A DNA stretch of 64,000 nt from NCBI RefSeq assembly GCF_020541305.1, contig NZ_CP047396.1:310001-374000 (forward strand), given 5' to 3'. The notes beneath the pieces were generated by a model. That model had not been told where the DNA came from, ran no database searches, and was given only the letters and a program-made list of their open reading frames with translations. Source of the DNA: Candidatus Vallotiella adelgis (GTDB lineage Bacteria > Pseudomonadota > Gammaproteobacteria > Burkholderiales > Burkholderiaceae). Positions 1 through 64,000 of this stretch are shown here, piece after piece (the first letter of the stretch is position 1; the number at the start of each line of letters is the position of its first letter). The translations under genes and the position numbers were made by a program.

Positions 1-1127
1 TTTCTCGCCTCGATTAGATTTATGAATCGATCAAATAAATAGCCGATGTCGTGGGGCCCTGGCGATGCTTCTGGGTGTCCTTGGAAGGAAAACGCGGGCT
101 TATCTTGTAAAGCAAACCCTTGCAGGGTGCCATCGAATAGCGAAACGTGCGTAATCTTTGCTTTGTCTGGCAGCGTTGACGCGTCAACTGCGAAGCCATG
201 GTTTTGTGAGGTGATGACCACTTTTCCATTATCAAGATCTTTGACCGGGTGATTAGCACCATGGTGGCCAGTCTTCATTTTCAACGTCTTTGCGCCGAGA
301 GCCAGCGCCATGATCTGGTGGCCCAGACAAATACCAAACGTCGGCACACCGCTCTCGATTAATTCGCGGCTTGCACCAATCGCGTAATCGCACGCCTGTG
401 GATCACCAGGTCCATTAGATAGAAATACACCGTCAGGATGAAATGCGAGCGCGTCAGCAGCGCTGGATTGGGCAGGTAAGACAGTGACATGACACCTTCG
501 CTCAGTCAGCATGCGCAGAATATTGCGCTTAATGCCGTAATCAAATACGACTACTCGGTACTTCGATGTTTTTTGTATCTGGTAGCCAGCACCTAGACGC
601 CATTCGGCTTCGGTCCACTTGTAGTGCGCATGTGTTGACACCGCTTTTGCTAGATCTAAGCCGTCTAGACCTGTAAATGACTTTGCTAGATTGATTGCCT
701 CCCGCTCGTCGGTCCCAACGATAATACAACCTTTCTGCGCACCCCGATCGCGCAGAATTCGAGTTAACCAGCGCGTGTCTAGGCCGGCAATTGCAACTAC
801 ACCCTCGCCCACTAAATAGTCAGAAAGCGTACATTGAGAGCGAAAACTGGACGCCAGCACCGGAAGATCGCGAATCACCAGGCCAGCTGCATGGATGCGA
901 TCTGATTCAACATCTTCTCTATTGATACCAACATTTCCGATGTGCGGATACGTTAGCGTAACAATCTGGCGAGCGTAGCTAGGGTCGGTAAGGATTTCTT
1001 GGTATCCGGTGATTGCAGTATTGAACACTACCTCGCCAATCATATGGCCGGTGGCGCCGATTGAATAACCTCGACAAATGGTGCCATCGGCAAGTGCAAG
1101 CAGAGCAGGAGAAAAAGATGGCAACAC
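1..1127 (-). CDS. carA: Carbamoyl-phosphate synthase small subunit, 3' end cut by window edge
   Basis: CarA is the glutamine amidotransferase subunit that feeds ammonia to CarB for carbamoyl phosphate, used in pyrimidine and arginine synthesis. The minus-strand frame is open from a GTG at 1127 to base 1, giving 375 codons. The N-terminus ([15 protein letters not shown]) and the class I glutaminase site are clear: nucleophile Cys in FGICLGHQ and the His/Glu motif in [17 protein letters not shown] ribosome-binding site precedes the GTG. Only the last few codons should be missing beyond position 1, where carB is normally next. The gene appears intact. Confidence 0.95.
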
Positions 1128-1644
1128 GGGGGGCTCCTTCCGGGGGGCATCCTACTGCCGACCTGTCATCCATATTTTATGGGAACGCATTATCCGTTTT
1201 TTAGGCTATTTTTACACACGGATAATGTGCTTAAAATGGTCCCTGCCGCGAGTGACAGGCTTCAACAGAATCGGGCACGCAACAGATAAGCAGCTTTGGA
1301 AAGGCAGGCAATAGAGTGCAGGTTAATTAATTTAATTTTTCTTACTATAGCTTAAAATTAAGCTAACCTCAAATCTACTAGATTAATAGCTCCCTCCAAT
1401 GGATGACTACTTCTTAGTCTGGATTTCAGCAGAAAAATTAATAATATACAGCTAATGTACCAGCAAGTACTCAGCAAATCTTATGTGGATGAGAATGCCA
1501 GTGCCGACTAATATGTCGCGGGGAAGTGCTGCCCTGGTGCTGCTGGAGGGAAATAAGGAAAGATTTCTCCGGAAGCAACACTACTGCCTAATACATCTAC
1601 GCTTAATCTATGTTCCGTATATAACGTTCCTTAATATAAGGCCC
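1128..1644. other. Intergenic region upstream of carA, no gene seen
   Basis: About 520 bases between carA and the end of mltD. No recognisable coding frame or remnant was found. It must contain the carA promoter and leader, but no clear -35/-10 pair or pyrimidine-type attenuator was identified. Confidence 0.5.
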
Positions 1645-3555
1645 CTATCGGTGTTTTCGCACATGGTGGAGCGCATGGTGTTTTCGCACATGGTGGAGCA
1701 CATGGTGGAGCGCATGGTGTTTTCGCACATGGTGGAGCGCATGGTGTTTTCGCACATGGTGGAGCACATGGTGTTTTCGCACATGGTGGAGCACATGGTG
1801 TTTTCGCACATGGTGGAGCACATGGTGGAGCGCATGGTGTTTTCGCACATGGTGGAGCACATGACCATGCGAATGCCTATAAATCTTTGCGCGGCTAAGG
1901 GCGGTGACTTTAGTTTTTCTAGTGAGCATAGCAGCACTAGTTGACTTCGTGATACTTTTTCCTGCCTTCGACCGGGCTTTCTTAATGTTAATGCGCCCCA
2001 GTCCGGAAATACGCACGACGCGGGGCGTACGCACCCCTTTACGTGCGTTGCAGCACGTAATAGCCCACTTGTTCCGTGTATGTGCCAAGATCTTTGCTGA
2101 GCGCCGCGCGCGCGGCGCCGGCAACGCTTTAGTAGTCACCCTCTTGATCGGGACGTGCAACATTAACCGCTGACCTGCCATCAGCATATTGCGTCGCATA
2201 TGGTTCCATCTCTTAATCTGTGCAACTGTCACCCCATAGCGATGCGCGACGGTTGTAATCGACTGCCTGTGCTGGAGGCGGATCAACATCTTACGCATGT
2301 CTAGCACGTATGGCTCCATTGCTAGCACTGCATTTTCTGCAACGTCGGCGCTAATATCTTTATTATTATTATGGTCTTTAGGCACTAGAAGCGTAGAGCC
2401 GGACTTAAGTCGCATGCCAGCTGGAATTTTGTTGACTGCCATTAACATATGCGAATCGATGCCGATTTTCTTGGCTAGTACTGCCGGCGTCGCGCGCTCG
2501 GTTACTTTATATATCGTCCATGTCGATAGATTGCCATTGTACTCCCTTAAATTTCTCTCAAATACGTTGGCATTCTCAAATGGTAGTAAGATCTGAGGTT
2601 GTGATGCACCAAGAATAACTAATTGCTTAAAGCCAGGATTCAGCGCACGAAATTCATCAATCGAAAGAACTGCGAGCTTAGATGCTACTTTGATATCGAG
2701 ATCGCGAGAAGTCGTTACGGTAACGAAATACGGGTGATTCGGAATATCCGGCAATGTTAGTCCATATTTCTGCGAGTTCATCACAATGTTTTTCACCGCC
2801 TGCAGCTTTGGAACATAATTGCGAGTTTCGGACGGCATTGATAGACTACGATAATCGGTCGGCAACTCGCGCGCTAGATTTCGCGCAATGGCACGTTTGA
2901 CACTACCCTCGCCCCAATTATAGGCAGCCAGAGCTAGATACCAGTCGCCGAACATATCATGCAACTTCGTTAGATAATCGAGTGCCGCACTAGTCGAGGC
3001 AACAACGTCGCGCCGTTCGTCTTGGAACATATTTTGTTTTAATTTGAAGGTTCGCCCTGTTCCAGGCACAAACTGCCACATGCCAGCTGCCTTGGCAACT
3101 GATAGCGCATGCGGATTAAACGCTGATTCTACGAACGGCAACAGCGCTAACTCTGTTGGCATATGTCGCTGCTCAAGCTCTTCAACAATATGATATAAGT
3201 ATTTTTTTGAGCGGTCAGTCATACGCTCGACGTAGTTGGGGCGCCGTGCATACCAATTTGTTTCGATGTTGACTAGATCACTTTTTAGATCCGGAATCTG
3301 GAATCCCGAACGAATCCGGCTCCATAAGTCATCGGAGCCTTGCAGGGCTTGTACGCTGCTATGATCAACATTGATAGTACGTTTAGAGGAAGAGAGAGTG
3401 GCGTGCTTCTGAACTGGATTACTTTCAACAAGCCGTGGGTTCCGCGAGGTAGAAAGTGTAGGGAAAACTGGTTTAGAAAGTGGAGCCGAATTCTTGCTGT
3501 TGCTCGCGCAGGCGGCAAGCAACAGTGTTAACAGCACGCTAAGTATTAATCGCAT
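1645..3555 (-). CDS. mltD: Membrane-bound lytic murein transglycosylase D with His-rich repeat tail
   Basis: MltD cleaves the MurNAc-GlcNAc bond of peptidoglycan at the outer membrane. The chosen ATG (3555) begins a lipoprotein signal with lipobox LAAC (Cys16). The frame is open 70 codons further upstream, but that part is not signal-like. The SLT domain carries the catalytic Glu143 in LPFVESAFNPHA and the downstream AAGMWQFVPGTGR motif. Two LysM-like peptidoglycan-binding modules follow, around residues 350-400 and 430-475. After a basic linker, residues 565-635 are a tandem His-rich tail of HVRKH and H(A/V)LH units encoded by the minisatellite at 1651-1863. The frame ends at TAG, one Arg codon after the repeats. 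In relatives gloB lies just upstream; here it is eroded. Confidence 0.93.
   Translation of the reverse strand: MRLILSVLLTLLLAACASNSKNSAPLSKPVFPTLSTSRNPRLVESNPVQKHATLSSSKRTINVDHSSVQALQGSDDLWSRIRSGFQIPDLKSDLVNIETNWYARRPNYVERMTDRSKKYLYHIVEELEQRHMPTELALLPFVESAFNPHALSVAKAAGMWQFVPGTGRTFKLKQNMFQDERRDVVASTSAALDYLTKLHDMFGDWYLALAAYNWGEGSVKRAIARNLARELPTDYRSLSMPSETRNYVPKLQAVKNIVMNSQKYGLTLPDIPNHPYFVTVTTSRDLDIKVASKLAVLSIDEFRALNPGFKQLVILGASQPQILLPFENANVFERNLREYNGNLSTWTIYKVTERATPAVLAKKIGIDSHMLMAVNKIPAGMRLKSGSTLLVPKDHNNNKDISADVAENAVLAMEPYVLDMRKMLIRLQHRQSITTVAHRYGVTVAQIKRWNHMRRNMLMAGQRLMLHVPIKRVTTKALPAPRARRSAKILAHTRNKWAITCCNARKGVRTPRVVRISGLGRINIKKARSKAGKSITKSTSAAMLTRKTKVTALSRAKIYRHSHGHVLHHVRKHHALHHVLHHVRKHHVLHHVRKHHVLHHVRKHHALHHVRKHHALHHVLHHVRKHHALHHVRKHR
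1651..1863. repeat. Minisatellite inside mltD (15-bp and 12-bp units)
   Basis: The 213 bp are built without gaps from a 15-bp unit A (gtgttttcgcacatg) and a 12-bp unit B (gtggagcrcatg) in plus-strand order AB AB B AB AB AB AB B AB. Only one base of unit B varies. All units are multiples of three, so the mltD frame stays open; units A and B encode HVRKH and H(A/V)LH on the minus strand. The near identity suggests recent expansion by slippage. Confidence 0.95.
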
Positions 3556-3789
3556 TGAACGTCTCAAATTCCAAAGGGCTGCCGGAAAATTGGATTTTAA
3601 TGGTACGCAGAACGCGTGTATCTCGTCAATACGAAACTGCCAAAAATCCTGCAAAATCTTAGCTTTGATCCTTGTTTTTTTAGGTCTTGTTCGAACTCTA
3701 CTACTTATGTGCTGGTTGTAGCACGCGCCGTTGCTATAAGACGATATATTGCTTGAATTCCGCAATATATTTAACGTCTTCGGAAGAGG

Positions 3790-4200
3790 TTTTTTTATGC
3801 GTATCCTACGTGTCGGCTAGTTGCTAGCGGATCAAGGACGAATCAGCTTGCAGGAATGAATAGGCGCGTTTTTTACGATCTATCCTATAACCAATCGTGG
3901 TTAAAACAGTCGCTACTTCTAAGTGCGTAACCCCTTATTCCAGGATAAATGCGCATGTGATGTTAAGCGGCGCATGTGTTTATGCGCATTATGCACTGTT
4001 GTAGCATTAGGCAAAAATGATAGTATCTGCTACTGACTATTCTCGAACAGATACGAATAACCGCTAAAAATAACCTGTGCTACACAGCAAACAAAAATTA
4101 ACTGTCATCCCAACAATATAATTAGCATCTGTTAGACGAGCAGTATAGCACTTCACTAAAAGTGTTATGGCTTTAGGAGGTCGGTAATTAGCGCAGAATT
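3790..4200 (-). pseudogene. gloB: Remnant of gloB (hydroxyacylglutathione hydrolase)
   Basis: GloB is glyoxalase II. On the minus strand one frame around 4075-3975 still reads like the middle of the protein: YLFENSQ, a stop, QI, then LPNATTVHNAH. This matches the family pattern LFEG..AQM ... ALP..T.V.CAHEY, where the CAHEY His is a metal ligand. In-frame stops and missing codons rule out function. Burkholderia carry gloB here, between mltD and a divergent methyltransferase. The limits are approximate; nothing convincing is left of the N-terminal metal-binding motif. Confidence 0.7.
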
Positions 4201-4290
4201 TCCAGGATGAGTGTGTATTTTAATCCGAACCAGCATTATGCGCTGATCTAGCTTCTCAGGGTACGTTTGTTACGTACAATCGATAAACAA

Positions 4291-5103
4291 ATGTTAAACC
4301 AACCAATTATAGACTGGCCAACCTGGACTAAATCGCCACCGGGCCAATACATACTTGCGTGGGAGCAAAACCAAGTCGATCGCCTAGTATCTGATATGTT
4401 CGGTTATTACGCGGTACAGTTAGGCTTGCCGCAACTCGATGCGTTACGCGAGAACCGTATGCCATGGCGCGGCCTAGTTTTAGATGTAGCTAGCGGCGGC
4501 AGTGCGCCCTATCAGTGGCCATGCCAGAACAGCCATGACGCCGCCGGCACTAGCTGGTACCACGCTCCACCGCAACGCGAAACACTTTGGTCTAATTTCT
4601 TAGACTTGCCGTTCGAATCGCAAAGTGTAGACCTACTGATTCTGCCGCATACCCTCGAGGTTACGCATGACCCACATCGGCTGCTACGTGAAGCCGAGCG
4701 CGTTCTCGTACCAGATGGACGCCTCGTAATCGTCGGGTTTAATTCACTCAGCCTATGGGGTATGCGACAGTCGATTAGCCGAGGCAAAAGCCATGCGTTT
4801 CTTCCAATAGCACACGATCTCATCGCCTTTACAAGGATAAAAGACTGGATCAAGTTGCTCGGCCTCGAACCTGACTATGGCCGCTTCGGCTGCTACCGCC
4901 CGCCAGTGGACACCGAGAAATGGTTTGCTCGGTATGCATTTATGGAAGCAGCTGGTAATCGCTGGTGGCCTATTTTAGGCGCAACGTATGTGATCACTGC
5001 AATCAAGCGAGTATATGGCATGCGGCTAATCGGCCCGACCAAAGCTAGAAAACAGGCGCTTGCAGCAGCGCTGCACCCGATTTCGGCGACTAACGTCCGA
5101 TGA
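4291..5103 (+). CDS. SAM-dependent methyltransferase, YafS-like
   Basis: A class I methyltransferase of 270 aa starting at ATG 4291. An upstream in-frame TTG at 4267 would add 8 residues, but similarity to relatives begins at QPIIDWPTW. The SAM-binding glycine region is recognisable though atypical ([15 protein letters not shown]). The later motifs [22 protein letters not shown] and [12 protein letters not shown] are typical of the small proteobacterial family found between gloB and rnhA. The substrate is unknown. It lies 55 bases upstream of rnhA on the same strand, probably in one transcript with rnhA and dnaQ. Confidence 0.8.
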
Positions 5104-5158
5104 CGATAGCAGCCAGGCGACTAGCATGGTGTATCGCCTCCCTCTTATTAACGAACTT

Positions 5159-5602
5159 ATGGAAGTTAACACCATTATTGAAATTTACACGGATGGTGCA
5201 TGTAAAGGCAACCCGGGTCCGGGTGGCTGGGGCGCTTTGCTGCGCTTTGGCGCTCAGAAAAAAGAACTATTTGGTGGCGAGCGTTCAACAACTAACAATA
5301 GGATGGAGTTGATGGCTGTCATCGCCGCCTTCGAGGCACTCAAACGACCATGTAAGACCGTTGTCCATACCGACTCAAAATACGTACAACAAGGAATCAG
5401 TGAGTGGATTCACGGCTGGAAGAAAAAAAACTGGATGACTACAGCAAAAAGTCCAGTTAAGAACGCTGATCTGTGGAAACGGCTTGATGCGTTGAGCGCG
5501 CTACACGAGATCGAATGGCGCTGGATCCGCGGCCACGCCGGCCATCTAGAAAATGAATGGGCGGACGCGCTAGCTAATCGAGGTGTAGCATCATTAGAGT
5601 AG
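5159..5602 (+). CDS. rnhA: Ribonuclease HI
   Basis: RNase HI degrades the RNA strand of RNA-DNA hybrids during replication (primers, R-loops). The product is 147 aa, normal for the family. All four catalytic acidic residues are present: Asp in [16 protein letters not shown], Glu in [10 protein letters not shown], Asp in HTDSKYV and Asp in ENEWADALA. The frame extends 33 codons upstream over the methyltransferase gene, but the family start fits [13 protein letters not shown] at 5159. dnaQ follows after 54 bases, the usual rnhA-dnaQ pairing. Confidence 0.95.
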
Positions 5603-5656
5603 GTATAGGTCATATACTGACCTATCTCATCCTAATTTCGAATAGGCAATCTTATT

Positions 5657-6400
5657 ATGCGTCTTCTTGTTCTCGATACTGAAACCACTGGTTTAAACGC
5701 TAAGGGTGGAGATAGGATTATTGAAATCGGCTGTGTCGAAATCATCAACCGGCAATTGACTGGTAATAATCTGCATTTATACATTAATCCGGAGCGAGAT
5801 AGCGATCCTGGCGCATTAGCTGTGCATGGATTGACTACAGAATTTCTGCGCGACAAACCGAAGTTCTCAAAAATATCCGCTTTGCTACGCGATTTCATCA
5901 AGGATTCCAGCATCATTATTCATAACGCACCGTTCGATATTAGCTTTCTCGACGCAGAATTTTCGATGCTAGGATTACCACCGTTTCGTGATCATTGCGG
6001 TGAAGTAATCGATACGCTGCTGCAAGCTAGGGCAATGTTCCCTGGCAAGCGCAACTCACTGAATGCACTATGCGATCGCTTCGGCATTAGCAATACGCAT
6101 CGTACGCTGCATGGTGCACTTCTTGATGCAAAATTACTAGCCGATATCTACTTAAAAATGACGCGAGGCCAAGAATGTTTAGCTATTGATATACTAGCTG
6201 ACACGCCAGGTCTGGCATCGGTAGCTACAGAGCGAGTGTCGCTTGCCCAATTTCAACTACCCATTCTCAGTGCAAACGATGATGAGCTGGCCGCGCACGC
6301 TGACATGCTTGATCAACTCGATAAAACACTCAAAAAGCTTTGCGTATGGAGGGAGACACTATGTCTAGCGAATAAACCTCTACCCATAGCGACTGTATGA
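5657..6400 (+). CDS. dnaQ: DNA polymerase III epsilon subunit (3'-5' proofreading exonuclease)
   Basis: DnaQ is the proofreading exonuclease of the replicative polymerase core. The 247-aa product has the DEDDh residues in order: DTETTGL (Exo I), HNAPFDISFLD (Exo II) and HGALLDAKLLADIY (Exo III). The C-terminal tail that contacts the polymerase is present but divergent. It follows rnhA closely and is followed by the 30-bp palindrome at 6463 and tRNA-Val, an arrangement known from Burkholderia. Confidence 0.95.
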   Translation: MRLLVLDTETTGLNAKGGDRIIEIGCVEIINRQLTGNNLHLYINPERDSDPGALAVHGLTTEFLRDKPKFSKISALLRDFIKDSSIIIHNAPFDISFLDAEFSMLGLPPFRDHCGEVIDTLLQARAMFPGKRNSLNALCDRFGISNTHRTLHGALLDAKLLADIYLKMTRGQECLAIDILADTPGLASVATERVSLAQFQLPILSANDDELAAHADMLDQLDKTLKKLCVWRETLCLANKPLPIATV

Positions 6401-6462
6401 TACTTCAGTGGTACCACGTAGTTGATTCTTCGCATCAAAGCTTGGATGTTGAGAACATATCT

Positions 6463-6492
6463 CAGGCCCGTAAAGAGCTCTTTACGGGCCTG
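6463..6492. terminator. 30-bp perfect palindrome after dnaQ
   Basis: The 30 bases are exactly self-complementary around GAGCTC, forming a 12-15 bp GC-rich stem. It lies 63 bases after the dnaQ stop and 30 bases before tRNA-Val. It is probably the dnaQ terminator, but no T-run follows directly on the plus strand. Confidence 0.6.
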
Positions 6493-6522
6493 GAAAATAC
6501 GGTCATACTACTAAACTAGTAT

Positions 6523-6597
6523 GGGTGGTTAGCTCAGTGGTAGAGCACTGTCTTCACACGGCAGACGTCACTGGTTCGATCCCAGTACTACCCACCA
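6523..6597 (+). tRNA. tRNA-Val (anticodon CAC)
   Basis: A complete cloverleaf: acceptor GGGTGGT/ACTACCC, D arm TAGCTCAGTGGTAGAGCA, anticodon stem CTGTC/GGCAG with loop TTCACAC (CAC), T arm CTGG-TTCGATC-CCAG, discriminator A and an encoded CCA. It reads GTG valine codons. Confidence 0.95.
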
Positions 6598-6889
6598 ACT
6601 ATTCAAAAAAAACTAGCTCCGTATTTTTCGAAATATAAAATGTATATGAAAGCGTACTGCTGTAGCAGTCTAGCGGAAAGTCAATGGCTCGATCAGAAAC
6701 GGCAAAAATCGCTGAAACAAGCATAACTAAGCACTAGCATTTATCTGCTATATAGCAAGAGATTTATAGCGTGCATCTATTAATGCACGCAGGACATAAA
6801 CTATATCGCAGGCTAGAGAAAAGAGAATACAATAAAATATGCTTCTTATAGCGCATCGTAAAAGGTGCTTGCGCCCATTAGCGGCGCGT

Positions 6890-7747
6890 TTAGAGGCGCA
6901 TTCCGCGACTATCGCGCAGCGCTTTGAGCCAGGTACATAACGAGCTGAGGCGAAAATCCTTAGCTGCAATAAAGCCGTGTAGCATAATCGGTAGCCATAG
7001 ACGCCAGCCTGGCGCTGTACCGTAATGGCGCAAAACTGCAAGTTGATTGCGAAGATGAAAATAGTGCTTTGTTGTATAAAGACTATTACGCAAGCGTCTA
7101 TTCGAACTGCGTAGATGATCAACAACTGCCGAAGGCACGAGCCAGATAAACCATCCAGAGCGACCTAAACGTAGCGAATATTCTGTATCATCGTAGGCGA
7201 GAAAAAACGATGCATTGGGTAAACCAACATCACGAGCCGCCTGTGCACTTAATAAGAATCCAACAAAAGATGCTATATCTACCTGCATCCGGACTTTATA
7301 ATATAATTTTCGTGGGATAACAGACTCTCGGAGAGTCTTCGGATTGAACATGCGTCGATGCATCAGTGCGACATGGCCTAATTCAACGACGCTTGAACAC
7401 AGCGCTCCTACACGCTGTTCCAAGGCGGCAGGTAATACGTCTCTAAAGCACTCTACGAGATTAGGTTGCGCGATGGCATCATCATCCAACAGTAGCATCC
7501 AATCAGCACCATGCATTATGGCTCGCTCGATACCGGCTGCGAAACCGCCTGCACCGCCTATGTTTTTCTCGAGCCGTAAGACATAGACGCTTTTAAAGCG
7601 TTGTAATACTTGCGCTGTTTCGGGTGAGCTGGCGTTATCAACTACGACTATAGACTGTAGGGCACTAGTTTGTGACAATAGAGCTCGCAGTACATCCTCA
7701 AGCAGCTGAGCCCGATTATGTGTGACAACAATCGCTGTAATATTCAC
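6890..7747 (-). CDS. GT2 family glycosyltransferase (galactofuranosyl/rhamnosyl-transferase-like)
   Basis: A GT-A fold family 2 transferase of 285 aa. It has the N-terminal ITAIVVTHNRAQLLEDVL, the nucleotide site VVVDNASS, and the metal-binding DDD in WMLLLDDDA. FFLAYDDTEYSLR and a C-terminal LRNQLAVLRHYG region resemble GlfT1-type galactofuranosyl- and rhamnosyl-transferases. The GTG start overlaps the glf stop by 4 bases (GTGA), implying translational coupling. The context suggests it uses UDP-galactofuranose made by the neighbouring mutase; the acceptor is unknown. Confidence 0.85.
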   Translation of the reverse strand: MNITAIVVTHNRAQLLEDVLRALLSQTSALQSIVVVDNASSPETAQVLQRFKSVYVLRLEKNIGGAGGFAAGIERAIMHGADWMLLLDDDAIAQPNLVECFRDVLPAALEQRVGALCSSVVELGHVALMHRRMFNPKTLRESVIPRKLYYKVRMQVDIASFVGFLLSAQAARDVGLPNASFFLAYDDTEYSLRLGRSGWFIWLVPSAVVDHLRSSNRRLRNSLYTTKHYFHLRNQLAVLRHYGTAPGWRLWLPIMLHGFIAAKDFRLSSLCTWLKALRDSRGMRL

Positions 7748-8895
7748 TGCAGAGGATCCACGAAGAAAACCGGAATATCATGTCCTTTATCTTGTGCCAT
7801 AAGAAATATATTTGCCGCATCAAGTGCTTCCCGTATCGTTATATGCATGTCCAGATAGCGATAAGTACCTAAACGGCCTACGAAGCTTACGTTGCGCTCC
7901 TGCCTCGCCAGATCTACATAATGCTTTAGCAGTGTCTTTTCTTTTGCAAGGCCGATTGGATAGTACGGAATATCGTTTTCACCGCAGAATCGGCTATATT
8001 CTTTGAAGATAAGCGTGCGCTCGTGCGATTCCCACGGAACAAAATGCTTGTGCTCCGAAATGCGAGTCCAGGGTACTGCAACATCGCAATAGTTAATTAC
8101 TGCATTACCCTGATAATCGCCATGATAGCGCGACGCTTCGAAATCGAGCGTGCGGTAGCCAAGACGGCCGTCTTTATATTCAAACCACTTATCGATAGGA
8201 CCACTATAGAACACATGCGAATATCCTTCTGCATGTCCGTACTCGAAGCATTCGTTCAGATTAATTTTAATCGAAGGATGATCTAATAGCTTTTCCACGA
8301 TATATGTGTAGCCGTTCCTAGGCATACCTTGATAAAGGCTGCTGTAATAATTATCGTCGTAATTAAAGCGCACGGGTAAACGCTTTAGAATACTTGCCCG
8401 AAGCTTTGTGGCGTGTATACCCCATTGCTTAGCCGTATATCCGAGAAAAAATGCTTCATAGAGATCGCGACCGATAAACTTTAGTGCCTGCTCTTCGAAA
8501 TTCTGGGGTATATCAATAGATTTATCGCTCATGGATGCAAGAAAAGTCTTAGCTTCCGATGGCGCTAGTGCTTTATCAAAGAATTGATTAATAGTAAGCA
8601 GATTGATTGGGAGCGTGTAGACGCGACCTTTAACGATTGCTTTGACTCGGTTAACGAACGGCATAAATTCGTCAAAATGGTTGACAAACTTCCAAACGTG
8701 CTTGTCATTGGTATGAAAAATGTGTGGACCGTAGACATGGACCATCACACCCGTCTCCTTGTCGCGTTTCGAATAACAATTACCAGCAAGATGAGGCCGG
8801 CTATCGAATACGTCGACGCTATATCCCTCAAGTGCAAGCCTGTATGCGAGAACTGCTCCGGTAAAACCCGCCCCTACAATTCCGATTTTCTTCAC
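7744..8895 (-). CDS. glf: UDP-galactopyranose mutase
   Basis: Glf is an FAD enzyme that converts UDP-galactopyranose to UDP-galactofuranose. The 383-aa product starts at GTG 8895. It begins with the Rossmann motif KKIGIVGAGFTGAVLA and continues with GNCYSKRD, HVYGPHIFHT, the active-site region FFLGYTAKQWG, RLPVRFNYDD and the C-terminal VGRLGTYRYLDM. The length is typical and no damage is visible. It is the fourth gene of the wzm-wzt-GT8-glf-GT2 operon and gives it a galactofuranose signature. Confidence 0.95.
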   Translation of the reverse strand: MKKIGIVGAGFTGAVLAYRLALEGYSVDVFDSRPHLAGNCYSKRDKETGVMVHVYGPHIFHTNDKHVWKFVNHFDEFMPFVNRVKAIVKGRVYTLPINLLTINQFFDKALAPSEAKTFLASMSDKSIDIPQNFEEQALKFIGRDLYEAFFLGYTAKQWGIHATKLRASILKRLPVRFNYDDNYYSSLYQGMPRNGYTYIVEKLLDHPSIKINLNECFEYGHAEGYSHVFYSGPIDKWFEYKDGRLGYRTLDFEASRYHGDYQGNAVINYCDVAVPWTRISEHKHFVPWESHERTLIFKEYSRFCGENDIPYYPIGLAKEKTLLKHYVDLARQERNVSFVGRLGTYRYLDMHITIREALDAANIFLMAQDKGHDIPVFFVDPLQ

Positions 8896-9056
8896 TTCCT
8901 AACCCTGCAAGGACTCAAAATATGCGGTACTGTAGTACCGAAAGCTGCATAATTCTATTCAAGATTAGCATCTTGCTGAATTTTTTGGTATATACGCCGC
9001 CTACGTGCTTTGGAGGAGCGCCAAGCAGCACACCACGACTCCAGAACCTGTCCTAC

Positions 9057-10913
9057 TTACATCATGCGGTCCCGTACCCAAAATAAACGCCGCTGCAATG
9101 CATTCGGTATGCGGCGCCATATTTTGCGCGCGAATCGGTAAAAGTGGCTTCGATTTATAGCGGCGTCTAGCGTGGGTGCAGATATTTCACGACGTTCAAT
9201 CACAGCCTCATACCAGAATGTGCGGCGCAAATAATACCAATAGAAATGTGCAAGCGGCGCAGCTGGGTTATTCCAGGGCTTCGCCTCAAAACCAGCATAG
9301 TGAACCATCTGAGGTGCTGAAAATGCCTCACGTACTTTTTCCGCTAGATTGGTGCCTAATCCAGATATTACGTCCATCGACGCGTTGACGACGTTCCAAC
9401 TCAGGTCTAAAAACTTGACACGACCAAGCAAATGCTGATTAAGTACATCTTGATCTAGAAACCAGTAGCGTTTACTTGTCAGATCTCTGTAGGCATGTTC
9501 GCGTAGATTTATCGCGCGCAGTACTTTAAGGTCCATGACAATGAGGCCGGCTTGGAAATATTCGTTGCCGCGATTACCCATGCTAAGCCAGTCTCGCAGA
9601 TAATCGCTAGCGCGCGCACCACCCGCTTCTATAAAAGCCGGTACACCCGTTGCCGCAAAACTGCGCATGATGACGTCAGGAACAGCTCCGACAGCACGTC
9701 CGGCTAGATCTATATCATAGATCGTGGATAAGTCACCAAGAACGACTGTATCTGCGTCAACATAAACAACGCGGTCATGTTTGGCAAGAAGTTCGCCAAG
9801 GCTTAAGCGATAAAAGGTTGCAACGGAGAAATGTGCATGCAGTGGAATATCGGCGAACATGTCTGAGCAAGATAAGAACGTGAGTAGCCCACGTCCATTC
9901 AGCTGAAATTGCCGCTCAAGCAGCGCTCGTTGATAGTCGGAAATACCACCATCTAGTATGATCAGGTCTAGCTTTCGATGTGGCGCAAGGTTAGCCTGTA
10001 CCGATGTCATGAAAGTCGCTAGGTGGGGAACAAAGTTGCTATCTGACGCCGTCACTACGCTCACTGAATTGTCAGTCGGTCGTGCGGGAGCGCAATATGC
10101 GACGCGCTGACCTTGTATAAAAACGCGCTCGAGTTCAATATAGGTTTTCGGATTAGCGAGTCGTTTACTTACGAAGACATTAAAAAGACGCTCGGACATG
10201 TAGCCAAAGACGCGTTGAGCAGCCATCGAATAGTTTGTTAGATCAAAGCGGCGCTCAACCTCGAATAGAATCAAGAATACCCATTGGCAATATTCATCGA
10301 ACAGTTCGCGACGGAAAACAAAAATGTTTGTGAAGTATCCTTCGTGCGCATCCATAACCGCATCGAAATGCTTTATGTCAGTCGGATATAAATCACTGAT
10401 CACGCTGCGCAGTATAGCGAGATCAGTCCCATAATGATGGGCTGCTTTTGCGTAGTGTGTACGCAATGTATAGTTCCCTGCGTTACGAACAGACCATCTC
10501 TGTGGTAACACGGCAAGCAATCCTGGCCTTGACAGGAGAAATGACTCAACACAAGATGCTGTAAGACCCAGGGTTTCTATCTTTTTCTGATCGAGACAGT
10601 TGTAGTTTGCGCACCCATGCGCATCGATTCTATGTGTTTCGCCACTAAAGTCTAAGAAACGCCGATAGTGCATGAGTCCGATCCACTGTGCAGCACGATC
10701 ATTCTTCCAGGCCCAATACAGCGCCGTTAATTCGCAGAATGCGCTATTCTTGTGTGAGATATTGTGGCCAGTGTCATCTCGAGTAAATCCTAAGTCAATA
10801 GACGAACGGCTCGCGCCCACCTGGATCGGCACAAAACATCTATCTGATACCGTTTCCGATGCAGGCTTATGATAGCAAACATAGATATGCACTGGGCTGT
10901 GCGTCGTAGACAT
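9057..10913 (-). CDS. Two-domain glycosyltransferase: DUF4422 plus GT8
   Basis: A 618-aa cytoplasmic transferase. The N-terminal half has DUF4422 features (VHIYVCYHKP, WIGLMHYRRFLDF, GYFTNIFVFRRELFDEYC). The C-terminal half is GT8-like (VSVVTASDSNFVPHLATFM, the DxD in VVYVDADTVVLGDLS, the late motif MVHYAGFEAKPW). GT8 enzymes use UDP-sugars. ATG 10913 was chosen; a GTG at 10937 would add 8 residues, and neither has a strong ribosome-binding site. The gene lies between wzt and glf and is probably an O-chain glycosyltransferase acting on more than one linkage. Confidence 0.85.
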   Translation of the reverse strand: MSTTHSPVHIYVCYHKPASETVSDRCFVPIQVGASRSSIDLGFTRDDTGHNISHKNSAFCELTALYWAWKNDRAAQWIGLMHYRRFLDFSGETHRIDAHGCANYNCLDQKKIETLGLTASCVESFLLSRPGLLAVLPQRWSVRNAGNYTLRTHYAKAAHHYGTDLAILRSVISDLYPTDIKHFDAVMDAHEGYFTNIFVFRRELFDEYCQWVFLILFEVERRFDLTNYSMAAQRVFGYMSERLFNVFVSKRLANPKTYIELERVFIQGQRVAYCAPARPTDNSVSVVTASDSNFVPHLATFMTSVQANLAPHRKLDLIILDGGISDYQRALLERQFQLNGRGLLTFLSCSDMFADIPLHAHFSVATFYRLSLGELLAKHDRVVYVDADTVVLGDLSTIYDIDLAGRAVGAVPDVIMRSFAATGVPAFIEAGGARASDYLRDWLSMGNRGNEYFQAGLIVMDLKVLRAINLREHAYRDLTSKRYWFLDQDVLNQHLLGRVKFLDLSWNVVNASMDVISGLGTNLAEKVREAFSAPQMVHYAGFEAKPWNNPAAPLAHFYWYYLRRTFWYEAVIERREISAPTLDAAINRSHFYRFARKIWRRIPNALQRRLFWVRDRMM

Positions 10914-10978
10914 GACGAAAGGTCTGTTGAGCGACACTAAGAAGATTAAGAATTGTGTTCTAGAAAGCTCAAGATGTA

Positions 10979-11707
10979 CTAATCACACTGATTGACTGGT
11001 ACCTCAGTCAACGTACCTTTTTCGAGAACAATCTTGCGATTACAGATTTTTTGCACGAGTTGAGGCGAATGCGAAGCCATGACAAGAATAGATGACTGCT
11101 TAACAAGTAAATTGAGGCGATCGGACGCTTTCTTATTAAACGATTCGTCGCCTACAGAAAACCATTCGTCTATAAGCAGAATATCGGGACGTACTGCGGT
11201 CGAAACTGTAAAGGCGAGGCGTAAAACCATCCCACTAGAATATGTTCTAGTGGGCATGTCGAGATAGTTTCCAAGTTCACTAAATTCCGCAATCTCGTCG
11301 ATTTTCTCTTCAATCTCTTTTGGGCGTAGACCCAGCATAATGCCACGCAAAAAAATGTTTTCGTAGCCGGTTGCTTCTGGATCTATGCCCAGCGACATAT
11401 CAAGTAGCGTACCAATCCTACCCCTGACATCTAGTGCGCCAGAAACTGGCTTGTACACACCTGATAAGACCCGCAACAACGTGGTTTTTCCCGCACCGTT
11501 GTGACCAACCAGAGCAACTCGATCGCCGGCTTTAAATTCGAAACTTGCATTGCTCACAGCGCGGACAACTACTTGCCCACCAGCATCGCGTGCAACACGC
11601 CCGCCAGTAGCCACACGCAGCACAGCCTTCTTAAAAGAGTGATGCGATGCATTGAAAATAGGAAAATCAACCGTGATACATTCGGCGCGGATATGTACGG
11701 AATTCAT
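10979..11707 (-). CDS. Polysaccharide ABC transporter ATP-binding protein (Wzt-like)
   Basis: The nucleotide-binding subunit of an ABC-2 exporter for O-antigen or capsule-type glycans, 242 aa. The motifs are complete: Walker A VALVGHNGAGKTTLL, signature YSSGMVLRLAF, Walker B DILLIDEWF with a D-loop, and the switch His in VMASHSP. There is no C-terminal carbohydrate-binding extension, so it is the short, non-chain-length-sensing type. It starts 12 bases after the permease stop with an AGGA ribosome-binding site. The true substrate is unproven. Confidence 0.9.
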   Translation of the reverse strand: MNSVHIRAECITVDFPIFNASHHSFKKAVLRVATGGRVARDAGGQVVVRAVSNASFEFKAGDRVALVGHNGAGKTTLLRVLSGVYKPVSGALDVRGRIGTLLDMSLGIDPEATGYENIFLRGIMLGLRPKEIEEKIDEIAEFSELGNYLDMPTRTYSSGMVLRLAFTVSTAVRPDILLIDEWFSVGDESFNKKASDRLNLLVKQSSILVMASHSPQLVQKICNRKIVLEKGTLTEVPVNQCD

Positions 11708-11719
11708 CCAACAATCCTG

Positions 11720-12511
11720 TTAAAGCCAGTATGCAATGCGATGCCGATAACGCGATAGCAACAATGAGGCTGTTAAAGCAAAAAAGATAACCACTCCCAG
11801 TACCCAGGCCCAGGACTGAGGAGGTGGTAACGTACCGAGTAGCGGGTCACGCACAACGTTAATAAGATGTGTCGCTGGGTTCAAGTTTATGAGCCACAAG
11901 AAACGGTCTCCAAGAGTTTGGGGCTGCCATAAGATAGGCGTAACATAAAAACCGATCGTCATAACACTCTGGACAACAGGCTGAAGATCACGGAAACGAG
12001 TACATGGAATGGCAATACATAATGAGGCAAAATAAATCGCTATAGTACAAAATAGCAAGCCCGGGATTGCTACTAGCGTAGTCCATGACCACCCAGGCCC
12101 AATAAACGAAATCACAACTATAAGTACGAGAAAGTTATGCGCGAAAATAATGAGATTTCGCACAATGAGTCGTAAGATGTACGACGGTACTGGTAAGCGT
12201 GTCTGTTTTATTACCCCTTCGAATTGTGTGAATCCTACGCAGGATTCGTTAAGCTGCGTTGAGTAAAACGACCAGATAACCTGCCCCACCGCGTAAAAAG
12301 GCAGGTATTCGCCAATCTTCATCTTGAAGATCAGAGACCAAACAGCACCAAGCATAGCGATTAAAATACCAGTGCTGAGCGTCATCCACAACGGCCCAAT
12401 CACCGAGCGTCGGTAGCGCTGCTTGATGTCATACCACGCGAGCAAGCCCCAAAGATAGGGTGCCTTCGCCGTATCCCAGAGTTCGTTTTTGCGGAAATCT
12501 ATTTGTCTCAT
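11720..12511 (-). CDS. Polysaccharide ABC transporter permease (Wzm-like)
   Basis: The ABC-2 membrane subunit, 263 aa with about six hydrophobic segments. It starts with the amphipathic region YLWGLLAWYDIKQRYRRSVIGPLW, typical of Wzm/TagG permeases, and contains the NLNPATHLINVVRDPL signature. It is the first gene of the minus-strand export and glycan operon, and pairs with the ATPase directly downstream. It exports a lipid-linked glycan across the inner membrane. No clear promoter was found upstream. Confidence 0.9.
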   Translation of the reverse strand: MRQIDFRKNELWDTAKAPYLWGLLAWYDIKQRYRRSVIGPLWMTLSTGILIAMLGAVWSLIFKMKIGEYLPFYAVGQVIWSFYSTQLNESCVGFTQFEGVIKQTRLPVPSYILRLIVRNLIIFAHNFLVLIVVISFIGPGWSWTTLVAIPGLLFCTIAIYFASLCIAIPCTRFRDLQPVVQSVMTIGFYVTPILWQPQTLGDRFLWLINLNPATHLINVVRDPLLGTLPPPQSWAWVLGVVIFFALTASLLLSRYRHRIAYWL

Positions 12512-14300
12512 AAATTGAGATATCGTTAGTTTTATATATTCGCTTAGCAGCGATAGCTAGCAGAATTAGTGCTGGCAGCTAGTATTAACGCTACACGATT
12601 TAGCAAGCGGCCGCAAAAAATTAGCGTCTTTTCTCCAGTCAAATAAACTGGTTGAGCAAGAGCTTTTTATAGGGAGGAAAAAATCGGCTCTTTTTTTATG
12701 CATACCGCACTTCCTGCTTAAAAAACACTACACACAGCGAGACAATACACGAGACTGCCCTAACTTTTCCTCCGCGTGTGCAACCTAAGGTCGCAATCCT
12801 CAAAAAATTTTGAGGAAATAAATTATCTATTTTCAGGAAACTTTTCTGATAGCATAAAGCGTAGATTTACCACTACCTGCCAGACTTGTACAGTCTCCTG
12901 ACGCATTCTACTAGTTTAACAGGCACGCGGTTGAACCGTACGTTTACCCCCCAAGAGCCCCATCATCACATTAACTATCATCTGCTATGCGCACGACGTT
13001 GTATTTCCGACGATAACTCATGTTGCGATGACCGAAACTATATGACCGAAACTATAGTCAATTTTGAAAATTGACCCACATACTTTAAATGATTTATTAT
13101 GTCTGCCTATAACCCACATTTTTGTAATAAACGATCAATCGGATGTTTTCTTCCTGTCAACTCAACTAGCGCCGCGTATCCATTGCGGACCTTTTGGTTT
13201 GTTAGAACATCTGAGTAATAAGTAATAATCGAAGCAAGAGCCTAGCATTTTTGTCGGATAAGTAAATAGATTGAGCTAATACTGGGGGTAGATAGGCGCA
13301 ATATTTCTCGGTCCAAGCCTGTTTGTTGGAAAAACTTATTCTCCACCAGCAAATAGACGGTAGACTGTTTTTCTATTTTTAGACTCATCTGCTTTGAAAT
13401 AATAACGGCTTTTATCTTAAGAAGCTTGTAGAACTTCTGCATGGCACTACGTGCATACATCAGCGTATGAATTTTATCTATAAGCAACATATTCAAGATT
13501 ATAGCGAAAATTTTTCATATGCAAAAGGGTACATATAGATATATGCTCTATATATAATATATTCTGATCAATGGCTGCATTACAAAGAGCTGCTTGTTCG
13601 ACTCACTTGCTCAGCTAACAACTATCGGATGATATCCAGTACCCAATTACATTGCATAACATGACATTTCTACCAATAATTAGTGTCTGTTATGTAATGA
13701 AATTCGTCCTACCTAGCCTGGCGTAGAAATACTAAACGTTGACCTGTCTTTTTATATAAAAAACTGATGTCGATCTGAAATTCAATATTGATGCTTAATA
13801 ATTCTTAAACCTCTGTCCACATACGCTTCGAGTGTTATAGTGACATCTACTCTTTCAGATTTAGCACTCGAAACCTAGCTATCTTAAAGTCGTGAATTAG
13901 TATCTTATGTCAGTCTTTTATTTTACGCCTACTGGGCTTCCTGCGTCTCTTTTTGCTCTAAGAATGTGGCCGGGATCTGCAACGTACTACACATTGAGGT
14001 TAGAACTTTTATAGGTTAATATACTGAGCATCATATTTCATCTCGCGTATGACGCTAGCATAGTCAGCGCAGAAATTTTTGCTACTCAGCTTATGCACTT
14101 TACCCGCGCAAAAAAGATACATATCTAACTATCACATAGTTACACTTCTCTATTGCATTTTTTAAGAAGATAAACCTATATTTACTGAAGAATATTGTCT
14201 AAACATTCTTCTTCTACAGGCAGCAGATTTTCGTAGGGAACTACCGTTTATATACATCAAAAACCCATATCAGTATTATGGGTATTAGCTGCTTAAAGCA
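12512..14300. other. Gene desert upstream of wzm, first part
   Basis: About 1.8 kb without a convincing gene. A minus-strand frame of 84 codons at 13242-13496 has no recognisable motif and no ribosome-binding site. Near 12640-12710 there is a weak AGAGC/GCTCT stem followed by a T-run that could be a terminator. No eroded gene could be named. Confidence 0.5.
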
Positions 14301-16740
14301 TATGCGCGTTAGCGATATATTAGAAAATAATTAGAGTATATAGATATATAATATATTAACTAAATATAATATACTATATATTGAAATGTTGTTCCGAGAA
14401 GATGTAAACCTTCATTATATTTTAGTTAACTTATTTTCTTGAAATATCGAATATGTAATAATAAATTCAGATACATTTATCATCAACCTGAGAGTATATT
14501 GTATAAAAAGTAAATTTTTTAGTTATATATTTTACTTTTTATGCATTAAAATAATAATACATATACTTAATATTTTTTTGTTTAAATTAAAATAATTTAC
14601 TATAGTACTCTTTTCTTTACTTAGGTAGTTGATAATAAGATTAGAAATCTGATTAAGGCGTGAAAAATGTTTGTCTGAAAAAATCACTTATCTACTAGAA
14701 ATCGAGTATTTTTTCCGCCATTGTATCTTGCTGACTAAGTTGTCGAAGCGTGTGTTTCTAAAAAATATACAATATCTCGCCTAAATAGGAAAGTGCTTTC
14801 ATATTAATTACAAATTATATTTGTATATAAAATATATTTGAATGATTAGCTATAGACAAGTATTTTTGTAAAGCAATAAATTTATTTATATTTAGAGAAT
14901 TCGTTTCTTGGATCGTTTAAAGAAAAAACATATCTAGTGTAAAGTCAAAAATTTTATATACGTTGCCATAATTTTTGAGTAGAAGCAGAATAAGCTTTAT
15001 GCTTAAAACTCGGCATTATATTATCCTTATATCATTATTAAAAGTCACCCCACGGGATCCGGTGACAACAGCTACTATTTGAGCTGTAAACAAAATAAAT
15101 AGTGTAGATAAATATTATAGAATACGAGTTTTCATCAATATAAATCAACCGTCTTCCATTAACTTATAAGGAAACTATTATTAGATGAATGAAATATTTC
15201 CCTTAATCCGCAAGCCAATATTATATAATAAGTATTATTATTTCCATGTATATATATAAATAATAGCAGATATTGAATATTAAATATACTTAACATATAT
15301 TAAATTATATCCTAAATTTTATTAATTAATTTATTTTTATTATTATAACATAATATAAATTTTTTACAAAAAATATATATTTTTGAAATTTTTAATATAG
15401 TTATAATATCTATTATAATTTTATTAACTAGTGTAAATATTATGTAATTAAAAAACGAGAACAAGATTATGTGTCTAAGGCTATATAATTCTTTTTTTAA
15501 AGAAATCATAAAATACTAACTACAAGTCGTAGGATGGGATAATATATGGAATTATTACTATTCATTTTTTAAAAATTTCTGACATTAATAATCCCTATAG
15601 AGTAAGTTACCGAAAAAGTGCTTATACAGTTTATAATGAATACCACATTACGGAATAAATTATAGAACTGTTGCTTTATTTATATAATTCTATTTGTTAT
15701 ATTTTATATAAAAAAGAGAAATTCGTATAATAAATTTTGTTAATTTATTATAAAAATATACTATAATAAAATTATTTTAATTAAATTTCGATAAACTAAA
15801 TTTATATAAATATTTATATAATAAAATATGGAATTAATACTACTTTACTTTATTAGATAAAAATTATTCTTTATGAAATAATAAACTGTTATATTTAACA
15901 GTGATTTTATAAAATCATAATTAGAATAAGTTTTTATAGTAAAAATTACAATATATTTATAAAAATAAAATACATATAGTATTGTATGTAAATACATGCC
16001 AGAATTTTTTAAATTATTAAAACTTTACTTAAAGTACTTATTTTCATTAAATATATATTTTATTTTTTAATAAATATGTTATTAATTTTTATTAGATCGC
16101 AATAAATAATAACAAAAAAACAGCAATATTTTTATAATCTAAAAATACTTTATAAAAAATTATATTAAGTTCTAAGATATATTAAATAAACATACCTTAT
16201 TTATAATAAAACTAGATTTATAAATATGTTAACTTTTTACAAAAAATATTTAAATATTTTTATATTTTTAGTTTATAGAGTAAAAATATTTTACTGCATT
16301 AGAAATAAAATTACTATTCTTTAACACTTAATATATTTTACAAATTCTTAATAAATTATTTTTTATTTAAGAACGTTATTTAATATATATTAAATATTAA
16401 TTGCAGTTACTGCATTTCTATTTTTTAAATATACTTATATAGGTTTGTATAATACTTTTATAAAACTTAGGTTAAAAACCTATTAAAATTAATATTTTAT
16501 TATTGTAATATTAAATATATAAAATATGACAATTTTATTTTTTTAACAAAAATTTAAGATTCATACTTTATATATAATATTATTAAATATAAACATGAAA
16601 ATTAGCATAACAAGCGTACAACAAAATATAAATTGTCAATCTTATTTATTGGACGATCTCCCTATTTGTTTTACTACTCAACGATAATAGTATCGTATAA
16701 TAAATACTTTTTGGTCAGTTAGAGCAACTACTACACAGAA
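14300..16740. other. Extremely AT-rich tract
   Basis: About 2.4 kb dominated by A/T; sample 60-base lines hold only 4-6 G or C. This is far more AT-rich than the flanks or any other desert in the window. Stops are dense in all frames. The only frame over 60 codons (15312-15509, minus) is a low-complexity Ile/Lys/Phe string. No origin-type DnaA boxes, tRNA or repeat family was recognised. Confidence 0.7.
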
Positions 16741-16768
16741 AAAATACAGATAGTCCTTGTAATCAGTC

Positions 16769-16809
16769 AAGCTAGCAGCGGGCTCGTCAAGCTAGCCCGC
16801 TGCTAGCTT
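16769..16809 (-). terminator. Hairpin at the 3' end of the GT4 gene
   Basis: A perfect 16-bp GC-rich stem (16769-16784 with 16794-16809) and a 9-base loop. Its upstream arm overlaps the stop codon of the minus-strand GT4 gene. This is probably its terminator, although the minus-strand T-run is about 20 bases further on. Confidence 0.65.
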
Positions 16810-17872
16810 AGCTAGAAGCGATTTCGCGAAGCGATGTGAGACGGCTTCTACGTAAAAGTTCTTTGTATGAATCAACGTAGCGTTGTGCCATTACTTTCGA
16901 TGTAAAACGGGCCTCGAACGCTGCTCGAACGCCCGAACGTGATAGCGTATGTAGCTGGTTTACCGCAGCCACTGCACTTAATTCATCTTCGACTACAAAG
17001 CCTGAAACGCTATTTTCGATGATTTCTGGAACTGATCCTCTCTTAAATGCGATTACGGGCGTACCACAGGCCATTGCTTCAATCATTACTAGACCAAACG
17101 GCTCTGGCCAGTCTATTGGAAATAGTAATGCATGTGCGCCTGATAAAAACTGGGCTTTTTGGGTCTCTGATATCTCGCCGATATACTCGACGTGTGGCAG
17201 CGACATTAGTGGCTTAATCTGCTCTTCGTAATATACGCGATCAGCCCTATCGAGCTTAGCAACAATCTTAATTTTCATGTCGCACTGCTGTGCGATTCGA
17301 ATCGCAGCATCTAAGCGCTTTTCTGGCGAAATACGACCTAGAAAGGCTAGATAGCTCGGTTTGATATCAGTAATCGGCGTTAGTAAATCACTAGGAAGAC
17401 CATGATGTACGGTTGAAAGCCAATTAGCCTGCGGCAACGGGTTGCGCTGGTTAGCAGAGATCGATACAACTGGCACGTTGTTAAACATGTTGAAAATTGG
17501 CTGTAGCTCGGCCAAATCAAGTCGGCCATGTAATGTTGTTAAATGAGGAACAGGCTGACGCGAAAATAGTGGGAAGGGGTAATAGTCGATATGAAAATGT
17601 AATACATCAAACTCCTCTAACCGCCGGCGAACTTTCTCAAGCAATAAAATATGTGGCGCCATCGTATCGCGAATCGACGGATCTAGTCGCAGCGCCTGCG
17701 GCCATACCGCATCGAGCTTAGCCGACGTCTCTGAATCCCCACTAGCAAACAGCGTTACATCGTGTCCGAGTTCAACCAGCGCTTCGGTGAGATAAGATAC
17801 GACACGCTCGGTCCCACCATACAGCTTTGGTGGAACAGCCTCATGCAGCGGCGCGATCTGAGCGATTCGCAT
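16808..17872 (-). CDS. GT4 family glycosyltransferase
   Basis: A GT-B fold transferase of 354 aa. It opens with MRIAQIAPLHEAVPPKLYGG, the N-terminal acceptor-side pattern of GT4 enzymes. The donor-side domain has FLGRISPEKRLDAAI, followed by LLFPIDWPEPFGLVMIEAMACG with the EX7E motif. The start is supported by AGGAG upstream. It is isolated between two deserts and separated from the glf operon by more than 4 kb, so its pathway is unclear. Relatives are annotated as glycogen- or cell-envelope-type glycosyltransferases; the sugar cannot be told from sequence. Confidence 0.85.
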   Translation of the reverse strand: MRIAQIAPLHEAVPPKLYGGTERVVSYLTEALVELGHDVTLFASGDSETSAKLDAVWPQALRLDPSIRDTMAPHILLLEKVRRRLEEFDVLHFHIDYYPFPLFSRQPVPHLTTLHGRLDLAELQPIFNMFNNVPVVSISANQRNPLPQANWLSTVHHGLPSDLLTPITDIKPSYLAFLGRISPEKRLDAAIRIAQQCDMKIKIVAKLDRADRVYYEEQIKPLMSLPHVEYIGEISETQKAQFLSGAHALLFPIDWPEPFGLVMIEAMACGTPVIAFKRGSVPEIIENSVSGFVVEDELSAVAAVNQLHTLSRSGVRAAFEARFTSKVMAQRYVDSYKELLRRSRLTSLREIASS

Positions 17873-20018
17873 ATCGGTAAACTCCTAAAAAAGTCAGACG
17901 AAGTAACTGCTTCGGTTTAATGCAGCTTAGGAGCCCCGGGTTTGCTGCCCGCCTCCTGTGCCACCTATGCCATCACAGCGCGAACGTGTAGCAGTCTTTC
18001 TGCAATGACACAGTACAGCGTTATATAGTCTCTCCGATTGATTAATCTGCCGCGCCTAATACTATTTCCTTCTGTTAGAATACAAGACATCAACATTCGA
18101 AAATCAGCCCTTAATAGCTATTAGCAAAACTGCCTGAAGGCCCGGACCTAGATTCAATTATGAATGCTGAATGAACAAATTTAGGCTTGCTTTTCAAGAT
18201 TTTTTACTCTGTTATGTGCTTAATACATTTTTATAAGCTTTTTTCTAAAAGACTATTATGTATTATTTCTAAGGTTGCAACGCAAATAGAGGGCTGTGTT
18301 TTATAGCTTATTACAATGCACCCAACGCGCTGTAACTTACAGAAGGCTAACTTGTCATTGTATCTGAAAATACTTTCATATACAGACACGAAATGTAGCT
18401 TATTAGAAGACTCAGTGGTCTGCTGTCAAATCTCTAGTTATACATGTCCTAGATACCAATTGGCGCATCGCTCGACTTAACTGTTCTAGGACGCGTTTAT
18501 AATCTCATCTCTAGCTACTCGCTTGATAGAGGTCACGACTATTCAATACCGCCGCACTTAATTATCTAACTAAGCAGACCCCTCAGGCTATAGTTGCATA
18601 CAATTATTGTAATACGTAGTTGAAAAGGTTGCGTCTAGTGCTTTTTCGGTATTTCTGTTTTATAAAATACGGTAGTATGCGGTTGCAGCTACTGTTGTAC
18701 TAGTAAGCGCAGTCTCAGTAATTGACTACGCTTACATTAAAAGTCTTTGCTTAAGAATTTTGATCCATATATTTAGCGATGGCTGTTGTCATCTACTTGA
18801 GCCTTAGGGATTTTTGAGATAGTTAGTCGACCGCATTACCATGTTCATTAAATAAATCAGCGACGAGAGTGCTTAGTATACGTATGTTGTGTAAGCTAAT
18901 TAGACAAGTGGTTACGAATATACTAGCAGGAAAGTTTTAGCAACATGATTTTGGTGAGCCATCTAGACTTCACAGTCTTACGCGGCATACTATACTCTCA
19001 TAGTCGCTATCATATGTAGCAATACCATTGAAACCTTAAATATACTTCAACGCAATAGTTTTTATTCGTCTGAACCTGAATAATACAGTACGATACCCAA
19101 TAATTTTTAATTATATGTCGAACTAAATTAGTGAGTTAATAATTGAAAATTACTAATCAGTAAGTTAGCCTAGCGTAGAAAGCTAAATTTATTAGTTTCT
19201 ACTATACTGGCTTTATTACAGCACTTTTATAAGCTATAGAATATAGAATCTCGTTGAAAGACAAGATACACATTCTATGTATTACGCATAATGGCACTAT
19301 GCAGTGCTATTATATTTATGATGCGAAATATTTCTCGATTATATCATCATATAAATAAAATGATTATCGTACGTCTAAATTATATCATTAGCTAACTCAG
19401 CGTCACCAGAAGGTGACTGGTGATGGACGATTTCGTGACAACCTGCTTGCTCAAAAAATAAACATAGTCGAAGAAATAATAGATATTAGATATATCGCCT
19501 TAATGAAATTAATTCATAGTAGTGCTGCTTTTAGTTCCGCCAGAATCGAGAGATTATTATAATATCCATGGATATGCTTTTGATGTTTGTATTAGCTCAA
19601 TCAATTCTAGAGACGAGTGTACTAGCGTATCGCTGCTATAGATGAGCTATTACCGCTCATCTTTGATATCGCGCGATAGTCGATCTCTACCTTACACAGT
19701 AAGGTAATTGTGTTTATAACGAAGCCCACTAGCGGTCATTCGGAAAACTGAAAGAAAAAATGAAATAGGAAAATAAACTATTAACGCGGATTATGCATTT
19801 TAACGTATCGCTCAATCATACTTCTATGATGCTTTACTCGCTAGAGTCTCCTCTATTTGATTTTTCTGGCTCATAACTGATTTCATGATCTCAGTGAGAG
19901 ATAATGGGCTGTGAAAATTAACCATCGATTTTATCGATCTACGAGATTTAGTTTAGAATTTAGATGGTGTTGAAACAATTTAGCAGAAATCTGAAACTAG
20001 TGTTTTATCTCGATTTTA
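17873..20018. other. Gene desert between the GT4 gene and tRNA-Cys
   Basis: About 2.1 kb with stops in every frame and no frame of 60 codons. No tRNA, repeat or remnant could be named. Relatives often carry a tRNA-Leu beside tRNA-Cys; none was seen here. Confidence 0.6.
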
Positions 20019-20092
20019 TGGAGGCGCGAGCCGGAGTCGAACCGGCCTAAACGGCTTTGCAGGCCGCTGCATAACCACTTTGCTATCGCGCC
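20019..20092 (-). tRNA. tRNA-Cys (anticodon GCA)
   Basis: The minus strand gives acceptor GGCGCGA, an anticodon loop containing GCA, T arm CCGG-TTCGACT-CCGG, discriminator T and an encoded CCA. It sits next to tRNA-Gly and pgsA, the order known from Burkholderia. Confidence 0.95.
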
Positions 20093-20100
20093 GTGGTACT

Positions 20101-20176
20101 TGGAGCGGGAGACGAGTCTCGAACTCGCGACCTTAACCTTGGCAAGGTTACGCTCTACCAACTGAGCTACTCCCGC
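20101..20176 (-). tRNA. tRNA-Gly (anticodon GCC)
   Basis: The minus strand gives acceptor GCGGGAG, D arm TAGCTCAGTTGGTAGAGC, anticodon stem TAACC/GGTTA with loop TTGCCAA (GCC), T arm GCGAG-TTCGAGA-CTCGT, and an encoded CCA. It is 8 bases upstream of tRNA-Cys and probably co-transcribed with pgsA. Confidence 0.95.
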
Positions 20177-20249
20177 ATAATTTTATTTTTATTTGCACTT
20201 TACCATTCTTTATTATGAAAGTACAATATAATTGTATTGTTATATACAG

Positions 20250-20858
20250 TCAAGGACCAAGTCTAATAAAAATATGCCTATGATCGCGAACCTTTGACCA
20301 GGCTAGTTTCATATAATACAGCATTGACCAGATAGTTAGCACAGTCGCTAGGTAGATTAACCACTTTCCCATAATGTGTGTTTTGACCGCGAACCGTCCT
20401 AATACAATCGGTGCGTAATATAGCAACATCGGAATTGCAATCATTTGGCATGCGGTCTTTAGCTTGCCCAGTGAGTTTACGGCAACGCTCTTAGATGCCC
20501 CGATTTGCGCCATCCATTCGCGTAGTGCGGAAATTGCGATCTCACGGCCTACAATCAGCAGCGCAATAGCTAAATCAAGCCGCATTAAGTGTACTAGCAC
20601 TAGTAATGCTGCGGTCATCATTAACTTATCTGCGACCGGATCGAGAAAAGCGCCGAATGCCGAGGTCTGGTTTAGCTTGCGAGCAAGGAATCCATCGAAC
20701 CAGTCAGTTAACGCGGCAAGGATAAAAATAGCTGCAGCTGCTTCATTTTTCTCTTGCGGACCTAGTATTGTAACCGGCAGATAATACACGCCAACAATCA
20801 ACGGGATTAAAACGATCCGCAACCATGTTAAGAAAATAGGTATATTAAAAAATATCAA
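20250..20858 (-). CDS. pgsA: CDP-diacylglycerol--glycerol-3-phosphate 3-phosphatidyltransferase
   Basis: PgsA makes phosphatidylglycerol phosphate at the inner membrane, the committed step to PG and cardiolipin. The 202-aa product has about four to five membrane segments and the full CDP-alcohol phosphatidyltransferase signature: DWFDGFLAR, then GAFLDPVADK eight residues later. The start must be TTG at 20858, since no ATG lies before the conserved FNIPIFLTWLRIVLIPL. uvrC, normally upstream, is a pseudogene here; tRNA-Gly and tRNA-Cys follow. Confidence 0.92.
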   Translation of the reverse strand: MIFFNIPIFLTWLRIVLIPLIVGVYYLPVTILGPQEKNEAAAAIFILAALTDWFDGFLARKLNQTSAFGAFLDPVADKLMMTAALLVLVHLMRLDLAIALLIVGREIAISALREWMAQIGASKSVAVNSLGKLKTACQMIAIPMLLYYAPIVLGRFAVKTHIMGKWLIYLATVLTIWSMLYYMKLAWSKVRDHRHIFIRLGP

Positions 20859-20879
20859 AGCGAACTAGCAATGAAAGGT

Positions 20880-22240
20880 TAAGCACAACGCGCCACAATA
20901 GTAATAATTTACGATGCCGCTAGGCAGCCATCCGCACTGTGGCGCCTACGAAAACTATACGAGTAATTATTGCCATCGCTTGTGCTCTGATGCTCTCGCA
21001 TGTCTGTAGACGCTGATCTGTTACGCGATTTGGTGCATTTAGCCTTTATGCCATCGATGGAATATCAACGCACCGCATCGCGGACTTTTTATAGCTATTA
21101 TCAGAGCAGCATACTTCCTCTACAACTGGAGCGATGCTCGCCCCCTCCTTGCGAAGACAGGGCTTTAAAACCAATGTTACGATCTTTACCGTTCGCCTGC
21201 CTTTTCCAGCATGTTAGTGCCTAACGGCTCTATAAAAATCTGTTAGGCGATTTCCATTTTCTTGTTACCGCTGACAATTATCGAATGTATGCTAGCCTAG
21301 CCCGGTGGCACCACCAACGACCGCACTTCCTGTGCTGTAGGCTTAGTGCAGCTATCAAGCGTTGCGTTGATAGCTGTTTGTAATATTAATCTAGCGTAAA
21401 TAATAATGCACTAGATAACCACGCCATGCTTTTCGCGTAGCACCGTAAAAGAACCTATCACATAGTAGCATGATGCTTATCAAGCATCATGCTACTATGG
21501 CGTTAGCATGCAATAGACCACACCGTGCAATAAGCGATAGACGAAACATGAGACTTAGGTAGTGGCACCCATGAATAAGACATATTCAAATATGTGATAC
21601 ACAACAACAATCCCCAAGTCAATCGAAGGAACCTGAGCAAGGTTGAGTTCGGAGTTACTGAGAATTCTGTTCTCACATCTCGACTATTATATCACTAGGT
21701 ACACCTCTGGATGTACGACTAATGGATCCATACAACCTTATTGCTTATACTATTACAATAGTGCATTAATCAGCTTATGCGCAGCCAGTGTATGGTTGGC
21801 GTTAATTACTAGCGACTCTTACTCGACTAGCGCTAAAATATCGGCATCGTGGCTAGTATATCTAGCGCTAAACTCAATTGCCCGTTAATACAGCATCTTC
21901 GAGAGTCAACCGATTTGATTGCATATCTTGCTTGCTCACTCGTACAAATTTTAGCTCGGATGAATACGTCGCGAAATTAGATGTTATAATGCGACGTTAA
22001 CGCTTTAATTTGATAATTTTCTAATGGTCACGCCTCCTATTTCGGAGCAGACAATCATCACCTTAATACATGCAATTCGCGAGACTATCGATATAAACGT
22101 GATATGCGTTGCATTTATATTTTTGTAAAATCTAAAAATCTAGATATATGCTTTTTTAAGTTAATTTCCCTGTACTCACACGCATAGCATAGCGTTTTGT
22201 GTACTATGGTGGCGATACGCACCCGATAAGTGCAAAAACG
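20880..22240 (-). pseudogene. uvrC: Eroded uvrC (excinuclease ABC subunit C)
   Basis: UvrC makes the dual incisions of nucleotide excision repair. The span is uvrC-sized and reads as a ghost on the minus strand. Near 22229 LSGAYRHHSTQNAMLCV followed by a stop matches LPGVYRYFD.QG.VLYVG. Near 22095-22030 SRIACIKVMIVCSE matches the family TRIARIE..VTRSE. Near 21255-21085 EIA, a stop, QIF, then SPVFARRGRASLQL, a stop and RKYAALIIAI match EIARQVF, the LVFADGRAPLELG segment and KESAALMLIAQ. There are many in-frame stops and shifts. It sits between pgsA and earP, the ancestral location. Confidence 0.88.
21461..21499. repeat. 18-bp perfect inverted repeat
   Basis: Arms 21461-21478 and 21482-21499 are perfect complements around a 3-base loop. 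The element lies inside the dead uvrC, so it cannot be the terminator of that gene. There is no T-run on either side. Confidence 0.85.
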
Positions 22241-22397
22241 TGTAAATATACTGAAAACCGCAACCTAAATAATGCTCAAAAACGAGCTGAGGCAGAATGG
22301 TTTAGTCATAAATATAATGACAAAGCAGTCCCTCCGTGCTATGCAAGATTTATACTCTGTAATAAAAAGTTTAGTTGTTTGTTAAGTCGCCTCTGTA

Positions 22398-23609
22398 TTG
22401 TACTCATCTTATATCTTTCTTCCCCAATCTACACATCGTTTCACATGCGATATTTTCTGCAGAGTAATCAACAATTTCGGCGACGCTAGTGTTTGCTGGA
22501 GGCTGGCTCAGCAGTTAGCTAATGAATATAATTGGCAGATTCGTTTGTTTATCGACGAGTTAACTATACTTGCTCAACTGGCGCCCGGGTTAGATGCTGG
22601 ACGCAAACAGCAAGTACTATCCAATGTCTCGATTGAGTACTGGGACCACTCTGCATTCATCGAACCTAGTGCGAAGGTATTGAATATCGCTGATGTTATC
22701 ATTGAGGCATTTGCCTGCGATCTTCCGGCGCCATACATTGCTGCAATGGCGCAACGATTGTCTCCGGTTGCTTGGATTAACCTTGAATACCTATCGTCCG
22801 AAGACTGGGTGTCGGACTTTCACTTGCGCCAGTCGCCTCATCCACGCTATGCGTTGACTAAAACATTCTTTTTCCCGGGTCTTTATGCTCAAACTGGTGG
22901 AGTTCTGTGCGAAAAAAACCTAAACGCACAGCGCCGTGCATTCATTGAATCAACAACTGAACAGGCATGCTGGTGGACTTCTCTTGGGCTGCCTCAGCCT
23001 GATCCAGCTGCGACAGTTGTGTCGCTATTTTCCTACGAGAATAGCGCTATTAACGTGCTGCTAGAGCAATGGCGTGATGCAACAAATCCGTTAGTACTAC
23101 TAGTTCCACAGGGAAAAATTTCTGGGTCTATAGCACGATTCTTCGGTCGTTCTATGGGGCTCCGTGCATTCTCGGCAGGTATGAGCGCAAGCGTATGCTC
23201 GCTGAGTGCGTATTCGTTACCGTTTACTGACCAGATTGGCTATGATAAACTGCTGTGGAGTTCACATATTAATTTTGTACGTGGCGAGGATTCGTTTGTG
23301 CGAGCGCAGTGGGCACGCAAGCCTTTCGTCTGGCACATCTATGCACAAGCAGATAATGCACATCTACCTAAACTAGACGCCGCACTTGCAAATATCAGTT
23401 CGGCTTTAAAACCACCGGCACGCGACGCCTTAACTCGCTTTTCGAACGCATGGAACAGCTATCCAGCGCATAGCCCGCCTGATTGGCTAGATTTTATCCG
23501 GCATCGAGAGGCGTTCGAGGAAAACGCCAATTCATGGGCCAATAAGCTGGCCTCTATCGGCGATTTAGCCCAACATCTGGCCGCATTTGTTCAAAATATA
23601 CTAAAATAG
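22398..23609 (+). CDS. earP: EF-P arginine-32 rhamnosyltransferase EarP
   Basis: EarP transfers rhamnose from dTDP-rhamnose to Arg32 of EF-P, activating it for proline-stretch translation. The product is up to 403 aa. The start is uncertain: the frame opens at TTG 22398 and the conserved region begins at CDIFCRV. Family motifs are present: FGDASVCWRLAQQLA, VIIEAFACDLP, INLEYLSSEDWV, and the nucleotide-sugar site RGEDSFVRAQWARKPF. The first Asp of the family DN(Y/F)GD motif is Asn here (AAC, residue 25), while the second (Asp29) is kept. efp follows after 97 bases, the standard partner arrangement. Confidence 0.92.
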   Translation: MYSSYIFLPQSTHRFTCDIFCRVINNFGDASVCWRLAQQLANEYNWQIRLFIDELTILAQLAPGLDAGRKQQVLSNVSIEYWDHSAFIEPSAKVLNIADVIIEAFACDLPAPYIAAMAQRLSPVAWINLEYLSSEDWVSDFHLRQSPHPRYALTKTFFFPGLYAQTGGVLCEKNLNAQRRAFIESTTEQACWWTSLGLPQPDPAATVVSLFSYENSAINVLLEQWRDATNPLVLLVPQGKISGSIARFFGRSMGLRAFSAGMSASVCSLSAYSLPFTDQIGYDKLLWSSHINFVRGEDSFVRAQWARKPFVWHIYAQADNAHLPKLDAALANISSALKPPARDALTRFSNAWNSYPAHSPPDWLDFIRHREAFEENANSWANKLASIGDLAQHLAAFVQNILK

Positions 23610-23706
23610 GAGTGCATAAAAGTTTGTGATTGCTTGGTAGACTTGCTTAATTCGGGAGCCTGCTATCAGGCGTTCGCCATACTCATTTACCAGACAAACT
23701 AGTCTT

Positions 23707-24264
23707 ATGAAGACCGCTCACGAACTACGTATTAGCAATGTCATCATGATTGGCAATAATCCTATGGTTGTGCAGAAGACCGAATACAACAAGTCGGGCC
23801 GCAATGCTGCGGTTGTTAAACTTAAACTGAAAAACCTCCTGACCGGTACTGGCAATGAGTCGGTGTACAAAGCTGATGATAAGTTCAACATGGTTATGCT
23901 TGACCGTAAAGAAGTTACCTATTCATACTTTGCTGATCCGATATATATCTTCATAGATGCAGACTTCAATCAGTGTGAAGTTGAAAGCGAGATGATGGGT
24001 GATGCATTGCACTATCTTGAAGGAGGTATGGCATGTCAAATAGTGTTGTATAACGACAAGGCAATTTCAGTCGAATTGCCAACTACGTTAGTGCGCGAAA
24101 TCGTCTACACAGAACCTGCAATTAAGGGCGATACCTCGTCTGGTAAGGTGCTTAAGAGTGCTAAGATAGCTAGCGGCCTTGAGTTACAAGTTCCGCTATT
24201 TTGCAATATTGGTGACAAAATCGAGATTGACACGCGCACGCATGAGTACCGCAGCCGCGCATAA
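23707..24264 (+). CDS. efp: Translation elongation factor P
   Basis: EF-P relieves ribosome stalling at proline runs. The product is 185 aa with the three beta-barrel domains expected. The modification loop reads [12 protein letters not shown] with Arg at residue 32, the arginine type served by EarP rather than the lysine type served by EpmA. The C-terminal signature [17 protein letters not shown] is typical. It lies directly downstream of earP. No sequence damage is visible. Confidence 0.97.
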
Positions 24265-24439
24265 CATCTTAGTTTATCCAAAATACTTCAATACAGGCAC
24301 CCAAGCAGAAAATGCTATTTTATTAGAAAAAGATAAAGTATTGTGCGCCACAGACCTCCTTGCCTGTGAAGAATATACTTGCTACACGAGAAAATTCTCT
24401 GTATTAAAGAAGCCACACTTATGGCACCTTATTACGGTC

Positions 24440-24830
24440 AGGTAGGCTGCATCCTAGCCCAAGCTAGTCACATACGCGATACTCTTTAGATAACGGATCT
24501 GGAGAGCTGCCTGTTCACTCGAACCCCGTGCATTGTCACGAAGCGCATAGTTGTTTTAATAATATGTCTCGAAGATGGGGCGCCTGCGATATAAAACTCA
24601 GAACCCCGGAAATGTTATATACACTAGCTGCTCCTCCTTTCTAGACCACTGTATAATTACGCGATCATATGCATCGTGCATGAGAAGATTAGTCACAAAT
24701 AATTGTGAGCGGCTTATTAATTCCGGAAAAATACAGTCATACCACGGATCAGTAGATCAACGATCCGACTGACATTATCGGAACTCAATAAAATACCCGC
24801 TATATTAAGCATCAATAGACTATTTCTGCG
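24440..24830 (-). pseudogene. acpS: Possible remnant of acpS (holo-ACP synthase)
   Basis: AcpS attaches 4'-phosphopantetheine to acyl carrier protein. On the minus strand near 24795-24735 the frame GILLSSDNVSRIVDLLIRG resembles the AcpS N-terminus GIGTDIVQVSRI..VL.R. Near 24515-24450 a second weak stretch could be the C-terminal VSDERDYAVAFV region. Stops are frequent. Position supports the call, since relatives have recO-pdxJ-acpS and pdxJ is also dead next door. The match is short and could be chance. Confidence 0.4.
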
Positions 24831-25179
24831 CTTGCAATTTATGCAACAAAGATATATACGTTAGGATTCCTGGGGGTTTGTCTATAGACTGACTTGTCAC
24901 TCCTATACCGCCGATATAGGTTGCAGCTTTTACTGAAGCGATAACGCACAATATAGAAATAATCACATGTGTCGTTGCTTACAAATACATGTGCCACGAG
25001 TATCCGTAATTGGCTATCTATTAAGCTAAGTTATCCGTTAAAAATCCTTTACTTACTACTGTTCTCCTCGCGATTTTGCATCGTATATGTCGTCCATACT
25101 CGTTAAGTGCTTGATAGATTAGCTAATTTTGCAATGCTTTATCAAAGTAGATAAAGCGCTAACCTGAACGATATTCAAA

Positions 25180-25686
25180 TGCTTGACCTTACAGATTGAG
25201 CTATACAGTAGAACACTAGAACGAATGTTTATGCGCCCATGACGAGGCATGGGCGCGACTAATTGACTGTATCTTCTATAATATCTGCATACGAGGGTTT
25301 TCGGCCTACTACATTAACTGCGTCGAAGTGCGTAACTACATCTAATCCATCTTGCATAGTTAGCTCAGCGCGTTTTCCGACGCCAGATAAACATTGTGTA
25401 GCCGCACATCACGGGCTATGTATCAAGCATTTCTTATGCCTATGCACATCTAAGTACGCTCATTCAAGTGTGATTAATGACTACATCGCGCGTAAATCGG
25501 AATCAAAAATGTGCGCCTGTTCTCACGACGATGTAGCATGATCGTATCGTACAAGCCAGCCTACAGCTTGTAGCGAGCACGCAATATAGTCTGGATAAGC
25601 GGGGCGGGCATGTTACATAGCATAGCCACATCATCGATGTTAAGGCCCAACTCTATGACACACTCCAGCGACGCGAAAACATTCAT
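25180..25686 (-). pseudogene. pdxJ: Eroded pdxJ (pyridoxine 5'-phosphate synthase)
   Basis: PdxJ closes the pyridoxine ring in vitamin B6 synthesis. The minus strand opens with an ATG overlapping the recO stop (ATGA at 25686) and reads ECVIELGLNIDDVAMLCN, matching the PdxJ N-terminus VIDLGVNIDHVATLRN. A TAG follows after 41 codons. The same frame continues AGLYDTIMLHRRENRRTF against AGADAITLHLREDRRHI. Near 25375-25300, in another register, GKRAELTMQDGLDVVTHFDA matches [20 protein letters not shown]. It is clearly dead, with stops and indels. The rest of the C-terminus, toward about 24900, is no longer recognisable. Confidence 0.9.
25233..25256. terminator. 9-bp GC-rich hairpin
   Basis: Arms GCGCCCATG and CATGGGCGC around a 6-base loop, lying within the decayed pdxJ span. 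No T-run follows closely. It may end the recO transcript or be a chance survivor. Confidence 0.4.
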
Positions 25687-26540
25687 AAGTTTTGCAGGTC
25701 ACTCAAAATATCGCGAGTCGCAAGCGGCGCACCGCCAAGATAAGTATTTAATAAAAAACGCATCAGATTTTTGCTTTGTGCGACAGTCTTTGCACAAGAA
25801 TAATCATCGCGCTCTATATCAAGCAAAGTCTGGCCGGAAATGACTGGTCCACGTAAGGCATCCTCTTGAGGTTCAAGCATCTCGATATCGCATACGCCCC
25901 TTGTAGGGTCGAAAACATATGAGCGCCCAGTTACTATACTCTGACTTGTCACAGTTCGATCGAACGACACAGCATAACCCGTTTCACGCAGCAAAATGCG
26001 CTCGAATGACCGCAATACTTGGACTGCTGGTTCAGCATGAGCGAGCCGCGTCAACGTTAATAGATAGTGGTCGAATAATGCGGCATGCGGATCTTCTCGT
26101 GCACAGAACCTAACGAGCAACTCGCTGACATAAAATCCACATAGCAGCGCATCGCCAGCAAGCGGGCGCATTCCACCGACCCATTCAGCTTTAGTTAAAG
26201 TTCGAATTTCGGACTTGCCGGTCCACGATAGCGAGATTGGCTGGAATGTTTGAAGCACACTGCGAAACGTCGAATGCGGTCGCTTTGCCCCTTTCGCGAC
26301 GAGAGCGACACGACCGTGCGAGCGCGTGAATACGTCGATGATTAGGCTTGTCTCTCGATAGGGGTAGGTGTGCAAGACAAAGCCTAGCCGTTCGGTTTCA
26401 GGATAATCTCCGTGCAGTAAGCCTGAGCGGCAACGAGCCGATAGGGTATAGCCTGTCACGGACTGAGAAATATTACTTAGCCTGGCGTTAGGCGGCTTAG
26501 ATTGATCTGTATTATTCATCGAGGCGTTATTCATACTCAT
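25683..26540 (-). CDS. recO: DNA repair protein RecO
   Basis: RecO loads RecA onto SSB-coated single-stranded DNA with RecR in the RecF pathway. The 285-aa product carries the OB-fold segment [21 protein letters not shown] followed by [12 protein letters not shown], a family hallmark, then the helical domain ([11 protein letters not shown]). Betaproteobacterial members usually lack the zinc cysteines, as here. It overlaps the end of era by up to 14 bases; Met3 (26534) or Met8 (26519) could also be the start. Its stop overlaps the old pdxJ start codon. Confidence 0.92.
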
Positions 26541-27417
26541 AGGCGCGCAATGCCGCCTCGTTAGCTGACCAGCTACTTTTGATTTTCACGAACGTCTCTA
26601 GATAAACCGGACCATTGAAGAGCTTTATCATGTCGATGCGCGCTTCAGTACTGATCTTTTTTAGCTTTGTGCCTTTTTGCCCAATTATCATCGCTTTATG
26701 GTTATCACGATACACGATAATTGTTGCGAAAACCCGACGTAGGTTTCCGTTTTGCTCAAACTTATCGATTAGTATCGTACTCGTGTATGGCAATTCGTCT
26801 CCAGTCCAACGGAATAATTTTTCCCGCAAAATTTCAGTTGCTAAGAATCGCTCACTGCAGTTAGTCAACTCATCTTTACCATAAATTGCCTTACCAATCG
26901 GTAACGACGGCCGCAGAATCTTCAGTATCCGTCGGATGTCATCTAGCCGCTTTGCGCTGATCGGAACTACATGATGGAATACGCGTAGCGTCGCGATGTT
27001 TTTTACGAATGGCAGCAGCGCACTTTTATCCAAAAGCTTGTCGACTTTGTTTACGATCAATACCGACGGCACCGATGTAGGAATTAATTCGAATACTGCT
27101 TGATCTTCGGGCCTATAACGACCTGCCTCGATCACGAATAGCACAACATCTACCGATTTCAGTGTCGATGTAACAACACGATTTAGTAATGAGTCATTCC
27201 GGCTCTGGAAGCCCGGTGTATCGAGAAAAACGAATTGTGCATCATCTATTGTCCGAATACCCGCGATTTGATGCCGCGTAGTTTGCGCTTTTCGTGATGT
27301 AATGCTGATTTTTTGCCCAATAAGGGCGTTGATTAGCGTTGACTTTCCAACATTCGTGCGTCCAACGATTGCGATCGTACCGCAACGGAAATCGATTTGT
27401 TCAAAAGCCGAATTCAT
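26527..27417 (-). CDS. era: GTPase Era
   Basis: Era binds 16S rRNA near its 3' end and helps 30S maturation. The 296-aa product has G1 GRTNVGKS (Thr instead of the usual Pro), G3 DTPGF, G4 NKVD and the SAKR-type G5 ([11 protein letters not shown]). The C-terminal KH domain includes [19 protein letters not shown]. It is in the lepA-lepB-rnc-era-recO series, as in most proteobacteria, and overlaps recO at its 3' end. Confidence 0.96.
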
Positions 27418-27444
27418 GGTAAGTAAGCCTACGGAAGAGGAAAT

Positions 27445-27481
27445 ACCACCGAGGTAGATACTGCACGCCTACCTCGGTGGT
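27445..27481. terminator. 13-bp hairpin upstream of era
   Basis: Perfect arms 27445-27457 and 27469-27481 with an 11-base loop, 28 bases before the era start on the minus strand. It could end the rnc transcript or fold in the era leader. The minus-strand sequence after it is ATTTCC rather than a T-run. The rest of the 373-base rnc-era gap holds no recognisable gene; relatives have a longer Rnc tail there. Confidence 0.5.
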
Positions 27482-27790
27482 CAGGGTAGAGTGCAGTATA
27501 GAGCAGCTATATACGATCTGGTTTGGCGCAACCGGGGATCGCGCGGCTGTCATCTAACCCGCCTTACGCGGCACTAATATGGGTAACTATCTACTGCGGT
27601 GGCTCTATCAATCTCTATCACTACCGTGGGGAAGATGGGACTGCGCAGCGCGCCCAGTCAATAGAATTAGTCGGTATGCACAACACACGTATCGTTGCCA
27701 CAACGCTTGGCATGCTAGATGACGATGATGCGTTCTTCTCGTATTTATGGTGACTACTTTTTTCCTGACTTATAGTCAGCATCGTTTGGT

Positions 27791-28636
27791 CTAGGGAATC
27801 TGCGATGCATTTATCATGGCTGATTCCCTACCTTTGTGATTTAACGTAGGGCGAATATCTACTATATCCCGCATTTTAGTGAAACATGGCGGTATATCTT
27901 CAAATTCTCGCTTAGCATCACGCGCTGTAGCTTTCGCTTGTTTTAGCTTACCAAGCGGCGTCATTGCCACCGTCATCACTTCTTCAAGTGCTTTTTTTGC
28001 GGCAGACTGCTCGGCCGCGCGTCGACTAGAGCCTATGCCGCACACCTTAATATCAAGATTTGGCACTATGCACTCAACTTCAAACTGCTGATTATGGGCA
28101 GCACCTGTGGTCGCAATCACTGTATAACTCGGTAATGCAATCTTGTAGCCTTGTAGATATTCCTGCAACAGAGTCTTGGCATCTTTGCCAAGCGTGCGTG
28201 GATTGATGTGCTCTAATATAGGTATATATAGTCGCTTGATCATTGTTTGAGCTGCATCGAATCCTCCATCTAGAAAGATCGCACCAAGCACCGCCTCAAG
28301 CGTATCAGCTAGAATCGACGGGCGCCGGAAGCCGCCACTGCGCAACTCTCCTTCACCAAGCTGAAGGGCTTCCGCGATATTCAGTGCCTGAGAAATTTCG
28401 TACAGCGATTGTTTTTTAACAAGATTTGCCCGCATTCGAGAAAGTTTACCTTCATCGAGCTTACTAAAGCGCTGGAACAAAAGAGCTGCTACTACGCAGT
28501 TGAGGACTGAATCACCAAGGAATTCAAGTCGCTCATTATGCATAGCGCTATGGCTTCGGTGAGTCACCGCTTGCTGCAACAATTCTATGTTGCGAAATTT
28601 GTAGTGCAGCCGGCTTTCCAGCGTTGAAAAAGACAT
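27791..28636 (-). CDS. rnc: Ribonuclease III
   Basis: RNase III cleaves double-stranded RNA in rRNA and mRNA processing. The 281-aa product has the catalytic signature [12 protein letters not shown], the second acidic site in [17 protein letters not shown], and a C-terminal dsRBD ([10 protein letters not shown] ... [14 protein letters not shown]). A poorly conserved tail of about 55 residues follows. Burkholderia RNase III has a longer tail of this sort, so the tail here may have been shortened. It lies 50 bases downstream of lepB. Confidence 0.95.
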
Positions 28637-28686
28637 AAATATAAGTATAACGTGTTCTGTAACTTAAGACGAGAAACTCTTATCTG

Positions 28687-29598
28687 TCATTCGAACGAGC
28701 CAATGCGCTTTGGGTTCGAGAAGTTTAGCCAGATGAAAAACGCACGACCGATCAGATTTTGATCAGGTACAAAGCCCCAGTAACGACTATCAGAACTATT
28801 GTCGCGGTTGTCGCCCATCACAAAATAAGAGCCCGGAGGCACCTTACAAATAAGGCCACGATCATTGTAGTTACAGTTATCGCGATAAGAATAATTATCT
28901 GAACCAATTACAAACGGCGGCATATCTGGCTCATTGAGCAATGCATAGCGCTTACTTCCGAGTGTCTCGCTGTATTGTTTGACATATTTTTTTAGCCGCC
29001 ATATAGGCAGCTTACGATTATCCGGATAATCTGCCATCGGCGTTTTTAGTACTGCCACTCCATTGACTGTCAGGTGCTTATCTTGATACGCGACTACATC
29101 ACCTGGCACACCAACGACACGCTTGATATAGTTAATCGACTCATTCTTCGGATAACGAAACACAACGACATCGCCGCGCTGCGGATTTCGGCTAGAGACA
29201 ATCTTCTTGTTAATAATTGGCAAACGAATACCGTAATCGTACTTGTTAACCAAGATGAAATCGCCAACAAGCAATGTTGGAGCCATCGAACTAGATGGAA
29301 TCTTGAATGGTTCAACGATAAATGAACGCAGCATGAATACTAGAAGTATCACAGGAAAGAAGCTTGCTGAATACTCGAGCCACCACGGTCGGCACAGATA
29401 TTCTATGAGAAGCCTTACACGAGTGCGAACGGTATTTTCGTTGTGAGAGCGCTTATTTATACACTGTTGTTGCTGATCGTAGTTGTATGTGGCATTATCT
29501 GCGATCCGCCGACGCTGAGGCAGAAAAACTAGTTTGTCTACTATCCATGCAATGCCAGTTAACACAACTAGGATGAAGAGAATCAGCGAAAAATTCAT
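28687..29598 (-). CDS. lepB: Signal peptidase I
   Basis: LepB removes signal peptides from exported proteins on the periplasmic side of the inner membrane. The 303-aa product has two N-terminal membrane segments (starting MNFSLILFILVVLTGIAW, and SFFPVILLVFMLRSF). The Ser/Lys dyad motifs are SSSMAPTLLVGD and the KR in INYIKRVVGVPGD, and the late GDNRDNSSDSRYWGFV box is present. It starts 20 bases after the lepA stop with an AAGG site, as in the conserved lepA-lepB-rnc operon. Confidence 0.95.
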   Translation of the reverse strand: MNFSLILFILVVLTGIAWIVDKLVFLPQRRRIADNATYNYDQQQQCINKRSHNENTVRTRVRLLIEYLCRPWWLEYSASFFPVILLVFMLRSFIVEPFKIPSSSMAPTLLVGDFILVNKYDYGIRLPIINKKIVSSRNPQRGDVVVFRYPKNESINYIKRVVGVPGDVVAYQDKHLTVNGVAVLKTPMADYPDNRKLPIWRLKKYVKQYSETLGSKRYALLNEPDMPPFVIGSDNYSYRDNCNYNDRGLICKVPPGSYFVMGDNRDNSSDSRYWGFVPDQNLIGRAFFIWLNFSNPKRIGSFE

Positions 29599-29618
29599 GG
29601 CCTTGATTTTTTGGTTAT

Positions 29619-31409
29619 TTATTTTTTGACTCTAAGGATAGCGAGAAACGCCTCTTGAGGAATCTCGATGCTGCCGACCCGCTTCATTCGCTTCTTGCCT
29701 TCTTTTTGTTTTTCAAGTAGTTTCTTTTTGCGCGTAATATCACCACCATAGCATTTAGCTAGCACGTTCTTGCGCAGTGCTTTAATGTTTTCACGAGAAA
29801 TGATATGTCCACCAACGGCTGCCTGTATTGCTATATCGTACATCTGCCGCGGAATAATGTCTCGCATATTCGCTGTCAGTGCTCGACCGCGACACTTTGA
29901 CTGCGATTGATGTACTATTATTGATAGTGCATCAATTTTGTCTCCGTTGATTAGCACATCAACCTTGACCACATCTGATGCTCGGTATTCCTGAAATTTA
30001 TAGTCCATCGACGCGTAGCCACGCGATACAGACTTAAGCCGATCAAAAAAATCTGATACAATCTCAGACATTGGTATCTCGTATATAAGATGTACCTGGC
30101 GACCGTGGTAAAGCATATTCACCGGCTTTCCGCGCCTGCTTGTACATAGTGTTATTACAGCACCAATATGGTCCTGTGGGACATACAGACTCACTATAAC
30201 GATTGGTTCACGGATTTCCGCAATTTTTGACGGCTCCGGCATCTTTGCCGGGTTTTCAACTATCACTATCGAGCTGTTCTGCATTAGTACCTGATACACA
30301 ACAGTTGACGATGTCGCAATTAAATCTACGTTAAATTCGCGCTCGAGTCGCTCCTGCACGATTTCCATATGCAGGCAGCCTAAGAAACCACAGCGGAAGC
30401 CACAGCCTAGCGCCTGAGAAACCTCAGGTTCATATTGTAGCGCTGCATCGTTGAGCTTGAGCTTCTCTAGCGACTCGCGTAACACATCATACTGATTAGT
30501 TTCGACCGGATATAATCCGGCAAATACCTGCGGCTTAACTTCTTTGAAGCCCGGCAATGGTTCGGCAGCCGATTGTACCAAATGGGTGATCGTGTCACCG
30601 ACTCTTGCAGTCGCCAACTCTTTAATACCAGCAATTACAAACCCAACCTCACCTGCAAATAAGGCGAGGCGTTTTTGAGGCTTGGGTGTAAATACACCAA
30701 CATGCTCAACCGGATAGTGCGCATTGGTTGCCATCATTTTTATTTTATCCTTTGGCTGCAATACACCATTGACAATACGCACTAGCATGACGACGCCGAC
30801 ATAATTATCGAACCACGAGTCAATAATAAGCGCTTGCAGAGCTGCCTGCGCACTTCCGTAGGGCGGTGGCACCTTAGAAATCAGTACCTCCAGCACATCC
30901 TGCACACCTAGGCCAGTCTTCGCGCTACATCGAACTATGTCTGCGGTGTCAATGCCGATTACATCTTCAATTTCGGCAATCACACTACCCGGATTCGCCA
31001 TCGGCAGATCAATTTTATTGAGCACGGGAATAACCTTAATACCCAACTCAATAGCGGTATAGCAATTTGCAACAGTCTGCGCCTCAACTCCTTGGCTTGC
31101 ATCAACAACTAGCAGTGCACCCTCACAGGCGGATAGCGAACGGTTTACTTCATAAGAAAAGTCGACGTGGCCCGGGGTATCAATCAGATTCAAGTTATAA
31201 ACACGACTATTTCGTGCCCGATACGTCAGAGCGGCGGTCTGTGCTTTAATCGTGATACCGCGTTCACGCTCTAGATCCATAGAGTCAAGCACTTGCGCTT
31301 CCATTTCGCGGGCCGATAGACCGCCACATAGCTGGATGATGCGGTCAGCAAGCGTCGATTTTCCATGGTCGATATGTGCGATGATCGAAAAATTACGAGT
31401 ATGATTCAT
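29619..31409 (-). CDS. lepA: Elongation factor 4 (LepA), back-translocating GTPase
   Basis: LepA is an EF-G-like translational GTPase that acts on stalled or mistranslocated ribosomes. The 596-aa length is typical. G motifs: AHIDHGKST, the switch region [14 protein letters not shown] and NKIDLP. The C-terminal domain with [24 protein letters not shown], unique to LepA, is intact. It heads the lepA-lepB-rnc-era-recO series. Confidence 0.97.
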
Positions 31410-31589
31410 TCAATGCTAATCAGGTAAAAAAACCGCGTTCGCAGAAAAGCCTAGGGCGACTTACGATGGAATCAAGAATCTATGAGTTTAGCGGAAAAAC
31501 GTATCGGATCAGACTGGGCACGCACCCCATCGCTTTGCATCAGGCTTTGCCAGCGCCAGCGTGGCTGACGCATATAAATTTGCAAATAC

Positions 31590-31780
31590 TAGACTAATTA
31601 GTTGCCACGCAATAGAAAAATGAATACCGCCGTATCATATAAGTCTGCGGCAGTATGTCCGAGTTGATATCGACTACGGCCAACAAGCGATGCAACTTTT
31701 GCGTAGCCATAACCTATCGAGCTGCTAGACGCGTTTTATCGAACAAGAATCGGTGCTTGAAATTGTATAGTGTCAAGCTA
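31590..31780 (-). pseudogene. Possible remnant of a glutaredoxin-like (DUF836) gene
   Basis: Burkholderia have a small glutaredoxin-family gene between mucD and lepA. In that gap the minus strand reads LTLYNFKHRFLFDKTRLAAR, a stop, then HRLLAVVDINSDILPQTY. This follows the family pattern LTLY...CHLC..MR.AL ... VVD(V/I)D.D..L...Y. The CxxC redox site is gone and there is an in-frame stop. The match is moderate and rests partly on expected gene order. Confidence 0.5.
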
Positions 31781-31832
31781 GAAAAATGGCATAAAAAAGA
31801 GCGCTGCACTATCCTTAACTGGGCTGCAGTTC

Positions 31833-33344
31833 TTATTGCTTTTTCGTCAGAGCAGCTCGTGGTTTAACCAAGACAAACTGCGTATTGTCACCGCGGCGTA
31901 CTAGCAATGCTATATTTTTTTGTGGATCGAGGTGCTGGTGCTGTGTCAGCATCTCGAATTGTTTCGTATTCAGGACGTCAGTATTGCCGATTCGAAGAAT
32001 GATATCTCCCGGCTGTAAACCTGCACGGGCAGCTGGGCCGCCATGCACAACATTAATTTGTACGCCGCCCTTTACATGTATGGCTTTGAGTTGCTCTGGC
32101 GGCAAGTCACTAATGGTCAGTGAAAGCTCATTTAATACGAGCTTGCCCGGTTGCGCAGGGAAGCTAGTTTGGGTCTTCGCCGTCATATCAGGCTTTATCT
32201 CAAGTACGACGACTGCAAAATCTTTCGTTTTACCCTTGCGCCAGATTGTCAGGATTACTCGGGTACCGGGCCTGGTTTCGCCCACCATCCTCGGTAGATC
32301 TGTCGCTGTATCTACATTACACCCATTAAACTTTAAGATAATATCCCCTGGCTGCACACCGGCCTGGTCGGCCGGCCCGTTGACCTCAACGCTTGATACC
32401 AGGGCGCCTTGTGCTTTGGCCAGACCTAGTGAGTCAGACACGTCTTTGGTTACTTTGCTAATTGCCACTGCGATTCGACCTCGTACGACTCGTCCGTTAA
32501 TCTTAAGTTGGTCTGCTACGCGCATTGCCTCATCAATCGGAATAGCAAACGAAATTCCCATGAAACCGCCTGTACGACTATAGATTTGCGAGTTGATGCC
32601 AATTACTTGCCCCTGCATATTGATTAACGGGCCACCCGAATTTCCAGGATTAACTGCGACATCAGTTTGAATAAACGGCAAATAATCACCTGTATCACGA
32701 CCTTTTGCACTGACAATGCCGGCTGTGACGGTGTTGTCTAGCCCGAATGGAGAGCCTATGGCTACAACCCATTCTCCGACTCGGACTTTTTTTGAATTGC
32801 TAATTGTCACTACTGGTAAGCTTGCCGCATTAATCTTGACAAGCGCCACGTCGGTACGCTCATCTACACCGATTAACTTTGCCTTGAATTCGCGTTTATC
32901 AGTTAGCGTCACATAGATCGTGTCTGCATCATCAACTACATGCGCATTGGTCATTACATAGCCGTCAGCGGATAGAATAAAGCCAGAACCTACCCCACTA
33001 CTTTGCTCTGCGTCAGGCGGATCCGCATCTTTACTTTCACCCCCTCCTCCGTGCGGTAAATTCGGCTTACTCGGTTGCTGTGGTAGCGGAAGACCGAAAA
33101 AACGCCGGAAGAACTCGGACATATCATCCTCATCTAACCCTGGTGGGAGACCGATGGGGCTTTGTTGCTGCGCATGCGTCGCAGTGCGAATATTAACGAC
33201 TGCCGGGCCGACTTTATCGACCAGGTTCGTGAAATCCGGCAGGTTGGAGGCGGCTGGCGCCACTGTTTCGCAAGGAAACACCAACGGAATACAAACAGCC
33301 ATTACGGCTGCAATCAAGAATATGCGCACCGGATGAATACTCAT
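31833..33344 (-). CDS. mucD: Periplasmic serine protease, DegP/MucD family
   Basis: An HtrA-type protease that degrades misfolded periplasmic proteins, often in the RpoE stress regulon. The 503-aa product starts with a signal peptide (FLIAAVMAVCIPLVFP). The triad is His in MTNAHVVDDAD, Asp in DERTDVALVKI and Ser in NPGNSGGPL. Two C-terminal PDZ domains follow (ADQAGVQPGDIILKFNG and AARAGLQPGDIILRIG). In relatives rseB lies directly upstream; here it is a pseudogene, so mucD is separated from rpoE by decayed DNA. Confidence 0.95.
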   Translation of the reverse strand: MSIHPVRIFLIAAVMAVCIPLVFPCETVAPAASNLPDFTNLVDKVGPAVVNIRTATHAQQQSPIGLPPGLDEDDMSEFFRRFFGLPLPQQPSKPNLPHGGGGESKDADPPDAEQSSGVGSGFILSADGYVMTNAHVVDDADTIYVTLTDKREFKAKLIGVDERTDVALVKINAASLPVVTISNSKKVRVGEWVVAIGSPFGLDNTVTAGIVSAKGRDTGDYLPFIQTDVAVNPGNSGGPLINMQGQVIGINSQIYSRTGGFMGISFAIPIDEAMRVADQLKINGRVVRGRIAVAISKVTKDVSDSLGLAKAQGALVSSVEVNGPADQAGVQPGDIILKFNGCNVDTATDLPRMVGETRPGTRVILTIWRKGKTKDFAVVVLEIKPDMTAKTQTSFPAQPGKLVLNELSLTISDLPPEQLKAIHVKGGVQINVVHGGPAARAGLQPGDIILRIGNTDVLNTKQFEMLTQHQHLDPQKNIALLVRRGDNTQFVLVKPRAALTKKQ

Positions 33345-33399
33345 ATTATCAATAAAAAGAAAGAGATCGCTCGCACTGTTTAGAAGCTCTCTATTCTAT

Positions 33400-34170
33400 A
33401 GTAGAGTAGAAGTAAAGTGTTACAGAGCTCCCATGAGTACTTACTACCTAAGGTAGTAATGTAATAACTGTTATGATTCTTGACCACGATATACGTGGCT
33501 CTACGTCGGCATTCGAGTTCTCATTGTGCGAATTACGCAGATAGTCAGATCAAAATTAAGACTACACATATTCATTAGAAAATACCGCTCCATTCATAGA
33601 AACGAGCGATAATTTCCGATTATGCAACGGCTATTGGCTGACGTAGTCTTAGCACTTTAAAGAAGTGAGGAATCAATCTAGAAATTTCCAGCCTAACTAG
33701 GGAGGTGATGTAATTAGATATAATTGCACTTAGCTAGAGAAATTGTATTTTAGTACACGGTTATACCGTGCTAGATACATAAAAAGACAACCCACTTAAG
33801 CACTGGCCCGATGACCATAAGTCTCTTCTTATGCAACATTAGTTTGGCTATTCCAGCCAGCGCAGAGAGGGGTTCTTTAGACGCAATTTGAGTTGAGTCC
33901 AGTGGGTCGTTACCGAACGTCTGGTCCCTATAAGATAGCGGAGATAGTCGAAAAAACAGAGTTTTCGACAAGCACCATCTCGCGTAACCTCCCCTGCGTT
34001 GCGTCGATGATGTCTGACTACTGAAGCTACTTTAATTTCTTTGCCCTTGAAAACCGAGTAGGCATAAATGGAAGAGACTGGAAATTGGGGAATTGCATAC
34101 TATGCGAACTGCTGCGCACTGGCTAGATCGAATAGTTTCGAGTGCAGTTGATCAACGCGGCATCGAGGCA
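33400..34170 (-). pseudogene. rseB: Eroded rseB/mucB (regulator of sigma-E activity)
   Basis: RseB protects the anti-sigma factor RseA from cleavage and senses envelope stress. On the minus strand near 34060-33965, VFKGKEIKVASVVRHHRRN and then VTRDGACRKLC match the RseB N-terminal pattern FVYQRG.EVQASRI.HY.D..N ... LDG.PR.ML. Near 33885-33780 a shifted frame, IASKEPLSALAGIAKLML, fits the following SK.SFPALLG..... Stops and shifts interrupt it. It lies between rpoE and mucD, the family location. Confidence 0.65.
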
Positions 34171-34249
34171 GCATCAGTCGCGGCGGACACCCACATATGT
34201 ACGTCTGTAATATTCTAATATCGCTACATGTTAGTTAATAATCTAAGTA

Positions 34250-34565
34250 TCGACAACTAAAACACAGGTAACTCATTGATTAGTCATTCGAAAAACTAAA
34301 TAGCGAACACTGCGATTATGCGGTATTTGCCGAACATGCAGCAAAATGCTGACTTCTTAATATCCAGGCCTAGAAATATTGCTCATTGGCAATTAGAATC
34401 CACAGAGTGGACAGGAACTTAGTGGTCCCACATACCGAGCTTTTTAGGATTTATCGTCCGTAGCGGTAGAAATATTACTGAGTAACCAACATGCGCCTCA
34501 CTGACTAGTTTATTTAGAACGAAACGGGCTCTATACCCCCTTCCTGTCTGATCGGCGATCCGTCA
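34250..34565 (-). pseudogene. rseA: Probable remnant of rseA (anti-sigma-E factor)
   Basis: RseA is the inner-membrane anti-sigma factor that holds RpoE inactive. Directly downstream of rpoE a minus-strand ATG (34565) is followed after 11 codons by a stop. Near 34435, MWDHxVPVHSVDS with x a TAA fits the RseA pattern WD.Y.LIGD.LRS. No other part is recognisable. The call depends largely on location between rpoE and the rseB ghost. The key fact is that no intact anti-sigma gene is present. Confidence 0.45.
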
Positions 34566-34588
34566 TAGTGCTTATTCAACCTCTGCCG

Positions 34589-35188
34589 TCACCATCGTTT
34601 TCCTGCAGGAGTGTCTAGCAAGGGGCGCAACTTTGTGGCAATAACTTCTCTAGCGCGAAAAATTCTCGATCTAACTGTACCAATCGGGCAACTCATTGTA
34701 TCGGCGATTTCTTCGTAGCTTAGTCCTTCGATTTCGCGCAGCGTGATTGCTATGCGCAATTCATCCGGCAACAGTGCCATCGCAGTATTTACTGTGTGCG
34801 CAATTTGCTTGCTCATCAATACTAATTCGGGTGTGTTAACATCTTTTAAATGTTTAACATCAAGGCAAGTTTTAACTGTTTCTATATCTGCATGTCTAGA
34901 AGTTGATGTATGTCGCCCTTGTGTTGCAAGATAATTCTTTGCGGTGTTGATGGCAATCCGATACAACCATGTATAAAACGTCGACTCACTTCGGAATTGC
35001 CGCAGCGCGCGATATGCTTTGATAAAAGCATCTTGCGCGACGTCCTCAACTTCCGCAGAGTCGCGCACCAGGCGCGAAATCAACCTGATAATCTTGCGGT
35101 GGTATTTAGTAACTAAGAGTTCGAAGGCGGCTTTATCGCCTTTTTGCACGCGCTCGACCAATGCCTGGTCGATTTCTTTTTCGCTCAC
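34589..35188 (-). CDS. rpoE: RNA polymerase sigma factor RpoE (ECF, sigma-E)
   Basis: The extracytoplasmic stress sigma factor, 199 aa, starting at GTG 35188. Region 2 reads LISRLVRDSAEVEDVAQDAFIKAY and YTWLYRIAINTAKNYL (-10 recognition). Region 4 reads LPDELRIAITLREIEGLSYEE and CPIGTVRSRIFRARE (-35 recognition). It ends LLDTPAGKRW, as in Burkholderia. It is fully intact although its anti-sigma partners rseA and rseB are eroded immediately downstream, so it may act without its normal brake. The 509-base gap to fabF holds no recognisable gene. Confidence 0.95.
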   Translation of the reverse strand: MSEKEIDQALVERVQKGDKAAFELLVTKYHRKIIRLISRLVRDSAEVEDVAQDAFIKAYRALRQFRSESTFYTWLYRIAINTAKNYLATQGRHTSTSRHADIETVKTCLDVKHLKDVNTPELVLMSKQIAHTVNTAMALLPDELRIAITLREIEGLSYEEIADTMSCPIGTVRSRIFRAREVIATKLRPLLDTPAGKRW

Positions 35189-35697
35189 CTGAAAAATCCA
35201 TTTTTTATATAGATTGCAACCCGAAAGGATGCCGATTGTACTGCCCCTCTAGGAAGGATAAGTACTTCAACAGTATGAAAGGAGGATTCGAAATAGCTTA
35301 TCTAAAACCCTTAATTCTGACATGCCAACGCGCTTGCCAATCCTCCAAACATAGGTTGTCTTAGTTGTATGTGCAATGATTATCACCGAACCTAGTGTTA
35401 AATTATGGGATGCCGCATTGCTTATTTGTCGTTACATATACGAACAGTACAACAGACTTGGCAGTAAGGCGTGCATATCTAGGGGTGGTAGAATATTACC
35501 GCTAAAGATAATTTTTAGTTATACAGGCCTCATACGCTTTAGCGCTGTGAAACAATAGACTATACAAGCGAAACCGGCATTGCAAAGTAGAAACCCATAC
35601 TGAGCACCACAAAATTCTATCGACATCTACGCAACGCCAGCGGGCGGAAATTCGGAATGAAGTGGGGGAGAGAAAAACGACGGCTCGCGATTCGTGA
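35189..35697. other. Intergenic region between rpoE and fabF
   Basis: About 510 bases containing the rpoE leader on the minus strand and two short chance plus-strand frames. No motif or named remnant was found. Confidence 0.5.
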
Positions 35698-36936
35698 TCA
35701 GATACGCTGAAATATCAGCGTACCGTTTGTACCTCCGAAACCAAACGAATTCTTCAGTGCGACATCGATTTTCATTTCTCGTGCGGCATTCGCGCAGTAA
35801 TCCAAGTCGCACTCCGGATCCTGATTAAAAATGTTGATTGTGGGCGGCGATACTTGGTGATAGAGCGCCAACACAGTAAATATCGATTCCAGCCCGCCCG
35901 CACCGCCAAGTAAGTGGCCAGTCATAGACTTTGTCGAGTTCACGACCATATGCTTCACGTGATGGCCAAACACACGCTTAATACCTATAGTTTCTGCTAG
36001 GTCACCTAACGGAGTTGACGTGCCGTGTGCATTTAGATAATTGACTTTGTCCAAGTTCACGCGCGCGTTTTTCAACGCCGCCAGCATACAACGGCGCGCA
36101 CCATCGCCATCTGCAAGTGGTGCAGTGATGTGGTACGCGTCAGCACTCATGCCGTAGCCGGCAACTTCGGCATAGATCTTTGCGCAACGTGCTTTAGCAT
36201 GCTTGTACTCCTCGAGTACCATGACGCCCGCACCTTCACCGAGTGCAAAGCCATCACGATCCTTGTCCCATGGACGGCTAGCAGTTGCTGGATCGTCGTT
36301 ACGCTGCGACAAAGCGCGCGCGGCAGCAAATCCGCCCACGCCAAGCGGCGATACAGTCGCCTCTGCACCGCCAGCTAGCATTACGTCAGCATCTCCATAT
36401 TCAATTAACCGCGTTGCCTCGCCGATACAATGTAGACCAGTTGTGCATGCAGTTACAATAGCTAGGTTTGCCCCCTTGAGACCATAATGCATTGACAGAT
36501 GACCGGATATCATATTAATAATTGAGGCTGGGACAAAAAAAGGAGAAATCCGCCGTGGTCCGCGCTGGAGCATCTCGGTTTGTGTTGCCTCAATCATCGG
36601 TAAGCCGCCAATACCCGAGCCGACTACTACACCGATACGCTCGAGATCCTCGCTCTCTGTATCGATACCTGAGTCTGTCATCGCCTGTACACCGGCTGCA
36701 AAACCGTAGTGGATAAACGTATCTATATGGCGGGCTTCTTTGGCTCCCATATAATCTTCAACATTAAAACCCTTAACTTCACCAGCAAAACGCGTCGATA
36801 AATTCGACGCATTAAACTTTGTGATATTCGCAATCCCCGATTTACCAGCGACTAGGTTCGACCAACCGTCGGCAACGTTATTACCAACAGGCGAAATCAG
36901 CCCAAGTCCGGTAACCACTACACGACGACGGCTCAC
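35698..36936 (-). CDS. fabF: 3-oxoacyl-ACP synthase II (KAS II)
   Basis: FabF condenses malonyl-ACP with long acyl-ACP chains. The 412-aa product starts at GTG 36936 behind AAGGAA. Active-site Cys is in VTACTTGLHCIG and the two His are in NAHGTSTPLGD and NSTKSMTGHLLGGAGG. The C-terminal glycine loop NSFGFGGTNGTLIF is intact. It is the last gene of the plsX-fabH-fabD-fabG-acpP-fabF cluster, downstream of acpP with a probable terminator hairpin between them. Confidence 0.97.
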   Translation of the reverse strand: MSRRRVVVTGLGLISPVGNNVADGWSNLVAGKSGIANITKFNASNLSTRFAGEVKGFNVEDYMGAKEARHIDTFIHYGFAAGVQAMTDSGIDTESEDLERIGVVVGSGIGGLPMIEATQTEMLQRGPRRISPFFVPASIINMISGHLSMHYGLKGANLAIVTACTTGLHCIGEATRLIEYGDADVMLAGGAEATVSPLGVGGFAAARALSQRNDDPATASRPWDKDRDGFALGEGAGVMVLEEYKHAKARCAKIYAEVAGYGMSADAYHITAPLADGDGARRCMLAALKNARVNLDKVNYLNAHGTSTPLGDLAETIGIKRVFGHHVKHMVVNSTKSMTGHLLGGAGGLESIFTVLALYHQVSPPTINIFNQDPECDLDYCANAAREMKIDVALKNSFGFGGTNGTLIFQRI

Positions 36937-36971
36937 GATATTCCTTTTTTATAAATAATAGAAAATAAAAG

Positions 36972-37010
36972 GCCACAGAAACCAAACGGAACCCCGTCAG
37001 CCTCTGTGGC
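36972..37010 (-). terminator. Hairpin between acpP and fabF
   Basis: Arms GCCACAGA (36972-36979) and TCTGTGGC (37003-37010), with a small inner ACGG/CCGT stem. On the minus strand it is followed by CTTTTATTTT. This fits a partial terminator that lowers fabF expression relative to acpP. Confidence 0.65.
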
Positions 37011-37038
37011 TGCAATATGCAATAGAAAACCTAGCTGC

Positions 37039-37278
37039 TCAGCCTTTAACGTGAGCTCGCGCGTAGTCGATAGCTTGCTGGACCGTCGTGATCTTCTCGG
37101 CTTCTTCATCCGGAATCTCCATACTAAACTCATCTTCTAGCGCCATTACAAGCTCGACAGTATCTAGCGAATCAGCCCCTAAATCGTTAACGAACGAAGC
37201 TTCGTGCTTGATTTCTAATTCAGCTACGCCGAGCTGTTCCGCGACAATTTTCTTGACGCGCTGTTCGATATTATCCAT
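37039..37278 (-). CDS. acpP: Acyl carrier protein
   Basis: AcpP carries growing acyl chains as thioesters. The 79-aa acidic product has the phosphopantetheine attachment site [17 protein letters not shown], with the Ser in DSL. A strong GGAGGG ribosome-binding site lies 5 bases before the ATG, as expected for an abundant protein. Position between fabG and fabF is standard. Conversion to holo-ACP requires a phosphopantetheinyl transferase, and the local acpS appears dead. Confidence 0.98.
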
Positions 37279-37410
37279 ACATCCCTCCAGGGAAAATTAG
37301 TTTTAAAATGCAAGTTATTGCATTTTAACAGGTTTATCCCGCAAGCAATGAGGCATGATTAGTTACACCGAAGCCCTTTCGAGTACAGCGGAAAGCACAG
37401 CCAGCAATGA

Positions 37411-38160
37411 TTAGCACATATACATACCGCCATTGACATGCAATGTTGTGCCCGTAATATATCCCGCCTGCGCCGAAGCAAGAAATGCAACCGCATGGGC
37501 AACATCTTCCGGTATACCTAGTCGACCCAATGGAATTTGGGCATCGAGTGCTGAGCGCTGTTCCATAGACAAGAGACGGGTCATATCTGTATCGATAAAG
37601 CCAGGCGCAACGCAGTTTACAGTAATATTACGGCTACCAATCTCGCGTGCTAGTGCTCGGGTCATGCCAGCTACGCCCGCCTTAGCTGCTGCATAGTTGA
37701 CCTGTCCAGAATTACCAGTTGAGCCAACAATGGACGTAATGTTGATTATACGACCGCTACGGGCCTTTATCATTGGCCGCAGCACAGCGCGCGATAGGTG
37801 GAACACAGCCTTAAGGTTTGTATTAATTACTGCATCCCACTCGTCATTCCTCATCCGTATCGCAAGCTGATCCTGCGTGATCCCAGCGTTATTTACAAGA
37901 ATATTTAATGCTTTATACTCCTTGAGTATCTCATCAATCAGAGAATGAGCCGCAAGGCTATTATTAACATTTAGTACGACGCCGCGCCCAACAATGCCCT
38001 CAGCACGCAACGCGTCACTGATTAGTGACGCCCCATTAGCTGATGTAGCAGTGCCGATTATTATCGCGCCGGCATGCCCCAGCACGAGCGCAATTGCACG
38101 ACCGATGCCGCGCGATACGCCAGTAATGAGGACAACCTGCTTATCGAGAGATTTTTTCAT
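37411..38160 (-). CDS. fabG: 3-oxoacyl-ACP reductase
   Basis: FabG is the NADPH-dependent ketoreductase of each fatty-acid elongation cycle. This 249-aa short-chain dehydrogenase has the cofactor motif TGVSRGIGRAIA and the NNAG motif (LVNNAGITQDQL). The catalytic Ser is in NITSIVGSTGN and Tyr/Lys in VNYAAAKAG. The C-terminal YITGTTLHVNGGMYM is typical of FabG. It lies between fabD and acpP. Confidence 0.97.
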   Translation of the reverse strand: MKKSLDKQVVLITGVSRGIGRAIALVLGHAGAIIIGTATSANGASLISDALRAEGIVGRGVVLNVNNSLAAHSLIDEILKEYKALNILVNNAGITQDQLAIRMRNDEWDAVINTNLKAVFHLSRAVLRPMIKARSGRIINITSIVGSTGNSGQVNYAAAKAGVAGMTRALAREIGSRNITVNCVAPGFIDTDMTRLLSMEQRSALDAQIPLGRLGIPEDVAHAVAFLASAQAGYITGTTLHVNGGMYMC

Positions 38161-38211
38161 CTCGTTCTAGCTCCGCATTTGAATGTTAAATCCCGAAGAC
38201 AGACTAAGATT

Positions 38212-39144
38212 TCAGCCTTGCAAGAGTTTTAGTGTGTTGTTGACCGATACTAGGTCGGTGAGTGCGCCGCTCGATAGATGGCTATCAATACGCTGTGTCA
38301 GCCTGGCTAACACTTTACCGGGGCCGCATTCGATTAGATGCGTAACTTGCTGCGCTGCGATCATACGTACACATTCGACCCACCGTACTGGCCCAGCGGC
38401 CTGGCGCACTAGTGCATCTTTGATTTTAGATGGATCCGAAAAGATTGCTGCATCGACGTTATTAATCATTGGGATCTGCGGTGTGCGCATGTCAACATCA
38501 GTCAGATATGCGCGTAGGGGCTCAGAAACCGGTTTAAGTAGCGACGAATGAAATGGAACTGATACTGGAAGCAACACTGTGCGCTTCGCATGCTTAGTTT
38601 TAGCGATCTCGCATGCCTTATCTACGGCTTCTTTTTGGCCAGCAATTACGACCTGCGCTGGTGCATTAAAATTGACAGCTTCGACAATGCCAGCCGATGC
38701 TGCTTCCGAGCACACGTCGCGTACCGCAGCATCATCCAAGCCGAGGATTGCTGCCATGCCTCCAACCCCAACCTGCACTGCCTGCTGCATCGCCTGCGCG
38801 CGAAAGCGAACTAGTAATAACGCGTCGTGAAATGTGATTGAGTCCGCAGCCACAAGTGCTGTGTATTCACCGAGGCTGTGGCCGGCAACGACTACGGGTG
38901 TTGCGCCGCCGGCTTGTTTCCAAACGCGGTAAATCAAATATGCAGCAGTGAGCATCACTGGCTGCGCATGTATAGTTAAGTTCAGTTCGTCGACCGACCC
39001 ATGCGCAATCAAACGACCAATATCTTGACTCAGCACATCGGACGCTTCTTCGAGAGTCGCCTTCGCGACGGGGTGATCGCCGAATGCATTAAGCATACCG
39101 ACTGATTGCGAACCTTGTCCCGGAAAAACAAACGCAAATCTCAT
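38212..39144 (-). CDS. fabD: Malonyl-CoA--ACP transacylase
   Basis: FabD loads malonate onto ACP. ATG 39144 (MRFAFVFPGQGSQSVGML) gives the canonical 310-aa protein; the frame is open 44 codons further upstream but without family similarity. Nucleophile Ser is in GHSLGEYTALVA, and the catalytic His is in VPFHSSLLKP. It follows fabH by about 80 bases and precedes fabG by 51. Confidence 0.97.
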   Translation of the reverse strand: MRFAFVFPGQGSQSVGMLNAFGDHPVAKATLEEASDVLSQDIGRLIAHGSVDELNLTIHAQPVMLTAAYLIYRVWKQAGGATPVVVAGHSLGEYTALVAADSITFHDALLLVRFRAQAMQQAVQVGVGGMAAILGLDDAAVRDVCSEAASAGIVEAVNFNAPAQVVIAGQKEAVDKACEIAKTKHAKRTVLLPVSVPFHSSLLKPVSEPLRAYLTDVDMRTPQIPMINNVDAAIFSDPSKIKDALVRQAAGPVRWVECVRMIAAQQVTHLIECGPGKVLARLTQRIDSHLSSGALTDLVSVNNTLKLLQG

Positions 39145-39223
39145 ATCGACCCTGAATTGCAAAGCAGCGAAATTACATATACTTAAACAACATAACAAGT
39201 GCCCTCGTATGTTGTATACGCGT

Positions 39224-40207
39224 TTACATGCGAATGATTGCTGCACCCCAAGTAAATCCGCCGCCAACCCCCTCAATCAGTATTTGGTCTCCCGGCCGGA
39301 TGCGCTTATCTCGTACTGCTATATCCAGTGCGAGCGGAATCGATGCGGCTGATGTATTACCATGTTGATCAACCGTCACAATCATACGCTCTAATGGAAA
39401 ACCGAGCTTGCGGCACGTGCCTTGCATGATCCGGATGTTGGCTTGATGTGGAATCAGCCAGTCGATCTGGTCTACGGACATGTCGGCCTTAGCTAGCACT
39501 TCGAGCGCCACCTTCTCTAGTACACTCACCGCAAGTTTAAAAACTGCAGGGCCATCCATATGTAAAAACGCACTACCCTGAATAACACCGCCATTTACAT
39601 TGCCTGGCGTGCATAGAATGTGCGCGTAGCTTCCGTCAGCATGCAGCGCGCTGGCCAATAGCCCTGGTTGGTCTGATGCGCTAAGCACGACGGCGCCCGC
39701 GCCATCTCCAAATAGTACGCAGGTGGTTCGATCTTTGAAATCGAGCAGTCGAGAAAAGGTTTCAGCACCAATTACTAGCGCATTATGATATGTGCCGCTG
39801 CGAATTAACCCGTCAGCTACCGTCAACGCGTAAGAAAACCCAGCACACACTGCTTGCATGTCAAATGCGGCACCGCTGTTACGGATGCCAAGCTTGTCTT
39901 GCAGCAGACAGGCTGTGCTTGGAAACACAAAATCCGGGGTCGACGTGGCAACAATAATCAACTCGATCGTCTGAAAATCAACGTCAGCTGCTGCGATCGC
40001 GCGCTGCGCAGCTATTAATGCAAGGTCACTAGTTTTTTGCTCAGGCGCAGCAAAATAACGCGCATGAATGCCTGTGCGCGCTACAATCCATTCATCGCTT
40101 GTTTCAATCCCTTCCCGAGAAAGTCGTTCGGCTAACACCTGGTTAGTGAAGTGAAGTGGCGGAAGGTAGCTACCAGTGCCGAGCACGCGCGAGTAACAAT
40201 TAGTCAT
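39224..40207 (-). CDS. fabH: 3-oxoacyl-ACP synthase III (KAS III)
   Basis: FabH starts fatty-acid synthesis by condensing acetyl-CoA with malonyl-ACP. ATG 40207 ([17 protein letters not shown]) matches family starts; an open extension of 18 codons lies inside plsX. The Cys-His-Asn triad is in [23 protein letters not shown] and [12 protein letters not shown]. The 327-aa length is normal. Its start overlaps the plsX stop by 8 bases, implying coupling. Confidence 0.97.
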
Positions 40208-41345
40208 CGTGCGTTCGAGGGTAGCGCCCTGATAGCTTGGACGAAGATCGTACAGTGTCACTGGTGACTGGCTTAGATAGCAATTGCTCTTGGAATCTAT
40301 CAGATTTACCAGAATTTATATGAGACAGACTATCTGTCGAGTTCGCATTTTTTTCTAATGCCTGAATCAGACGCTCAAGCACACCATTTTTGACAGCATC
40401 AAACCCACGTTTTATGGCCCATTCAAACGCGTATTTATCTGCTGAGCCGTGACTCTTAATGACTAGACTGCGCAGCCCGAGCAACGCTGCGCCGTTGTAC
40501 TGACGTGCATCCACCCGCCTTTTAAAACGCGACAGTACCGGCAGCGCGAGCAGAGCCATTAGTTTTGTAGTCCACGAATAACTAAACTCTTCGCGAATTA
40601 TGTTATCAAGCATCCGAGCGAGTCCTTCAGAAGTTTTTAACGCAACGTTACCAACAAAGCCATCACAAACAATTACGTCGACTGTACCTTTATAAATATC
40701 GTTACCCTGAACATTCCCTCGGAAATTAAGCGTGCTCGCGCGTAGAAGTTCGCCGGCACGCTTGATAATATCATTGCCTTTAATTACCTCTTCACCAATG
40801 TTTAGTAACCCGATCGATGGATAATCTTTGCCATCGATCGCAGACACTAACGCGTGCCCCATCTCAGCGAATTGCAATAAGTGCTGTGGTTCGCAATCGA
40901 CATTCGCTCCCAAGTCAAGCATTGTCGTGTAGCCATACTGATTCGGCAGAGCGAACGCGATCGCTGGACGCTCGATACCGGTCAGTGTCTTAAGTACATA
41001 ACGCGATACTGCCATCAACGCGCCGGTGTTACCAGCTGATATGCACGCTTGTGCATGACCTTGCTTCACTAGGCTCAATGCGACGCGCATCGATGAGTCT
41101 CTTTTCTTGCGCAGAGCAACTTCAACAGAGTCATCCATCAAAACAACTTCGCTCGCTTCGGCGATCGTTAGCGTCGGCATATTAAGTGCCCCGCATCGCC
41201 TTAGCTGTACGCGAATCGCATCGCTCAAACCCACTAAAATGAGTTGAGTATTCAGATACGTACACGCAAAACTGACCGCAGCAGGAACCGTTACAGCCGG
41301 ACCATGGTCACCCCCCATGCAGTCGATTGCAATCTTTATAGTCAT
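40200..41345 (-). CDS. plsX: Phosphate acyltransferase PlsX
   Basis: PlsX makes acyl-phosphate from acyl-ACP for phospholipid synthesis, acting peripherally at the membrane. The core is clear: [34 protein letters not shown], and [19 protein letters not shown]. The 381-aa length includes a low-complexity Ser-rich C-terminal tail of about 40 residues that is longer than in most PlsX. It overlaps fabH by 8 bases and is preceded by rpmF and the hairpin at 41369. Confidence 0.95.
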
Positions 41346-41368
41346 GGGATACGGCGAGTTTTAGACAA

Positions 41369-41396
41369 AAAAAGCGGCATTAATCCGCCGCTTTTT
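41369..41396. terminator. Bidirectional hairpin between rpmF and plsX
   Basis: A 10-bp stem AAAAAGCGGC/GCCGCTTTTT with an 8-base loop. The arms supply an A-run and a T-run on either strand, giving a canonical intrinsic terminator shape. In the minus-strand transcript it would attenuate read-through from rpmF into plsX and the fab genes. Confidence 0.75.
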
Positions 41397-41458
41397 GGCG
41401 GACCGACATAATTTAATCACGAATAAAAAGTGATGCAAGCAATTATTGCCTAGGTCAC

Positions 41459-41638
41459 TTAGACGTTTTTAGTCTGGATAACTTTTTTGCCACGGTAGTA
41501 GCCGTTGGGGCTGATGTGGTGGCGCAGATAGACTTCGCCAGTACTCGGCTCGACAGCCAACGGCGAAGCGCTCAATAAGTCGTGTGAGCGGTGCATACCG
41601 CGCTTCGACGGCGACTTTTTGTTTTGTTGAACAGCCAT
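41459..41638 (-). CDS. rpmF: Large ribosomal subunit protein bL32
   Basis: A 59-aa ribosomal protein of the 50S subunit. The sequence starts [20 protein letters not shown] and ends [18 protein letters not shown], with [11 protein letters not shown] as in Burkholderia bL32. The zinc cysteines of some bacterial L32 are absent, as in betaproteobacteria. It sits in the usual rpmF-plsX-fabH order; its partner yceD upstream is a pseudogene. Confidence 0.96.
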
Positions 41639-41763
41639 AGTAACTCCAAAAAATATTTGCTCAATTTTAACACATCCCTCCCTCCTTGAACTGCGTCCGC
41701 TTATTCAAGCTATCAGGCTATCCAGGCTGGGTTTTAGTGCACTATATTTAAATTCCTCGCACA

Positions 41764-42290
41764 TCACGCGTGAATGCCACTATCGCGTTTTAAATCGCGC
41801 GCACATGTTCGCTCACTGCAGCAGCCACCGGACGCATCGTGTATTCGGATGCAGACCTTATGATTTGGCGTCAGCGCCAATAACAAACATAATCCTTCTT
41901 CAGATCAAGTCGACGTAATCAAATTGACGGGAATATATGATTCCATCAAACAGCGTATCTTCAAAAGTGTGTCTAACCGCCTTGTTAGAGCTCTTGATGA
42001 TTCGGTATTCAGGATTAATATTATTTCGTGGAACGCAAAAAAGTTCTATGCAACGTTAGCATAGCAACCGGAGTGCGCCATGCACAACTATCCAGCAGGC
42101 ATAGCACATTCGGGTACAGTATAAGGAATGTAGCTCGTAAACCAAGCCACACCGCTCGTGCCAGCATAACGTAAGTTTAATCACCTAGCGTCAATGCGTC
42201 TTGGGGAGCCTTGGTTGCCAAGCTGGGCTAACCTATCAACATCAAACTACCTCAGTTCGCTAACCCGTTCGTGAAAACTTAAACAGAGGA
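41764..42290 (-). pseudogene. yceD: Eroded yceD (DUF177, 23S rRNA accumulation protein)
   Basis: YceD/DUF177 is encoded next to rpmF in most bacteria and promotes 23S rRNA accumulation. The minus strand can be followed almost end to end. Near 42280 FKFSRTG then a stop matches PFEFARTG. Near 42090-42050 WIVVHGALRLLC, a TAA, then RCIELF matches the hallmark WL.V.G.L.L.CQRCLE, with the Gln codon now a stop. EYRIIKSSNKA and SRQFDYVDLI follow. One extra base then shifts the frame into EEGLCLLLALTPNHKVC, matching EDELLLALPL.PRHEVC. Two nonsense changes and a frameshift are visible. Confidence 0.9.
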
Positions 42291-42551
42291 AACTTATAAA
42301 GATTAAATGCTACTTCCACAGCCTGTCGACGCGCTTTTGTGTCTATTAATCCTGCTATTCACCTCACCCAAAAAAAGAAAGATGGTAACGCTACTACTAT
42401 TCCCCAATGTTAATAGAAACGATGGATGCACTGACAAAAATTAGTTTAATATGTTTTTTATCTTTATGCGTCAAATATTTAAGATGCTACCTAATGCTAT
42501 GCGCCAAGTAGTAACTATGGTCAAACTGCGCATTTTGCACTGATTCTGCTT

Positions 42552-43196
42552 ATGTCGCCTATACTTTCTCCAATCGCTGCTCGTCGACTTATTCTCGCTT
42601 CTAGCTCCTCATACCGGAGTGCCCTCCTCAAGCGGTTGCATATAACCTTCGACATTGATGTGCCGGCTATCGATGAAACGCCATTGCCGCATGAAACGCC
42701 AAGCGGCACTGCCCTGCGACTAGCTACTGACAAGGCTCGTACCGTAGCGGCTCGCAGCGGCGATGCGCTAGTAATCGGCTCTGATCAGGTTGCTACGCTC
42801 TCGGGCCGGCAGATAGGCAAGCCAAGCAACCATACTCACGCACTCGAGCAGCTGCGCGCGATGCGAGGTCGAGATGTCGAGTTTCACACGGCGCTGTGCC
42901 TCTATGACCCGATTAGCGGCACGGCACGCTGCGCAGACGTCGTTACGCGAGTACGCTTTCGCGACTTACCCGATACGGAACTAGACGCTTACTTGCGGAT
43001 AGAGCGGCCTTACAACATCGTGGGAAGCACTAAGTCGGAAGGGCTTGGAATTGCTTTGCTGGAAGCTGTGGATAGCGATGATCCTACAGCTCTAATCGGC
43101 TTACCGCTAATTAGGCTGACCGACATGTTGCGTCAGGCGGGCGTGAAGCTATTCAGCACTGTTGTTACTGCTGCTGAGACACTAAATCAAGTATGA
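42552..43196 (+). CDS. maf: Maf family nucleoside triphosphate pyrophosphatase
   Basis: Maf proteins hydrolyse non-canonical nucleoside triphosphates (house-cleaning, YceF-type 7-methyl-GTP in this location). The 214-aa product has RRLILASSSSYRSALLKRL, the acidic residues in VPAIDETPLP, the loop LVIGSDQVATL and the late GSTKSEGLGIALLE. It is divergent from the yceD-rpmF-plsX block, as in relatives. gph follows convergently after only 98 bases, so several genes normally between them have been cleanly deleted. Confidence 0.92.
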   Translation: MSPILSPIAARRLILASSSSYRSALLKRLHITFDIDVPAIDETPLPHETPSGTALRLATDKARTVAARSGDALVIGSDQVATLSGRQIGKPSNHTHALEQLRAMRGRDVEFHTALCLYDPISGTARCADVVTRVRFRDLPDTELDAYLRIERPYNIVGSTKSEGLGIALLEAVDSDDPTALIGLPLIRLTDMLRQAGVKLFSTVVTAAETLNQV

Positions 43197-43294
43197 TATT
43201 AGTCCATTATACCTAGCAGATAGCTATGCTGTTATGGTTAACATAGAAAATAGTTGAAGACGCGATAATGAGCACAAGAGCGAGCGAGTATAGA

Positions 43295-43954
43295 TTATCC
43301 GTACACGCGCAACCAATCGGCTAGCGACGTGACGGTATTAGCGCAAAATCGCGGCCTTAGCTTGACTAGTTGCCCAACTGAATGGGCACCATAGGATACT
43401 GCTACAGCAGCGGCTCCGGCATTAGCTGCCATTTTCAGATCATGGATTGTATCGCCGATCATCAGGGTGCGCTTGGCATCTTTCCTTAATTCCCAGGTTA
43501 GTTCATTCAGCATTGCTGGATGGGGTTTTGAAAAAGTTTCATCTGCACATCGAGTTGCATCAAACATTGTTATCAACTGAACTGCCTCCAGATCTCGGTT
43601 GAGCCCGACCCGGGATTTGCCAGTTGCCACTGCAAGCAGATAGCCAACACTACGCAATTCATCTAGCATTTCACGTACGCCGGCAAACAACTGAATGTGA
43701 GAATCACGACTTAGATAATGGAACCGGTAGCGCTCTACAAAGCGCGGATAGTCGCTTGGATCAAGCGTGGGCACAGCAATCTGTAGTGCATCGTGCAACC
43801 CCAACCCAATAACATAGTTTGCCGATATGGCATCAGGCGCTGGCAAACCAAAGTCTTGACACACCTGATGGATACTACGCACAATATGCGTAGTTGAATC
43901 CATCAGTGTGCCGTCCCAGTCGAATACGATTAAGTCAAACTTTTTATGTGTCAT
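43295..43954 (-). CDS. HAD superfamily phosphatase (phosphoglycolate phosphatase-like)
   Basis: A 219-aa HAD-IA hydrolase. Motif I is FDWDGTLMDST with nucleophile and acid Asp. Motif II is in AVATGKSR, motif III Lys in SKPHPAMLNEL and motif IV in MIGDTIHDLKMAANAG. Homologues in this position beside rluC are called Gph or phosphatase YieH-type, but the substrate cannot be assigned. Its start overlaps the rluC end by 11 bases, so the two are coupled. Confidence 0.9.
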   Translation of the reverse strand: MTHKKFDLIVFDWDGTLMDSTTHIVRSIHQVCQDFGLPAPDAISANYVIGLGLHDALQIAVPTLDPSDYPRFVERYRFHYLSRDSHIQLFAGVREMLDELRSVGYLLAVATGKSRVGLNRDLEAVQLITMFDATRCADETFSKPHPAMLNELTWELRKDAKRTLMIGDTIHDLKMAANAGAAAVAVSYGAHSVGQLVKLRPRFCANTVTSLADWLRVYG

Positions 43955-44948
43955 CCAAGTCGAACATGTTCGTTAATAATTGTTGTAAAAAATTACTGCA
44001 TGCGACGGGCAACGGCGCCGAAAATGTTATCGGAATACCGCTAACCGGGTGTTGAATACGCAACCGCCACGCATGCAAGAACATCCGGCGCAAGCTAGGC
44101 CGAGCATCGGGACGGGCACAGTCTTTGTTTAACAGAAAATTGCCATACTTATCGTCACCGACGATTGGCAATCCTAGATGCGCTAGATGAACGCGGATCT
44201 GATGAGTTCTACCTGTTTTTAGTTCTGCCTCTAGCAATAGATAGTTACCAAGGTGACGTCGTAGATTAAAAACTGTATGCGAAGCCTGTCCATCGAACTG
44301 CACGCGAACTCGCCGCTCACCGTTAGTGGTACGATACTTATATAGCGGTTCCTTTACTACGTGGCGCGCGCCCCAGTCTGCGAGCCACTCTCCATGCGCA
44401 CACACTAAGTAACGCTTATCTAAGCGACCCTCACGGATCTGCTGGTGCAGATTAATAAGCGCTGCGCGCTTCTTCGCTAGCAACAATACACCAGATGTTT
44501 CCCGGTCAAGCCGGTGGACTAGTTCCAACATAGCAGCATCAGGACGCATAGCACGCATTTGCTCAATGATGCCAAAACTTACCCCGCTGCCTCCGTGTAC
44601 CGCAATACCAGCTGGTTTGTCCAGCACAATCAAGCAGTCGTCCTCATACAGTACCGTAAACTTCGTGGCCGGTGCTCTTATCCGGGAACTATCAAGCTGT
44701 GCCACCCGTATAGGTGGAACACGCACGATATCACCATGCTTAAGCCGGTACGAAGCCTTAACTCGGCCTTTATTAACTCGTACTTCACCGCTTCGAAAAA
44801 TCCGATAAATATGACTTTTTGGTACTCCTTTGCATAAGCGAAGAAGGAAATTATCGATTCGCTGGCCAGCTAATGCGTCGTCCACGTTTATCCACGAAAC
44901 GTGGTCAGCAGCCACATGATTACGTGATATTTTGCCTAACCCATTCAT
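43944..44948 (-). CDS. rluC: 23S rRNA pseudouridine synthase RluC
   Basis: RluC modifies three uridines of 23S rRNA. The 334-aa product has an N-terminal S4 RNA-binding domain (RIDNFLLRLCKGVPKSHIYR ... RVNKGRVKASYRL). The catalytic domain carries the Asp motif LVHRLDRETSGVLLLAKK and the late GRTHQIRVHLAHLGLPI. It is divergent from rne, the conserved arrangement in this group, and coupled to the downstream HAD gene. Confidence 0.94.
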   Translation of the reverse strand: MNGLGKISRNHVAADHVSWINVDDALAGQRIDNFLLRLCKGVPKSHIYRIFRSGEVRVNKGRVKASYRLKHGDIVRVPPIRVAQLDSSRIRAPATKFTVLYEDDCLIVLDKPAGIAVHGGSGVSFGIIEQMRAMRPDAAMLELVHRLDRETSGVLLLAKKRAALINLHQQIREGRLDKRYLVCAHGEWLADWGARHVVKEPLYKYRTTNGERRVRVQFDGQASHTVFNLRRHLGNYLLLEAELKTGRTHQIRVHLAHLGLPIVGDDKYGNFLLNKDCARPDARPSLRRMFLHAWRLRIQHPVSGIPITFSAPLPVACSNFLQQLLTNMFDLDDT

Positions 44949-45698
44949 TCTGAATATAATTTGTTAGACAGCCCGTGTGCTGGTGGCAACCCACTCGGCA
45001 AGCGACAGGCTGTTTTTTTGAGTGCAAGCGCCCCTGGTGGGCTATTTTAGCTTGTGCTACAGGCCGACTGCTTGCCTAGAAAACGAAAGCAGCAAGTTGC
45101 ACGCATGTCGTTGCACGGAGCAGGGGTATCGCCCACAGGCGGATTCGGCATCGGCGACGGCAAGCCGGTAACGGAAATTTTGACCATAAAGAATTTTTGC
45201 GTCCAGCTCACGGCACGCTATATCTGCCGATGTAGCACGAACGGGTTGGACGGGTTGCGAGTAACCATGTGTGCAGACGTCGGATCGCAATAGCGTTCGA
45301 AAACGAGCTAGACATCCGATCCGCGCCGTAAATAGTCTGCGCACACCCACGCAGGAACGTAGGACCTAATTGTCGTGGTGTAACGCGTGTATTGTGTAGT
45401 GTGCCTAGGCGGCCTGCTGACAGCAGTCCATGGTTATGGTTGATGCTATGCATCAACCATTGAATAGCGCGATGCGTAGCTGTGCTACCGTGTTTTGCTG
45501 TGGTTTTAATTTATTCGCAGATGCCCCCCCGTACGCGCCGCGCCTTAGTGAGCGCGCGTTCTGGTCAACGCAATTTTCTCTGGGCAAGGTTTTCCGCTAC
45601 AGCGTGCTTTTTTGATCAAAAGAGGCGGCGCAGCGCTGCCCATTCCGGTTTCACCTTGAACTGTGATGGGATATGCGCAGCCAAACTGGAGCCGTTTA
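44949..45698 (+). promoter_or_regulatory. Long rluC-rne intergenic region, probable rne 5' leader
   Basis: About 750 bases with no gene but clearly higher GC than the other deserts. In proteobacteria rne has a long 5' leader through which RNase E represses its own synthesis. A perfect 11-bp stem with a TAT loop lies at 45436-45460. The better-preserved base composition suggests selection. No promoter box was confirmed. Confidence 0.5.
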
Positions 45699-48689
45699 AT
45701 GAAACGTATGTTATTTAATGCAACGCAGCAAGAAGAGTTGCGCGTAGCAATCGTCGATGGGCAAAAGCTAATTGATATCGATATTGAAACCACCGGCCGC
45801 GAACAGCGAAAAGGTAATATTTATAAAGGAGTTATTACGCGTATCGAGCCATCGCTCGAGGCGTGCTTCATCAACTACGGCGAAGATCGTCATGGTTTTT
45901 TGCCATTCAAGGAGGTCGCCCGACAGTATTTCAAGGAAGGTATCGGCGACATGCGTTCGGTGCGTATCCAGGATGCACTCCATGAAGATCAGGAATTAAT
46001 CGTTCAGGTCGAAAAAGAGGAACGCGGAAGTAAGGGTGCCGCACTGACCACGTTCATTTCACTAGCTGGACGCTACCTAGTTCTCATGCCTAATAATCCG
46101 CGCGGCGGTGGAGTGTCGCGACGCATCGAGGGTGACGATCGGCAAGAGTTGCGCGAGACAATGGCACAGCTCGAATTGCCGGACGGCATGAGTATGATCG
46201 CTCGAACTGCAGGCATCGGTCGCTCTACTGAAGAACTGCAATGGGATTTAAACTACCTATTGCAATTGTGGCATGCGATCGAGGCGACGGCTAATAGTAC
46301 ACGCGGGCCACTGCTAATTTATCTTGAATCAAGCCTAGTGATCCGTGCGATCCGCGATTACTTCCAGCCTGATATTAGCGAAATTCTGATCGATACACAC
46401 GATATCCAAGATCAAGCTCGCGCATTCATGGAAGTAGTGATGCCAGACAATCTCCATAAGGTTAAACGCTACCATGATGATGTGCCATTGTTTTCTCGAT
46501 TTCAAATCGAGCACCAGATCGAGACCGCATATTCACGTACTGTACCGCTGCCATCCGGCGGCGGTGTCGTGATCGATCATACAGAAGCTTTGGTGGCCAT
46601 CGACGTAAACTCAGCCCGTTCGACTAAAGGCGCCGACATCGAGGAAACAGCGTTGCGCACGAATCTAGAGGCGGCTGATGAAGTAGCGCGCCAGTTGCGA
46701 TTACGGGACTTGGGCGGGCTGATTGTGATCGATTTCATCGATATGGAGTCAATCAAAAGCCAACGCGAAGTTGAACAACGGCTTAAGGACGCACTTAAGC
46801 ATGATCGAGCCCGGGTTCAGATGGGTAAAATCTCTCGCTTCGGACTAATGGAACTGTCGCGTCAGAGACTACGGCCATCGCTATCAGAGGGCAGTCATGT
46901 AACCTGTCCGCGTTGTAACGGGAGCGGTCATATCCGCGATACAGAATCATCTGCACTCCAAGTGCTGCGAATTATTCAAGAAGAAGCGATGAAGGAAAAC
47001 ACTGCGGCAATTCATTGCCAAGTTCCAGTTGAGGTAACTGCCTTCCTATTAAATGAAAAACGCCAAGAAGTCAATAAAATTGAATTACGTTTCAAGGTAA
47101 ATATCGCTCTAATTCCGAATAAGCATCTTGAAACACCGCACTATAAGCTAGATCGCCTGCGTCATGACGACGCGCGACTCGACGAGCCACGTTCATCGTG
47201 GCGCATGGCAGCAGAAGCGGCGCGTGAGCTAGAATCAGAAACTAGCTATAGCAAGAAGCGCGATACAGAATCGAAACCGAAGCAAGAGGCTGCTGTTAAG
47301 GGAATGACGCCAGAAATTCCGGCGCCTAGCGCTGTGCTACACCAAGTATTGCAAGCCCAGCCGGGCTCACCATTGCCTGTAGCAAGTGACAGATTTATCG
47401 GATGGCTAAAGCGTATCTTCAGTAGCGAGTCTTCCGCCCCACTAGCCCGAGCTAGGAGTACGGCTGAATTGGCACAGCCAACTAGAGAACGTACCGGGAA
47501 TAATGCTCGTCAGAACATAGAGCGCACCTACTCTTATCGGCGCGGCCAGCGGCCTGGTGACCGTAACATATTACATAATGATATTCATACTCCAGTAGGC
47601 TGCGGCTCTCATCGCGATAATCGCGATCCGCAATTCCTTTGCCAAACCCAGAAAGCTAGTCCCCATGTGGAGGTAGATCAATCGGCGAGCACTGAACGGC
47701 CGACGCATCTCGAACGTACGGAGCGTAGCGCTCGTCGCAACCATAGCGAGCGAAAGCAGTTTGAGCCATCGCCAGTCGAGTTACTGCGTGACGAGCAAAC
47801 AGTCGAACAAAGCCGAAAAGCGGGCTCGCTAAGTACCGGCTCGAAGCTAGAAACTAGTCTCGGGCGTGATGGCGAGGAGCGCCGGCGGCGACGGCGCGGT
47901 CGCCGCGGCGGTCGACGCGAACGCAACGAGGAAGTTATTAATCTGACCCATGCCGCAGACATAGCAGAAGGAGAAGGTGCGACAGGTGCTACTGTACTGA
48001 GCGTCACGGCTCGATCTACGATATTAAAGGAAACTCATGAGGCTGTCGGATATCGCGAAACAGCACAGATGTCTATCGCTACGCCTGTGAAACCAGCTGC
48101 ACTTGTAGTACAGAAAAAAGTTGTGCAGGTAGCTAATAATTCGGGTGTGCTTCCCAGCATCACTAGCGCGATTATTCACCAAAAATCGCCTCCCCCTGAA
48201 CCGTCGATAGTATCAATGCCAGTAACCACCACTGCGGAAGCAGTGGATTTACTCGAATCAAAACTAGTAGAGCGTGAAGAGCTGACATCAGAGATGTCAG
48301 AGCATGCCTACGCGCCGGATGAAGCGGCTTATCCCTCAGAGCACACGACAATCACTCATTCTGGAGTGGGCTATGAGCAAACTACTATCGTCAATATATT
48401 GACTATCGATCACGAGATGCGATCTCAATCGCGAAACGCTAATAATTCGACTCCATTGACCGAGCCGCCAGCCCTAATGGCTTCGTTAACTAGCGAGTTT
48501 TCAAAAGATACACTAGCGCCGATTATAAGGTCCGCCGGACTTATATGGATTAGCACTGATGCCGATAAGCTGCGCTCCGCACAGCAAGACGCGAACACTA
48601 TCCAAAAGTCGGTGCGTCTCGGCCGCGAACGTAATCCATTGCCGCCAACATCTACGGAACTCATGCAGCAGGTCAAGACCCGCTACTAA
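45699..48689 (+). CDS. rne: Ribonuclease E
   Basis: RNase E is the main endonuclease of mRNA decay and rRNA/tRNA processing and scaffolds the degradosome. ATG 45699 ([19 protein letters not shown]) has a GGAG site; the frame is open 12 codons upstream. The 996-aa product has the S1 domain ([18 protein letters not shown]), the DNase I-like catalytic core ([15 protein letters not shown] and [12 protein letters not shown] carry the metal Asp residues) and the Zn-link CPRCNGSGH. The variable C-terminal half contains a strong arginine-rich RNA-binding patch ([17 protein letters not shown]). A good terminator follows. Confidence 0.96.
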
Positions 48690-48724
48690 GAAAACTAGGC
48701 CAATAAGAGTGTAACAGTTGATAG

Positions 48725-48752
48725 GCCCTCGTCAGGGACGAGGGCTTTTTTT
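48725..48752 (+). terminator. Intrinsic terminator of rne
   Basis: A 9-bp GC-rich stem GCCCTCGTC/GACGAGGGC with a 3-base loop, directly followed by TTTTTTT. It lies 36 bases after the rne stop. Confidence 0.92.
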
Positions 48753-49659
48753 ATAATATCTCAATTATGCAACCGTATTTCGGTCAGGTAGCTGGATAGG
48801 CTTCGAAGCCGTGTATACGATAAGCCTTAAGTCATGCAAGACCAACATGGTTATTAAGGTATGGACTTACAAATAGCGGAATTATGCTAATAGCTCGATA
48901 TTATCAATATATATTGCGTTTTATTGAATATATAAAGTAGTATTCTCCAATGAATAAGATATACTAAAAATTCTGCAGCCTGCTATTATCTGAACTCAAT
49001 AAACACACATTATCTGGGCTAAACTCTATAATATTAGCAATACGCAGACGGCACTTAGAAAATCAACGTAATCTTTGCTATCATGAGTGTATGCTAGCGA
49101 TATCGGCATATAGTTACTCGTTGCAGAGAAGAAAGCGTATTTATCTTTATTCGCCAACAGGCACGTGATCTTCCTTGCACTGATATGCAACATTGTCGCT
49201 GATAAACAAATCATTAATGAAATCACACGACTGTAGTCAGTTTAAGTAGCAATCCGCTATATGGAATTCTGTACTGTGCAAACGTAGAGTGTATTAATTT
49301 TAATGTCTTAGTTCATGATGAGAAATATGCACGTACATTGATGGATTAGCTAGGGCCGGAAGAGTAGCGTCACACTCCAGCGAAGTTAGTCGACTAAAGT
49401 TTGTATGTCGAAAGTCACATGCACTCCACTTCTCTCTTTCTGGATTCCAGTTTCTGGAATCCGTCCGCGGGTTATTCACCCATAGATAAAAAATTGCTCA
49501 TTTTTTATGATTTTGTACTCTTACTAAGAGTAAGTAGATATAACTAATATAGTTAATATTATTTCCCTAGATACACTATTTTACCCATCTCACAGTTTTT
49601 TTATGACCTTAGCAGGCATATAATTCGATCATTTTTTGAATGATCATCGAAACTTCGAT
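48753..49659. other. Gene desert between rne and a small membrane-protein gene
   Basis: About 0.9 kb. Molybdopterin genes follow rne in many Burkholderia, but no trace could be named. A 9-bp hairpin (49442-49462, GGATTCCAG/CTGGAATCC) is the only structure noticed. Confidence 0.5.
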
Positions 49660-49956
49660 ATGAAAAAACAGATCTCGCATATTTTTCCGTGGCAGACTGC
49701 TAAGGTACTAATATTTGTATATCTGACTTTTAGTATGCCAATTGTTTTACTCGGTATGATAGTAGTATTCGTGCGATGTGGAACTGTCGAGCTGTTGTCG
49801 GTATTCAGTGCATTAATACTCAATACTGTGCTTGGTTTTGTCATGCTATGGATCGCATGTTACACATACAACTGGGTGGCACCGCGCTTCGGCGGTATCG
49901 AGATCGAGCTTTCAGATGCATCGCAGGGGAGCCATAACCTCGTTATCTCTTCCTAG
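49660..49956 (+). CDS. Small inner-membrane protein, function unknown
   Basis: A 98-aa protein with two strong membrane segments (VLIFVYLTFSMPIVLLGMIV and a second at LSVFSALILNTVLGFVML). It has a short C-terminal tail (YNWVAPRFGGIEIELSD). Uncharacterised betaproteobacterial membrane proteins share the opening pattern ...SPWQTAKV... and the RFGGIE.E ending. ATG 49660 is preferred over a TTG at 49636. The surrounding DNA is noncoding, so retention of an intact frame argues that it is real and useful. No function is proposed. Confidence 0.75.
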   Translation: MKKQISHIFPWQTAKVLIFVYLTFSMPIVLLGMIVVFVRCGTVELLSVFSALILNTVLGFVMLWIACYTYNWVAPRFGGIEIELSDASQGSHNLVISS

Positions 49957-50184
49957 ATAACGCGGCTTATATCTAAAAATAATATATTGAACCAATACGG
50001 TTCAGGAAAGGGGGGCAGACCGCAACGCAAAAAGCGTTGGTTAGCATAACCGGCCTACGGGCAGCGCGTCGTGCATATAACGAGAAAAAAGATCCTAAGC
50101 TGTTTCGAAGATCCGCAAGAAACCGATGAACGATTTATCAATCTAATCTGATTAGATCGTTTTACACGCGCTGCCTGGTGTGGC

Positions 50185-51687
50185 CTATTCATCGCTACTG
50201 CTGTCGTCTGACATTGCTAGAACTTGCCTATCATGACCCAACAGATCATCGGCTTGCTCTCCAGGTAGTGCCTCGACCTCGATTAGCTTTCGGTGCATTT
50301 GCCTTGTTCGGGTCTCGGCCAGCTCAATAGAACGAGTAACGGTTGCGAGTTGGTTCTTCGTTTTTGCCAAAACGTTGCCGAACTTGCCGAACTCCGTTTT
50401 CACTGCGCCTAGCACCTGCCACACTTCGCTCGATCTTCTTTCGATCGCTAGTGTACGGAAGCCCATCTGTAGGCTATTTAGCAGTGCGGTCAGCGTGGTA
50501 GGTCCAGCAATCGTAATGCGGTATTCGCGCTGCAATGTGTCAGTTAGCCCAGGCCGGCGCAAAATTTCTGCGTAAAGCCCTTCAGTTGGTAAAAACATAA
50601 TAGCAAAGTCTGTCGTATGGGGTGGCGAGACATATTTATCTGCAATTGCTTTAGCCTCAAGTTTAACTCGTGTTTCAAGAGCGCGAGTCGCCTCTTCGAG
50701 GCCAACAGAGTCTACTCGATCCTGTGCTTCTATTAACCGCTCATAGTCCTCACGAGGAAATTTCGCATCGATAGGTAGCCATACCGGCTGCGCATTGCCT
50801 TGCTTAGTTTCGCCCCAGCCCGGTAGTCGAACTGCAAATTCAACGCGCTCGCTGCTAAGCGGAACCGTCGCCACATTTTTTGCATATTGATCAGATGTAA
50901 GCATCTGCTCAAGTAGCGCCTGGAGCTGAACCTCGCCCCAGGTACCGCGCGTCTTGACATTACTTAACACTTTTTTTAAGTCGCCAACGCCTGCAGCAAG
51001 GGTCTGCATTTCGCCTAAACCACGATGAACCTGCTCAAGTCGAGCCGATACTAATTTAAACGACTCACCTAAACGCTGCTCGAGCGTAGCGTGAAGCTTT
51101 TCATCGACAATAAGCCGTATCTCATCGAGCTTAGCTGCATTGTTCGCCTCGATATCTTTAAGCTTTTGCTCGAGTGTGGCCCGCACTTCGGTAAGACGCC
51201 GATCATTGCTCTCCGAGATCATAGCTAACTGCTGGTTTAGGGTATCGCCGAATTGCTTCAATGTCGCAGCCTGCTCTTCTCGCGCATGTTGTGCCTGCTG
51301 CTGGCCCGACAAACGGAATGTATCAAGCTGCTGCGCATTACTCTGTGTAAGTTTAGCTAGTTGATACGCGAAACCGTCAATTTGATTGTTTTGTACCGTA
51401 GCAATACTCGCGAGTTGTGCTGCAAGCGCTTGTTGTAGTTGCGTGACACCAGCGCCGGCGTCAGCTCGTGATACACGAGCACTTTCAATCAGTTCTACAC
51501 GTAAATCTCGCTCTAATTTATCCTGGGCATGCGTGTATATTTCGCCCAGTTCGCAGATCCGAACTGCAAGATTTTTCAGCGATGCTTTGATTGAATCGCC
51601 AGTCTCATGGTTCCGCATCACAGCTAAAAAAATAAGCAGTGCAGCGGCTATTACAACGACTATCACTCCCATGATAATCATCAGCAT
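50185..51687 (-). CDS. rmuC: DNA recombination protein RmuC
   Basis: RmuC limits inverted-repeat recombination; its biochemistry is poorly known. The 500-aa product has one N-terminal membrane anchor (MLMIIMGVIVVVIAAALLIF). A long coiled coil rich in Gln, Ala and Glu follows, then the nuclease-like RmuC core with GTWGEVQLQALLEQML, VWLPIDAKFPREDYERL and FLPTEGLYAEILRRPGL. It is isolated between noncoding stretches and appears intact. Confidence 0.93.
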   Translation of the reverse strand: MLMIIMGVIVVVIAAALLIFLAVMRNHETGDSIKASLKNLAVRICELGEIYTHAQDKLERDLRVELIESARVSRADAGAGVTQLQQALAAQLASIATVQNNQIDGFAYQLAKLTQSNAQQLDTFRLSGQQQAQHAREEQAATLKQFGDTLNQQLAMISESNDRRLTEVRATLEQKLKDIEANNAAKLDEIRLIVDEKLHATLEQRLGESFKLVSARLEQVHRGLGEMQTLAAGVGDLKKVLSNVKTRGTWGEVQLQALLEQMLTSDQYAKNVATVPLSSERVEFAVRLPGWGETKQGNAQPVWLPIDAKFPREDYERLIEAQDRVDSVGLEEATRALETRVKLEAKAIADKYVSPPHTTDFAIMFLPTEGLYAEILRRPGLTDTLQREYRITIAGPTTLTALLNSLQMGFRTLAIERRSSEVWQVLGAVKTEFGKFGNVLAKTKNQLATVTRSIELAETRTRQMHRKLIEVEALPGEQADDLLGHDRQVLAMSDDSSSDE

Positions 51688-52239
51688 ATACGTATTGCTC
51701 CCTCCAGCCAGTTAAGCTTGATATTAATTTGCAGGCTTGATAGCCAAACGCCCAATATGGGCAGACAATTTTCTCGATTTATATCGAGATATAAATACTG
51801 TTTAAGTTTTGTAGTATACTTAGAAATATATATACTTAAAAATTACTGATTTTATTACAATTTTAGCTGAAGTTTATATCTAGTGCTCAATAACCGAAAA
51901 GTTATATCATCACTATAGATACTAGTATTAGTATACTAGTGAATTATCACATAGAGCGAAATCTTAGGGTGTGATCACCCTTTGTAGGCTAGTAATAATC
52001 TTTGCTACGAAGTGCGATGCAACTATCATGTATAGCTCCCATCCATTCTGCGCTGGTAGAAATTACTGAAAGTATTTACGATACTACACATCATCGATCG
52101 CTTCACATGACTTAAGCCGGCACTCTAACCTACTCTGTCATGGCGTCATAAATATTGTATCGCGTATTATGGAATAGATTGTCCTCACGGCTGCCATTAC
52201 TAGCAGCTCAGTAAGATTAGTATGTAGCCACTAAACTAG
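51688..52239. other. Intergenic region upstream of the coaD remnant
   Basis: About 550 bases with no open frame. rsmD would be expected here in relatives, but no convincing trace was found. A small near-palindrome around 51966 (AGGGTGTGATCACCCT) is present. Confidence 0.4.
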
Positions 52240-52620
52240 TGCACAATAGACTTATTAGTCTGGAATAGCGTAAAAAATCGCCAAAACTTTCTTTTGATAC
52301 AGTGTAATGAGCGACAGAGATCTAATTTATTTCCGGATCTTGCCAAGATATCATGCTGATCGATGCTACTTTATAGCAATAAAACTGGTACGCGATGCTG
52401 ACTATAAAGAATAATATAGTAACTCATGTATTAAGTGGCGTAGCAACGTGGTACTGATTATAACCTGTAACAGGCTGGAAACTTGGACATAGCGCGTTGA
52501 ACAATATTATCGTAAAAATAATATAATATCTACGCTGTAAACCTAGTTCGGCATATTACTAGCAACCTATATCATCAGGCTAATCAAGATGCTGACTCGC
52601 TAAGACAGTACGCTACAATA
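52240..52620 (+). pseudogene. coaD: Possible remnant of coaD (phosphopantetheine adenylyltransferase)
   Basis: CoaD makes dephospho-CoA. Burkholderia carry coaD just upstream of fdxA. On the plus strand near 52265-52320 the frame RKKSPKLSFDTV, two stops, ATEI fits the CoaD pattern R.KKPFFSLEERV.IATEVL. Near 52370-52415, RCYFIAIKLVRDADYKE weakly fits NARVIVRGLRAVSDFEYE. Frames shift and stops are frequent. The evidence is suggestive only and depends on expected gene order. Confidence 0.4.
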
Positions 52621-52698
52621 TCCACTGAGTAAACTGATGGTGAGTGGCTGCGACTTATTGTCGCCCGAATCGCTATCTTACAAAGTGCAGGAGCTTCA

Positions 52699-53022
52699 AT
52701 GACTCATATTGTGACGGAAAGCTGCGTTAAGTGTCGCTATACCGACTGTGTCGACGTATGTCCAGTGGACTGCTTTCGGGAAGGTTCGAACTTCCTCGCG
52801 ATCGACCCAGATGAATGTATTGATTGCGCAGTTTGCGTAGCAGAATGCCCAGTCAATGCAATCTATGCTGAAGAGGATGTCCCTAGAAACCAGCAACAAT
52901 TCATTCAATTAAACGCGGAACTATCGAAAAAATGGCCTAGCATCACTAGGACAAAGCCAGCTCTACCGGACGCGGAAGCATGGAAGGATATAAAAGACAA
53001 GCTGAAGCTGCTTGAGCGATAA
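52699..53022 (+). CDS. fdxA: Seven-iron ferredoxin
   Basis: A 107-aa low-potential electron carrier with one 3Fe-4S and one 4Fe-4S cluster. The cysteines are in [18 protein letters not shown] and [17 protein letters not shown], followed by the alpha-helical C-terminal extension of FdxA-type ferredoxins ([11 protein letters not shown]). An excellent AGGAG site precedes the ATG. It stands alone, followed by tRNA-Asn. The redox partner is not evident. Confidence 0.96.
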
Positions 53023-53133
53023 GCGCGGTGTATGCTGTGTGCTAAGTATATTGATGCTTAATGACGTTACGCTTTAATACCTTACCTATTGACAAGCCGG
53101 TCAAAAACCGATTGAATATCAATTCTTCACCCT

Positions 53134-53206
53134 TCCCCGATAGCTCAGTCGGTAGAGCGACGGACTGTTAATCCGCAGGTCCCTGGTTCGAGCCCAGGTC
53201 GGGGAG
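53134..53206 (+). tRNA. tRNA-Asn (anticodon GTT)
   Basis: Acceptor TCCCCGA/TCGGGGA, D arm TAGCTCAGTCGGTAGAGC, anticodon stem CGGAC/GTCCG-type with loop containing GTT, T arm CCTGG-TTCGAGC-CCAGG, discriminator G. No CCA is encoded (GCAAA follows), unlike the other three tRNAs here, so a CCA-adding enzyme is needed. Confidence 0.95.
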
Positions 53207-53411
53207 CAAAATCTTTTTGCATTCAATATAGTCTAAAAAAAACATATCATGCTTGATGCATGATTACTATCGGATAACCGGATGACTGCAGTCGTTTACT
53301 GAAGTGGATAAGTAACCCCTGTTATTTCCTGCCAAGTTAAGCATTATGCATCAGTCAGTGACCTTCGATTTTCCCGAAGCGTACTAGCTTACTAATGCTG
53401 CGATCCAGACT

Positions 53412-54248
53412 ATGGATACACCATACTTATCTATTCTACAAGATCTGCTTAGGCACGGCACACTGAAGAGTGACCGTACAGGTACAGGTACATACTCGCT
53501 ATTCGGAGTATCGTATCGGCATGATTTGGCTACGGGATTCCCGCTGTTGACGACCAAAAAACTACATGTGCGATCAATCCTGTACGAGTTGCTCTGGTTT
53601 CTGCGTGGAGATACAAACATTCGCTATCTACAAGAGAACGGAGTAACCATCTGGGACGAATGGGCTACATCTAGTGGTGAACTCGGCCCAGTGTATGGCG
53701 CGCAGTGGCGGTCTTGGCGCAATCCAGACGGAACCTTAACCGATCAAATTCAGACACTTCTTGACTCTCTACGCACCAATCCAGACAGTAGGCGACACAT
53801 TATTAATGCATGGAACGTATCGTTTTTGCCAGACCAGTTAAAATCCCCCATACAAAATGCGCTAAATGGTCGAATGTCATTGCCACCGTGCCACATTCTT
53901 TATCAGTTTTATATTGCAGATCGTAAATTAAGTTGCATGCTCACCCAACGTTCTGGCGATTGGTTCCTCGGCATTCCGTATAACTGCGCATCAGCAGCCT
54001 TTCTTACTCATATGATCGCACAACAACTTGGCTTGTGGCCCGGAGAAATCGTTCATTCAATCGGCGACGCTCACCTATACTTAAATCACATGAATCAGGC
54101 ACGGATGCAGCTCACTCGCACGCCACGGCAGCAACCACAGTTGATGATCAAGCGACAGCCGGATACCCTGTTCGACTACCACTTCGAAGACTTCGAGATC
54201 GTTGGATATAATCCATATCCTCATATTGCTGCACCTATTGCCGTATAG
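53412..54248 (+). CDS. thyA: Thymidylate synthase
   Basis: ThyA makes dTMP from dUMP using methylene-tetrahydrofolate. The 278-aa product has the substrate-binding [25 protein letters not shown], nucleophile Cys in [13 protein letters not shown] and [13 protein letters not shown]. The loop usually reading RSCDVFLGLPFNIAS is [15 protein letters not shown] here, a variant seen in some ThyA branches. folA follows 164 bases downstream on the same strand, the functional partner that regenerates tetrahydrofolate. Confidence 0.95.
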
Positions 54249-54412
54249 CTATGTAGCACACATAGCATAAGCTGCATTAAATTGGGGCTCACTAGCAGCA
54301 GAAAAAATAGTTGCCATCTGCTTCTTACAGAATTCTGAAATGTGTCCAGCTATAGCTGGACACTACGTTAGATTTTATGCTTTCTCTGCCCGCCTAAATT
54401 CACGGTAAATTG

Positions 54413-54913
54413 ATGACAACGCTTTGCTTGATAGTTGCGCGCGCACGCAATGGTGTAATCGGACACAATAACACACTGCCCTGGCAGCTTCCAGAGGATC
54501 TTTTGCACTTTAAGAATACTACAATGGGTTCGCCGCTGATTATGGGGCGTAAAACCCACGAGTCGATTGGGCACGCGCTGCCCGGTCGCCGGAATATCGT
54601 AGTGACGCGCGATGCAGCAAAACAATTTCATGGTTGCGACACTGTCACCAGCCTAGACGCAGCGCGCGCATTGTGCGAAATGCTGCATGCGCCGCTTGCA
54701 TATCTTATCGGAGGCGCTCAATTATATCGTGAGGGGATCAGACATGCTGAGCGACTGATTGTCACCGAGATCGATCGTGTGTTTGAAGGCGACGCGACAT
54801 TTTCTACGCCGTCGGTAGAGCGCTGGCGAGAAGTGTCGCGCAAAATCCATCAAACAGCATCACCGAGCAATCTAATCTATGCATTCGTCGAATATGAAAG
54901 AATCTCTTACTAA
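54413..54913 (+). CDS. folA: Dihydrofolate reductase
   Basis: FolA reduces dihydrofolate to tetrahydrofolate with NADPH, closing the thyA cycle. The 166-aa product has [18 protein letters not shown] (substrate Trp and acidic residue), [20 protein letters not shown] and [17 protein letters not shown] 54413 is preferred over the TTG one codon upstream at 54410. It is convergent with pmbA, 16 bases apart. Confidence 0.95.
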
Positions 54914-54929
54914 CCTACTCGATGCGAAT

Positions 54930-56288
54930 TTACTGACCAGCAATCGTCATCTGCTCAATAAGTACCGAGCCGGTTTCTTGCGTCCCACGCGAGATCTTGT
55001 CAGCACCGATCGCGAGAATTTGCCCAAACATCTGTTGTAGCGTACTAGCAACTGTGATTTCTTCGACCGGATACTGAATCTCGCCATTCTCGACCCAGAA
55101 TCCTGATGCCCCGCGTGAGTAGTCGCCCGTAACATAGTTTACGCCTTGCCCCATTAGCTCCGTTAATAGTAGCCCTGTACTAAGCTTGCGTAACATTGCA
55201 CGGAAATCATCATTTTCGTGGGTGAGCGTGCTTGTTAATGACAGGTTATGCGCGCCGCCGGCATTACCAGTAGTCTTCATGCCTAGTTTTCTAGCAGAAT
55301 ACGTTGATAGGAAATATCCACGTATAATGCCGTCGTGCACAATATTGCGTCGCGTGGTACGCACACCTTCTTGATCAAATGGGGCGCTGCCTAGAGCGCG
55401 GAGCACATGAGGATCTTCATGTATTTGTACGTGCGGCGCGAATACGAGCTTGTCAAGTGAATTAGTTAGAAAGCTTGTCTTGCGATATAATGACCCGCCA
55501 CTAGTGGCCTGAACAAAGGCACTAAGCAGGCTAACAGCAAGCTGGGCCTCGAATAATACCGGGCATTTTCTGGTATCGAGGCGGCGTGCGCCGATACGTG
55601 CTAGCGCACGTTCGGCAGCGTAGCGGCCTACAGATTCGGGTGTAGCTAGTTCTGCCTCACAACGATGCGCTGTGTACCAGTCTGCACGCTGCATCTGCTG
55701 GCCGCTTCCGGCAATTGGCGCACAAGCGATATAGTGCCGTGAGCACGGATAACCACCAAAAAATCCACATGAGGTGGCTAACACAAACTGAGAATGCTGT
55801 GCGGATACGCTCGCGCCTTCACTATTTCGGATCTGCGAGTCTGTGTCAAATGCCGCCTGTTCAGCACGCTGAGCGATTTCGACAGCGCTATCGGCATGCA
55901 GCTCCCATGGGTGAAACAAATCTAAATTCGGCGGATTTATCTCTAGTAACTCTTTTTCGGCAAGACCAGCGCAGTTATCTTCCGCGGTGAACCGTGCAAT
56001 GTTGTACGCAGCTGATACCGTATCGCGAAGCGCCTCCGGCGATAAATCAGACGTGCTTGCACTTCCTCGCTTTTTTCCGATAAATACGCTTACTCCCATT
56101 GTCTTGTCGTAGTTATGCTCTATTGTCTCAACAGCGCCTTGCCGCACTGATACTAATAAACCATCTCCCTCTGATATTTCAGTTACAGCATCAGTTGCAC
56201 CAAGTATTTTTGCATGTCGTAAGATATCTGCTGTAATATCTTTTAGTTGTGCTTGTGTGTGCGGAAACACACGCTGGTGTGCTGCCAT
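54930..56288 (-). CDS. pmbA: Metalloprotease PmbA/TldE
   Basis: PmbA (TldE) forms a heterodimer with TldD that degrades unfolded peptides and matures some modified peptides. The 452-aa product shows the family core DAVTEISEGDGLLVSVR, VFIGKKRGSASTSDLS, DQEGVRTTRRNIV and VTGDYSRGASGFWVENG. ATG 56288 has an AAGGA site; ATG 56315 upstream has none. The partner tldD is not in this window. The dead yjgA lies divergently upstream, as in Burkholderia. Confidence 0.93.
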   Translation of the reverse strand: MAAHQRVFPHTQAQLKDITADILRHAKILGATDAVTEISEGDGLLVSVRQGAVETIEHNYDKTMGVSVFIGKKRGSASTSDLSPEALRDTVSAAYNIARFTAEDNCAGLAEKELLEINPPNLDLFHPWELHADSAVEIAQRAEQAAFDTDSQIRNSEGASVSAQHSQFVLATSCGFFGGYPCSRHYIACAPIAGSGQQMQRADWYTAHRCEAELATPESVGRYAAERALARIGARRLDTRKCPVLFEAQLAVSLLSAFVQATSGGSLYRKTSFLTNSLDKLVFAPHVQIHEDPHVLRALGSAPFDQEGVRTTRRNIVHDGIIRGYFLSTYSARKLGMKTTGNAGGAHNLSLTSTLTHENDDFRAMLRKLSTGLLLTELMGQGVNYVTGDYSRGASGFWVENGEIQYPVEEITVASTLQQMFGQILAIGADKISRGTQETGSVLIEQMTIAGQ

Positions 56289-56639
56289 GTCAGTTCGATC
56301 CTTAGTTTTCAACATGCGTTATAATAAGCTGTTTGCTTAACGGCGAGACTAGTCACTCAGCTTGTTAAGCGAATAGGGGGTGTGTTCCAGCGCATTCTAT
56401 TATGCCAAGATCTGGCAGACGTGATACGTGAAAGCGTGCAGAATCTCTAACGCACAGTTTCTTGCTAGAAAGAAGGCATTTATGAGTTTCTGACACTAAT
56501 ATAAGCATAAATATCTAGAAAAACTATATATTGATCTAGATTTGCCGCCGAACATGCTGAGTTCCCTTACATCTTCAGTCATCGAGTAGGACTACGATTA
56601 CATAGTATAACTGTTTCCTTAAAAAACTAGTAACTAGTC

Positions 56640-56960
56640 TAGTTTTGATGATCAATTTCGCTAGTACTGGAGTCTATGACTTATAGCACACCCTCAAGCA
56701 TGGGCATGAGGGGTAGAGGCGGACTTACCAGTCCTGCGGCAGACGGGCAAATACAGCCTAAACGTCGACAATGCAACTACCATGCCACATCCACTCTCAT
56801 GGAACTCATAGAAAAGCCCGCTACAATCACGCTCTTATATCTAAGTCTCTGGTACAGCTGAATGCCGGAAGAAATTCTGGTAATGGGTACCAGAACGATA
56901 GAGTAATTTATGTAATTACCGATTTCGCAACGCTGATTGTAAACTTTCTGGGCTAACTAT
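56640..56960 (+). pseudogene. yjgA: Eroded yjgA/darP (50S assembly-associated protein)
   Basis: YjgA (DarP, DUF615) binds late 50S intermediates and is divergent from pmbA in relatives. On the plus strand near 56757-56860 KRRQCNYHATSTLMELIEK matches the hallmark RRRQMQYIGKLMRE.D, one codon longer. After a stop, ITDFATLIVNFLG near 56910-56955 matches DD.AL..F...FPG. The N-terminal half is hard to follow. No reading frame spans the gene, so it is dead. Confidence 0.65.
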
Positions 56961-57036
56961 AGTTAATTCATAAAATACTCGAGAAACTATACGACATATA
57001 GAAAAATATGAGTATCTTCTCTTACCCTTGATATCA

Positions 57037-57062
57037 TGCCGTAGGGTTGATTCTACGGCATA
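57037..57062. terminator. Hairpin downstream of orn
   Basis: A 9-bp stem ATGCCGTAG/CTACGGCAT with an 8-base loop in the gap after orn (minus strand). A second 7-bp stem GTCCCCC/GGGGGAC lies nearer the orn stop at 57151-57177. Neither has a clear minus-strand T-run; one of them probably ends the orn transcript. Confidence 0.4.
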
Positions 57063-57187
57063 CATAGCAAAAACGACTCAGCGTATACAGTTATCTTCCC
57101 CATTAAAAGCGTGATCTCACAAAATACCGACCGAAACCTAAGTGCCAGTTGTCCCCCTACCTCTTATTCGGGGGGACGTTCGACGTA

Positions 57188-57802
57188 TCAACCGGCCCGC
57201 GGAATTGTGTCGGCAGTAGGCGCTCTCAGGAAATGCTGGCGATAGTACCTTAATTCGTAGATTGACTCATAAATATCAGCTAGTGCGCTATGTGGTGAAT
57301 GCTTTTGAAGTCCCCTATAGATCGCTGGCTGCCAGCGGCAGCATAACTCTTTCAGCGTGCTCACGTCTAGATTTCGATAGTGAAAGAATTGACCTAGTTT
57401 TGGCATCCAATGAGTAATAAATTGACGATCCTGACAAATTGAGTTGCCACACATCGGCGACTTTCTGGCTAGCACGTATTGCGATAAGAACGCAAGTAAT
57501 TTCTCAGCCGCATCAGCTTCAGTAACCGACGATGCACGAACGCGTTCAATCAAACCTGATTGGCTATGCGTGATCTTATTCCATTGGTCCATCGAATTTA
57601 ACCTCGAATCCGATTGATAGATCGCTAGTACTGGCCCCTCAATAATTACCGCTAAACTCGAATCTGTAACCACCACCGCAACCTCAAGAATTCGGTCCAT
57701 GCTTGGCAATAAACCGGTCATCTCCATATCTAACCAAATTAAGTTTAATTCACTCTTAGCCAGCATACGCTGGTTACTAGGTGGTTGTAGATTAGAACTC
57801 AT
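57188..57802 (-). CDS. orn: Oligoribonuclease
   Basis: Orn degrades the last 2-5 nt RNA fragments and is usually essential. The 204-aa DEDDh enzyme has Exo [37 protein letters not shown] and [14 protein letters not shown] 57802 has an AGAGGG site; a GTG at 57808 is the alternative. It is divergent from the noncoding stretch leading to rsgA. Confidence 0.95.
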
Positions 57803-58030
57803 GAACACCCCTCTTGCACATGGAATTTTCTCTTATTTTTCCGAAGAGTCGCAGGCAGCGAACGCCTAAGAATAGGCAGAATTACAGTTTTCCTATGAAT
57901 ATATGTATTTACGATTCTGTTTATTATCGTGAGAATTGCTACGCTTTTATGGCTTACAAACTGCTAGATAAGTGCGTCGCTGATTTCCTGAATATGTCCA
58001 CGACTGGTGCCTATTCCGAAATCTCACTGT

Positions 58031-58098
58031 AACTCGACTAACTCTCAGCATAGTAAAATCGCTAACTCGACTTTACTATGCTGAGAGTTAGTCGAGTT
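58031..58098. repeat. 27-bp perfect inverted repeat
   Basis: Arms 58031-58057 and 58072-58098 are perfectly complementary around a 14-base loop that itself repeats CTAACTCGA. It lies in noncoding DNA between orn and rsgA. No T-run follows. The absence of any mismatch in otherwise eroding DNA is remarkable. Confidence 0.92.
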
Positions 58099-58235
58099 GA
58101 GGTTTTGTAGGCAGCCTATATTTGTTAAATACTCCGCGCTTGAGTTAAGGGGCGGGTCCGTGGATATGAGAATCAGATGACACTAATATCTGCGCTCTAC
58201 GTCATCGTAGAACTAGTTTCATATGTTATGCAATT

Positions 58236-58610
58236 ATGTTCAGCATTTTATCAGTGAAACTCGGTTTTTATTTAACAGGATGTTGTTCTTTGATTAATCT
58301 AATACAAGAAACCATTGCTTCGTATAATGTATGGCCGGCTGCTCTTTCTGTCTATGCTATAGCTGATGAAGCAAGATGGTGCAATGTAGTAGATGTGAGT
58401 TTAGTTTATCCTGGCTATATCATTCCTATAGCTAGCGTATTACGCTTATGCCCTAACGGGGATATAAAACTGCTTAATAAGTTCGAGAAGCAAACTCACA
58501 TGTCGCTGCGTGAAACTAATCTCCGACTTCACTTTGCTACTTGTTTGATTATACTCATCTATCCGAAATACAACGTATCAAATAGCTCTAGCACGCACGT
58601 ATGCATATGA
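58236..58610 (+). CDS. Hypothetical 124-aa reading frame overlapping rsgA start
   Basis: An open frame from ATG 58236 whose stop overlaps the rsgA start by 10 bases. The product starts with a hydrophobic stretch ([17 protein letters not shown]) but has no recognised motif. A short stretch near the end ([16 protein letters not shown]) faintly recalls the end of pterin carbinolamine dehydratase, which lies near rsgA in relatives, but the spacing is wrong. There is no ribosome-binding site and codon use is AT-biased. It may be a chance frame or a remnant. Confidence 0.25.
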
Positions 58611-59578
58611 GAAATCGAACAGTGCGCAGCACGCCGTATCATATAGAGCTGGCAAGACAACACCGCAAGGATCACGAGCAAATAGAGAGTGATGGCAGAG
58701 GCCGGGTCATCATTGCGCATGGCCGGAATTATATAGTTCAATCAGATAAGGGTGATTCTCTGCTTCAGTGTTTTCCGCGCGGAAAAAAAAGTGAGATTGC
58801 TGTTGGCGACCTTGTCACTTTCAAGGTGATATCTGCGGACCAAGGGGTCATCATTTCGACTGAGACACGACGTAACCTACTCTGTCGATCTGATCAGTGT
58901 AAGTCTAAGCGCCTTGCTGCTAACTTCGATCAGCTACTAATCGTACTCGCTACTGAGCCACATTTTAGTGAAGATTTTCTCGGCCGCGCACTGGTGGCCG
59001 CCGAAGCTAATCAGCTCAAGCCCGTAGTATTACTAAATAAATCCGATTTACTAGCTGCACTGCCGCTCGCTCGCGCACGTATCGCATCTTATGTGAAACT
59101 TGGCTACTGGATCATCGAAACGTCTGCAACTGGTGCCGCTGATGCTACGCACAATATACTTTTGCCGCTGCTCGCGCAGCGTGCCACTTTGCTGCTCGGC
59201 CAGTCTGGCGTGGGAAAGTCAGCGCTGGTGAATTTACTGGTACCACACGCGAATGCTGCAACACGTGAAATCTCATCCGCGCTGAAAACCGGCCGTCATA
59301 CCACCACGTTTACTCGCTGGTATGTGTTACCCAATGGGGGTGCGTTGATCGACACACCTGGTTTTCGAGAGTTCGGGTTATCTCATTTGAGTGAGGGGCA
59401 ACTTGAACGCGCTTTCCCTGAATTCCGGCCGCTGCTCGGCGGTTGTCGCTTTTGTAATTGCCATCATTTGAGCGAACCGGGCTGCGCGATACTAGATGCG
59501 GTGATGCAAGGCCCTATTGCGCCGGCGAGGCACGTATTATATGTTCAGCTACTGCGCGAAGTAAGCTCAGTGCTCTAG
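58601..59578 (+). CDS. rsgA: Small ribosomal subunit biogenesis GTPase RsgA
   Basis: RsgA is a circularly permuted GTPase that checks late 30S assembly. The 325-aa product has an N-terminal OB fold, G4 LLNKSDLL before G1 [15 protein letters not shown]3 DTPGF, and the zinc motif [14 protein letters not shown]. Starts at 58601 or 58607 are both possible. A 66-bp exact copy of bases 59389-59454 recurs downstream at 59757-59822. No damage is visible in the gene itself. Confidence 0.95.
59389..59454 (+). repeat. 66-bp exact duplicate, source copy within rsgA
   Basis: These bases encode the segment [19 protein letters not shown] and its flanks, just before the zinc motif. They are identical over all 66 bases to 59757-59822. 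Confidence 0.95.
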
Positions 59579-59756
59579 CAGCATGCCGCATATCGAATGT
59601 ATTGATGCGCAGCATGCCTACATAGCATTACTCTAAATTATTCAGAGATGTAAAATATGACTCGCGCAGTCGCTGATCCGCTAGATCAGCATATAACTAA
59701 ATCAGATACTCGTTTTAAAATAAATAATCGATATTTAAAAAGGTTAGACTGAGCGA

Positions 59757-59822
59757 GAGTGAGGGGCAACTTGAACGCGCTTTCCCTGAATTCCGGCCGC
59801 TGCTCGGCGGTTGTCGCTTTTG
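59757..59822 (+). repeat. 66-bp exact duplicate of an rsgA fragment
   Basis: An identical copy of rsgA bases 59389-59454, placed 178 bases after the rsgA stop in the same orientation. It cannot be expressed as part of a gene. The identity points to a recent event or an assembly artefact. Confidence 0.95.
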
Positions 59823-59960
59823 CTTATGCGGTATATTAATAAGCATAATTGGTTAATTCTACAAGAACAAGCTATCTTGGTGTCAGTAACTGGAAGGTTA
59901 CCACTGCTTACTCTCTGGAGAGAGGCGCGAAGCGCAATAATCTACATTATATTCGATAAC

Positions 59961-59995
59961 ATACATCATCTATCGTGCGCGGATAGATGATGTAT
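59961..59995. repeat. 14-bp perfect inverted repeat
   Basis: Arms 59961-59974 and 59982-59995 with a 7-base loop (GTGCGCG) in noncoding DNA. No gene it could terminate lies nearby other than rsgA, 380 bases upstream. Confidence 0.85.
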
Positions 59996-60675
59996 AAGAA
60001 GCTTAGAGGCACTATATAATTAGTCAACCCATATCACTATAGTATGACATTAGAAGAACAAACATCTATAGAGTAATATGCCACCCTCTAAACAGAGGCA
60101 TAGAAACTCCTGATCCATCCTCTCTAAGATTTAAGCGCTACTGTACGGTATTTCAATAAGTATAAATAGGTAAGGAATTTTCTAAGGATGACCACGCCTA
60201 TCTTAGTTAGTTAAGGTCAGCATCTATTCAACGACATAAGATACCTGATGAGCAAAGATAAAAGCGGCTAGTATGCAGTGTAATGCTAGTGCTCTAAGTT
60301 CTCGACGTATTCCCAGCTGCTTGATCGGGATAACACAGACAGGTCTAATGAGTACCATGAATCCAGAAGAAGATGCTAAAAAAACATGCTGGTGTGATGT
60401 CACCCACCGTATAAATCAGTATATAAGCACACTCTCGATGCTCAATATTTTCCTGTATCTAAGGTAGATTATGCATGAGTATTTTATATAATGCATTATA
60501 TTCTCATTATTTATGATACGAAACAAATATTCGATAATAAATAATTAGAATAACCTAAAGACAAGTATAAATATCGCTACGCTCTACAAGAATACTAATT
60601 AAAATTAATTGGTACTAAAAGTCGTGATCAGCGTAATTATCACAATCTACGAAATAGCAACAGAAATTTATGCAA

Positions 60676-60707
60676 GAAATCATCTGCTGATAGCAGCAGA
60701 TGATTTC
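60676..60707. repeat. 14-bp perfect inverted repeat
   Basis: Arms GAAATCATCTGCTG and CAGCAGATGATTTC with a 4-base loop, in the middle of a desert. On the plus strand it is followed by TCCTTG, not a T-run. Confidence 0.85.
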
Positions 60708-61509
60708 TCCTTGCGCCAATCGCGTAATAGTAAAGCAGCATTAATACGGAATTAGGCCATAACAGCTCCTGAAGTTGCTGCATGATCGGAGTTAGCAATA
60801 CGGAAGAAAACCATGTATAGAACAGTTCCTCGGATTACCCTATTTATAGGACGCTTATTACGTAAATACGTAGTTAGGAGACCCTCGGTATCATGAGGTT
60901 AGGCGAGGATGAACGCTAACTGCCGCATAACTAAGCACTGATATGAGTTACATGACATACTTACTCACCGCTAATGATCCAGATTTAGTGGTTACCAGAA
61001 TTTATCTAGTGGCAGTAAATACAAAATCGCAAAGAAACGGTACTTCGTATTTTCTGAACAGAAAATACTTATTGAATAGCAAAACACATGTATTAAGATA
61101 GATATGCATGAGATCCTAAAAATCTCAGTCGAAATTAAGAAGATCAAGTAAACCCTGCAATAAACTATCGTAGCGAGGAAATTTTATCTAAGTAAGTTAC
61201 CCAGGTAATGGGTAATGCCCCCCCAAAAAATATCGACGCGCATTCGGCATGCTAGGGTCCCTATCGTAAGCCACGTGACACATCTACGCCACCTAACTCG
61301 CGCTCTCTACAGACTACAAACTGACCTAACTAAAGATAGGTAGTAGATATATTTCTGCTCGAGGCACGCTAATAAGACCCCAGTAGTGTCGTGAATTATA
61401 GCCGATAAAACAGTGAGACCACACAGGGCCGGCGCCCCCCCTTGCGATGCAATAAGATGACTTGTAGAGGAAATACCCTAACGGGTTTACTTCTTTTGGT
61501 AGTACTGCT

Positions 61510-61893
61510 TTAGTGAGACTCTAGACGTCTTTTATACGATAGTTTTTCCCTAATTCGAGCAGATTTTCCTGAGCGCTCACGAAGATAATATAGCTTTGCG
61601 CGGCGCACAGCGCCACAGCGCTTCACAATCATGCTAGCGATTAATGGCGAGTACGTTTGAAACGTCCGTTCAACACCCTCGCCCGAAGAAATCTTACGGA
61701 CAATAAACGACGAGTTCAAACCACGATTTCGCTTCGCGATCACTACGCCCTCATACGCTTGTATACGCTTGCGGTTGCCTTCAACTACCTTCACATTGAC
61801 TATGATCGTATCGCCCGGCGAAAAATCGGGGATCATCTTTTCTTCGCGTACTCGACGGATTTCTTCTTGTTCAAGCTTTTCAATCAGATTCAT
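61510..61893 (-). CDS. rplS: Large ribosomal subunit protein bL19
   Basis: A 127-aa protein at the 30S-50S interface. It shows [20 protein letters not shown] and the strongly conserved [19 protein letters not shown]. The C-terminus is [21 protein letters not shown] strong AGGAG site precedes the ATG. It is the last gene of the rpsP-rimM-trmD-rplS operon, 118 bases after trmD. Confidence 0.97.
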
Positions 61894-62011
61894 GATTGAC
61901 TCCTATAACTATCTTGCTAGCGTTTTTCACCTAGATCAGAATCAAGGTTCTAGTAGAAGATGTATTCATTTTTCGGCAGCCGGCTTTGACTACCACTTTT
62001 TATGCACTGGG

Positions 62012-62785
62012 TTAGTGTTCCGATGTCACGAGAGTAGCAAGCCACGCTTCATCGGTACGACTTAATATTTTATTACGCCGGGCTCTCTCGATCAGGTCTG
62101 GTCGTTTGACCAGCGTATTACGCAGTGCCTCACGGCGTCTCCACTGCGTGATCTGCGCATGATGCCCACCGAGCAGCACATCTGGCACCCGTACGCCTTT
62201 ATATTCTTCTGGGCGTGTGTAGTGCGGACAATCGAGAAGACCTTCAAAGAAGCTGTCCTGCGCAGCTGACTGCCCGTTATTCAATACACCTGGCAACTGC
62301 CGAATTACTGCATCCATCAAGGCCATTGCAGGCAACTCACCACCAGACAACACAAAATCACCGAGACTCACCTCATCATCCACCTCACGGTCAATAAGCC
62401 GCTGGTCAATCGCTTCATATCGGCCACACAATATAATTAATCCAGGAAGCGCCGCATATTCGATTATTTTAGTATGATCTAGAAGCCGACCTTGTGGTGA
62501 CATCAGCACAATACGAGTACGTTGCACTAATGATTTGGTTTTGCCATCACACTGCAGCTCCCGGGCAGCGTCGCTCGCGTCGTTAAGTGGCTGAGCTAGC
62601 ATCACCATACCCGGACCACCGCCGTACGGACGATCGTCGATCATCCGGTATTTGTTAGTCGTAAAGTCTCGAGGGTTCCACATGCGCAACGTATAACGTT
62701 GTTGTTTAGCGGCCTTGCTGGTAACCCCCCAGTCTGTTAGGGCGCGAAACATTTCCGGAAATAGCGTGATAACATCGAATTGCAT
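62012..62785 (-). CDS. trmD: tRNA (guanine-N1-)-methyltransferase
   Basis: TrmD methylates G37 of tRNAs to prevent +1 frameshifting. The 257-aa product starts [20 protein letters not shown], as in Burkholderia, with the SPOUT knot motifs [30 protein letters not shown] and [18 protein letters not shown] 62785 is chosen by similarity. A TTG at 62800 (overlapping the rimM stop) has a G-rich upstream site and would add 5 residues. Confidence 0.95.
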
Positions 62786-62796
62786 CGCGCGTTCTA

Positions 62797-63504
62797 TCAA
62801 TAGTCTACCCCCCAGTCAACTATAATACGTCGATCTGCTAAATCAACTTTTTTCACATAAGTGCCGACAAACGGAATTAGCCGCTCCGCTTTTGTAGTCA
62901 GTTGATCTAATCTAGTTACGTTATATTCCACTCTCATAATTGAGTGCGCACTGTTATCTATCAGCCCTACTACCTGGCCTAGCACGTCACCGGACTCGTT
63001 AATAACTACCAAGCCAATCAGATCAACCCAGTAGTACTCATTGCGCAACAGTGTTGGAAAATCTACGCGTCGCAGATAGACCGTAGCACCACAGAGCGCG
63101 AGAGCCTGATCGCGATTTATGCACCCAGAAAGACGCACAACCACGGTAGCACTATGTACTTTTCTTAAAGTAGCTTGTTCTGCATAACATATTCCACTTT
63201 TGACTAGCCACCAGGATCTTGTACATAGCATCGCGCTGCTACTTAAACTGACGCTGGAATGCGGAACAATCTTTAGCTGACCCGTAAGACCGTACGCATT
63301 GACAACCACACCGACTTCAATCGCATCTTCTGGTAACGATGTTGCACTTTGAATGCTAGGCTTGGACGAAGCCGGATGCTGCTTATGCTTTACTGGATAG
63401 ACGACTGTAAGTCGGTCAAACGATAGAGGACGCTTCAATGACGTACAGATTGACATCTGCTCACACTCAAATGCTTCTCTGATCGAAAATCCGTATGCTG
63501 ACAA
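62797..63504 (-). CDS. rimM: Ribosome maturation factor RimM
   Basis: RimM helps assemble the 30S head around S19. The 235-aa product has a variable N-terminal arm, then [18 protein letters not shown] (RimM N domain) and the PRC-barrel segment [35 protein letters not shown]. The frame opens at TTG 63504, which fits the length of Burkholderia RimM; ATG 63456 is an alternative. It lies 60 bases after rpsP and is coupled to trmD. Confidence 0.92.
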
Positions 63505-63564
63505 ATTTCGCGATATCTCACTCTATCTCACTCGACACATTATAAATAACCTACATTAAGCAAG

Positions 63565-63819
63565 CTATACAGTTGGATGTGCCGCTTGATCTTTTTTAAC
63601 TAAACGGGTCACGGTTGGCGAAAGCTGTGCACCAACACCTTTCCAGTAGGTTAGGCGGCCTTGCATGATACGCAACGATTCGCCCTTTGTAACGACTGGG
63701 TTGTAGAAACCAACACGCTCGATGAAACGGCCATCTCTTCTATTTCGCGAATCGGTTACAACAATATTATAAAATGGGCGTTTTTTCGAGCCCCCGCGGG
63801 CCAATCGGATAATAACCAT
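63565..63819 (-). CDS. rpsP: Small ribosomal subunit protein bS16
   Basis: An 84-aa ribosomal protein, first gene of the rpsP-rimM-trmD-rplS operon. [31 protein letters not shown] and [16 protein letters not shown] are canonical. The upstream minus-strand region (63820-64000) must contain the operon promoter. It is AT-rich and includes a TATAAT-like stretch near 63888, but no properly spaced -35 was confirmed. Confidence 0.97.
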
Positions 63820-64000
63820 TATATTTTCTCATTTAGATATTTAGAATATTAAGTCTAAATACTGGGAATTTTAATATAAAAAAGTTAGATTATAACTTAT
63901 AAAAATAGCAACTCTACAAATATCTATAGTGTGGATGTTGGTTTTCGTTACCTGCGATACGGGAGATAATCATTGCGTCAGTATCATAGACCGTGTCTCT

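Follow-up and report, generated by a model that had tools for sequence, protein, structure and literature searches.

Sigma-E retained without RseA, RseB and RseP in Candidatus Vallotiella adelgis and other Burkholderiaceae endosymbionts

The window analyzed here is a 64,000-nucleotide stretch (positions 310,001 to 374,000 of contig NZ_CP047396.1, GCF_020541305.1) of the genome of Candidatus Vallotiella adelgis (G000), which comprises two contigs and 1,240,189 bp in total. It contains the neighborhood fabF-rpoE-(rseA-rseB)-mucD-lepA. RseA binds and silences the sigma factor RpoE, RseB guards RseA, and the protease RseP cuts RseA. A first-pass annotation of this DNA described rpoE and mucD as undamaged, and both genes indeed proved to have complete reading frames (Table 1). 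RpoE scored 291.5 bits with the RpoE equivalog model (cut-off, 236.15) and carries sigma70 regions 2 and 4 (PF04542 and PF08281). It is one of three PF04542 sigma factors in the genome, which we took to be RpoD, RpoH, and RpoE (RpoN lies outside this search). MucD scored 488.9 bits with the Do family model (cut-off, 416.2). As the one protein scored as a site-1 protease candidate, MucD reached 278.5 against a cut-off of 422.95 for the DegS equivalog. YN00 dN/dS for mucD was 0.072 to 0.100 in three comparisons that included the window genome.

Table 1. Features of the rpoE-mucD region, in window coordinates
Feature	Coordinates	Strand	Evidence
mucD, DegP/HtrA-type periplasmic protease, Do family, 503 codons, intact	31833..33344	-	Open frame; TIGR02037
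rseB remnant (RseB residues 257-359; 4 stops, 7 frameshifts)	33379..33693	-	Frameshift-tolerant profile alignment
Remainder of the rseA-rseB locus, eroded	33694..34588	-	Synteny with Mycetohabitans rpoE-rseA-rseB-mucD
rpoE, sigma-E (ECF sigma factor), 199 aa, start codon GTG, intact	34589..35188	-	Full 199-codon frame; TIGR02939; Pfam
Conserved rpoE leader, possible promoter, with -10-like TACAAT at 35235-35240	35189..35266	-	Block common to Mycetohabitans and rpoE-positive relatives

In Mycetohabitans, rpoE is followed by rseA (225 aa), rseB (359 aa), and mucD, and the rpoE-mucD interval measures 1,802 bp, compared with 1,244 bp in the window. The interval had been described as devoid of open frames; in agreement with this, the single frame of at least 60 aa lying wholly within it encodes 66 aa (33771-33971, minus strand), and its longest stop-to-stop run is 86 codons. 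We searched the interval by frameshift-tolerant comparison with profiles built from 102 loci (97 for RseB and 93 for RseA) and set the scores against those of dinucleotide shuffles. A broken RseB C terminus was found. Its score of 75.9 was reached by none of 300 shuffles and exceeded the maximum of 65.9 over 100 window tiles (2 of 50 tile positions overlap the interval); 42 of 99 aligned residues are identical, and the remnant lies 34 bp ahead of mucD, which is the expected spacing. The same remnant was in place in all four genomes of the Vallotia clade (0 of 300 shuffles in each case). The RseB N terminus was undetected on the coding strand of the remainder of the locus (775 of 1,000 shuffles reached the score), and RseA in the interval was at chance level (67 of 300 shuffles); a candidate match to the C terminus of RseA (34126-34041; score, 37.4) was likewise at chance level. 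RseA was clear in the corresponding interval of one clade member, G002 (0 of 300), weak in that of G003 (9 of 300), and absent from that of G005 (256 of 300).

On the plus strand, an RseB-like stretch at about 34100-34190 scored 64.5, which none of 2,000 shuffles reached. This stretch is either a small inversion or a chance match; the 100 window tiles, its own tile included, reach 65.9, 60.8, and 58.3. Two short peptides, VFKGKEIKVASVVRHH and IASKEPLSALAG (at 34054 and 33887), had been put forward as RseB-like fragments, but the stretches around them scored at or below the RseB shuffle mean (reached by 422 and 180 of 500 shuffles, respectively); their raw RseA scores, without shuffle comparison, were 35.3 and 27.7. 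A WDxY trace of RseA had also been claimed; six-frame translation of the interval shows no WDxY. Of the proposed erosion of both genes, the RseB part stands, with significant RseB similarity in the interval, while RseA is undetectable there. Judged from the sequence, the initial view of both genes as lost is correct, though partly on grounds other than those first given.

We next asked what else the genome holds. No intact rseA turned up outside the window: there was no match to RseA_N or zf-HC2 anywhere in the G000 genome, these being the two anti-sigma families searched genome-wide. MucB_RseB (PF03888) also had no match in G000, and neither RseA_N nor PF03888 matched in the other three Vallotia-clade genomes. 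Among more distant genomes, an RseA_N match in G024 (E value of 0.0124, under the cut-off) falls in a 303-aa frame beside a lipase-like gene and was judged by eye to be a lipase chaperone, and a match in G008 (E value of 0.188) contains stops. The initial view of an intact sigma-E with RseA and RseB gone is supported in this genome.

RseP (TIGR00054) gave just partial matches, to the PDZ part, in G000, G002, G003, G005, G024, G060, and G008. In Mycetohabitans G007, RseP is intact, and the Mycetohabitans position is between dxr and bamA. The dxr-bamA interval of G000 retains the RseP C terminus in two frames (residues 375-411, 57% identity, and 416-462, 62% identity; C1 ~125090-125360, L190 5091-5361), with dxr and bamA intact on either side. 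G003 has a weaker RseP scrap with stops in this interval, and no RseP was recognizable in those of G002 and G005. In G024 and G060, bamA follows dxr directly, about 100 bp away as estimated from match ends. G000 thus lacks RseA, RseB, and RseP of the canonical RpoE-RseA-RseB response. In E. coli, deletion of rseA abolishes the need for DegS and RseP. According to passages in PMC12421810 and PMC11481867, both proteases are required in E. coli for freeing sigma-E from RseA; loss of RseA should therefore end the need for them, and the loss of RseP fits the loss of RseA. RseP was present in 16 of 25 chosen genomes, and nine of these had no RpoE or RseB match, so RseP loss is not tied to RseA loss alone.

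To place these losses, we compared related genomes. Of seven other genomes of the same genus, four are 3.3 to 3.8 Mb and three are 1.1 to 1.2 Mb. The larger ones are taken to be Mycetohabitans, fungal endosymbionts (G006 and G007 among our labels). G000, G002, G003, and G005 make up the Vallotia clade, in which G003 was taken as Candidatus Vallotia tarda, an adelgid symbiont with a chromosome of 1,123,864 bp according to Table 1 of PMC8692619. The window genome is most likely a shrunken genome from a Vallotia-type insect symbiont. G024, G060, and G074 belong to one genus, taken as Mycoavidus, with G060 taken as Mycoavidus cysteinexigens B1-EB, for which a passage in PMC5877345 gives 2,795,004 bp. 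In a nine-gene tree, the sister group of G000 comprises G002, G003, and G005 (ultrafast bootstrap, 100), with Mycetohabitans as the adjacent group. Mycoavidus branches outside the Mycetohabitans-Vallotia group, with a bootstrap value of 100. G008, an assembly in 200 contigs, sits on a long branch, and its placement is unsure.

Across 398 genomes of the family, RpoE was found in 317 (at 1e-55 or better) and RseB in 313 (at 1e-10 or better). Comparison of the two lists by eye gave six genomes with RpoE and without RseB, namely G000, G003, G005, G008, G024, and G060, all of 1.1 to 2.8 Mb; at these cut-offs, two genomes (G041 and G281) had RseB without RpoE. RseP was absent from all six RpoE-only genomes and present in all six genomes checked that have both RpoE and RseB. 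Small genome size is not decisive, since G045 (2.6 Mb) and G188 (2.8 Mb) retain RpoE and RseB. G003 and G005 share the state of the window, and G002 has lost rpoE too, as a pseudogene with five in-frame stops, and has an intact mucD. Mycoavidus G024 and G060 show a clean loss of rseA, rseB, and rseP, and mucD directly follows rpoE at a spacing of roughly 60 bp, as judged from the annotated start codons. In G008, the neighbors of rpoE are fabF and a gene judged by eye to be AlkA-like, and mucD is not adjacent. The third Mycoavidus genome, G074, had no RpoE match at 1e-55 and no RseP match at 1e-15; with neither match, G074 may have lost sigma-E in the same way as G002. Because Mycoavidus branches outside and Mycetohabitans retains all parts, at least two separate losses are the simplest account. 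Retention of sigma-E with loss of its brake, guard, and release protease is, in terms of predicted gene content, a broader pattern in Vallotia-type and Mycoavidus symbionts, with fungal symbionts among the reduced genomes that show it. The additional loss of RseP and the recurrence in Mycoavidus make the case for a sigma-E without a brake stronger than the window by itself could reveal.

The DNA upstream of rpoE is unevenly preserved. In the fabF-rpoE interval of the window, the stretch adjoining rpoE is kept and the remainder is eroded. The kept stretch is a putative promoter region: its TACAAT element precedes rpoE in all 60 named relatives as well as in G000 and G003, and is missing from G005 and Mycoavidus. 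A simple sigma-70 promoter scan did not report this site. Further upstream, a TGTAAC direct repeat is present in 33 of the 60 named relatives, in all three Mycetohabitans loci, and in the two Mycoavidus genomes examined; G000, G003, and G005 all lack it. The repeat may be an activator site for rpoE, and its loss could have left basal rpoE expression in these three genomes, a weak reading given that nearly half of the relatives have no such repeat. Separately, the fabF-rpoE interval of Mycoavidus G024 (L123 4997-5440) encodes a CptA-toxin-like membrane protein (PF07254); the window interval (35189-35697), eroded except beside rpoE, has no CptA-like frame.

We favor the interpretation, at a probability of about 0.6, that the sigma-E pathway of this symbiont has been cut down to the sigma factor alone, with RpoE activity set by its own synthesis, as a step towards loss of the pathway. 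RseA as the brake, RseB as the guard, and RseP as the protease that removes the brake are lost, while RpoE and MucD remain. Since all three are lost, the signal path from the envelope to the sigma factor is missing, and RpoE activity would follow synthesis from the retained leader and its -10-like element rather than envelope signals. The same end state was reached separately in Mycoavidus. The control parts would go first, and the sigma factor would persist under weakened purifying selection, with later loss possible, as in G002. The sequences show the gene losses, an intact and constrained RpoE frame, and the recurrence of the pattern; from these, we infer that RpoE is expressed, unsequestered, and constitutively active, and likewise the order of the losses. 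The window RpoE is most likely a transitional, signal-blind sigma factor, if gene content is a guide.

The most serious alternative, which we consider unlikely on the evidence that follows, is that RpoE is a decaying relic, open by lag, with little or no expression and no function left. The G002 pseudogene and the lack of an RpoE match in G074 would be expected of a gene on its way out, but the rpoE frame is intact in three Vallotia-clade and two Mycoavidus genomes, and lag alone would seldom keep it so. In neutral simulations (1,000 runs per distance, without indels), a stop-free frame survived in 16.6%, 3.9%, and 0.7% of runs at 0.1, 0.2, and 0.3 substitutions per site, and in 0, 0.1, and 0% at 0.5, 0.7, and 1.0. 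Pairwise YN00 dS among the three rpoE-bearing Vallotia-clade genomes was 0.5 to 1.4, each value spread over two branches. In six comparisons, dN/dS for rpoE was well below 1 (0.12 to 0.29 by YN00; 0.07 to 0.19 by NG86); a seventh, between two Mycetohabitans genomes, showed no amino acid change. We also took as a reference 93 RpoE positions, 37 of them in domain 4, that are invariant in 98 relatives. The window RpoE has changed 4 of the 93 and none of the 37 in domain 4. G003, with 13 of the 93 changed, and G005, which lacks TACAAT and has 7 changed, lean more towards decay; the counts for G024 and G008 were 5 and 10.

RpoE has nonetheless evolved quickly in the lineages without the brake, as decay would predict. 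In G000, G003, and G005, its change amounts to 4.4 to 5.8 times the Mycetohabitans-Paraburkholderia distance. On this scale, which gave no ratio for PlsX, LepB, and Rnc, the values for MucD, LepA, FabF, FabG, and FabH are 0.7 to 1.4; the small and slow AcpP reaches 6 to 14, and the effect may therefore extend to slowly evolving genes at large. On a Cupriavidus scale, RpoE of Mycoavidus is at 1.7 to 1.8, compared with 0.9 to 1.2 for other genes and 1.9 for AcpP, and RpoE of G008 is at 3.3, compared with 1.5 for other genes and 4.2 for AcpP. The preservation of the stretch beside rpoE while other intergenic DNA decayed is a further argument against a relic. The window RpoE looks functional by these measures, and a fair reading of rpoE would be that of a constrained gene under relaxed selection.

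The conserved leader beside the rpoE start codon would also suit a second alternative, that RpoE is still restrained by an unrecognized inhibitor, by regulated proteolysis, or at the level of translation. Anti-sigma factors are diverse and short, and profile searches can overlook them. We nevertheless regard such restraint as improbable: the two anti-sigma families searched had no match in G000, no Rfam element was found at 33300-35750 up to an E value of 0.5, and the window RpoE has the same length as Mycetohabitans RpoE, so that it has no added regulatory domain. A sigma factor governed by its own synthesis remains the reading that we prefer.

We then searched for the genes that a free RpoE might serve. 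The first-pass annotation had proposed that it drives mucD and other envelope genes. Within 300 nt upstream of rpoE, mucD, lepA, lepB, fabF, acpP, fabG, fabH, or plsX, no sigma-E promoter scored above shuffles, and the same was true of the region preceding bamA and of rpoE and mucD in G003, G005, G006, and G024; in every case, at least 102 of 200 shuffles reached the score. Over eight genomes, the E. coli-type motif had 6 matches, compared with 12 in a reversed control, with a single occurrence in G000 and none in Mycetohabitans G007. These searches brought out no sigma-E promoter and hence no regulon, which amounts to absence of evidence, since the motif was of the E. coli type and that of the family may differ. 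Candidates with 10 to 11 of 13 letters upstream of rpoE in G003, G005, G024, the rpoE-less G002, and three Mycetohabitans loci were discarded, as none is common across relatives. Upstream of rpoH, six of eight genomes had no sigma-E candidate, and the weak ones in the other two, without shuffle comparison, matched 11 of 12 letters in G007 and 10 of 12 in G060. What we take to be a CIRCE-like inverted repeat, TTAGCACTC...GAGTGCTAA, precedes rpoH (L174-L181); it is clear in G007, G024, G060, and G008 and partial in G000, which suggests HrcA control of rpoH.

The least probable account, and one we give very little weight, has selection favoring loss of the brake, so as to let free RpoE drive mucD and envelope genes permanently in the host. 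In its favor, MucD and BamA are retained, rpoE and mucD are directly adjacent in Mycoavidus, and a passage in PMC7482071 reports upregulation of Mycetohabitans rpoE and rseA on contact with fungi. Against it, no sigma-E-like promoter rose above shuffles at the nine window genes or upstream of bamA, G002 keeps an intact mucD despite having lost rpoE, and fast evolution of RpoE would not be expected of a newly essential regulator. The idea that sigma-E has turned into a housekeeping program is doubtful for two of these reasons, the G002 pseudogene and the fast evolution of RpoE in these symbionts.

An anti-sigma factor normally restrains an ECF sigma factor of the RpoE kind; in at least two lineages, brake, guard, and release protease are gone and the sigma factor has stayed. 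These symbionts form a natural experiment on whether a stress regulator may turn constitutive and on the order in which a regulatory circuit collapses during genome reduction. If reduction of the pathway to the sigma factor is the right reading, the dismantling might even be repeatable in Burkholderiaceae endosymbionts: RseA, RseB, and RseP would go first, by decay in Vallotia and by clean deletion in Mycoavidus, followed by a long-lived stage with a signal-blind, unsequestered third sigma factor and then possible loss. We offer this general order tentatively, at rather less than even odds. Were it true, regulated stress responses would pass through an "always on" stage before extinction. Among titles and abstract openings, mostly outside the subscription literature, there was no report of anti-sigma loss with sigma-E retention in symbionts, and text queries of PMC8692619, PMC8857208, PMC12696581, and PMC5877345 returned neither of the words rpoE and sigma.

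Compared with the RpoE-RseA-RseB-RseP pathway (sigma-E, ECF02) of E. coli and Burkholderia, the window RpoE is orthologous and shares the gene neighborhood; unlike that pathway, the one in G000 has lost RseA, RseB, and RseP. In chronic lung infection by Pseudomonas aeruginosa, inactivation of mucA, the rseA homolog, frees a sigma-E-type factor, and the output is alginate. The two cases are alike in that anti-sigma loss in a host-bound population leaves a sigma-E-type factor free. However, the mucA case is recent, affects a single gene, and has a known, selected output, whereas the loss in the symbionts is old and extends to RseB and RseP. That E. coli needs degS and rseP conditionally, as described in passages of PMC12421810 and PMC11481867, is a laboratory or strain-level effect, and the pathway is kept in those genomes. 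Among insect symbionts, the weevil symbiont SOPE has lost rpoE as a pseudogene and Sodalis glossinidius retains it, according to a passage in PMC3914690. As in that pair, which we compared on rpoE only, the sigma-E pathway varies during genome reduction; in the window, the sigma factor outlives its control proteins.
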